Assembly: GCA_946478765.1 (NCBI GenBank)
Contig: CAMLDH010000001.1
Span: 1 to 44,516, forward strand
Source of the DNA: an uncultured Oxalobacteraceae bacterium
GTDB lineage: Bacteria; Pseudomonadota; Gammaproteobacteria; Burkholderiales; Burkholderiaceae
DNA length: 44,516 bases
Direction: 5' to 3'
Below, one piece after another: positions 1 through 44,516 of this stretch. Made by a program: the position numbers and the translations under genes. The notes below the pieces were generated by a model that was not told where the DNA came from, made no database searches, and saw nothing but the letters and a program-made list of their open reading frames with translations. The first letter of the stretch is position 1. Each line of letters begins with the position of its first letter.

Positions 1-5
1 GCAGT

Positions 6-90
6 GCCCACGTGGCGGAATTGGTAGACGCGCATGGTTCAGGTCCATGTGCCGCAAGGTGTGGGGGTTCGAGTCCCTCCGTGGGCACCA
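6..90 (+). tRNA. tRNA-Leu (anticodon CAG)
   Basis: The sequence folds as a class II tRNA. The acceptor arm GCCCACG pairs with CGTGGGC, followed by discriminator A and an encoded CCA ending at 90. The D-arm has the TGGCGGAATTGGTAGACGC signature of bacterial leucine tRNAs. The anticodon stem CATGG/CCATG encloses the loop TTCAGGT, giving anticodon CAG, which reads CUG. A variable arm precedes the T-arm, whose loop is GGTTCGAGTCC. It lies at the window edge, so neighbouring tRNAs to the left cannot be excluded. Confidence 0.97.
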
Positions 91-252
91 TCATTTTATG
101 GCCGTTTCCCCCTATCGGGGGTTGCACGCCTTATTTTCAAAATATCCTCTCAGTAATAACGTATTCGATATCTGCAAGGAATCGAATATTCTTCAATATT
201 TCCACCAATATTTTGTGGCTGTCCAGCGACGAGCAGACGCCGACCCTGATTC

Positions 253-798
253 CTATTTGCTGGTGTTTGCTTCGCCCTTTTTCGCCCATGCTGCGAGCTG
301 AGGTGGGCGCAAGCTGTCGTATTCTTCGAATGGCTGATGAATCCAGGGATTGGTCTCCAGAAAATTCAGGTAAAAATCCGGGCGAATCGATGAGCACAAT
401 TTACACCAGATCACGGCGGATTTGACCTCGGCGACAGCCGGAAAATTGTCCTTCAGATGCCGCTGAACCTTCTCTAGCGTTACACCGGAATCGACCAGAT
501 CATCGAGCAGCAAAACTTTGCCTGACAATGAACCTTTTGTCATCGTGATGTACTTCGCAATGTCCAGAATGCCGCGCACGGTACCTGAATCCTCGCGATA
601 GGAACTGGCAGCCATGATCGCCAGCGGCACATCGAAAATGCGGGAGAAAATGTCGCCTGGCCGCAGGCCGCCGCGCGCCAAGCATAATACCTGATCGAAC
701 TTCCAGCCTGACTCGTGCACGATCTGCGCAAGTTTGACTATCGCGTGATGGTAGTCATCCCACGATACCCACAAATCCTTGTCAGTCGATTCCGGCAA
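253..798 (-). CDS. Phosphoribosyltransferase (purine PRTase-like)
   Basis: This 181-residue protein is a type I phosphoribosyltransferase. The PRPP-binding loop VLLLDDLVDSGVTL lies near residues 95-108, after the conserved hydrophobic strand VLCLARGGLRPGD (37-49). The C-terminal NPWIHQPFEEYD resembles Gpt/xanthine-type enzymes that salvage oxopurines with PRPP. The exact base specificity cannot be read from sequence. The start is TTG at 798; an AGGGAGA ribosome-binding site about five bases upstream supports it, and no good ATG competes. It begins 21 bases after purA, so it is probably the last gene of the hisZ-purA operon. That pairs de novo AMP synthesis with purine salvage. Confidence 0.9.
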   Translation of the reverse strand: MPESTDKDLWVSWDDYHHAIVKLAQIVHESGWKFDQVLCLARGGLRPGDIFSRIFDVPLAIMAASSYREDSGTVRGILDIAKYITMTKGSLSGKVLLLDDLVDSGVTLEKVQRHLKDNFPAVAEVKSAVIWCKLCSSIRPDFYLNFLETNPWIHQPFEEYDSLRPPQLAAWAKKGEANTSK

Positions 799-819
799 CT
801 TGTTCTCCCTACCGTTTCT

Positions 820-2136
<1,317 letters not shown>

Positions 2137-3288
2137 TTAACCTAATTTTTTGAGAATCCAGTTTCCGTTTTCAAGCACGATCGCACGATCGCAATCAAAC
2201 TCCTCCTGGTCGTTTTCATGACCCGGCAGATTTTGAATGACGACTTCGCCGACCTTGCGCAATTCAACGATTTTTTCACGCAGCATAGGGTCCCTGCTCC
2301 ACGGAGCCCGAATTGAACGCTTGCGTTCTGCCAGCGGCAACAAGCGCGCGAGTTCACGCAAATCCATCGAGAAGCCGGTCGCCGGACGCGCACGTCCGAA
2401 CGCTTCTCCGACGTGGTCGTAACGACCGCCGCGCGCGACTGCGTTCGGCAGTCCCGGCACATAGATCGCAAACATCGCCCCGCTCTCGTACTGGTAGCCG
2501 CGCAAGTCGGCCAAATCGATGGTCACGCTTGCACCACCGGCCAGCTTGACCAATGATTCCAGTTCGTCCAATGCTTTCGCGATACCGGGCAGTTGCGGCA
2601 ACAAGGCGCGCGCGCGCGCAATCACTTCCACATCGCCGTAGAGGTTTGGAAGCGCCAGCAATGCGGCTCTCGTTGCGCCTTGATAGCCTGCGGCAATTGT
2701 ATGCAGACCCGGCATATCCTTGGCACGCAGCAGAACATGCAGCTCAGCCTCGTTTTCCTTTGCACGTTTATCGTTGTCGATGATGGCACGCAGCACACCG
2801 ACATGGCACAGATCCATGCGCACCTGCGTAAAACCGGCCAGCGCCAATGATGCCAGAGCCAGTTCCTGAATTTCGGCATCAGCCTCCAGGCCTGCATGCC
2901 CGTAAATTTCGGCGCCGATCTGCAGTGGCTCACGGGTTGCATGCAAACCAAAGGGGCGCGTGTGCAACACGCTGCCTACGTAGCACAGGCGCGTGACCGA
3001 TGAGCGGTTGAGCAAATGTGCGTCGATCCGCGCAACTTGGGTCGTCATGTCAGCGCGCAGACCCATGGTTCGGCCCGATAATTGGTCAACCAGCTTGAAT
3101 GTACGTAAATCGGTATCTTGTCCGGCGCCAGCCAACAGCGACTCAAGATATTCCAGCATGGGGGGCATCACGAGCTCATACCCATACAAGCGGAAATTGT
3201 CGAGTATCACACGACGCAGTTCTTCAATCTTGCGCGCTTCGGACGGCAAGACATCGGCGATATTTTCAGGGAGAAGCCAATTCGGCAT
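2137..3288 (-). CDS. hisZ: ATP phosphoribosyltransferase regulatory subunit
   Basis: This 383-residue protein is related to the catalytic core of class II histidyl-tRNA synthetases. It has the motif-1-like start [23 protein letters not shown], the motif-2-like region [14 protein letters not shown], and a later [31 protein letters not shown]. In the family HisZ does not aminoacylate; it joins the short form of HisG to give histidine-sensitive ATP phosphoribosyltransferase, the first step of histidine synthesis. hisG is not in the window. The hisZ-purA pairing next to hflC is common in Burkholderiales. True hisS lies about 7 kb away in the same block, so two synthetase-fold paralogues occur together. 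Confidence 0.95.
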
Positions 3289-3306
3289 GAGAGAAAGAGA
3301 AATACG

Positions 3307-3500
3307 TCAGGAAAATAAGTGGACAAGACCGAGCGTCACGCATCCACATATCAATGCGATCAATTCGAAAAACGGATTTGCCCGTCCGAAAACTGGGTAA
3401 TCCGATTAAATGCGTCGCGCCATTGCCTGGGGAAGAGGAATGGAATGACGCATTCCAGCAACAGTATCATCCCAAGCGCGACTACCAGAGAGCTTTTCAC
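3307..3500 (-). pseudogene. DUF2065 (YjeT-type) small membrane protein, frameshifted
   Basis: Between hflC and hisZ the minus strand encodes a small inner-membrane protein of the DUF2065 family. A GTG at 3500 opens a frame with a hydrophobic helix (LVVALGMILLLECVIPFLF) followed by PRQWRDAFNRITQFSDGQIRF, the family signature. That frame stops at 3360-3362 after 46 residues. The missing C-terminal helix (FELIALICGCVTLGLVHLF) is present in the next frame and stops at 3307-3309. Adding one base in the A5 run at 3368-3372 (T5 on the coding strand) restores about 64 residues, the usual family length. This is either a real frameshift or a homopolymer sequencing error. The hflC-DUF2065-hisZ order supports identity. 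Confidence 0.8.
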
Positions 3501-3511
3501 GACGCGCCGCG

Positions 3512-4396
3512 TCACTTTTTGCCATTACCCGATCCCGCATTCTTGAAGTACTTGAAGAAATCGGAATTGGGGTCCACCACCATCAGGTCGCTTCGATTCT
3601 TGAAGCTGGCGCGGTAGGCTTCCAAGCTGCGATAAAATTTGTAAAATTCCGGGTTTTGGCCGAATGCCTGTGCGTAGATCTGCGATGCCTTCGCATCGCC
3701 CTCGCCCCGAATATTTTCGGCGTCGCGATACGCCTCTGCCAATATCACCGTGCGCTGACGATCCGCGTCGGCACGTATCTTTTCAGACTCGGCCGAACCG
3801 GTTGAACGAAGCTCATTGGCGACACGGGTGCGCTCTGCTTTCATCCGGTCGTAGACCGAGTTATTGATTTGCTCGACATAGTCGACGCGCTTCAGGCGCA
3901 CATCAATGATTTCCACGCCAATTTGCCTGGCTTCTTCCGCAACCTTTTTGCGGATTGCGTCCATCACCTTGCTGCGCTCACCCGAAATGACTTCGCGCAC
4001 GGTACGCTTGGTGATTTCATCGTTCAGCGCTGCCTTGACGATCTGCGACATGCGATCCTGCGCACGGCGTTCATCGCCGCCAAAACTGACGAAATACAGC
4101 TTCGGTTCGGTGATATGCCACTTCACGAATGCATCGACGAGGATATTCTTTTTCTCGGCAGTGATGAAGCGATCCGCCTCGGGCGTATCCAGTGTCAGTA
4201 TCCGCTTATCCAGGAACAAGACATTCTGGAACGGCGGTGGCAATTTGAAATGCAGGCCGGGTTCGTTGATGACCTTCTTGACTTCACCGAGCGCAAAGAC
4301 AATCGCGTACTGGCGTTGATCAACCACGAACAAGGTTGAAAATAATACGATCAGCGCCAAGAGCGCGACGATAGAGTAGGAAATAAGGCGATTCAT
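3512..4396 (-). CDS. hflC: HflC, FtsH modulator subunit
   Basis: The 294-residue protein has one N-terminal membrane helix (YSIVALLALIVLFSTLFVV, about 7-25) and an SPFH/PHB domain (VDQRQYAIVFALGEV onward). It ends in a coiled-coil stretch rich in Ala/Glu/Arg around ELRSTGSAESEKIRADADRQRTVILAEAYRDAENIRGEGDA. In the family HflC and HflK form a large periplasm-facing cage around the FtsH protease and temper its activity on membrane proteins. The ATG at 4396 shares its last coding-strand base with the hflK stop (TAATG), showing translational coupling. Confidence 0.96.
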   Translation of the reverse strand: MNRLISYSIVALLALIVLFSTLFVVDQRQYAIVFALGEVKKVINEPGLHFKLPPPFQNVLFLDKRILTLDTPEADRFITAEKKNILVDAFVKWHITEPKLYFVSFGGDERRAQDRMSQIVKAALNDEITKRTVREVISGERSKVMDAIRKKVAEEARQIGVEIIDVRLKRVDYVEQINNSVYDRMKAERTRVANELRSTGSAESEKIRADADRQRTVILAEAYRDAENIRGEGDAKASQIYAQAFGQNPEFYKFYRSLEAYRASFKNRSDLMVVDPNSDFFKYFKNAGSGNGKK

Positions 4397-5694
4397 TATC
4401 TTGTCTCCCGATCGCGGGAGTCGCGGCCTTCACGGTTGCGGGTGTCCTTTTGTCGCTGACTGTCCAGCGATTGCAAAGGGTCCGGAGCCGGAGCAACGCC
4501 GGCAGCACCCGATGACGGCGCAACTCCTGATTTCCCGCCGGCTGCATCGTTCGCAGCCGACTGTGCAATCAGCTTGTCGAGCGGCAGATAGATCAAGTTG
4601 TTGCCGCTCTTCGCATCCACCATTACCTTCGTCGTATTCGAAAAAATCTGTTGCATGGTTTCGAGGTACATCCGGTCTCGCGTGACCGCCGGCGCCTTCT
4701 GGTACTCCGTCAATACTTGCTTGAAGCGCGACGCGTCGCCCTGCGCATTCGCGATGACCCGAGCCCGATAGGCTTCCGACTCCTGCATCAGACGCGAAGC
4801 AGCGCCGCGCGCCTTCGGAATCACATCGTTGGCATATGCCTGCCCTTCATTTTTCTGGCGTTCGCGATCCTGGCCCGCTTTTACTGCGTCGTCGAATGCC
4901 GCCTGCACCTGCTCGGGTGGCTGCACGCCCTGCATCGTGACATTCGTGACCTGTACACCTGCCTGATAGCGATCAGCAATTTGCTGCATCAACAGGTTGA
5001 CGTCGAGAGCGACCTTCTCGCGGCCCTCATAGAGTACGAAATCCATCTTGCTCTTGCCCACAATTTCGCGAATCGATGATTCGGCGACCTGCTTGACCGT
5101 ATCTTCTGGATCACGATTACTGAATACCCATTCGGATGCGTTTTTCAGTTTGTACTGAACGGCAAATTGAATATCGATGATGTTCTCGTCCTCTGTCAGC
5201 ATCAGCGCTTCCTTGGGCTGCTTGTTCTTGACGCTGGAACGATAACCCACCTCGACGGTGCGAACTTGCGAAACATTGACGATTTCATGGCTTTGAATCG
5301 GATACGGCCAGCGCCAGTTGAAGCCGGCAGGCGTCATATGGCTATATTTACCGAACGTCAATACCACGCCCGTTTGACCTTCCTGGACGATAAAAAAACC
5401 ACTGACCAACCATAAAAAAAGAACGATGACCGCGATCACGCCTGCCCCAACGCCTGCGCCCCGTATATCAGGTGTAAAGCCACCTCCACCGGAATCCCCG
5501 CCGCCTTTATTGCCGAATAAACGGTTCAGGCGTTGATTGAACTCACGCCAGAGTTGATCGAGATCAGGTGGGCCATCGCTCGGCTTTTTGCCATCCTGAT
5601 TCTGATTCTGGTTGGTGTTTTGCGAGCCGCGGCCCCAGCGGGGATCGTTCAGCGAAAACTTCAAACCGATTTTTTTGAGTATGGTAACAAGCAT
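4396..5694 (-). CDS. hflK: HflK, FtsH modulator subunit
   Basis: From the ATG at 5694 the product is 432 residues. It has a glycine/asparagine/glutamine-rich cytoplasmic N-terminus beginning FSLNDPRWGRG and a membrane helix near residue 95 (VIAVIVLFLWLVSGFFIV). An SPFH/PHB domain (QEGQTGVVLTFGKYSHMTPAGFNWRWPYP) follows, with a coiled coil and then a proline/alanine-rich, charged C-terminus. The frame stays open upstream to 5934 but that part overlaps hflX and is not HflK-like. The Shine-Dalgarno sequence is weak, so the start is provisional. HflK pairs with HflC, encoded just downstream. Confidence 0.93.
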   Translation of the reverse strand: MLVTILKKIGLKFSLNDPRWGRGSQNTNQNQNQDGKKPSDGPPDLDQLWREFNQRLNRLFGNKGGGDSGGGGFTPDIRGAGVGAGVIAVIVLFLWLVSGFFIVQEGQTGVVLTFGKYSHMTPAGFNWRWPYPIQSHEIVNVSQVRTVEVGYRSSVKNKQPKEALMLTEDENIIDIQFAVQYKLKNASEWVFSNRDPEDTVKQVAESSIREIVGKSKMDFVLYEGREKVALDVNLLMQQIADRYQAGVQVTNVTMQGVQPPEQVQAAFDDAVKAGQDRERQKNEGQAYANDVIPKARGAASRLMQESEAYRARVIANAQGDASRFKQVLTEYQKAPAVTRDRMYLETMQQIFSNTTKVMVDAKSGNNLIYLPLDKLIAQSAANDAAGGKSGVAPSSGAAGVAPAPDPLQSLDSQRQKDTRNREGRDSRDRETR

Positions 5695-5743
5695 TCTGTC
5701 GCGATCCGGCTTAGTAATGAGGTTGGAATGCTGGTTAAATCCG

Positions 5744-6868
5744 CTAAACATGCGCGCTATCGGGGTGAGCAAGCTTTTCTGCGTCAATATCCGCAGTATT
5801 GTTTCCTTTTGCGAATTCGGCAACTGCCAGCCGAAGCAGATCCAGTCCATCCCCGGTTTGAGCGCTGATAAAAACACGGCGGATTTTATCATATTCATTA
5901 CGCTCCAAAGCAGGCGCAACACCCGCAGCATCAATCTTGTTCCACACGAGAATCTGCGGAATTTGATCGGCGCCGATTTCTTTCAGCACCAAATTGACCT
6001 GCTCGATCTGCTCCATGCGCACCGGACTGGCGGCATCGACCACATGCAGCAACAAATCCGCATGAATGGTTTCCTCCAGAGTCGCACGAAAAGCCGCCAC
6101 CAATTGATGCGGCAGTTCGCGAATGAAACCGACCGTATCCGACATGACGACATTGCCGGCTTCACCAAGATAAATGCGGCGGGAGGTGGTATCCAGGGTC
6201 GCAAAAAGCTGATCGGCTGCGTATACCCGCGCTTTCGCCAGTGCGTTGAACAAGGTCGATTTTCCGGCATTGGTATAACCGACCAGTGACACTGAAAATG
6301 CGTTGTTACGCCCCCGTGCACGGCGTTGTGTCTCGCGTTGGCGATGCAATTTGTCGAGACGTACACGCAATGCCTTTACCCGATCGCCGAGCAAGCGTCG
6401 ATCAGTCTCGAGCTGCGTTTCACCCGGCCCACGCAGGCCGATGCCGCCTTTTTGCCGTTCCAGATGGGTCCAACCGCGAATCAGGCGTGTCGCAAGATGC
6501 TGCAATTGTGCGAGTTCGACCTGCACTTTGCCTTCGTGGCTTTGGGCACGCTGCGCAAAAATATCGAGGATGAGGCTGGTACGGTCGACCACCCGGACTT
6601 TCAGATGCCGCTCCAGATTGCGCTGCTGCGCAGGTGACAGGGCGTGATTGAAGATAACAATATCGAGCTGAAAATCAGCAACCGCATGCGCAATTTCATC
6701 CGCTTTACCCGACCCCACAAAAAATGCAGCATCCGGACTCGCGCGCTTGCCGATGACAGTTGTGACAGGTTCTGCCCCTGCTGATTTGCAAAGCAGGGAC
6801 AGCTCTTCGAGGCTGGCGGCAAAGTCTCCTTTACCGAAATCGACACCAACGAGGGCAGCACGCATCAT
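5744..6868 (-). CDS. hflX: Ribosome-associated GTPase HflX
   Basis: The 374-residue protein has the HflX N-terminal domain (RAALVGVDFGKGDFAASLEELSLL), a helical linker with GGIGLRGPGETQLETDRRLL, and a TRAFAC GTPase domain. G1 is GYTNAGKST, G3 is DTVGFI and G4 is NKID. In the family HflX binds the 50S subunit, splits stalled ribosomes after heat stress and can remodel rRNA. Two tandem ATGs (6868 and 6865) are possible starts, and no clear Shine-Dalgarno is visible. A strong hairpin ends seven bases upstream of the first ATG (separate entry). The hfq-hflX-hflK-hflC order is the conserved proteobacterial arrangement. Confidence 0.96.
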   Translation of the reverse strand: MMRAALVGVDFGKGDFAASLEELSLLCKSAGAEPVTTVIGKRASPDAAFFVGSGKADEIAHAVADFQLDIVIFNHALSPAQQRNLERHLKVRVVDRTSLILDIFAQRAQSHEGKVQVELAQLQHLATRLIRGWTHLERQKGGIGLRGPGETQLETDRRLLGDRVKALRVRLDKLHRQRETQRRARGRNNAFSVSLVGYTNAGKSTLFNALAKARVYAADQLFATLDTTSRRIYLGEAGNVVMSDTVGFIRELPHQLVAAFRATLEETIHADLLLHVVDAASPVRMEQIEQVNLVLKEIGADQIPQILVWNKIDAAGVAPALERNEYDKIRRVFISAQTGDGLDLLRLAVAEFAKGNNTADIDAEKLAHPDSAHV

Positions 6869-6874
6869 GGATTC

Positions 6875-6896
6875 TGCGTATGGTTACCCATACGCA
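6875..6896 (-). promoter_or_regulatory. GNRA-capped hairpin in the hfq-hflX junction
   Basis: On the transcribed (minus) strand TGCGTATGG and CCATACGCA form a perfect 9-bp stem closed by the tetraloop GTAA, which fits the stable GNRA class. It fills most of the 33-base gap between the hfq stop and the hflX ATG. The coding strand has no U-run after it, so it is not an ordinary intrinsic terminator. It sits where an hflX ribosome-binding site would be expected. Roles in RNA processing, stability or translational control are inference. Confidence 0.6.
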
Positions 6897-6901
6897 ATGC
6901 G

Positions 6902-7138
6902 TTATTCTGCTTCTGATTCAAGGCTGAGATTGACGGCGCGGGCGGGAACGACGGTAGAAATTGCGTGCTTGTACACCATTTGCGTGACTGTGTTACGCAG
7001 TAGAACAACGTATTGATCAAATGATTCGATATGACCTTGCAGCTTGATCCCGTTTACGAGGTAAATCGAAACAGGAACATGCTCTTTTCTCAAGGCGTTA
7101 AGGAAGGGGTCTTGTAACAATTGCCCTTTGTTGCTCAT
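6902..7138 (-). CDS. hfq: RNA chaperone Hfq
   Basis: The 78-residue protein is a complete Hfq. Sm1 spans [43 protein letters not shown], and Sm2 holds [13 protein letters not shown] with the YKH motif that lines the proximal RNA site. The C-terminal tail after VVPAR is short (about 12 residues, SLESEAE at the end), so a long disordered tail of the E. coli type is absent. Hfq hexamers pair small RNAs with mRNAs. A GGAGC Shine-Dalgarno lies just before the ATG at 7138. Hfq lies between der and hflX. Confidence 0.98.
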
Positions 7139-7172
7139 GGCAGCTCCATTGTGTTGTTGTGATCAGGAGTTG

Positions 7173-7202
7173 GAGGCGGCTTGAATATTTTTCAAGTGCC
7201 TC
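7173..7202 (-). other. Imperfect stem-loop in the der-hfq gap
   Basis: In the 119-base gap between der and hfq, GAGGC (7173-7177) pairs with GCCTC (7198-7202) and CTTGAA (7180-7185) with TTCAAG (7191-7196), giving 11 pairs with a small internal asymmetry. There is no U-run, so termination after der is not indicated. It lies 35-64 bases upstream of the hfq start and would be part of an hfq leader if transcription enters from der. Confidence 0.4.
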
Positions 7203-7257
7203 TCAAATAATCTATGACGAATGTAATCGATTTTAACGGTGAATGCCAAGCGAAAGG

Positions 7258-8601
7258 CTACTTCTCATTCCTGGCATACGGGTTTTTACTGGAACGTAAC
7301 TCGATACGTAGTGGAGTGCCAACCAGCGAAAAAGTTTCGCGAAAATGTTTTTCCAAGTAGCGTTTGTAATTGTCGTCAATCGCATCTAACGCATTACCGT
7401 GGATGACGACAATCGGCGGGTTCTGACCACCTTGGTGCGCATAGCGCAATTTGGGCCGGATGGAGCCTTTACGACGCGGTTGCTGATGCTCTACCGCCTC
7501 AATTAACGCCCGAGTCAGTTTCGGTGTCGACAGGTTCGCCATCGCCGCAGTGTACGCAGAATCGACCGACTTCATTAGTGGGCCGACGCCAGTCGATTTC
7601 AGGGCAGAAATGAAATGGAATTTTGCGAACGACAAAAAATTCAGCTTGCGTTCCAAGTCCATTTTAATTTCATCGCGCTTGTCGCTGGTCAAACCATCCC
7701 ATTTATTGATACCGACCACCAGCGCTCTGCCCGACTCCAATACGAATCCGGCAATGTGCGCATCCTGTTCCGAAATATCCTGTTGCGCATCCAGTAGCAG
7801 CACCACGACATTCGCTTCCGAAATGGATTGCAGGGTTTTTACCACCGAGAATTTCTCGATCGCTTCAAACACCTTGCCGCGGCGGCGTATACCCGCCGTG
7901 TCGATCAGCGTGTACTGCTTGCCGTCTCGCTCAAATGGAATTTCGATCGAATCGCGCGTCGTACCGGGCATGTCGAATGCGATGACCCGTTCCTCGCCCA
8001 GCAAGGTATTGACGAGCGTTGATTTGCCGACATTCGGGCGGCCGACAATCGCGATCTTGATGCCTCTGCCGGTCGGGTCAGGAATCTCTTCCTGCTCCGG
8101 CCGTTGCGCGAATGCCAAATTGAGCGCTTCATCCACCAGATCCATCACGCCGTCGCCATGGGCGGCGGAAATCACATACGGATCACCCAATCCCAATTCG
8201 TAAAAATCGGCGGTAACCGACGTGTATTTCATGCCTTCGGCTTTGTTCACAACCAACATGACGGAGCGTCCCGATTTCCGAAGGAAATCGGTGATGGTCT
8301 TGTCGTGAGGCGTCAGGCCTTGCCGGCCATCGACGATAAAAATGACAACATCTGCTTCGGCGACGGCCTGCTTGGTTTGCTTGGCCATCTCATGCATGAT
8401 GCCCTCTTTCGCCACCGGCTCGAAGCCGCCAGTATCGATCACGAGGAATGGACGCTCCCCGAGCCGGCCTTCCCCATAGTGCCGGTCGCGCGTCAGTCCA
8501 GGCAGATCGGCGACCAGCGCATCCCGCGAACGGGTCAGCCGATTGAATAACGTGGATTTGCCGACGTTGGGACGGCCTACTAGTGCGATAACCGGCTTCA
8601 T
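7258..8601 (-). CDS. der: GTPase Der (EngA), ribosome assembly
   Basis: The 447-residue protein has two tandem GTPase domains, which is unique to Der. The first G1 is [12 protein letters not shown] (about 8-19) and the second is [12 protein letters not shown], with DTGGFEP and DTAGIRRRG as the G3 motifs and NKAEG and NKWDG as the G4 motifs. A KH-like C-terminal domain follows ([36 protein letters not shown]). Der is required for 50S maturation. The ATG at 8601 lies four bases after the bamB stop, so der and bamB are co-transcribed. Confidence 0.98.
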
Positions 8602-8607
8602 TAAAAT

Positions 8608-9762
8608 TTACTCGGTTGCTAATGCAACCACTGTCCCTGATTGGGTTTGAAAAATGACATTCGAGCCAGCCACGACAGGCGTGGCAACAATCGGACTCCC
8701 ATCGGTGCTGACGCGGGTAAGGAAAGAACCGTCTTCACGCGACAGGAAGTGTACATAACCCTCGAAATCGCCGACGGCTACCGCGCGTCCGAACGATACC
8801 GGCATCGACAAGCGGCGATTCTCCAACTTGTTGTTACGCCATACGCTGGCGCCGCCGTCACGCGCAAAGGCATTCACCACACCATGTTCGTCCGCAGCAA
8901 AAACAAATCGCTCATCCGCCGAAACACCAACATCGCTTGAGAATGCCTTGGCCCAACGCGGCGCGCCGCTGACCGCATCAAAACATGCAATCCGCCCTTG
9001 ATATGCGACAGCACAAATGTCGCGCCCTACGATGATAGGCACGCCGGAAGTGTCTGCAATACGTTCGAGTTCTGTTGCGCCGCGCGGGTCCCCGACTGCG
9101 ACTTCCCATAGCGGCGCACCGTTACTCAATGCGATCGCCAACAAGCGGCCACCGGGCAGCGCTACAAATGCCGCATTCCCGGCGATCGCGATTCCCGGTG
9201 CAGTACGCAGAGTCAGGGCCGGTGCAGTGCGCTGAACAACCCAACGGCGCGTGCCCGATTCCGCATCGAACGCAGCAATTCGGTTGTCCACGCTACGTAC
9301 GATCACCAGGCCTTGTCCTACTGCAGGCGCGGACAAGATTTCACTCGATGCCTGCGCTTTCCAACGTTCTTTCCCATTCGCGTCGAACGCCAGCACTGCG
9401 CCTTTTTCACCGGCGACTGCAACCGTCGTAGCATCGCTGCCGACACCGGCTGTGAGGGGAGTTCCGGCATTGATGCGCCAGGTAACGCTGCCGGACGCTG
9501 CATCCAGACGGGCAATCGAGCCATCCGCTGCTGCCACAAACACGCTATTCCCCGCCAGCGCAGGTGAAAACGCGAACACGCCTGCACTGCCGACGTTGGT
9601 CGACCACACAGTACGGACGGCCATCGAAGACTTGAATTCCGTCAATGCGGCAGGTGGGTTGCGCATTGTTTTGCTGGAAAAAGGATTCAATGACGATAAA
9701 GTTGAGCATCCCGCCAGAACGATCATGGCTCCTGCACATGCAAACTTTGCAGCAATACGCAT
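8608..9762 (-). CDS. bamB: Outer-membrane assembly lipoprotein BamB
   Basis: The 384-residue protein starts with a lipoprotein signal (MRIAAKFACAGAMIVLAGC) in which LAGC is the lipobox and Cys19 the lipidated residue. The rest is PQQ/WD-like repeats with the recurring pattern V-x-x-A-x-D-x-x-x-G (for example IARLDAASGSVTWRINAG, IAAFDAESGTRRWV, IACFDAVSGAPRWAKAF), as expected for an eight-bladed beta-propeller. BamB binds BamA in the complex that inserts outer-membrane barrels. An AGAGGG ribosome-binding site precedes the ATG at 9762. The yfgM-bamB-der order matches enterobacteria and Burkholderiales. Confidence 0.96.
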   Translation of the reverse strand: MRIAAKFACAGAMIVLAGCSTLSSLNPFSSKTMRNPPAALTEFKSSMAVRTVWSTNVGSAGVFAFSPALAGNSVFVAAADGSIARLDAASGSVTWRINAGTPLTAGVGSDATTVAVAGEKGAVLAFDANGKERWKAQASSEILSAPAVGQGLVIVRSVDNRIAAFDAESGTRRWVVQRTAPALTLRTAPGIAIAGNAAFVALPGGRLLAIALSNGAPLWEVAVGDPRGATELERIADTSGVPIIVGRDICAVAYQGRIACFDAVSGAPRWAKAFSSDVGVSADERFVFAADEHGVVNAFARDGGASVWRNNKLENRRLSMPVSFGRAVAVGDFEGYVHFLSREDGSFLTRVSTDGSPIVATPVVAGSNVIFQTQSGTVVALATE

Positions 9763-9780
9763 TTTTCCCTCTTTGTCCGA

Positions 9781-10431
9781 TTAAGCTGCTGCTTTGGCAG
9801 GTGCGCCGCCGAGCGCATCCAATTTCAACTGAATCAATTGGCGGCCCGGATTTTTCTTGTCCGTTTTATCCAACGCCGATTGATAAGCGGCGCGCGCCTC
9901 GTCAATCTTGTTTTGCGCTACCAGAATATCGCCCTTGCGATCCGCAACGACGCCCGCGAACTGCGCCGGAACCTCCCCGGCGAGCTGCTTCAAGGCTTCG
10001 TCATAGGCTTTTTCATCCAGCAGCACACCGGCCAGACGAATCTTCGCGATCGCCTTGTATTCATCATCGTGACCGCTGTTGATCACCCATTGCAATTGCG
10101 CTTTTGCGCCGGCCAGATCATTGGCGTCGTATGCTGCCTTGGCAGCAGTCAACGCGCTCATTTGCGCATAGGCGGTGCGGCTGAACTTGTCTTCCATGTC
10201 GGCGGCGGCGCGCTGCACTTTTGCATTGTCTTTGGCGGTAAAGGCTTTCTGCAATTCTTCATAGAGTTGCGCCGCCTGCGCCGATTGATTGCGCTGGTAA
10301 TAATTCCAGCCGGACCACACGGCATAGGCAGCCAATGCAATGGTGAGCAGCCACGTGACAAGATTACCGTACTGATTCCACCACGCCTTGAGGGTTGCCA
10401 ACTGCTCTTGCTCTTCGAGATCGTATGTCAT
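9781..10431 (-). CDS. YfgM-like membrane-anchored TPR protein
   Basis: This 216-residue protein belongs to the YfgM (TPR_21/DUF2133-like) family. A short cytoplasmic start with DLEEQEQLATLKAWWNQYGN is followed by one membrane helix (LVTWLLTIALAAYAVWSGW, about 24-42) and a periplasmic part of tetratricopeptide-like helix pairs. In E. coli YfgM works with PpiD at the Sec translocon. The position between hisS and bamB is the same as in E. coli. The ATG at 10431 has no obvious Shine-Dalgarno but follows the hisS stop closely, so coupling is likely. Confidence 0.9.
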   Translation of the reverse strand: MTYDLEEQEQLATLKAWWNQYGNLVTWLLTIALAAYAVWSGWNYYQRNQSAQAAQLYEELQKAFTAKDNAKVQRAAADMEDKFSRTAYAQMSALTAAKAAYDANDLAGAKAQLQWVINSGHDDEYKAIAKIRLAGVLLDEKAYDEALKQLAGEVPAQFAGVVADRKGDILVAQNKIDEARAAYQSALDKTDKKNPGRQLIQLKLDALGGAPAKAAA

Positions 10432-10442
10432 GATGATGTATG

Positions 10443-11792
10443 TTAGTGATGGTAATGGACGTGTTCGGAATGGTCGTGCTCATCGCCGCCGACGATCTGG
10501 TCGACCAGATAATCCGCAACCTCTTCAAATACAACGGTCGCCTGATTGTTTTCCATGTCATCGGAGCGCAGCGCCTTCACGGTTGCTGCACCGTTGGCGA
10601 CTTCGTCTTCACCGATAATGATTGCAAACGCCGCGCCGCTGGCATCGGCACGCTTCATTTGCGATTTGAAACTGCCGCCTGCATTGGCCGATGCGCAATG
10701 TAGCACAACATCCAGCCCCGCATCCCGCAATCTTTCCGCCACGACAAATGCCTGCAGCTGTGCGGACTCGCCTTGATGCACGACATACACGTCGCACTGG
10801 TTCGGCGCGAATTGTTCGCCGCTGGCTTTCATCAGCTCCAGCAGACGTTCGATACCCATCGCGAAGCCGCATGCGGGCGTGGGTTTGCCGCCGAATATTT
10901 CGACCAGCGTGTCATAGCGACCACCCGCGCACACCGTGCCTTGCGCCCCCAATTGGTCAGTGACCCATTCAAATACGGTGCGATTGTAGTAATCCATGCC
11001 ACGCACCAGGCGCGGATTGATCGTAAATGGAATGCTGTTATGGCGCAGAATTTTTTGCACACCTTCAAAATGCGTACGCGACTCTTCGCCCAGGTAATCG
11101 AGCAGCTTCGGCGCGCCATTCACCATCTCTTGCATGGCTGGATTCTTGGTATCAAGAATGCGCAACGGATTCGAATACAGGCGACGCTGCGCATCGGTGT
11201 CGAGCAGGTCTTTATGCTTTTCGAAATACGTAACGAGGTCGGCACGGTGCAGGTTGCGCTCTTGCGCATCCCCGATCGAATTCAATTCCAGCTTGATGTT
11301 GTCCAGACCGAGATCATCCCACAGGCGCTGGCACATCATGATCAGTTCTGCATCGATATCGGGGCCGGTAAATCCCAGCGCTTCCGCACCAATCTGATGG
11401 AACTGGCGGTAACGGCCGCGCTGCGGCTTTTCGTGCCTGAACATCGGTCCCGCATACCACAGACGCTTGGGACCATCGTAGGTCAGGTTATGTTCCAGCG
11501 CCGCGCGCACCACGCTGGCTGTACTCTCGGGACGCAGCGTCAGTTGATCGCCGTTCATGGAATCGACAAAGGAATACATCTCCTTCTCCACAATATCGGT
11601 CACCTCACCCAAACCGCGCGCGAACAATGCAGTCGGCTCCACGATCGGCGTGCGAATCTGTTGAAAACCGTAACTCTTGAGCACCGTATGGACGGTATTC
11701 TCGAATAACTCCCACAGGGGCGCATCGGCGGGCAGGACATCGTTCATTCCTTTCACGCCTACGATTTTTTCGGCTTTTTTGTTTTCTGACAT
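10443..11792 (-). CDS. hisS: Histidyl-tRNA synthetase
   Basis: The 449-residue class II synthetase charges tRNA-His. Motif 1 lies around [20 protein letters not shown], motif 2 is [24 protein letters not shown], the histidine A block is [16 protein letters not shown], and motif 3 is [31 protein letters not shown]-terminal anticodon-binding domain follows. The last 15 residues, [15 protein letters not shown], form an acidic, histidine-rich tail with six histidines that is not part of the catalytic fold. In E. coli too hisS lies beside ispG and yfgM. Confidence 0.97.
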
Positions 11793-11841
11793 ATTTTAAA
11801 AGTCTTGTTTACGACTGAATGACACGCTACCCAAGCTCACA

Positions 11842-13119
<1,278 letters not shown>

Positions 13120-13125
13120 TTGTCT

Positions 13126-14109
13126 TTATTTCAGGTTCAAGCGGGCGACATTGGTTCTTGCATCGGCTTTTAAATCTACCGGTTTGCCGCGCAACGTCAA
13201 TTCAACACCCGACGCATTTCCAATTGTGACCGATACCGGCTCAGCAATCGCAAGTGTTTCAGTTGAACCCGCCTTGATTAAACGTGAAATCACTATGCTG
13301 TTGGAATCGCTGCTATTGATGCGCCTGATTTCTACCCAGGAATCTTCACGCAATTTCAAAACAAGCGCATCTTTGCCGGGAGTAGGCATATTGTCAGGAA
13401 CGGCAACTGCTGCCGGCTTGTCCACCGGCTCCGTTGCTGGCCTATCGGTCGGGTACGCGCTGGTCGACTGGGTGGCAGCAGGAGCGGCATCGTTTGCAGA
13501 ATTGGGTATTTCTGGCACGACGGTTTTTTGTACTTCGGTTGCGGACGCTTCCGATGCGGAAGCGCTTGGTACAGATGCAGGCAAAGGCACTGGATTTTCT
13601 TCAAGCCTGGCCGGTGACGATTCCGGTAGCGCAGGTATCCAGCCCATTTGATGGGCGCCTAATGCGCCTGCTGCCAGCAAAATAATCAATAGCACAGCAA
13701 AAGTCGATTTCGACGGCGCGTCATGCCCACTTAAAGACGGCAAACGTGTGTTGTCGGAGAACGGTGTCGATAGCGCACGCCGCATCGGGACAGACTCGTG
13801 CAGGGCACCCACCGGTTCGCTCACAATCATCGCCAGAAGCGGCTCGGCTTCTATCTTGAGCAACTTGGCATAAGAGCGAATAAACCCGCGCACGCTAGCA
13901 ATCCCGGGCAATGCCGCGAGATTATCGGTTTCCAGCGCGTGAATTTGGCGCGGTGCAAGGTTCAACTGCGTGGCGACCTGTTCGATTGTCCACCCACGAG
14001 CTTCGCGTTGCGATGCAAGCTGGGCGCCGGGACCCGCTTTTGACTGGCTGGCATCCTGCGATCCCACGCCCTCAAAGGCCGTCGTTTGGTTCATTGCTGT
14101 GTCATTCAT
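13126..14109 (-). CDS. rodZ: Cell-shape protein RodZ (HTH + membrane + DUF4115)
   Basis: From the ATG at 14109 the protein is 327 residues. An N-terminal HTH_25 domain (LASQREARGWTIEQVATQLNLAPRQIHALETDNLAALPGIASVRGFIRSYAKLL) is followed by a membrane helix (FAVLLIILLAAGALGAHQMGW). A long Ala/Pro/Ser/Glu-rich periplasmic linker leads to a C-terminal DUF4115 domain (LVLKLREDSWVEIRRI...GVELTLRGKPVDLKADARTNVARLNLK). RodZ links MreB to the elongation machinery. A second in-frame ATG at 14094 is possible. The start overlaps the pilF end by eight bases. The rodZ-ispG pairing is conserved in proteobacteria. Confidence 0.92.
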   Translation of the reverse strand: MNDTAMNQTTAFEGVGSQDASQSKAGPGAQLASQREARGWTIEQVATQLNLAPRQIHALETDNLAALPGIASVRGFIRSYAKLLKIEAEPLLAMIVSEPVGALHESVPMRRALSTPFSDNTRLPSLSGHDAPSKSTFAVLLIILLAAGALGAHQMGWIPALPESSPARLEENPVPLPASVPSASASEASATEVQKTVVPEIPNSANDAAPAATQSTSAYPTDRPATEPVDKPAAVAVPDNMPTPGKDALVLKLREDSWVEIRRINSSDSNSIVISRLIKAGSTETLAIAEPVSVTIGNASGVELTLRGKPVDLKADARTNVARLNLK

Positions 14110-14902
14110 CAAACGCCCCACGTTGATACGATGCGAACTCCGGAGAGGTGGGATGGCGACGCCGCAATTGCGTAGCCAGACTCGTCTCCGCCGCGCGGTC
14201 CCCGAGCTTGTGTTCGACCTTGATCGCAAGCCACAATACATCGGCATTCATCACATCCGCTTTTGTTACGCGGCCAATATAAAAACGCGCGCGTTCATAG
14301 TCGCGGCGCTCATAATATATTCTAGCCAGGTTCGCATTGGTTGCGGGGTTGCCCGGCTCATACTGAAACGCCTGAGAAAAATAACGCTCGGCCGCAACCT
14401 GATCCTTCAGCTTCAGGCTGCATACGCCTGCATTGTTCAATGCCTTCACCGGAGACTGGTAGGCCCGGTTCTTCAACGTGGCATCGAAATACGGGATCGA
14501 CTGGCTCACGCGTCCGTTTTGACACAAGAACCAGCCATAGTTGTTGCTCAAGTCGGGATTGTTAGGCGCCAACCTGATCGCATGCAAAAAATTCTCTTCG
14601 GCCAAACGCGTTTCGCCCATTTCCATGTAGATCAACCCGCGCACATTGTACGCATCGGAAAAGTCAGGATCTGCCAGCAATGCCTGCTTGATCTCATCGA
14701 GCGCGACTGGCATCTGACGCTGCTCATAATAGCCAATGGCAAGTTGCAAGCGAATGCGTGCGCGCTTTTGATTATCGGTTTGATCAGAACTGGTGGGCAA
14801 TTCATCTTGTGCGCCGCTCAGGCGACTTCCCGCACATCCTGCCAGCAGCATGACCAAGACGAGCACGGCTGCGCGCCAGAAATCCGGCCATTTTTTTCTC
14901 AC
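14102..14902 (-). CDS. pilF: Type IV pilus biogenesis lipoprotein PilF/PilW
   Basis: This 266-residue TPR lipoprotein begins at a GTG (14902) with a strong GGAGG ribosome-binding site eight bases upstream. The signal is [21 protein letters not shown], with lipobox LAGC. About six TPR units follow ([84 protein letters not shown]). In the family PilF/PilW is the outer-membrane pilotin that helps PilQ secretin assembly. The start overlaps the rlmN stop as GTGA. The pilF-rlmN-ndk order is conserved in beta- and gammaproteobacteria; other pil genes are not in the window. Confidence 0.9.
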
Positions 14903-16068
14903 GAAGGGACCTCCACGATACGGCCGAAATCCTTGCCGAATTTTTTCTGATATTCCGTCATCTTTTGCATACGCTCTTGCACCCGCGTACGGTCTTGTAC
15001 TTCGCCTGCCAATTGACCGCAAGCGGCATCGATATCGTCGCCGCGAGTCTTGCGTATGGTGGTCACAATACCGGCATCCATCAGGATTTGTGCGAATGCC
15101 TTGATGCGCGGATTGTTGGAGCGCTTCAAACCGGATTCCGGAAACGGATTGAACGGAATCAGGTTGAACTTGCAAGGCACCGGATTGGCAGAATTTTGCA
15201 CCAGCGCCACCAGTTCACTCGCATGCGTATCGGTATCGTTCACGCCATCCAACATGCAATATTCAAATGTAATAAAGTCGCGCGGCGCGTAATCGAGATA
15301 GCGTTTGCATGCAGCCATCAACTCAACCAGCGGATATTTCTTATTTAATGGCACCAGTCCGTCGCGCAACAAGTCATTCGATGCGTGCAGCGAAACGGCC
15401 ATCGCAACCGGGCATTCTTGTGCCAGCTTGGCGATCATCGGCACCACACCGCTGGTCGACAAGGTTACGCGCCGGCGCGACAAGCCATAGGCATTATCGT
15501 CGAGCATCAGCTTTAATGCGGTAACGGTCGGCTCAAAATTCAGCAGCGGCTCGCCCATGCCCATCATCACGACATTGGTAATCTGGCGCTCGCCTTTCGG
15601 CCCAGGCTCGACACCTTTGGTCTTGCGCAATTCAAATTCGGCCATCCACAACTGGCCGATGATTTCACCGACCGAGAGATTGCGGTTAAAGCCTTGTTTG
15701 CCAGTCGAACAAAAACGGCAATTGACCGCACAGCCCGCTTGCGTCGATACGCAGAGCGTGCCACGATTTTCTTCGGGAATAAAAACGGTTTCGACCGCAT
15801 TGCCTTGCCCTACGTCGAGCAGCCACTTACGTGTGCCATCGGACGAAATATGATCGCTGATCACGTTGGGAGCGGCGATAAAGGCGCGAGTCTTCAGCTT
15901 GTCGCGCAGCGATTTCGCCAAATCGGTCATCGCGTCGAAATCGCTGGCGCCGAATTGATGGATCCAGCGCTGCAATTGCTTGGCGCGAAACGGTTTCTCA
16001 CCCAACTCGCCGCAGTAAGCGATGAGTTGCGCGGGATCGAGGTCCAGCAAATTGGTGAGATCCGTCAT
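14899..16068 (-). CDS. rlmN: 23S rRNA/tRNA adenine-C2 methyltransferase RlmN
   Basis: The 389-residue radical-SAM enzyme methylates C2 of 23S rRNA A2503 and tRNA A37. The cluster motif is CAVNCRFC (CxxxCxxC) in [19 protein letters not shown]. The [11 protein letters not shown] block binds SAM, and [18 protein letters not shown] holds the C-terminal catalytic cysteine that carries the methyl group in the ping-pong mechanism. The start is given as ATG 16068 ([15 protein letters not shown]). An in-frame ATG at 16089, behind a GAGGGG sequence, would add seven residues and cannot be ruled out. Confidence 0.96.
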
Positions 16069-16135
16069 AACAACATTCCATCCTGCCATACACCCCTCAA
16101 GCAGCAACGCGGCTCAGAGTGAACGGCATTTAAAA

Positions 16136-16561
16136 TTAACGCGAATAAACGTTCAGGGCCGGGAAGAAATAGGAAATTTCAACCTTGGCAGTTTCCGCTG
16201 CATCAGAGCCATGCACTGCATTGGCATCGATCGAATCAGCGAAGTCGGCGCGAATCGTGCCTTTATCGGCTTTCTTCGGATCGGTGGCACCCATCAGTTC
16301 ACGATGCTTGGCAATCGCATTTTCGCCCTCCAGTGCTTGCACAATGACAGGACCGGAAATCATGAAGTCGACCAGATCCTTGAAGAAAGGACGCTCGCGG
16401 TGTACCGCGTAGAAGCCTTCCGCCTCGGCGCGTGACAGATGCGTCATGCGCGCAGCGACGATTTTCAGGCCGGCGGTTTCAAAGCGGGTGTAAATTTGGC
16501 CGATCACGTTTTTCGCGACTGCGTCCGGCTTGATAATCGACAGTGTGCGTTCGATTGCCAT
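16136..16561 (-). CDS. ndk: Nucleoside diphosphate kinase
   Basis: At 141 residues this is exactly the usual length. It contains [12 protein letters not shown] at the start, [14 protein letters not shown] in the middle and the active-site block [20 protein letters not shown], in which the histidine carries the phosphoryl group from ATP to nucleoside diphosphates. The ATG at 16561 (MAIERTLS) was preferred over an upstream in-frame start because GGAG lies nine bases before it. It is the first gene of the long minus-strand run. Confidence 0.98.
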
Positions 16562-16776
16562 CTGTAAAAACTCCAATAAAAAGAAAGGGTTAAGATAAAT
16601 AATTGAGAATTCAATTAACCTTTAATTTTAGCATGAAACCCCTACACATGGGATGAGATAGCAGAGATATAACGGATCGCCCCAGAACTTTCGCAAGAAC
16701 GGAATATCCTATCTTAAAATTAACCATGCTATGCTTTTGGCATGTTGTAATCATAAACACGAAAATTGGAGGCAAT

Positions 16777-17469
16777 ATGGACCGAAATCTGCAGCAAATC
16801 TATGGCGTATCGAGCGAATCGTTGGGTGTGCGCCATCGCGTACTTCGCAATACGTATTGGCTGCTTGCGATTTCCATGATCCCGACAATTTTCGGCGCCT
16901 GGCTGGGCGTGCAATTGAAGTTTTCCTTTTTTACCGGTAGCCCGCTGATCGGTTTTATGGCGTTTTTGGCAATTGCATTCGGTTTTTTTTATGCAATCGA
17001 AAAAACCAAGAATTCGGGACTCGGCGTCGCAGTCTTGCTTGGCTTCACCTTCTTCATGGGATTGATGCTGTCGCGCCTGATTGGCCACATCCTGGGTTTC
17101 TCGAACGGCGCATCGTTGATCATGACCGCGTTCGGCGGCACCGCCACTATTTTTGGCGTAATGGCGACCGTTGCAACGGTATCAAAGCGTGATTTTTCCG
17201 GCTTGGGAAAATGGCTGTTTGCCGGTGTACTGGTGATTCTGGTTGCTGCGTTAGCCAATGTCTTCCTGCAACTGCCGGCGCTGCATCTGGCGATCTCCGT
17301 GATTGCAATCGCGATCTTTTCCGCTTATATCCTGTTTGATGTTCAGCAAATCATCAATGGCGGCGAAACAAACTATATTTCGGCCACCTTGAGTATTTAT
17401 CTGGATGTCTACAATATTTTCGTGAATTTGTTGTCGCTACTGGGTATTTTTGGCGGCAGCCGCGATTGA
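16777..17469 (+). CDS. Bax inhibitor-1 / YccA-type membrane protein
   Basis: The 230-residue protein has seven predicted membrane helices and the UPF0005 (Bax inhibitor-1) signature. Typical blocks are VLRNTYWLLAISMIPTIFGAWLGV near the start, FMGLMLSRLIGHILGFSNGASLIMTAFGGTATIFGVMATVATVSKRDFSGLG in the middle, and LSIYLDVYNIFVNLLSLLGIFGGSRD at the end. In E. coli the relative YccA inhibits FtsH, whose modulators HflK/HflC are encoded 11 kb away; a functional link here is inference. The ATG at 16777 follows TTGGAGG with good spacing; upstream in-frame starts lack this. Confidence 0.93.
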   Translation: MDRNLQQIYGVSSESLGVRHRVLRNTYWLLAISMIPTIFGAWLGVQLKFSFFTGSPLIGFMAFLAIAFGFFYAIEKTKNSGLGVAVLLGFTFFMGLMLSRLIGHILGFSNGASLIMTAFGGTATIFGVMATVATVSKRDFSGLGKWLFAGVLVILVAALANVFLQLPALHLAISVIAIAIFSAYILFDVQQIINGGETNYISATLSIYLDVYNIFVNLLSLLGIFGGSRD

Positions 17470-17487
17470 ACCGCAATGATTTAGCCG

Positions 17488-17513
17488 AAAGCCGACCTGA
17501 GGGTCGGTTTTTT
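17488..17513 (+). terminator. Intrinsic terminator of the YccA-type gene
   Basis: CCGACC (17492-17497) and GGTCGG (17502-17507) form a stem around TGAG, followed by T6 (17508-17513). The pairing extends by AAAG/TTTT. It lies 18 bases after the stop codon at 17469 and just before the convergent rlmD stop, so it separates the two genes. Confidence 0.85.
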
Positions 17514-17514
17514 C

Positions 17515-18858
17515 TTAATCATTTCGCTCGAAGACGGCAATCGATTCCACATGTGCCGTATGAGGAAACATGTTGACCACGCCCGCTTGCTTCAATACAT
17601 AAGCACCTTCATGCACCAGCAACGCCGCGTCGCGCGCCAAGGTCGACGGATTGCACGACACATAGACTATGCGTTGCGGCTTCAAATCACGATGAGTGGC
17701 ATGCAACCCGGCCAATGCTTCACATACCGCCATTGCGCCTTCACGCGGCGGATCAATCAGCATCCGGTCGAATTTCCCCAACGCGACCAGATCGTCGGTA
17801 GTCACTTCAAACAAGTTACGACAATGGAAGGCCGTTTTGTCGGCCACGCCATTTGCCCGAGCATTTTCCAGCGCCCGTTCGGTTAACACGGTGCTGCCTT
17901 CAATGCCGACCACTTCACGCGCCTGCGTTGCGAGCGGCAACGTGAAATTCCCGAGGCCGCAAAAAAAATCGGCTACGCGCTCATGCGTCTGCACATCCAG
18001 CAACCGCAATGCGCGCGCCACCAAAACCCGATTGATCTGGTGATTCACCTGCGTAAAGTCGGTCGGCTTGAATGGCATATTGATGCCGAATTCGGGCAGC
18101 GTATAGTGCAATTGCGAGTCGGTCGGGTAATAGCAGCGTACCGTGTCCAGCCCCTTGGTTTGCAGCCACCATTGCACCTGATGTTCATCCGCAAACGCCT
18201 TCAGCTTGTCCTCATCATCGGGGGTCAACGGCGCCATGATACGCAACACCATCGCGGTCAGATCCTCACCCACCGCGAGTTCGATCTGGGGTACCTGTTC
18301 AACGATGGAGAGCGAGCCGATCAGCTCGCGCAATGGCATCAGCATCGCCGACACATGTACAGGCAGGATTTCACATGTCTGCATATCGGCAACAAATGCC
18401 GATTTCTTCTCATGGAAACCGACCAGGACTGTACCTTTTTTGCGCACGAGGCGCACCGACAGTCGGGCACGATAGCGGTAACCCCAGGACGGACCGTAAA
18501 TCGGACGCAGCATGGTTTCGACTTTTACCTTGCCGATGTGCTTCAGATTGTCTTCTAGCACGCGCTGCTTGATCGCGACCTGGGCCGACGGTTCCAGGTG
18601 CTGCATCGCGCAGCCCCCGCAAATGCCGTAATAGGCGCATTTCGGCTTTACCCGCAATGCGGATTCGCTATGTAGCGCGGTCAGCGTTGCGGCTTCCCAC
18701 TTGGGCTTGCGCCGAAAAGACTGAAAGCTGACGCGCTCACCGGGCAGCGCACCCTCGACAAAAATGACTTTGCCTTGCGTGCCGTCTTCATTTTTCAAAT
18801 GCCCGACACCACGGGCTTCCATGTCGAGAGATTCGATATCGATGATATTGAGCTGCAT
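17515..18858 (-). CDS. rlmD: 23S rRNA (uracil-1939-C5)-methyltransferase RlmD
   Basis: The protein is about 447 residues. A TRAM RNA-binding domain opens it ([14 protein letters not shown]...[17 protein letters not shown]). The Fe-S site follows ([15 protein letters not shown] plus an upstream/downstream Cys), then a SAM domain with [14 protein letters not shown] and the catalytic cysteine block [13 protein letters not shown]. It sets m5U1939 in 23S rRNA. The frame is open to an ATG at 18900; 18858 fits the family better, but neither has a clear Shine-Dalgarno. It is convergent with the YccA-type gene and downstream of rpoS. Confidence 0.94.
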
Positions 18859-18974
18859 ATGGACAGAGTTGAATTTGTGGGCTTGAAAATCAAGCCGCAT
18901 ATTTTAATGGGATTGGAAATCAGGTCGAAGTTGGTGATGCGCGCAGTTTATAGCAATGCGCCATCTTGCTCGTA

Positions 18975-19008
18975 ACTGCCAAAGGCCGTCCCAGGGACCT
19001 TTAGCAGT
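18975..19008 (-). other. Strong stem-loop downstream of rpoS
   Basis: ACTGCCAAAGG (18975-18985) and CCTTTAGCAGT (18998-19008) form an 11-bp stem with one wobble. The 12-base loop itself contains a short TCCC/GGGA palindrome. The structure lies about 50 bases after the rpoS stop, in the 200-base gap before rlmD. There is no U-run on either strand, so it is better read as an mRNA 3' stabilising or processing structure, or a degenerate repeat, than as a clear terminator. Confidence 0.5.
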
Positions 19009-19059
19009 CCAGTGCTGTTGTAAAGCCAGGAAGAGCCGGCAAGCGAGATACTGTGGAGA

Positions 19060-20085
19060 TTACAGCAGCGCATCCCGCCCTACACCGCGGGCTGTCAACG
19101 CCCGCTTCAACTTCACCAGCGCCTCTTGCTGGATTTGCCGCACGCGTTCACGCGTCACGCTCATCTCCGCCGCCAGTTGCTCCAGTGTGGCAGGATCATC
19201 GTTGTCCAGGCCGAAGCGCCGGATAATGACAATGCGCTGCTTCTCCGGCAATTTCTTCAGCCAATCGCGCACCAGAATCATCATCTCGGAATGTTCGGCG
19301 CGAGAATCGGGTCCATCTTCATTATCGCCCGGCAGCATATCCATCAGACTGGCTTGCGGATCATTGTCCAGTGGCGCATCAAGCGACGTTGCATGTTCGG
19401 ATAGGGCAAGGATGTCTTGCACGTCTTCGAGCGGGCGATCCACCAAGTGCGCGATGTCTTCTGCAGTCGCATCCTTGCCATCGTGATGCTGCGCTTCGAG
19501 ATGATATTTCGCGCGCAGTATCTGATTCAATTCACGCACCATATGTACCGGCAGGCGCACGGTACGCGCCTGGTTCATGATCGCGCGTTCTATGCTTTGC
19601 CGAATCCACCACGTTGCATACGTCGAAAAGCGAAAGCCGCGTTCCGGTTCGAATTTGTCGATCGCGCGCATCAGTCCGAGATTGCCTTCCTCGATCAGGT
19701 CCAGCAAGACCACGCCGCGATTGATGTAATGCTTGGCAATCGACACCACCAAACGCAGATTGTGTTCGATCATTTTTTGGCGTGCTTCAAAATTGCCCTG
19801 CTTGGCCAAAGTCGCAAAATGCACTTCTTCGGTAACGGACAATAGCGGGCGCGCGCCAATCTGATTAAGGTAATGCTGCGTGGTATCAGTAGAAAGCTCG
19901 GCGGCAAGTACCGTCTTCAACTCGTCAACGCTATCGACCGCAACGATAATGCCGCCCGCTTCCTTCTCGACGCCATCGACGGGATTATCCTCCCCGTCCT
20001 CAACTTGATTGAGCGACGACACATCATCAGACAATTCATCCGATCCTGTATCTTCATCCAAAGGTTCGTGGGGATTTCGTGTCAT
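19060..20085 (-). CDS. rpoS: Stationary-phase sigma factor RpoS
   Basis: The 341-residue sigma factor has an acidic N-terminal tail, sigma region 1.2 ([25 protein letters not shown]), region 2 ([59 protein letters not shown]), region 3, and region 4 with the [34 protein letters not shown]. The [14 protein letters not shown] block and size mark RpoS rather than RpoD or RpoH. The ATG at 20085 abuts the nlpD stop (TAAATG). In other proteobacteria the main rpoS promoter lies inside nlpD; I could not locate it here by eye. Confidence 0.97.
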
Positions 20086-21075
20086 TTAGCGGTTCGGCAG
20101 AAATTTTGATGGATCGACGGGCTTGCCTTGCTGCCGGATTTCGAAATGAAGTTTCACTGCATCGGTATCGGAACTGCCCATCTCCGCAATCTTTTGGCCT
20201 TTGTTGACGGTTTGACCCTCTTTTACCAGGATGGTTTTGTTGTGTGCATACGCGGACAATAGGTTGCTGGTGTGCTTGACGATTACCAGATTGCCATAAC
20301 CGCGGATACCGCTGCCCGCATACATGACCTTGCCCGATCCGGCGGCCAGCACTTGTTGTCCGATTTTGCCGGCAATATCGATACCTTTCTTACCGTCATC
20401 GTAAGTTGCGACAATCTTGCCATCGGCCGGCCACATCCAGGAAACGCTTTCTTCATCACCGGCCGCAATGTTCGGCGTTTCCGTCGGCTTCTCGGCGGGC
20501 TTGATTGCATCAGGGATCTTGGATGGCTCTGTCTTGGTAGCCGACGCAATAACAGCGCTTACATCGGCCTTTTGCAATTCCGCCAAGGCCGCTTCCGAAT
20601 AGATGCGTTTGTCGCCGCGCGGACCGGTTTTGGCCGGTACTGCAGCAGCGGGTGCGACTGAAGGGGCGGACAAGGGTCTTACTTCGATGCCTGAAGCGGT
20701 GGCAACGTTCCCGGTTTGCGCACCGCCGACAATTGCACCGGGTTCCGGCGGCAGCACGCGCAGGACTTGCTCAACCTTGATGTCATTAGGATTGGCAAGA
20801 TTGTTCCATGCAATGATGTCCCGGTAATTTTGCCCAAATTCCAGTGCAATATGAATAAGGGTGTCGCCTTTTTTAACCGTATAGTAACCACGACTGTCGG
20901 AGACCTTGGGGCCGGCTTTTAGGCTGCTCGATTTGGATACGTCGACTGCTTTCACGCCGCCCGGAGTGCGTTCAACCACCGGGGCTGAATTACGTGTCGT
21001 GCTGCATGCTGCAATCGAGCCCGCGAACATCACCAAAAATACTATGCGAATTTTTTTCATTCTCGTTACGTTCAT
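20086..21075 (-). CDS. nlpD: NlpD-like lipoprotein (LysM + degenerate LytM/M23)
   Basis: This protein of about 329 residues has a lipoprotein signal ending in IAAC, a LysM peptidoglycan-binding domain (YYTVKKGDTLIHIALEFGQNYRDIIAWNNL) and a long Ala/Pro-rich linker. The C-terminal M23 domain lacks the active-site metal ligands: GIDIAGK has no preceding histidine and VKLHFEIR replaces the usual HxH with KxH. That is the NlpD/EnvC state, in which the domain activates amidases (AmiC for NlpD) instead of cutting peptidoglycan. The start is ATG 21075 or 21060 (MKKIRIVFL); ribosome-binding evidence is weak for both. It is coupled to rpoS. Confidence 0.93.
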   Translation of the reverse strand: MNVTRMKKIRIVFLVMFAGSIAACSTTRNSAPVVERTPGGVKAVDVSKSSSLKAGPKVSDSRGYYTVKKGDTLIHIALEFGQNYRDIIAWNNLANPNDIKVEQVLRVLPPEPGAIVGGAQTGNVATASGIEVRPLSAPSVAPAAAVPAKTGPRGDKRIYSEAALAELQKADVSAVIASATKTEPSKIPDAIKPAEKPTETPNIAAGDEESVSWMWPADGKIVATYDDGKKGIDIAGKIGQQVLAAGSGKVMYAGSGIRGYGNLVIVKHTSNLLSAYAHNKTILVKEGQTVNKGQKIAEMGSSDTDAVKLHFEIRQQGKPVDPSKFLPNR

Positions 21076-21097
21076 TTTTTTGCCGCACTATTCCCGG

Positions 21098-21970
21098 TCA
21101 CACGGTGCCAGACCTAAGCGGTACGAAGTGGCAATCTTCCAAAGTGATATTGGTCCACTCGAACTGGCCTACGCGTTCAATCAATTGCAGCACCTGATGA
21201 CGCATACCGACCGGCGCGACCAAGCGTCCTCCGATCGTCATTTGTTCCAGTAGGGCTTGCGGCACTTCCAATCCGGCGGCAGCCAAAATGATACCGTCGA
21301 ATGGGGCAACTTGCGGGAAACCAAGCATACCATCTCCGTAGTGCAAACGGATATTTGCGATGCGTAACGGACGCAGATTGGCCTTGGCCAATTCATGCAA
21401 TGGTTTGATACGCTCGATTGAATACACTTCTTTCGCAACCAGCGACAGTACTGCGGCTTGATAACCGCAACCCGTGCCGATTTCGAGCACACGGCTCAAT
21501 GCACCGTCGTTGCCGTTGTTGCGCATCACTTCAATCATTCGCGCCACAATATAGGGTTGAGAAATGGTCTGATGATGACCAATCGGCAATGACGCATCAA
21601 TATAAGCTTGGCTGGCCAATGCGGGCTCCATGAACAGATGCCGCGGCACTGCCTCCATTGCCGCCAATACCTTGGCATCCTTCACACCCTGCTTCGCCAC
21701 TCGCGTGACCATCGCCTTGCGTACCGCATCCGATATCAATGGCGTTGACCGTTCTGGCGCCGATGGAATCGATGGTGTTTTTATGTTGTCCCAGGAATGG
21801 GTAGCGGGCTGATTTACGGTCTGTCTGGCGCTGCTTTGCGCCGCATTTTGCGTTGCGGTTTGGGGCGTGGCGATGTTGATATGTGATGAAGGTCTCGCTT
21901 TAGCTATCCCTGAAGGCTGTTCGACAACGGACGACAAAGACAGCGGGAAACGTTTGCCTTTACCGGTCAT
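21098..21970 (-). CDS. pcm: Protein-L-isoaspartate O-methyltransferase
   Basis: From the ATG at 21970 the protein is 290 residues. The catalytic part begins near residue 80 ([36 protein letters not shown]). It includes [23 protein letters not shown], the SAM motif [15 protein letters not shown] and [14 protein letters not shown]. It repairs isoaspartyl residues in aged proteins. The first 75-80 residues are Ser/Ala/Gln/Thr-rich, low-complexity and absent from the ~210-residue enterobacterial enzyme. The start overlaps the surE stop as ATGA, which supports it. SurE-Pcm-NlpD-RpoS is the conserved stationary-phase cluster. Confidence 0.94.
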
Positions 21971-22704
21971 GCCAAGCCTTTCTTGAGTGCGTCCAATTGC
22001 GCCGCATGCGTCAAATCGATTTGCAGCGGGGTGATCGACACATGACCTTGGGCGGTGGCGTGGAAATCGGTTCCTGCACCTGCGTCCTTTGCCCCACCCG
22101 CGGGGCCAATCCAAAAAATTTCCCGCCCATGCGGGTCTTGTGTTTTGATCACCGGCTCGGATTCATGCCGTTTTCCCAAACGGGTAGCGACAACATTGCC
22201 CAATTGATCGTACGGCAGATTCGGAATATTCACGTTGAGCAAATACGGCCTCTGTAGCTGCTCAAACTTGCGTTGAACAATTTCTCTCGCTACTTTTGCT
22301 GCAGCATCCAGATGTGCCCAGCCATGCGTAACTTGTGAGAACGCAATTGCCGGAATACCAAACAAAAACCCCTCCGTTGCTGCTGCGACCGTACCGGAAT
22401 AAAGGGTGTCGTCTCCCATGTTCTGGCCCTGGTTGATACCTGACACAACCAGATCCGGCTTGAACGACAGACCGCCGGTCAACGCTACGTGTACGCAATC
22501 GGACGGCGTTCCGTTGACAAAATAAAAACCATTGGCCGCCCGATAAACGGAAAGCGGCCGGTCCAGCGTAAGGGAGTTGGAACTACCGGAACGATTGCTG
22601 TCCGGCGCGACCACGACAACCTCGGCAATTTGTGCCAGAGCGTCTGCCAACGCAATGATGCCCGGAGCCAGATAGCCGTCGTCATTACTGATAAGTATTC
22701 TCAT
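21967..22704 (-). CDS. surE: 5'/3'-nucleotidase SurE
   Basis: The 245-residue phosphatase has the metal-binding start [14 protein letters not shown] (Asp-Asp pair at 8-9), followed by [17 protein letters not shown] and [22 protein letters not shown], with conserved Asn and Ser metal or substrate contacts. SurE dephosphorylates nucleoside monophosphates and short polyphosphate in stationary phase. The ATG at 22704 opens the cluster; a sigma-70 promoter upstream was not convincing by eye. Confidence 0.96.
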
Positions 22705-22817
22705 AATTCGATTTTACCTGAAGCAATCTCGGTAACTAATGGACGAATCGAGATTTTGCGGCACAATCAAAAAATAAAACGATCGCTCCATTTTTTATAA
22801 ATATTCAAGGAGGCTGC

Positions 22818-23459
22818 ATGAAAGCCATCGCCTGCAAAGCGTGGGGATTATGCTGACCTACGGCACTTCGCATCATGCTGTGGTCGATCGCGCACAAATG
22901 AAGGTGGGCGAAACCATGCTGGTGCTTGGTGCGGCCGGTGGTGTCGGACTGGCGGCAATCGAGATCGGTAAAGCGCTCGGCGCTCGCGTGATCGGCGCGG
23001 CATCGTCGAATGAAAAGCTGGGCCTCTGCAGAGCACATGGCGCCGATGCGCTCATTAATGACACCACGCAGGATCTGCGCGAAGCAATCAAGGCCGCAAC
23101 CAATGGCAAAGGTTCGGATGTGATTTACGACCCAGTCGGCGGTATTTATGCGGAACCGGCATTCCGCTCAATCGCATGGCGTGGCCGCTACCTCGTGATC
23201 GGTTTTGCCAATGGCGAAATTCCCAAAGTGCCATTGAATCTCACGTTATTGAAAGGTGCGCCGCTGGTTGGCGTGTTCTGCGGCGAATTCGCCAAGCGCG
23301 AACCCAAAACCAACCTGTCTGCCATGCATGGGCTGGCTCGCCAGCGGCAAAATCAAGCCGCATATTTCAGGACGCTACGCTTCGGCCAACACCGCGCAGG
23401 GGCTCACTGACATGGCCGCACGCAAAGTGACCGGCAAAGTGGTGATTCAACCGTACTAA
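22818..23459 (+). pseudogene. Decayed NADPH:quinone oxidoreductase (zinc-independent MDR family)
   Basis: An intact start survives: AAGGAGG before ATG 22818, encoding MKAIACKAWG, the usual N-terminus of the family. The frame then stops at 22854-22856. The next frame, from 22850, encodes the Rossmann half (LTYGTSHHAVVDRAQMKVGETMLVLGAAGGVGLAAIEIGKALGARVIGAASS). Family knowledge puts this near residue 125, so about 110-120 codons have been lost. A second lesion near 23327 shifts the frame again; the C-terminal piece MGWLASGKIKPHISGRY to KVTGKVVIQPY continues to 23459. The likely loss there is about eight bases. The intact remnants suggest recent decay. Confidence 0.88.
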
Positions 23460-23514
23460 TGATCGCTTTCCGATGGCTCCGTGCCGCTTCGCCAGCGATG
23501 GGAAGCGGCGCAGG

Positions 23515-25515
23515 TCATTCCGCTTCTTTTCCAAAAAAAGCTTTTACCGCGCTCAGTTCACGTGTGCGCTTAAATGGCGGCAAGCTTTGCCAAATCCGTT
23601 TTCCGTATGGTTTTGAAATCAGGCGCGGATCGCAAATCATCAGCACGCCGCGGTCGGTTTCATCGCGTATCAATCGCCCGGCGCCCTGCTTCAAGTTAAT
23701 GATCGCTTCCGGCAATTGATGATGGATAAAGCCGTTCAAGCCTTTTTTTTCCAGCGCTTCGATGCGCGCCGCCAGCACCGGATCGTCGGGCGGCGAGAAC
23801 GGAAGTTTATCGATAATGACGAGTGACAGCGCCTCGCCCCGCACGTCCACGCCCTCCCAAAAACTCTGACTGCCGATCAGCACCGCATTGCCTGCCGCGC
23901 GGAAGCGATCCAGCAACTCGGTGCGTCCTGCTTCTCCTTGCACCATGAGTGGAAACGGCAGTTTCCGCTTCTCGAATTCTTCGCGCAATCGCTCCGCCGC
24001 ACGATTGACCGCCCGAATCGTTGTGCATAGCAGGAACGCGCGGCCGCCGGCCGCCTCGATGACCGGCAATGCGGCATCAATTACGGCATCGGTGTATTCG
24101 AACGAATTGGGCTGCGGCAGATTGTTCGGCACATACAACAGCCCCTGCTGTTCATAGTCGAACGGACTCGACCAGGTTTGCGCCTGCTCATTGAACAGCC
24201 CCATCTGCGACGTGTAATGGTTGAAGTCGCTTTTTACCGCGAGTGTCGCCGACGTAAAAATCCAGGCACGCGGCACGCCTTCGCGTTGTTTGCTGAAGAT
24301 CGGCGCGATCGATAGCGGTGTTTGATGCAACTGCAGCGACGATGAAAACGCTTCGACCCACTGCACGCGCTCTTGCTCGACATCCTGCTTGCCGGCTTTG
24401 GCATCGCGCCCGGCATTCCAACCCGCCAGCTTCGCCGCCAATTCAATCGCACGCACGCGACATTGCTCGATCGTCTCGGCGCGCTCGGCCTGCGTCTCCA
24501 GCGTCGCGATCATCGCCTGCAATGCCTCTTTCAGCTTGTCCAGCCCGGGAAAGAACGTGCTCGACGGTGCAATTTGATTGACCGCCAGCCGTACCACATC
24601 CTGTGGAAACGCGAGACGCAAATCACGCGCCGCGCGCTCCACCGGCATGACGACTTTGGCCCAATCGGCGCCATCGCGCGCGTGCGACAACCCTTCCGCC
24701 AATACGTCGCGACATAGTTCCAGCACTTGCGAAGTGGACACGGTATCGCCGAAAAAAAGCGTCGCCGTTTCCGGCAATTGATGTGCTTCGTCAAAAATAA
24801 TCGTGTTGGCCGAAGGCAGCAATTCTGCAACCCCGGTGTCTTTTAATGCGACATCGGCGAAAAACAAATGATGATTTACCACGACCACATCGGCTTGCTG
24901 CGCTTCCTTGCGCGCTTTCATTACGAAGCAGTCCTGATAATACTGGCACTCTGCGCCAAGGCAGGTATCGCGTGTGGAGGTTACCAGATTCCAGATCAGC
25001 GCGGTCTCCGGCACCTTGGACAATTCAGCCTTGTCGCCTGACATCGTGGTTTTCATGAACCGGGAAATTTCCCGCAAGTAGCCGACATCCTCACGCGATG
25101 TGAGACGGCCGTTTTGCAGTGTGCGCTCAAGATGAAAATGGCAGACGTAATTGGCACGGCCTTTCAAGAGCGCCACGGAGACTGGCGCATTGAGTGCCTT
25201 GCGTACCGTCGGAATATCGCGCAAATACAGCTGATCTTGCAAATTTTTGGTGCCGGTGGAGAGAATCACCTTTCCGCCCCACAAGAGTGCCGGGACCAAG
25301 TAAGCGAAGGTTTTTCCGGTACCGGTACCGGCCTCGGCAATCAAGGTCTTTTGCTCTACGATGGCCTGTGCGATGGATTTCGCCATCTCGGTTTGTGACT
25401 GGCGCGGACGAAAACCGCCAACCGCCTGGCCCAGCGGGCCATCGGCATCAAATAGCTGCTCGATTTCGACATCGTGTACGTCGGGTGCAGACAGTGCGGA
25501 AGTATCTTCGGTCAA
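23515..25515 (-). CDS. DinG/YoaA-type iron-sulfur ATP-dependent DNA helicase
   Basis: This protein of about 666 residues is a superfamily 2 XPD-like helicase. Walker A is AEAGTGTGKTFAYLVP and the DEAH box is IIFDEAHQLPE. The Fe-S cysteines fall in YVCHFHLERT and TCLGAECQYYQDCFV. Helicase motifs near the end include GSQSFWEGVDVRGEALSLVIIDKLPF and QGAGRLIRDETDRGVL. YoaA and DinG unwind forked or damage-blocked DNA and R-loops; which of the two this matches cannot be settled by eye. Only TTG starts are available (25515 or 25581); 25515 gives MTEDTSALSA and is preferred, without a clear Shine-Dalgarno. Confidence 0.9.
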   Translation of the reverse strand: MTEDTSALSAPDVHDVEIEQLFDADGPLGQAVGGFRPRQSQTEMAKSIAQAIVEQKTLIAEAGTGTGKTFAYLVPALLWGGKVILSTGTKNLQDQLYLRDIPTVRKALNAPVSVALLKGRANYVCHFHLERTLQNGRLTSREDVGYLREISRFMKTTMSGDKAELSKVPETALIWNLVTSTRDTCLGAECQYYQDCFVMKARKEAQQADVVVVNHHLFFADVALKDTGVAELLPSANTIIFDEAHQLPETATLFFGDTVSTSQVLELCRDVLAEGLSHARDGADWAKVVMPVERAARDLRLAFPQDVVRLAVNQIAPSSTFFPGLDKLKEALQAMIATLETQAERAETIEQCRVRAIELAAKLAGWNAGRDAKAGKQDVEQERVQWVEAFSSSLQLHQTPLSIAPIFSKQREGVPRAWIFTSATLAVKSDFNHYTSQMGLFNEQAQTWSSPFDYEQQGLLYVPNNLPQPNSFEYTDAVIDAALPVIEAAGGRAFLLCTTIRAVNRAAERLREEFEKRKLPFPLMVQGEAGRTELLDRFRAAGNAVLIGSQSFWEGVDVRGEALSLVIIDKLPFSPPDDPVLAARIEALEKKGLNGFIHHQLPEAIINLKQGAGRLIRDETDRGVLMICDPRLISKPYGKRIWQSLPPFKRTRELSAVKAFFGKEAE

Positions 25516-25638
25516 AATAGCTAAGGAGTAATGGCTGATATCACTGGCGTTCTTTGGTCGCTGGGGACGAAATGATTGCAATCAAACAAATACTGCAAAA
25601 ATTTCCGCCGTACCGGTAATCGACGAACGGATGCATTC

Positions 25639-25845
25639 CTAAGCGGGAATGTCGGGAATAAGCTGCATTTTCAAGAGCGTAATATGATCCTTTAGCTGCA
25701 ACCTCCGCTTTTTAAGGCGTCGCAACTGTAATTCATCATGGCGCACGTCGAGGATCAACGTATCAATAACCGCATCTAGGTCGCGATGCTCTACTTCGAG
25801 TTCAATGATGCGGCGCTGTATGTCTTCTGGAGAGCTCATAGTCAT
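25639..25845 (-). CDS. DUF465 (YdcH-like) small helical protein
   Basis: This 68-residue, highly charged alpha-helical protein matches the DUF465/YdcH family: SSPEDIQRRIIELEVEHRDLDAVIDTLILDVRHDELQLRRLKKRRLQLKDHITLLKMQLIPDIP. The LKKRRLQLKDHI block is the family core and suggests a short coiled-coil hairpin. No function is established for the family. In-frame ATGs at 25845 and 25839 are both possible starts. It lies 57 bases upstream of the helicase frame and divergent from the PP2C gene. Confidence 0.85.
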   Translation of the reverse strand: MTMSSPEDIQRRIIELEVEHRDLDAVIDTLILDVRHDELQLRRLKKRRLQLKDHITLLKMQLIPDIPA

Positions 25846-26146
25846 ATTGGGGCACTTTGCTTACTTGACAACCATATTGTAAGTGCGAATTGCCTCAACA
25901 CGGCGTTCCAGAGCAATGCCAAGGCAAATTCTTTCCTGTATCCAAAATCTTTACCGCATCGCGGTGGAGGCGCAAGTTTTCCGGTTGCACTCTTAGGCTG
26001 CACTCTTACGTTCATCGTCATTTCGTAATGATTGTTAAAATTACTTACAATAAAAGGTTTCCCAATTCATTGGAACCACAGTTGTGCGTGTAATAATTTG
26101 AATTTCGCAGTTTGTTGTTATTCTGCAGTTTAATCCATGCATACGT
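25846..26146. other. Divergent intergenic region, DUF465 gene / PP2C gene
   Basis: These 301 bases separate two divergently read genes and hold no supported coding frame. The part next to the PP2C gene (about 26020-26110) is AT-rich, as expected for promoter DNA. A consensus TTGACA on the plus strand (25865-25870) has no good -10 at 16-18 bases. I could not assign a promoter on either strand, and no hairpin terminator, RNA gene or repeat was recognised. Confidence 0.5.
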
Positions 26147-26953
26147 ATGAGCCAATACAAGATCGAGGCAGGAACCGGGCAACATATCGGTGATCGTGAG
26201 GAGCAGCAAGATCGAACGGCGTTGTTTGGTGCGCCGAAAGCACCCGGCTACATGATGGCAATCCTGGCCGATGGCATGGGCGGCCTCTCCGGTGGCGCAA
26301 TCGCGGCCGAACAGGTCATTCGTACGGCACAGCAAAACTTCGAACGATTCTCGCCTATTACGGAGACTGTAGAATCGATGCTAGAGACGATCGCACGCGA
26401 AGCCCATACGATCATCAAACTCCATCATGCCTCATCGAAAAAAGAACCGCACAGCACCATGGTCGCGTTGGTAATAACGCCCGAAAAGAGCGCCATATGG
26501 GCGCATGTCGGCGACTCGCGCTTATACCGTTTCGATGGGCCGAATTTCGCCGATCGCACGATTGACCATTCGTACGTTGAAAAATTGATCGGCGAAGGCA
26601 GTCTCACCAAGGAGGAAGCAAAAAACCATCGTCTTTCGAATATTCTGGTCAACGTTCTCGGCATTGATACAAACGAACTCTTTGTGACCATCAAGCGCTA
26701 CGATGGATTGAAGGCAGGCGATTCTTTCTTGCTATGCTCAGATGGACTTTCGCATTATTTTGGAGACACGGAACTGGGTGCCGTCATTGCCATGAATTCA
26801 CCTCGACAAGCATCGGAAATGCTCATCAAAAAAGCACGTGAACGTGCCGCTGGATCGGTTGCCGACAATTGCACCATGGCGATTATCAAACTCGTTCCAC
26901 CACCTGCCGAAGTCAAGGATTATACGACCAAAAAAATGCGCCGCGCAGTGTGA
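26147..26953 (+). CDS. PP2C-family serine/threonine protein phosphatase
   Basis: The 268-residue protein is a complete stand-alone PP2C catalytic domain. It has GDREEQQDRT (Asp22), LADGMGGLSGG (Asp42), HVGDSRLYRF (121-129), CSDGLSHYF (Asp199) and ADNCTMAII (Asp240-Asn241), so the metal-binding aspartates are present. It has no membrane helix and no receiver or sensor domain, so it is probably cytoplasmic. It removes phosphate from Ser/Thr on unknown proteins. No partner kinase (PknB-like) or FHA protein is encoded nearby, unlike in type VI secretion loci. It is convergent with the coiled-coil protein gene. Confidence 0.92.
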   Translation: MSQYKIEAGTGQHIGDREEQQDRTALFGAPKAPGYMMAILADGMGGLSGGAIAAEQVIRTAQQNFERFSPITETVESMLETIAREAHTIIKLHHASSKKEPHSTMVALVITPEKSAIWAHVGDSRLYRFDGPNFADRTIDHSYVEKLIGEGSLTKEEAKNHRLSNILVNVLGIDTNELFVTIKRYDGLKAGDSFLLCSDGLSHYFGDTELGAVIAMNSPRQASEMLIKKARERAAGSVADNCTMAIIKLVPPPAEVKDYTTKKMRRAV

Positions 26954-27032
26954 AACAATTTCCGGTAACACTGCGAAACCGGTTTTCACGACACCCGTTA
27001 TCAGTGCGGCAGAAACCGCACCTTCCCAATCG

Positions 27033-27746
27033 TCACTGTTTTCCAGATTTCCTGTTCGCGATTTCACGTTGCCGGTTTTCCGCGTCGTGCACCTTTTTTT
27101 CATACGCCTCGATGTTTTCTGCGCGCTTCTTGGTATTGGCGATCTCTTCAGTCTCTTCGCGTTGAAGTTTGGCTTCATGCGAAGCGATGCGTTTGGCAAC
27201 ATTTAGTTGCGATGCATCGTCGGCATCACGGCCGAGCTTATTCACGGATGTACGATCCATTGATTTTTTCATGATCACCGCTTCTTTTTCCTGGCGCTCC
27301 TTGTCGCGCTGTGGCGCTTCCGATTCGTCCTTCGCCCGCTTTTCCGCCAAATCCTTGTCGCGCTCAAGCACCCGTGCATGACGCTTGAAGCCACCGGCCT
27401 CGACCTCGATCGGGCGCACCTGCGCCAATGTGTGCCGACGACGCTCTTTCGCATCTTCCAGACATGAGGTAGTGAAGAACTTGGGGTAACAAGCGCGCTG
27501 GTCTTCCGCGAACAAGGTTTCAATACCGGCTCGAGCGCGGCCCGCTTCTTCCAACGCCTGATCCGCTACTTCGATCGATTGTATGGAACCGGCCGGATAG
27601 CGCTTGATTAAATTCGCGGAGACTGCTGAGCGAGGCTCGGCTGCTCCCCCGCTCTGTGCGCAGGCAACCGAACTCAACAGGAGGCATGCCAGCAGGACAG
27701 TCCGATGCAAGCGCGAACGATATGAGATGAGGTGAGATAAATTCAC
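27033..27746 (-). CDS. Exported coiled-coil protein of unknown function
   Basis: This 237-residue protein begins at GTG 27746. An N-terminal export signal (HRTVLLACLLLSSVACAQSGG) could be cut by signal peptidase I or, less likely, lipidated at the Cys, since the -3 position is not Leu. A Cys pair lies in RACYPKFFTTSCLEDAKERRR. The rest is about 120 residues of charged Lys/Glu/Arg/Ala sequence predicted to be a long helix or coiled coil. I do not recognise a named domain. It starts 18 bases after the zapE stop and is probably co-transcribed with it. A role at the cell envelope is inference. Confidence 0.8.
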   Translation of the reverse strand: MNLSHLISYRSRLHRTVLLACLLLSSVACAQSGGAAEPRSAVSANLIKRYPAGSIQSIEVADQALEEAGRARAGIETLFAEDQRACYPKFFTTSCLEDAKERRRHTLAQVRPIEVEAGGFKRHARVLERDKDLAEKRAKDESEAPQRDKERQEKEAVIMKKSMDRTSVNKLGRDADDASQLNVAKRIASHEAKLQREETEEIANTKKRAENIEAYEKKVHDAENRQREIANRKSGKQ

Positions 27747-27764
27747 TTGATAAAATCTACTATT

Positions 27765-28862
27765 TCAGACAATTGCATTCGCGACTTCACGCTGTTCCGA
27801 CGCCATATATTCAGCCGATTGCATTTCAAAGATGCGGGAAACGGTTCGATGGAACTCATTGGCAAGCATGCCGTCGGTATACAATTTTTCTGGCTCCACT
27901 TCTGCCGACATCAACAACTTCACCTTGTGATCGTAGAATACATCGATCAACCAGGTAAAGCGTCGCGCTTCCGACGACATCGCAGCTGACATCTGCGGTA
28001 TCCCGGACAAAATCACAGTATGGAAACAACTCGCAATTTCAAGATAATCATTTTGTGAACGCGGTCCGCCGCACAACGTCGCGAAATCAAACCAGATTAC
28101 GCTGCCTGCGCGACGCAAGGCCCGAATCTCGCGTGCCTCTATGTGAACGCGCGGGTCTTCATCGGCGGTTTCGGCGACACTGCTGAACGCATATCGCAAC
28201 GCACGATCCGCCTCTGCTCCCAGCGGCACATGATAGGCCGCGACCTGATCCAGCACTCGTTTACGATAATCCACGCCGGCGTCAACGTTCAATACATCAA
28301 GCTTGTCGTTCAACAAGTTGATCGTTGGCAGCATGCGATCACGGTGCAATCCGTCGGGATACAATTTTTCTGGTGGATAGTTCGATGTTACGACAAAGGA
28401 AATGCCGTTATCGAACAAGGCCTTCAGCAAATTATAGAGAATCATCGCATCGGCTATATCGGATACGTGAAATTCATCGAAACAGATCAAGCGATATTTC
28501 TTTGCAATCCGGCGTGCAACTTCGTCGAGCGGATCGGCTACGCCTTTCAAGTCGTCCAGCTGGCGATGCACGCCGCGCATGAATTCGTGAAAATGCAAAC
28601 GGGCCTTGCGCGTCAAAGGGACAACCGAATAGAAGCCATCCATCAGAAACGATTTGCCTCGCCCGACCCCGCCCCACATATAAATGCCACGTGGCACGTC
28701 CGGACGCAAAATCAGGCGCTTGAACTTGCTCGACCGATGCGCCTTGAATGCCACCCATTCCTCGTATGCGCACTGCAGACGGTCGACCGCGCGACGCTGT
28801 GCGTCGTCTGCCACGAATCCGCGCTCCGACAACGCATGCTCGTAACTCTCCGTGACATTCAT
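27765..28862 (-). CDS. zapE: Cell division ATPase ZapE (AFG1-like)
   Basis: The 365-residue protein is an AFG1/ZapE-type AAA+ ATPase. Walker A is MWGGVGRGKSFLMD and Walker B is LICFDEFHVSDIADAMIL; FVVTSNYPPEKLYPDGLHRDRMLP is a further family block. In E. coli ZapE acts on the Z-ring under stress or low oxygen. The start is the ATG at 28862 (MNVTESYEHAL). The open frame runs on upstream to 29240, but that part overlaps the terminator region and the lipoprotein gene and is not ZapE-like. The position after the lpd/2-oxoglutarate dehydrogenase genes is typical of Burkholderiales. Confidence 0.94.
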   Translation of the reverse strand: MNVTESYEHALSERGFVADDAQRRAVDRLQCAYEEWVAFKAHRSSKFKRLILRPDVPRGIYMWGGVGRGKSFLMDGFYSVVPLTRKARLHFHEFMRGVHRQLDDLKGVADPLDEVARRIAKKYRLICFDEFHVSDIADAMILYNLLKALFDNGISFVVTSNYPPEKLYPDGLHRDRMLPTINLLNDKLDVLNVDAGVDYRKRVLDQVAAYHVPLGAEADRALRYAFSSVAETADEDPRVHIEAREIRALRRAGSVIWFDFATLCGGPRSQNDYLEIASCFHTVILSGIPQMSAAMSSEARRFTWLIDVFYDHKVKLLMSAEVEPEKLYTDGMLANEFHRTVSRIFEMQSAEYMASEQREVANAIV

Positions 28863-28923
28863 CTTGTTCAAGCTTGATTTATCCTCGCAATGGCGGCCGG
28901 CACTGAACGCCAGGCTCGGCACT

Positions 28924-28951
28924 AAAAAAACGGGCGAGACTTCGCTCGCCC
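28924..28951 (-). terminator. Intrinsic terminator after the lipoprotein gene
   Basis: On the minus strand GGGCGAG and CTCGCCC form a 7-bp stem around a CGAAGT loop, followed by G and then T7. It lies about 95 bases after the lipoprotein stop (29048) and 60 bases before the zapE start (28862). This suggests the odhA-odhB-lpd-lipoprotein transcript ends here and zapE has its own promoter or relies on read-through. Confidence 0.85.
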
Positions 28952-29047
28952 TTAAATGACAGCAATCAAAAGTATTGCGCCGAATGGCGCTATTCCTCGT
29001 CAGGACCCTGCGATCGCCTGCAGCGCGCCGAATCGCCCACCTTGGTG

Positions 29048-29449
29048 TTATTCCGGATTCATTTCCACAGTGATGCGCGCCGGGTAGCTGCCACCGCCCA
29101 GCATGATGGGAAAGCTCAGGCCCACTCCCATGCCGACATGTCCGCTGCCGCCGCCGACGCCAATGCCCATGCTTGATCCCGAATAACCTGAAGACGGTTT
29201 GTAAATCAGTTCCGAGGTGCGGTAACCGGGCTTGTCGCACACGACATGCAAATCGCCGCTCGGACGGCCGACGACAACGGTGCCGGGCGTGGCGACTGTC
29301 CAGTTCCCGGCACCGGTATGGACCACGCAGGTCGCGCCCGCCAGCGGCTGTCCCTTGCTGGTTGTTTCAAGCGCAATATTCCCGCCGTCGGAGCCTGTCG
29401 TGGCACAAGCGGCGAGCGCCAATGACAAAATCAGGATCGAGCGACGCAT
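29048..29449 (-). CDS. Small glycine-rich lipoprotein
   Basis: This 133-residue protein begins at ATG 29449, placed by an AGGGGA ribosome-binding site six bases upstream. The signal MRRSILILSLALAAC ends in a lipobox (LAAC). The mature part has a carboxypeptidase-regulatory-like stretch (GQPLAGATCVVHTGAGNWTVATPGTVVVGRPSGDLHVVCDKPGYRTSEL) and a glycine-rich segment (GYSGSSMGIGVGGGSGHVGMGVGLSFPIMLGGG) before the C-terminal ARITVEMNPE. No assigned function. It starts 12 bases after the lpd stop, so it rides on the 2-oxoglutarate dehydrogenase transcript. Confidence 0.85.
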   Translation of the reverse strand: MRRSILILSLALAACATTGSDGGNIALETTSKGQPLAGATCVVHTGAGNWTVATPGTVVVGRPSGDLHVVCDKPGYRTSELIYKPSSGYSGSSMGIGVGGGSGHVGMGVGLSFPIMLGGGSYPARITVEMNPE

Positions 29450-29460
29450 GGCATATCCCC

Positions 29461-30888
29461 TCAAAAATTAAGCGACCTCTTGTCGACGGCCAGTGCCGCT
29501 TCTTTGGTCGCTTCCGACAACGACGGATGTGCGTGGCAGATACGCGCGATATCTTCCGACGATGCACGGAATTCCATTGCAACAACGGCTTCCGAAATCA
29601 ACTCGGACGCCATCGGGCCGACAATGTGTACACCAAGAATTTCATCGCTCTTGGCATCGGCCAGAAATTTCACCATCCCGGACGTATCGCCCAACGCGCG
29701 TGCGCGGCCATTTGCCATGAATGGGAAAGTTCCGGCCTTGTACCCAATGCCTTCGGCCTTCAATTGCTGCTCCGTCTTGCCGACCCACGCGATTTCTGGT
29801 GAAGTGTAGATGACCCACGGAATCGTATTGAAGTTGACATGCCCGTGCTGTCCCGCAATGCGCTCGGCAACCGCCACACCCTCTTCTTCCGCCTTATGCG
29901 CCAGCATTGGACCACGTACCACGTCGCCCACCGCCCAGACGTTTGGCAGATTGGTCTTGCAGCTGCCATCGACCGCAACAAAACCTCGCTCGTCCAATTT
30001 TAGGCCTACGCTTTCGGTATTCAAGCCGATGGTGTTGGGGACACGGCCAATCGACACGATCAGCTTGTCGAACACTGCTTTCTGCGCACTGCCTTTGTCA
30101 TCCGTATATTCAACCGTGACGTCTTTCTTGCCGGCCGTAATTGCACCGATCTTGACGCCGAGGTTGATCGACAGACCTTGCTTGATAAAGAGCTTGTGCG
30201 CCTCTTTCGCGATTTGATCGTCGACTCCGCCCAGGAAAGCCGGCAGCGCTTCCAGCACCGTGACCTCTGCGCCCAGACGGCGCCATACGCTGCCCATTTC
30301 GAGGCCGATCACGCCAGCGCCGATCACACCCAGCTTCTTTGGTACTGCATCAATCGCCAGTGCGCCGGTGTTGGATAAAATCAGTTTTTCATCGAATGCC
30401 GCGCCCGGCAATTCGCGTGCGTTGGAGCCAGTCGCCAACACGATGTACTTGCCAACAATCGTTTCTTCCACGGCACCTGCCACCTTGATTTCGTAGCCGC
30501 TGGCATCGGCCTTCACAAAAGAACCGCGCCCATGGAAAAAGGTCACTTTGTTCTTTTTGAACAGGTACAGAATGCCTTCGTTGTTCTGTTTGACAACGGT
30601 ATCCTTGCGCGCAAGCATCTGGCCCAGGTTCAAACCCAGTCCCTTGACCTCAATCCCGTGCTCGGCGAATGCGTGACCTGCATGTTCGTAATGCTCGGAC
30701 GACTGCAACAATGCCTTCGATGGAATGCAACCGACATTGGTGCAAGTGCCGCCTGGAGCCGGACCGCCCTTGCCGTTTTTCCATTCATCGATACATGCGG
30801 TGCTAAAGCCTAACTGGGCTGCGCGGATTGCCGCGATATAGCCACCGGGGCCGCCGCCGATGACGACGACATCAAAACTCTTCGACAT
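29461..30888 (-). CDS. lpdA: Dihydrolipoamide dehydrogenase (E3)
   Basis: The 475-residue flavoenzyme has the FAD-binding [17 protein letters not shown] at the start and the redox disulfide [15 protein letters not shown]. An NAD-binding [17 protein letters not shown] follows in the middle, and the C-terminal catalytic [15 protein letters not shown] supplies the His/Glu pair. It reoxidises the lipoyl arm of OdhB and may also serve other 2-oxoacid dehydrogenases. GGGGGA seven bases before ATG 30888 fixes the start. It is the third gene of the odhA-odhB-lpd operon. Confidence 0.97.
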
Positions 30889-30969
30889 TTTTTTATCCCC
30901 CTTGAAACAAAAAGACACAGAGGCCACAAGCTTTACTTGCGCATCCGGTATCTTCTTGTCATATCAAAT

Positions 30970-32232
30970 TTACAGATCAAGCAACAGGCGAGCCGGATCT
31001 TCCAGCGCTTCCTTCATCGCAACCAGGCCCAGCACGGCTTCACGACCGTCGATGATGCGATGGTCGTACGACATCGCGAGGTAGTTCATCGGACGAATCA
31101 CGATTTGACCGTTTTCAACGACAGCGCGGTCTTTGGTCGCGTGGACGCCGAGAATGGCCGATTGCGGCGGATTGATAATCGGGGTGGACAACATCGAACC
31201 GAAGGTGCCGCCATTGGAAATCGAGAAGGTGCCACCGGTCAGATCGTCCAGCGTCAGCTTGCCGTCTTTTGCCTTGGCGCCGAATTCGCCGATTTTCTTT
31301 TCAATGTCGGCGATCGACATTTGGTCGGCGTTGCGCAGGATCGGCACGACCAGGCCGCGCGGCGAACCGACCGCGATGCCGATATCGAAATAGCCGTGAT
31401 ACACGATATCGTTGCCATCGACGGACGCATTGATGATCGGATATTTTTTCAATGCGGCGACAGCGGCTTTAACGAAGAACGACATGAAGCCCAACTTGAC
31501 GCCGTGCTCTTTCTCGAACTTATCCTTGTACTTGTTACGCAGATCCATCACCGGCGCCATATTCACTTCATTGAACGTGGTGAGGATCGCATTGGTCGAT
31601 TGCGATTGCACCAGACGCTCGGCGATACGTGCGCGCAGTCGGCTCATCGGCACGCGCTCTTCCGGACGTCCGCTCAAGTCGGCGCTCAATGGTATCGCCA
31701 CTTGTTGCAACGCAGGCTTTGTCGCAACAGGCACTTGGGCCGGGGCCGGTGTCGGCTTTTTATCCAGCGCGGTGATGACATCACCTTTGGTTACGCGGCC
31801 ATCTTTGCCCGTGCCGGCGACTTGGGTTGCCGACATCTTGTTATCGGCGAGCATCTTGGCGGCGGCCGGCATCGCGACACCCGCAGACGCATTGGAGGCC
31901 AGCGCTGCGATAGCAGCGGCGATCGGATCGGGCTTGGCCGATGCTGCGGCAGGTGCGGTCGCGGCGGCTGGCGCGACTGCGCCTGCTTGCGCTTCCGTAT
32001 CGATCCTGGCAATGACTTCGCCTGCAACAACAGTACTGCCATCGCCCTTGATGATTTCGGTGATCACACCGGCGGCAGGCGCCGGCAACTCGAGCACGAC
32101 CTTGTCGGTTTCGATATCGATCAGGTTTTCGTCACGAGCGACTGCCTCGCCCACTTTTTTATGCCATTGCAGCAGGGTCGCTTCTGCGACCGATTCCGAT
32201 AGTTGCGGAACTACGACTTCAAGAATTGCCAT
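30970..32232 (-). CDS. odhB: 2-oxoglutarate dehydrogenase E2 (dihydrolipoyl succinyltransferase)
   Basis: The 420-residue protein has one lipoyl domain with the lipoylated lysine in [12 protein letters not shown] (Lys44), then an Ala/Pro-rich linker. A peripheral subunit-binding domain ([34 protein letters not shown]) and a second linker precede the catalytic domain, which ends [15 protein letters not shown] (His391, Asp395). It transfers succinyl from E1 to CoA. The order odhA-odhB-lpd reflects complex assembly. Confidence 0.97.
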
Positions 32233-32292
32233 GTAACTCTCCGTTTCGGGTTGTTCTTGCGGCACACCAGTTTCTAGCGTGCCGCCGGGTCA

Positions 32293-35148
32293 TTATTTTG
32301 TAAGGACAAAGCCTTTGAGTTTCGAAAAGGCCGTATCGATCAGCGCTTTTTGCTGCGCATAGTGCTTATCGTAGTAGCCGACAGCCGGCGACGCGCTGGC
32401 CGGGCGGCCGGCATAGGCAAGCTTTTGACCATCGTCGAGATTCTCGAAAATATTGTGCTGGATCTGGAACCATGGACCTTGATTTTGCGGCTCATCCTGG
32501 GCCCATACCAATTCCGCAAAGTTCGGGAATTTTTTCAGTTCTGCAGCAAAGGCTTTGTGCGGGAACGGATACAGTTGTTCGATACGAATGATTGCCGTAT
32601 CCGTTTGACCGCGCTCCTTGCGGGCGTTGACCAGGTCGTAGTACACCTTGCCGGAGCAGGCAACCACGCGCTTGACCTTCTTGGCATCGATCTTTTCATC
32701 GACTTCGCCAATTACGGTCTGGAATGAGCCTTTTGCCAGTTCGGACAGCGGCGAACCTGCATCCTTGTTACGCAGCAGCGACTTCGGCGTCATGATGACG
32801 AGCGGCTTGCGGAACAGGCGGATCATCTGACGGCGCAGCAGATGAAAAATCTGCGCGGCAGTCGTCGGCTGCACCACTTGCATATTGTTGTCTGCGCATA
32901 GTTGCAGGAAGCGCTCAGGACGGGCGGATGAGTGCTCCGGCCCTTGGCCCTCGTAACCGTGCGGCAGCATCATCACGAGACCGGATGCACGTCCCCATTT
33001 CACTTCGCCGGAGCTGATGAACTGGTCGATCACGACCTGCGCGCCGTTGGCGAAATCGCCGAACTGCGCCTCCCATATCGTCAGCGTATTCGGCTCCGCG
33101 CTGGAATAACCATACTCGAAACCGAGTACCGCTTCTTCCGACAATACGGAGTCGATCACGTTGAATGGCGCCTGTTTGTCGGAAACATTTTGCAGAGGAA
33201 TATAGCTGCCGGCATCCCAGCGCTCGCGATTTTGATCGTGCAATACCGCGTGCCGGTGCACAAAAGTGCCGCGTCCCGCATCCTGTCCAGTCAAGCGAAC
33301 TGAATAGCCGGACGCCACCAGTGATGCGTACGCGAGATGCTCCCCCATGCCCCAATCCAGGTTCAACTCGCCACGCCCCATTGCAGCGCGATCGCCGAGA
33401 ACCTTATCGACCAGCGGGTGCACCTTGAAATTTTCCGGCACAGTGGTGATGCGCGCAGCAAGGCGCTTCAATTCGGCCAAAGGTACGGCAGTATCGGCAG
33501 CATCGGTCCATTTACGATTAAGGAAGGGCATCCAATCAACCGCATACTTGCTCTTGAAGTTGGAAATAACCGGATCGACCGTATGCTTGCCTGCATCCAT
33601 CGCGTCGCGGAAGGCTTTGACCATGCCTTCACCGCCATCGGTGGGAATCGTGCCCTGCGCGACGAGCTTGTCCGCATACAGCTTGCGGGTGCCTGGGTGC
33701 TGAGCGATTTTTTTGTACATCAGCGGCTGGGTCAGCGCCGGTGTGTCTTGCTCGTTATGACCCAGCTTGCGATAGCAGATGATATCGACAACGATGTCTT
33801 TCTTGAATTCGACGCGATAGTCGAGCGCAATCTGCGTCGCAAATACCACTGCTTCAGGATCATCGGCATTCACATGCAACACCGGCGCCTCAATCATCTT
33901 GACCACGTCGGAACAATACAGCGTCGAGCGTGAATCGCGCGGGTCGGACGTGGTAAAGCCGATCTGGTTGTTGATGACGATATGTACCGTGCCGCCGGTG
34001 CCGTAACCACGGGTTTGCGCGAGGTTCAGCGTTTCCATTACCACGCCCTGCCCGGCAAATGCGGCATCGCCGTGTACCAGAATCGGCAATACCTGCGAAC
34101 CATCCTTGTCGCCGCGCCGCTCCATGCGCGCCTTGCACGACCCTTCGACGACCGGGTTGACGATTTCGAGATGAGATGGATTGAATGCGAGCGACAGGTG
34201 AACCGGACCGCCAGGCGTGGTGATGTCCGACGAAAAGCCCTGATGGTATTTCACGTCGCCGGCCGGCAGGTCGTCGGCGTGCTTGCCTTCGAATTCGGAA
34301 AACAGCTCCTGCGGCGTCTTGCCGAGGATATTGACCAGCACATTGAGACGGCCGCGGTGCGCCATGCCGATCACGATTTCCTGTACGCCTTTTTCACCGG
34401 CGCGCTGGATGGTTTCATCCATCGATGCGATAAAGCTCTCGCCGCCTTCCAGAGAAAACCGCTTTTGGCCGACGTATTTGGTATGGAGATAGCGCTCCAG
34501 ACCTTCGGCTGCGGTCAAACGATCGAGAATGTGCTTTTTCTTTTCAGGCGAAAAACTCGGTGTCGAACGTGTCGATTCGAGTCGTTCCTGCATCCAGCGC
34601 TTTTCGCCCGGATCGCTGATGTACATGAACTCGGCGCCGATCGAACGGCAATAGGTGTCGCGCAATGCATTGAGCAAGTCGCGCAGCGACGCCGTCTCGG
34701 CACCGAAATAGGTATTGCTGATATTGAACACGATGTCCATATCGGCATCGGTGAAGCCGTAAAAACTCGGCTCCAGCTCTGGAATATTCGGACGTTCCTG
34801 GCGCTGCAGCGGATCGAGATTGGCCCAATGGGTACCTAAAAAGCGATAGGCTGCGATCAGTTGTGTCACGGCGACCCGTTTGCGCCCCATCTCGGCGTCG
34901 GCGGAAGCGGACACCGTGCGAATCGGCCCCTGCTTGGCACGCTCTGCGAATGAAGCAATCACGGGCGCATGCGCAACGTCTGGCTTGGTCGAACCGTCGA
35001 CGGCAGGAACGTGCTGCATTGCATCGAAATACGCGCGCCAGTTATCGGGAACAGAACCGGGATTATTGAGGTAGGCCTCGTACAGTTCTTCAACGTACGG
35101 CGCGTTACCTCCAAACAAATAGGAGTTGGAGAGGTATTGTTGCATCAT
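32293..35148 (-). CDS. sucA: 2-oxoglutarate dehydrogenase E1
   Basis: The 951-residue thiamine-diphosphate enzyme decarboxylates 2-oxoglutarate. It starts with the Burkholderiales-type MMQQYLSNSYLFGGNAPYVEELYEAYLNNPGSVPDNWRAYFD, has GMAHRGRLNVLVNILGK, and binds ThDP through HGDAAFAGQGVVMETLNLAQTRGYGTGGTVHIVINNQIGFTTSDP. The C-terminal transketolase-like domain includes LMMLPHGYEGQGPEHSSARPERFLQLCADNNMQVVQPTT. Starts at 35148 and 35145 are tandem ATGs. A structured leader precedes it (separate entry). Also named odhA. Confidence 0.98.
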   Translation of the reverse strand: MMQQYLSNSYLFGGNAPYVEELYEAYLNNPGSVPDNWRAYFDAMQHVPAVDGSTKPDVAHAPVIASFAERAKQGPIRTVSASADAEMGRKRVAVTQLIAAYRFLGTHWANLDPLQRQERPNIPELEPSFYGFTDADMDIVFNISNTYFGAETASLRDLLNALRDTYCRSIGAEFMYISDPGEKRWMQERLESTRSTPSFSPEKKKHILDRLTAAEGLERYLHTKYVGQKRFSLEGGESFIASMDETIQRAGEKGVQEIVIGMAHRGRLNVLVNILGKTPQELFSEFEGKHADDLPAGDVKYHQGFSSDITTPGGPVHLSLAFNPSHLEIVNPVVEGSCKARMERRGDKDGSQVLPILVHGDAAFAGQGVVMETLNLAQTRGYGTGGTVHIVINNQIGFTTSDPRDSRSTLYCSDVVKMIEAPVLHVNADDPEAVVFATQIALDYRVEFKKDIVVDIICYRKLGHNEQDTPALTQPLMYKKIAQHPGTRKLYADKLVAQGTIPTDGGEGMVKAFRDAMDAGKHTVDPVISNFKSKYAVDWMPFLNRKWTDAADTAVPLAELKRLAARITTVPENFKVHPLVDKVLGDRAAMGRGELNLDWGMGEHLAYASLVASGYSVRLTGQDAGRGTFVHRHAVLHDQNRERWDAGSYIPLQNVSDKQAPFNVIDSVLSEEAVLGFEYGYSSAEPNTLTIWEAQFGDFANGAQVVIDQFISSGEVKWGRASGLVMMLPHGYEGQGPEHSSARPERFLQLCADNNMQVVQPTTAAQIFHLLRRQMIRLFRKPLVIMTPKSLLRNKDAGSPLSELAKGSFQTVIGEVDEKIDAKKVKRVVACSGKVYYDLVNARKERGQTDTAIIRIEQLYPFPHKAFAAELKKFPNFAELVWAQDEPQNQGPWFQIQHNIFENLDDGQKLAYAGRPASASPAVGYYDKHYAQQKALIDTAFSKLKGFVLTK

Positions 35149-35151
35149 CTC

Positions 35152-35235
35152 TTGCTCACCTTTCTTCGCGTTTCGCGAGATTAGCGGGTTAATTTAACCT
35201 TCCGCGACACGGCCTGACCGGTTAGCGGATTGCAC
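35152..35235 (-). promoter_or_regulatory. Structured sucA leader, candidate sucA RNA motif
   Basis: Immediately upstream of the sucA ATG the transcribed strand is rich in pairing: TCGCG-AAA-CGCGA (35166-35178) and GGTTAA-A-TTAACC (35187-35199). A GC-rich segment with CCGC...GCGG lies further 5'. The Shine-Dalgarno AAGGTGAG lies directly after the first hairpin. A conserved sucA RNA motif is described for Burkholderiales, always in the 5' UTR of sucA. I assign it from position, taxon and visible pairing, not from a covariance search, and the boundaries are approximate. Confidence 0.5.
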
Positions 35236-35307
35236 ATCAAGTTGTGGGGAAGGGCTACGTTAGCTAAGGTGTTACTAGCCGGATAGCATATCACATATGC
35301 GTCGCCC

Positions 35308-35344
35308 AACAAAAAAGCGAGCCGTCCGGGCTCGCTTTTTTGTT
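35308..35344 (-). terminator. Bidirectional intrinsic terminator after gltA
   Basis: A perfect 16-bp inverted repeat (AAC-A6-GCGAGCC on the left, GGCTCGC-T6-GTT on the right) encloses a 5-base loop. A6 and T6 flank the GC core (35317-35335), so it can act as an intrinsic terminator on both strands. It lies 13 bases after the gltA stop (35357) and separates gltA from the sucA leader. Confidence 0.92.
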
Positions 35345-35356
35345 GCTGTTTGCTGT

Positions 35357-36661
35357 TTAACCGCGCTTGTCGATCGGCGGTACCTTGCGCGTTGTCGCGC
35401 CGACAAACAACTGACGCGGACGGCCGATTTTTTGTTCAGGATCGGAAATCATTTCATTCCATTGCGCAATCCAGCCCACGGTACGTGCCATTGCGAAAAT
35501 ACCGGTGAATAGCGAAACCGGAATACCCAATGCGGATTGCACGATGCCCGAATAGAAGTCGACGTTCGGATACAGTTTGCGGGACACGAAGTAGTCGTCT
35601 TCCAGCGCCACTTTTTCCAGTGCCATCGCGAGCTTGAACAGAGGATCGTTTTCCAGGCCCAGCTCGTTCAGCACTTCATAGCAGGTTTCACGCATCAGCT
35701 TGGCACGCGGATCGTAGTTCTTATAAACGCGGTGGCCGAAGCCCATCAACTTCACGCCGGAATTCTTGTCTTTGACTTGCTTGACGAATTCAGGAATCTT
35801 GTCGACCGAACCGATTTCTTTCAGCATATTCAGTGCTGCCTCGTTGGCGCCGCCGTGTGCCGGGCCCCACAGACAGGCGATGCCTGCAGCGATACACGCA
35901 AACGGATTGGCGCCGGAAGAGCCTGCCAGGCGTACGGTCGAGGTCGATGCATTCTGCTCGTGGTCGGCATGCAGGATCAGGATGCGATCGAGCGCGCGCA
36001 CCAGCACGTCGTTGACCTTGTATTCTTCGCATGGGGTGGAGAACATCATGCGCATGAAGTTGGCGCTATACGACAAGTCGTTGCGCGGGTAAACGAACGG
36101 CTGGCCGACCGAATATTTGTATGCCATCGCCACCAGCGTCGGCATTTTCGCGATCAGGCGGATCGCCGACACTTCACGGTGATGCGGGTCATTGATGTCA
36201 AGCGAGTCGTGATAGAACGACGCCAACGCGCCGACCGTACCGACCAAGACCGACATCGGATGTGCGTCACGACGAAAACCGCGGAAGAAGAACTGCATCT
36301 GTTCATGGACCATCGTATGCTTGGTCACGGTGTTGACAAATTCCTTCTTCGCTGTCGCGTTAGGCAAGTCGCCGTTCAGCAACAGATAGCAGGTTTCCAG
36401 GAAGTCGCAATTGACCGCCAGTTGTTCGATCGGGTAACCGCGATACAGCAGTTCGCCCTTGTCGCCGTCGATATAGGTAATCGACGAATTACAAGCGGCA
36501 GTCGACAGAAAGCCCGGATCGTAGGTGAACTTGCTGGTCGTGCCGTACAGTTTGCGAATATCGATGACGTCCGGTCCAACCGTGCCCTTGTATATCGGCA
36601 GTTCGAGCGAGGGGGAGCCGTCAGAAAACGACAGCGTGGCTTTGGTTTCAGAGTTGGTCAT
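35357..36661 (-). CDS. gltA: Citrate synthase
   Basis: The 434-residue enzyme condenses acetyl-CoA with oxaloacetate. It is the NADH-sensitive Gram-negative type I form by length and by its N-terminal beta-domain ([33 protein letters not shown]). Catalytic blocks are [15 protein letters not shown] and [18 protein letters not shown], each with an active-site histidine, and the C-terminal [31 protein letters not shown] upstream of ATG 36661 is a good ribosome-binding site. It follows sdhE by about 70 bases. Confidence 0.98.
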
Positions 36662-36733
36662 GGCTCTTCCTTCTTGTGAGCAGTAAGTCGATGGATAGGT
36701 AAAATGAATGGTAAAAAATCTTTATGGCACAAA

Positions 36734-37012
36734 TCAAGCGTTACGCAATCTCGCCAAAAGCGCATGGACATGAGGCAAGTCCACCTCACCTTCCGGCTCC
36801 TTGCGCGCTAACAACAAACTCATCAAATCGTTATCCGATACGTTCATCAGTTGGGAAAATGCATCCACCTCATCATCTGTCAACGTTGATTCATGCGCAT
36901 CCAGAAAACGCGTGATAATCAAATCGTTTTCCAGCAGTCCGCGACGTGCGCGCCAGCGCAGGCGGGCACGTTTCGCAGGATGGGCTTGATGGCTTATCGA
37001 CATATCTCTCAT
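36734..37012 (-). CDS. sdhE: Succinate dehydrogenase flavinylation factor SdhE
   Basis: This 92-residue protein has the SdhE/SDHAF2 signature RWRARRGLLENDLIITRFLDAHE, in which the RGxxE motif contacts SdhA and promotes covalent FAD attachment. The C-terminal half is LTDDEVDAFSQLMNVSDNDLMSLLLARKEPEGEVDLPHVHALLARLR. The start may be ATG 37012 or 37003. It sits between sdhB and gltA, matching its role on the SdhA subunit encoded upstream in the same direction. Confidence 0.94.
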   Translation of the reverse strand: MRDMSISHQAHPAKRARLRWRARRGLLENDLIITRFLDAHESTLTDDEVDAFSQLMNVSDNDLMSLLLARKEPEGEVDLPHVHALLARLRNA

Positions 37013-37103
37013 TCACTCTTATTTCATCCGGCTTCCGGCGTCGTTGCCACTGAAAGACGCATGAAATAAGGCGGAAACAGTAATGCTTCCACCTGATTGC
37101 TGG

Positions 37104-37148
37104 GGGACAGGAGGTGCCTCGCAAAACCTTGACGCCCCCCCCTGTCCC
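37104..37148. repeat. Palindromic element A (GGGACAGG...CCTGTCCC)
   Basis: In the gap between the sdhE start and the sdhB stop, GGGACAGG (37104-37111) and CCTGTCCC (37141-37148) are perfect 8-base inverted arms around 29 bases. Its right half (CGCAAAACCTTGACGCCCCCCCTGTCCCGC) closely resembles the right end of element C at 41744-41829, which suggests a shorter derivative of the same repeat. Confidence 0.55.
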
Positions 37149-37163
37149 GCAATAAAAAATCCC

Positions 37164-37874
37164 CTACACTGTACGGCGCACCATCAATTCCTTGATCTTG
37201 CCGATCGCCTTGTTCGGGTTCAATCCTTTCGGGCAAACGTCGACGCAATTCATGATCGAGTGGCAACGGAACAAACGATATGGATCTTCCAGATTATCCA
37301 AACGTTCCCCGGTTGCTTCATCGCGGCTGTCTGCGATAAATCGATACGCTTGCAGCAAGCCGGCCGGACCGACGAACTTGTCCGGATTCCACCAGAACGA
37401 CGGGCACGAAGTCGAGCAGCATGCACACAGAATACACTCATACAGGCCGTCGAGTTCTTCACGCTCGGTCGGCGATTGCAAACGCTCTTTCTCCGGCGGA
37501 ATCGTGTTATTGATAAGAAATGGCTTGATTGAATGGTATTGCTTGAAGAACTGGGTCATGTCGACGATCAGATCGCGAATCACCGGCAGGCCCGGCAATG
37601 GACGCAACACGATCGGTTCGGTCAACTCGTTCAGATTGGTAGTGCACGCCAATCCGTTCTTGCCATTGATATTCATCGCGTCGGAACCGCACACGCCTTC
37701 ACGGCAAGAGCGGCGCAAAGCCAGCGAATCATCCACGTCGGATTTGATGCGTTGCAATGCATCCAGCAACATCTTGTCGGTGTCTTGCAGCTCCACCGTC
37801 AAGTCTTGCATGTAGGGCTTGCTATCCTTGTCTGGATCGTAACGGTAGATTTGAAATTTTAGAGTGCGTGCCAT
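37164..37874 (-). CDS. sdhB: Succinate dehydrogenase iron-sulfur subunit
   Basis: The 236-residue subunit carries three Fe-S clusters. [2Fe-2S] ligands are in [21 protein letters not shown], and the [4Fe-4S] and [3Fe-4S] ligands in [16 protein letters not shown] and [17 protein letters not shown]. It passes electrons from the SdhA flavin to quinone at SdhC/SdhD. AAAAGGT before ATG 37874 is the ribosome-binding site. It lies 102 bases after the sdhA stop, a wider gap than between the other sdh genes, because palindromic element B lies between them. Confidence 0.98.
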
Positions 37875-37891
37875 AATTTTTACCTTTTTGC

Positions 37892-37947
37892 GGGACAGAG
37901 TTTATAAGGCACCGTAGCTGAGTTAGGCTAGATGTCCCCTCTGTCCC
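37892..37947. repeat. Palindromic element B (GGGACAGAG...CTCTGTCCC)
   Basis: Perfect 9-base inverted arms GGGACAGAG (37892-37900) and CTCTGTCCC (37939-37947) enclose 38 bases unrelated to the core of elements A and C. It fills most of the sdhA-sdhB gap within one operon. The sdhB ribosome-binding site lies just after it on the transcribed strand, so a hairpin here could affect sdhB translation or mRNA processing. Confidence 0.6.
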
Positions 37948-37976
37948 CAACATTATATGAAGCGATCCCGATACAA

Positions 37977-39755
<1,779 letters not shown>

Positions 39756-39757
39756 GA

Positions 39758-40123
39758 TTAGGCTCTCCACAAAATCTGCGCCGCCCATCCGGCACAACCG
39801 ATCAACCACACGATAGTGGCCACTTGCAATGCAAGGCGTAATCCAACCGGTTGGACATAGTCCATCCAGATATCGCGCATGCCAACCCATGCATGGTAGA
39901 ACAACGCAAGGAAAGTCACGAAGGTCGCGATCTTGAACCACTGCTGCGCGAACATGCCGGCCCAGCCTTCATAGCTGAAATTACTGCCGGTTAGGAAAGT
40001 TACGAGAAGGATAACCGTATAAAGTGCCATCACGATGGCAGTCACGCGTTGCGCGAGCCAGTCTTTGAGGCCGTAATGTGCGCCAACTACCAAGCGCTTC
40101 GGTCCGATATTATTGTTTGCCAT
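39758..40123 (-). CDS. sdhD: Succinate dehydrogenase membrane anchor SdhD
   Basis: This 121-residue membrane subunit has three predicted helices (IVMALYTVILLVTFLTG, FKIATFVTFLALFYHAWVGM, LALQVATIVWLIGCAGWAAQIL). The quinone-side QRVTAIVMALYT block and the likely haem-ligand histidine in ALFYHAWVGMRDIWMDYV are visible. The ATG at 40123 directly follows the sdhC stop (TAAATG), so the two anchors are made in a coupled way. Confidence 0.95.
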   Translation of the reverse strand: MANNNIGPKRLVVGAHYGLKDWLAQRVTAIVMALYTVILLVTFLTGSNFSYEGWAGMFAQQWFKIATFVTFLALFYHAWVGMRDIWMDYVQPVGLRLALQVATIVWLIGCAGWAAQILWRA

Positions 40124-40537
40124 TTAGAATGTCCCGAACAGTTTCAATGCAACCAATGCAGTCAACACCAGGCTGACCGCAAGAACACCGGTAGCGGATT
40201 TTCGCGCGCTGTCTTTGTCCAGACCGACATGCGTATCCATGATAAGGTGCCGAATACCGGAACAGAAATGCTGCAGATAGCCCCACGCCATCACCAGGAT
40301 CAACAGCTTGACGAACCAGCCGGAGGTGAACCCCTTGAAATATTCAAATGAAATTTCGGATGTCAGACTTTTTTCGAGCAAGTACAAAATCAACGGCAAC
40401 AGCAGGACCAGCAGGGCTCCACTGACGCGGTGTGCGAATGACACAATACTTGCCAGCGGCATGCGATATTTCGGCAAGTCCTTGATGAAATGAATATTGC
40501 GAAATTCCGGCCGACTTTTTTTTCCGGCTTCAGACAT
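40124..40537 (-). CDS. sdhC: Succinate dehydrogenase cytochrome b556 subunit
   Basis: The 137-residue subunit begins at ATG 40537 with GGGAGG upstream. It has RPEFRNIHFIKDLPKYRMPLASIVSFAHRVSGALLVLLLPLILYLL, with the conserved Ser/Arg quinone-site region. The haem-ligand histidine lies in YLQHFCSGIRHLIMDTHVGLD. Three membrane helices are evident. It is the first sdh gene. The 147-base gap to gntR contains a TTGACA (minus strand, 40634-40639) without a well-spaced -10, so an sdh promoter here is possible but unproven. Confidence 0.95.
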   Translation of the reverse strand: MSEAGKKSRPEFRNIHFIKDLPKYRMPLASIVSFAHRVSGALLVLLLPLILYLLEKSLTSEISFEYFKGFTSGWFVKLLILVMAWGYLQHFCSGIRHLIMDTHVGLDKDSARKSATGVLAVSLVLTALVALKLFGTF

Positions 40538-40684
40538 AACAAAACCTCCCTGATCTAAATAATTCCGTGATTTTCGCCTATTTTGTGCAGCACACCAATA
40601 AGTATTGTGCGCAGTAGGCAATATATTGGTTTGTCAAGATCAAAGATCAATAAGTCCACGCCTGACATCGACCGACGCACACCC

Positions 40685-41476
40685 TCAACTCAACTCATTC
40701 TGATAATGGTGACGGTCCGTCAGATATAAGCCCCGCCGCACTTCAACCGGCTTGTTGCCATACGTGTACGACACCCGCTCAACACTCAGTAGCGGCGTAT
40801 TGACAGCAACCGCCAACAACTCGGCGACATCCTTATCCGCCGCGACTGCGCGAATCTTTTCTGCCGCATGAATCATATGGGTGCCGAACTCACTCTCGAA
40901 CAAGCCATACATCGGTCCCTTGTATTCAATCAGGCGCTCCGCGGTCAACCCCTTGAAAATGATACCGGGCAGCCAAAGCTCTTCCAGAATCGTCGGGGCG
41001 CCGTCAAATGACTGCACCCGCTTGATGAAGATCACGGAGTCGCCCGATTTGATGTCGAGTTGACGCGCAACTTCGGCCGGCGCACGTAGACGCTTGACTT
41101 CAATGATCCTATTGTCAGGGTAGTGTGCCTCGCCCAGATCCGGCATCAAGCGCAGAAAACGGAATTGGGCGCGCGCTTCGTGATGCGTCGCAACAAAAGT
41201 CCCTTTACCTTGCCGCCGCACCACCAGATTTTCCGCAGACAATTCGTCGATCGCCTTGCGTACCGTTCCCTGACTGACCTTGAAACGATTCGCCAGTTCG
41301 ACTTCGCTTGGGATCAGTTCGCCCGGCTTCCATTCGCCCGATTGCAAACTTTGCGTAATCAGGGCCTTGATTTGCTGATAGAGCGGACTAAAGGTAGGCG
41401 ATGCTCCGGGAGTAGAAATCCCTGCGCCAGCACTAGGCGCGCCATTATTGGTCAAATGGGGTGGAATGAAACTCAT
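40685..41476 (-). CDS. GntR-family transcriptional regulator (UTRA domain)
   Basis: The 263-residue regulator has a winged-HTH domain (PLYQQIKALITQSLQSGEWKPGELIPSEVELANRFKVSQGTVRKAIDELSAENLVVRRQGKGTFVA) and a C-terminal UTRA ligand-binding domain (LRAPAEVARQLDIKSGDSVIFIKRVQSFDGAPTILEELWLP...VAVNTPLLSVERVSYTYGNKPVEVRRGLYLTDRHHYQNEL), i.e. the HutC subfamily. It sits directly upstream of sdhC and divergent from mdh, in the centre of the TCA genes. Control of those genes and of itself through the palindrome at 41533-41552 is a strong inference; the effector is unknown. Confidence 0.93.
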   Translation of the reverse strand: MSFIPPHLTNNGAPSAGAGISTPGASPTFSPLYQQIKALITQSLQSGEWKPGELIPSEVELANRFKVSQGTVRKAIDELSAENLVVRRQGKGTFVATHHEARAQFRFLRLMPDLGEAHYPDNRIIEVKRLRAPAEVARQLDIKSGDSVIFIKRVQSFDGAPTILEELWLPGIIFKGLTAERLIEYKGPMYGLFESEFGTHMIHAAEKIRAVAADKDVAELLAVAVNTPLLSVERVSYTYGNKPVEVRRGLYLTDRHHYQNELS

Positions 41477-41532
41477 AGGTTATGATTTCACCATAAAACT
41501 GCGGTTGCCGTCCAGCAAAAAGTGATAACTTA

Positions 41533-41552
41533 TATGTCTTATATAAGACATA
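41533..41552. promoter_or_regulatory. Perfect 20-bp palindrome, candidate GntR operator
   Basis: TATGTCTTAT followed directly by its exact reverse complement ATAAGACATA. The symmetry, the T/A-flanked GTCTTAT..ATAAGAC core and the position 57 bases from the gntR start codon fit a HutC-subfamily GntR operator. It overlaps the likely gntR promoter and ends nine bases before the -35 box of the mdh-directed promoter, so repression of gntR and either activation or repression of mdh are possible. Confidence 0.65.
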
Positions 41553-41561
41553 AGATAGGTA

Positions 41562-41590
41562 TTGACAGAGTAGCGCTGCAAGCCTACACT
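41562..41590 (+). promoter_or_regulatory. Sigma-70-type promoter reading toward mdh
   Basis: A consensus -35 TTGACA (41562-41567), an exact 17-base spacer and a -10 TACACT (41585-41590) form the best promoter seen in the window. Transcription would start near 41597, giving an mdh leader of about 285 nucleotides that contains element C. Confidence 0.7.
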
Positions 41591-41743
41591 CGCGGGCAAC
41601 ATTTGCTCTATAGCGGCGGAATTGCAAGGGACGGTTGTTGTCACGCACAATCCACCCTTTTTATCTGCACTAAACAGACTGTGACTTGCCAAGTTTTCAC
41701 CGGTATTATTACAGGCTCACGGAAATTTATTTTTTAATGTTGA

Positions 41744-41829
41744 GGATAGAGCGGGCCGCGTAGGTGGGGCGTCCAGCCAAACCTGGCGCCCTTCGGCACG
41801 CTACAAAGCCTTGGCGGCCCCCTCTGTCC
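41744..41829. repeat. Palindromic element C in the mdh leader
   Basis: GGATAGAG (41744-41751) and CTCTGTCC (41822-41829) are inverted arms with one mismatch, enclosing a GC-rich core with nested inverted repeats such as CCAGCCAAACCTGG. It is much more GC-rich than the AT-rich DNA on both sides. Its right end (CTACAAAGCCTTGGCGGCCCCCTCTGTCCTGC) matches the right end of element A with few changes. It begins right after an AT-rich stretch, as repetitive extragenic elements often do. Confidence 0.6.
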
Positions 41830-41880
41830 TGCAAATAATAAACTTCCGCATCGTTGTCATTACCACTTTGGAGATTCAAC

Positions 41881-42870
41881 ATGGCTAAAGCCCCCATGCG
41901 TGTTGCCGTCACCGGCGCCGCCGGCCAGATCGGCTATTCACTGCTGTTCCGCATCGCCAACGGCGATATGCTCGGCAAAGACCAACCGGTCATCCTGCAA
42001 TTGCTCGAAATCCCCGATGAGAAAGCGCAAAAAGCTCTCAAAGGCGTGATGATGGAAATCGACGACTGCGCGTTCCCGCTATTGGCCGGCATGACCGCGC
42101 ATAGCGATCCGATGACCGCGTTCAAGGATATCGATGTCGCCTTGCTGGTCGGCGCCCGTCCGCGCGGCCCAGGCATGGAGCGCAAGGATCTGCTCGAGGC
42201 CAATGCCCAGATCTTCACGGTGCAAGGCAAGGCACTGAATGCAGTCGCATCGCGCAATGTCAAGGTTCTGGTCGTCGGTAACCCGGCCAATACCAACGCC
42301 TATATCGCCATGAAATCGGCGCCGAACCTGCCAGCCAAGAACTTTACCGCGATGCTGCGCTTGGACCACAACCGCGCCCTGTCTCAAATTGCGGCGAAGA
42401 CCGGCAAACCGGTGTCGTCGATCGAAAAGCTGTTCGTATGGGGCAATCACTCCCCGACCATGTACGCCGACTATCGCTACGCAACGATCGACGGCCAGTC
42501 GGTCAAGGCGATGATCAACGACGACGCATGGAACAAGGATGTATTCCTGCCGACCGTCGGCAAGCGCGGCGCTGCGATCATTGAAGCGCGCGGCCTGTCT
42601 TCTGCTGCGTCGGCTGCCAATGCGGCCATCGATCACGTACATGACTGGCTGCTCGGCACCAACGGCAAGTGGACCACGATGGGGATCCCGTCCGATGGTT
42701 CGTATGGCATTCCGGAAGGCACAATGTTCGGTTTCCCGGTCACCACCGAAAATGGCGAATACAAGATTGTCCAGGGTCTGGAAGTCGATGCATTCTCGCA
42801 AGAGCGCATCAACGTCACGCTGAAAGAATTGCTCGAAGAGCGTGATGGCGTCAAACATCTCGTAGGCTAA
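41881..42870 (+). CDS. mdh: Malate dehydrogenase
   Basis: The 329-residue enzyme interconverts malate and oxaloacetate with NAD. It has the nucleotide-binding [19 protein letters not shown], the substrate arginine loop [33 protein letters not shown] and the catalytic histidine in [15 protein letters not shown]. It is the longer, cytosolic-like MDH type found in many betaproteobacteria. The ATG at 41881 has GGAG seven bases upstream; the longer open frame lacks this. It is divergent from the gntR-sdh block. Confidence 0.98.
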
Positions 42871-42959
42871 CACCCGCGATGCTCAGGCCGGCGACACACC
42901 CTCGTGCGCCGGTCCGCTCTGCGCCCAATTCACCGCATCACATCTGATTTACGCTGCAC

Positions 42960-43931
42960 ATGCATCCCTCCGAGGCTTTATTCCAAGGCAAGCGCCAGCC
43001 GGTTTCGATTCCGGTCTGCGACCACTACGCCGGCTCCGAAAAACTGATGCGTAAATCGCTAGTCCTGCAACAAGAACTTGGCCCTGTTTTTGATATTACC
43101 TTCGATTGCGAAGATGGCGCCGGCGCCGGTGGTGAAGAAGCGCACGCGCGCTTGATCGCCGCGCTGATTGCGAGTGATGAAAATCGCTTCGAGCGCATTG
43201 GCGCACGCGTGCACGATATCACCAGCGAATTCTTCGAACAGGATGTCGCGCTCATTTGCAAAGGCGCGGCAAAGCGCCTTGCTTACCTGGTGATACCCAA
43301 AGTCGATAGCGCCGCCGACGTCGGCAACGCACTCGCGGTCGTCAATCGCTACGCAAACAAAGCCGGCCGCTCGAATCTGCCGGTTCACGTATTGATTGAA
43401 ACCCACGGCGCACTGGCAGACGTGCACGCAATCGCCGCCCTGCCCCAGATTGAATGCCTGTCTTTCGGCATCATGGATTTTGTATCCGCGCACTATGGCG
43501 CGATTCCCGGCGCCGCAATGCGTACGCCGGGTCAATTCACGCATCCTCTGGTGGTGCGCGCCAAGCTTGAAATCGCGGCGGCCTGCCATGCGCATGGCAA
43601 GGTTCCCTCGCACAATGTCACGACTGAAATCAAGGATACCGCGGTTGTGGCGAACGATGCGAACCGCGCGACATCTGAATTTGGCTATACCCGGATGTGG
43701 AGTATTCATCCGGACCAGATCAAACCAATTGTAAAGTCCCTTTCCCCGCGCAGTTCCGAAGTCAACGAAGCATCGCAGATTCTGACCGCAGCACAGAACA
43801 TGCAATGGGGACCGATACAACATAACGGCAAGCTGCATGACCGCGCCAGCTACCGATACTATTGGACGATACTCCAGCGGGCAAAATCGAGCGGTCAGCC
43901 GATACCTGAATTGGCGGCCGCTCTCTTATGA
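42960..43931 (+). CDS. CitE-like HpcH/HpaI-family lyase
   Basis: This 323-residue protein belongs to the HpcH/HpaI aldolase/citrate lyase beta family (TIM barrel). Landmarks are PVSIPVCDHYAGSEKLMRKSL, FDITFDCEDGAGAGG (metal/CoA-thioester site), YLVIPKVDSAADV, VLIETHGALADVHAIAALPQIECLSFGIMDFVSAHYG and GYTRMWSIHPDQIKPIV. Members cleave malyl-CoA, citramalyl-CoA or citryl-type thioesters. No citrate lyase alpha or gamma subunit is nearby, so a CoA-thioester lyase acting near the TCA cycle is more likely than citrate lyase. It lies 89 bases after mdh in the same direction. Confidence 0.85.
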   Translation: MHPSEALFQGKRQPVSIPVCDHYAGSEKLMRKSLVLQQELGPVFDITFDCEDGAGAGGEEAHARLIAALIASDENRFERIGARVHDITSEFFEQDVALICKGAAKRLAYLVIPKVDSAADVGNALAVVNRYANKAGRSNLPVHVLIETHGALADVHAIAALPQIECLSFGIMDFVSAHYGAIPGAAMRTPGQFTHPLVVRAKLEIAAACHAHGKVPSHNVTTEIKDTAVVANDANRATSEFGYTRMWSIHPDQIKPIVKSLSPRSSEVNEASQILTAAQNMQWGPIQHNGKLHDRASYRYYWTILQRAKSSGQPIPELAAALL

Positions 43932-43990
43932 AACTTGCGCGCACATTATCCTGAGCATGGATGACGTCGCTCACGAAAGGAGACATGCTC

Positions 43991-44458
43991 ATGAAAAAAT
44001 ATTTATCCGTAATGTTGATCGCCGGCTTGGCGATCGGTATGCAACAAGCCCAGGCGCAAGACACCTCAGTGCCCCTGAATAAAGCCGTGAAAAAAGCGCC
44101 GCCCAAGAAAGCGGCGCCTGCACATAAAGATGCGGCAACCAGCGACGACGACGAGAAAGAACCGGATACCAGTGCGTCGACGAGCACGGAATTTCACTGC
44201 GAACTTGGCAACAAATTGACGATTTACCACAATGCCAGCGACAACAAGCACATCGCATTGCGCTGGAAACAGCGGTTGCTGCGCTTGATCCGGGTCGATA
44301 CCAGTACCGGTGCCGAGCGGTTTGAAAATCGCAAAGTCGGCCTAGTGTGGATCGGCATTCCGGCCAAGGGCATGCTACTCGATTCCAAGAAAGGTCAGCA
44401 ACTTGCCAATGAATGCAAGACTGCGCAACAGATGACGCAAGAAATGCCGAAAAGCTAG
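43991..44458 (+). CDS. Small exported protein, MliC-like C-terminal region
   Basis: This 155-residue protein begins at ATG 43991; AAAGGAG eight bases upstream favours it over ATG 43985. A signal peptide (MKKYLSVMLIAGLAIGMQQAQA, cut before QDTS) is followed by a Lys/Ala/Pro/Asp-rich linker. The globular part (FHCELGNKLTIYHNASDNKHIALRWKQRLLRLIRVDTSTGAERFENRKVGLVWIGIPAKGMLLD) has a Cys near the start, another near the end (NECKTAQQ) and a TSTGAERFE block. It recalls the MliC/PliC C-type lysozyme inhibitor fold. That assignment is tentative; export is well supported. It is probably periplasmic. Confidence 0.75.
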   Translation: MKKYLSVMLIAGLAIGMQQAQAQDTSVPLNKAVKKAPPKKAAPAHKDAATSDDDEKEPDTSASTSTEFHCELGNKLTIYHNASDNKHIALRWKQRLLRLIRVDTSTGAERFENRKVGLVWIGIPAKGMLLDSKKGQQLANECKTAQQMTQEMPKS

Positions 44459-44516
44459 TACGCAGCCGGGTTGAATTGGAGGGTGTATGCCGAATCGATC
44501 GGAGGTGTTTACAAGG

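Follow-up and report, generated by a model that had tools for sequence, protein, structure and literature searches.

A palindrome between gntR and mdh of an uncultured Oxalobacteraceae bacterium: probable operator of an SdhR-type regulator with a predicted regulon at the isocitrate node

In the DNA analysed here, a stretch of 44,516 nucleotides from an uncultured Oxalobacteraceae bacterium (the window), a perfect palindrome of 20 bp lies between a gene for a GntR-type regulator and the malate dehydrogenase gene mdh. The comparison with related loci and genomes indicates that this palindrome is very probably the DNA site of SdhR, a predicted regulator. The GntR protein encoded next to it, a member of the HutC subfamily, would be the SdhR orthologue that uses it as operator, with a dimer bound to the 12-bp core TCTTATATAAGA. 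Related genomes of the family carry the same operator before gntR together with mdh, before the isocitrate lyase gene aceA, the isocitrate dehydrogenase gene icd and the aconitase B gene acnB (where this gene is present), and before a gene of the DUF3579 family. The predicted regulon therefore comprises the isocitrate node, that is the steps which make, oxidise and split isocitrate, and the malate step, with autoregulation of the regulator gene. SdhR is expected to act mainly as a repressor, which leaves its promoters once a small metabolite of the TCA or glyoxylate cycle binds to the UTRA domain. Binding by the regulator, repression and the ligand are what we infer from this comparison, and taken as a whole we regard this reading of the sequences as likely.

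The palindrome, its promoter and the adjacent regulator

The features of the window to which the following refers are:

41533..41552, no strand assigned: perfect 20-bp palindrome TATGTCTTATATAAGACATA, two exact 10-base halves
41537-41548: 12-bp core TCTTATATAAGA inside the palindrome
41530..41555, no strand assigned: candidate extended operator, 24/26 identical to the published SdhR consensus
41562..41567, plus strand: -35 element TTGACA of the mdh promoter; 80/80 aligned rows have a TTGACA-like hexamer here, at 18-19 bases distance to the operator centre
41585..41590, plus strand: -10 element TACACT of the mdh promoter; most relatives have TAAACT or TACACT at this place
41881..42870, plus strand: mdh, malate dehydrogenase (NF003916, 575 bits against a cut-off of 271)
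40685..41476, minus strand: gene of the gntR/sdhR-type regulator, 263 aa, with a GntR winged helix (residues 32-95) and a UTRA ligand domain (120-256)
40124..40537, minus strand: sdhC, which opens the sdh-gltA-odh cluster downstream of gntR (PF01127, TIGR02970; start codon placed by reading)
40570..40601, minus strand: conserved element TTATTGGTGTGCTGCACAAAATAGGCGAAAAT between gntR and sdhC, found in many, not all, rows of an alignment of 81 such gaps, with no operator core

The palindrome is located between the start of gntR (41476, minus strand) and the start of mdh (41881, plus strand). It is separated from TTGACA by 9 bases, and a spacer of 17 bases follows before TACACT; the two exact 10-base half-sites and the promoter to their right, as described in the sequence-only reading of this DNA, were confirmed at these coordinates. 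Transcription of mdh is expected to start near 41597, which would result in a leader of about 284 nt. A scan of this leader against Rfam gave no match at the gathering threshold, and together with the little conservation beyond the -10 element this led us to reject a structured mdh leader. Directly 3′ of mdh, at 42960-43931 on the plus strand, a gene for an HpcH/HpaI (CitE-like) lyase was observed, which scores under the cut-off of three matched NCBIfam models.

The 20-mer occurs a single time in the window when up to three mismatches are allowed, and at least one match was obtained in 0 of 100 dinucleotide shuffles. The 12-bp core is also single with up to two mismatches; 28 of 100 shuffles reach one as well (mean 0.34), so that the window alone is no proof of the core and the proof has to be supplied by conservation.

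The regulator has the architecture of the HutC subfamily, a GntR helix-turn-helix domain (Pfam PF00392, 5.5e-22) followed by UTRA (PF07702, 2.6e-33), and its fold agrees with this. Its score for the HutC histidine repressor equivalog TIGR02018 is 130 bits, below the cut-off of 220, which makes it a member of the HutC subfamily other than HutC itself. A structure model built from 50 aligned sequences reached a mean pLDDT of 84.5 and bears out the fold only. The best structural match is 3CNV, the UTRA ligand-binding domain of a Bordetella bronchiseptica protein (TM 0.94-0.95 on the target, 55-56% identity by Foldseek), which is also the best match of the ligand domain by sequence (E 9.8e-56). 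This protein is probably an orthologue of the window regulator; the title of the entry, "putative GntR-family transcriptional regulator", states no function. Within the ligand domain, R153, E245 and R247 are invariant in the alignment, which is compatible with a carboxylate ligand, although this is only a hint from sequence.

SdhR was predicted as a regulator of the HutC subfamily with the motif TCTTATGTCTTATATAAGACATAAGA (Suvorova et al. 2015, PMC4494728). The extended site of the window agrees with this motif at 24 of 26 positions, and the sdh-adjacent gene as well as the combination of GntR and UTRA domains are shared, so the pair of palindrome and regulator is already published as a prediction. 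In the main text of PMC4494728, SdhR occurs once, with its motif, and none of the terms isocitrate, malate, TCA, succinate dehydrogenase and Burkholderi is used there. The present analysis adds a predicted SdhR regulon. Judged by titles and abstracts, SdhR with this meaning was not met in the other literature matches listed: in PMC8396210 the name stands for a Staphylococcus surface protein, and in the accessible text of PMC5343134 it does not occur. Within the searched literature, which covers few subscription journals, no Burkholderiales regulator that links icd with aceA and mdh was found.

Conservation in the family and across the order

Missing conservation of the palindrome in other Oxalobacteraceae had been named beforehand as an observation that would speak against a regulator site. 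The core was found upstream of gntR in all 80 orthologous loci fetched, which represent the best 80 of 541 with a close gntR relative; 79 cores are exact and one (L013) has a single mismatch. Their distance to gntR is 44-176 bases, and the closest regulator among these relatives, from a Herminiimonas assembly, matches at 89%. An alignment of 80 rows, consisting of the window and 79 loci (L020 was dropped on account of contig ends), shows a core that is invariant in every row except L013 while the flanks drift. Strong conservation is also seen in the right arm AAGATA, after which TTGACA and TAAACT or TACACT come at a set distance, with little conservation further on. Measured from the operator centre, the TTGACA-like -35 element starts after 19 bases (58 rows) or 18 bases (22 rows), and 76 of the 80 rows have the best -10 element another 17 bases along. 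Two more conserved blocks, CGTCCAG.AAAA and TTTCACCACAAA, were noticed between the operator and gntR (window 41480-41530), one of which may be the ribosome-binding site of gntR.

Across the order, the 30 best homologues of the regulator (49-84% identity) were analysed in loci of about 3.7 kb. Between 400 bases upstream and 30 bases inside the gene, the core is exact in 24 cases, has one mismatch in four and two in one, and is absent in one (L199). A narrower window of 350 bp upstream gave 22 exact cores, three with one mismatch, one with two and four regions with none for the same homologues. The mdh gene adjoins gntR in 25 and sdhC in 28 of these 30 loci; the sdh linkage implied by the name SdhR is thus seen in the latter as well as in the window, where sdhC lies downstream of gntR. 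Ten more homologues (41-50% identity) were taken from genomes without an exact core: six have a core with one mismatch (TCTTATAAAAGA in five of them), one has a core with three mismatches, and three of 41-42% identity have none. No core with up to two mismatches was found at the homologues G041 (62%) and L199 (60%) and at these last three. Nine further loci of the order, in which gntR is only 30-37% identical, all keep the exact core, mdh and sdhC.

Exact cores are present in 67 of 120 order genomes, namely in 64 of the 96 with a gntR match versus 3 of the 24 without (G077, G083 and G127). Among the sites listed, 40 of 45 order genomes carry an exact core in the region from 30 bases inside to 260 bases upstream of a gntR homologue. 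The 28 new order-wide loci with an exact core belong to gntR (20, among them the nine with a gntR of 30-37% identity), aceA (2), acnB (1) and icd (1), and four lie elsewhere: L419 (from G083), L420 (from G127), L433 and L445, the first three of them in or between unrelated frames. Within the family, the small genomes G011 and G018 (2.0 and 2.2 Mb) have neither a gntR match nor an exact core, and the third genome without an exact core, G015, has a core with one mismatch at its 69% homologue. The proposal that the palindrome is the regulator's own operator is supported by the 80 family loci and by this tracking of distant homologues in the order.

Genes with and without the operator

The exact core is a rare element: it was found in 37 of 40 family genomes, 1-4 times in each, and five relatives contain it only 3-4 times per genome. 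The reversed pattern gave one match in each of 2 of the 40. Every exact core was fetched in 24 of the 41 site-bearing family genomes, and all 74 cores lie upstream of gntR/mdh, aceA, icd or a DUF3579 gene, at a distance of 41-246 bases measured from the operator centre. They are distributed over gntR (24), aceA (26, comprising 21 and 5 of a second type), icd (21, comprising 17 dimeric and 4 monomeric enzymes) and DUF3579 (3). Dimeric and monomeric icd belong to different Pfam families, PF00180 and PF03971, which argues that the operator was attached to this reaction more than once. The same operator at non-homologous icd genes and at two types of aceA is strong natural evidence of function. 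The genome G036 has a dimeric icd without and a monomeric icd with the core (L161). In another genome, G003, both forms occur together and each has an operator (L087, exact; L255, one mismatch, identified as icd by eye).

In a gene-first scan, the 350 bp upstream of the best 30 loci per gene were searched for the core. For aceA, 29 of 29 regions contain it exactly. For icd, where the count refers to the dimeric enzyme only, 17 exact cores and 6 with one mismatch were obtained from 30 regions, and for DUF3579 the corresponding numbers are 4 and 19 of 30; a core with up to two mismatches is absent in seven of the 30 regions of either gene. The acnB sample consists of 5 of the 40 genomes, those matching the gene, and includes three exact cores, one with one mismatch and one with two. 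Under the same limits of two mismatches and 350 bp, the controls aceB (malate synthase, 0/29), sucC (0/29) and recA (0/30) gave no core, and malate synthase and sucC were rejected as targets. Mononucleotide shuffles of the scanned regions contain a core with up to one mismatch in at most 0.2%. Genome-wide, five genomes have 5, 6, 6, 6 and 6 cores with up to one mismatch versus 8, 1, 4, 7 and 0 for the reversed control. Since one-mismatch cores are no rarer than this control, it is solely the gene-first test which carries the assignment of acnB and DUF3579. Eleven stretches with one mismatch were located, at acnB (L253, L256), icd (L255) and DUF3579 (L254, L257, L258); at the other five (L259-L263) no target gene was recognised by eye, and these were treated as chance occurrences.

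Both icd and aconitase, which the sequence-only reading had proposed for a motif search, carry the site in relatives, and isocitrate lyase is a target that was absent from its gene list. The icd, aceA and acnB genes of the window organism are situated outside the window and presumably follow the relatives. In the upstream regions of DUF3579 genes (PF12112; L084, L157, L162, L215-L244), a near-operator TCTTCTATAAGA is fused to a TATAAT -10 element at most scanned loci. The gene is located downstream of another gene in L084, L157 and L162, which is CobD/CbiB-like in L084. Upstream of aceA (e.g. L083, L094, L177), a second conserved block, CGCATCGCGAAA...TAAGTCATTGAAAAT, was observed to the left of the operator and is possibly the site of another aceA regulator.

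The genes of the sdh-gltA-odh cluster did not reveal such a site. No second core with up to one mismatch was detected in the 80 gntR loci (up to 10 kb on either side, several shortened by contig ends), and no further core with up to two mismatches elsewhere in the window. With no second core and no core in the conserved element of the gntR-sdhC gap, sdh, gltA and odhA are not supported as direct targets of this motif; transcripts that start at the gntR promoter could still extend into them by read-through. The TTATTGGTGTGCTGCACAAAATAGGCGAAAAT element itself is possibly a separate sdh promoter or the site of another factor. Thus, the earlier idea of a direct coordination of mdh with sdh-gltA-odh through the palindrome was not supported, and the proposed TCA-cycle switch holds in so far as the regulon belongs to central carbon metabolism, but with direct targets other than sdh, gltA and odhA. 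Just upstream of odhA, the window contains a sucA RNA motif (RF01070, 35153-35235, minus strand, 85.8 bits), which gives this TCA cluster a second layer of control, at the RNA level.

Mode of regulation, rival explanations and known systems

The position of the operator relative to the promoter differs between the target genes. In an unguided search for -35 and -10 elements, the core of DUF3579 genes stands directly before the predicted -10 in 19 of 23 sites, with its centre at -18. Judged from a CATAAT element, 16 of 23 icd sites have their operator centre at about +18/+19, and for aceA the operator abuts a TTGTTG-TATTAT-like promoter, giving a centre at about -43, in 19 of 30 sites; both counts were guided by elements already seen in the consensus. 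The unguided search yielded scattered positions for aceA, icd and acnB. At the acnB genes of L265 and L266 the core overlaps the presumed -35 element, as judged by eye, and the mdh operator is placed before the -35 with its centre at about -54. As far as promoters can be predicted, these positions fit repression of icd, acnB and DUF3579. For the mdh and aceA operators no clear repressor position is apparent, and they are perhaps open to activation.

Accordingly, SdhR could be a dual regulator, which binds immediately before the -35 element to activate mdh and aceA and which represses its own gene, icd, acnB and DUF3579, although we hold this to be rather unlikely. It would fit the constant distance of 18-19 bases between the mdh operator centre and the -35 in 80/80 rows, and the aceA promoter starting 2-3 bases after the core in 19/30 sites; the centres at about -54 and about -43 are roughly one helical turn apart. 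However, the unguided scan gives that place of the aceA promoter in only 6/30, a dimer bound there could equally hinder RNA polymerase, and proteins of the HutC subfamily are mostly repressors. The dual model assumes an identical regulon and differs just in the sign of regulation, which limits our confidence in a mainly repressing SdhR.

It is much less probable that the regulator serves only its own promoter and mdh and that another factor with the same motif binds the sites at icd, aceA and acnB. Many genomes encode several GntR proteins, and three order genomes have cores without any gntR match, as such a factor would allow. Nevertheless, among the sites listed, 40 of 45 order genomes have the core at the gntR homologue, G011 and G018 without a gntR match are also without an exact core, and the cores of L419 (G083), L420 (G127) and L433 are situated within unrelated frames or between them. 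The palindrome is AT-rich and close to promoters, and a two-mismatch core is not rare by composition, as seen in 28/100 shuffles, so one could also think of chance or of a structural element (hairpin, terminator or AT-rich promoter DNA) which is no protein site at all. This we consider negligible, given the reversed exact pattern in 2/40 genomes versus cores in 37/40, the core invariant in 79/80 rows while its flanks drift, and its recurrence at specific enzymes.

The data narrow to one protein, one operator and a short list of targets, and one little-studied protein may set the carbon flow between the citric acid and glyoxylate cycles. For the DUF3579 Pfam family, the operator site gives a metabolic lead. 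More speculatively, and with distinctly lower confidence than in the mainly repressing autoregulated SdhR, the protein might serve Burkholderiales as master sensor of the isocitrate branch point. Its ligand would then probably be isocitrate, citrate or glyoxylate, since the operator tracks the reaction (both icd forms, two aceA types, acnB and mdh), and the DUF3579 protein would join the TCA/glyoxylate switch as a new component or modulator.

Among known systems, the aminosugar-phosphate sensors NagR/YvoA and DasR belong to the same HutC subfamily and share domain order and fold with SdhR, but control a different regulon. YvoA was solved on a palindromic operator (4WWC). Of the "ERLR" stretch of DasR, SdhR keeps the first arginine (R153) and not the second, and the invariant R247 of SdhR is a valine in DasR; from these differences we infer that the ligand of SdhR is likely a different one. 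Control of aconitase, isocitrate lyase or further TCA genes by a single regulator is exemplified by AcnR and RamB in Corynebacterium, CcpC in Bacillus and PdhR in Enterobacteria. These proteins belong to other families or subfamilies and recognise other motifs than SdhR, and the likeness is a purely functional analogy.
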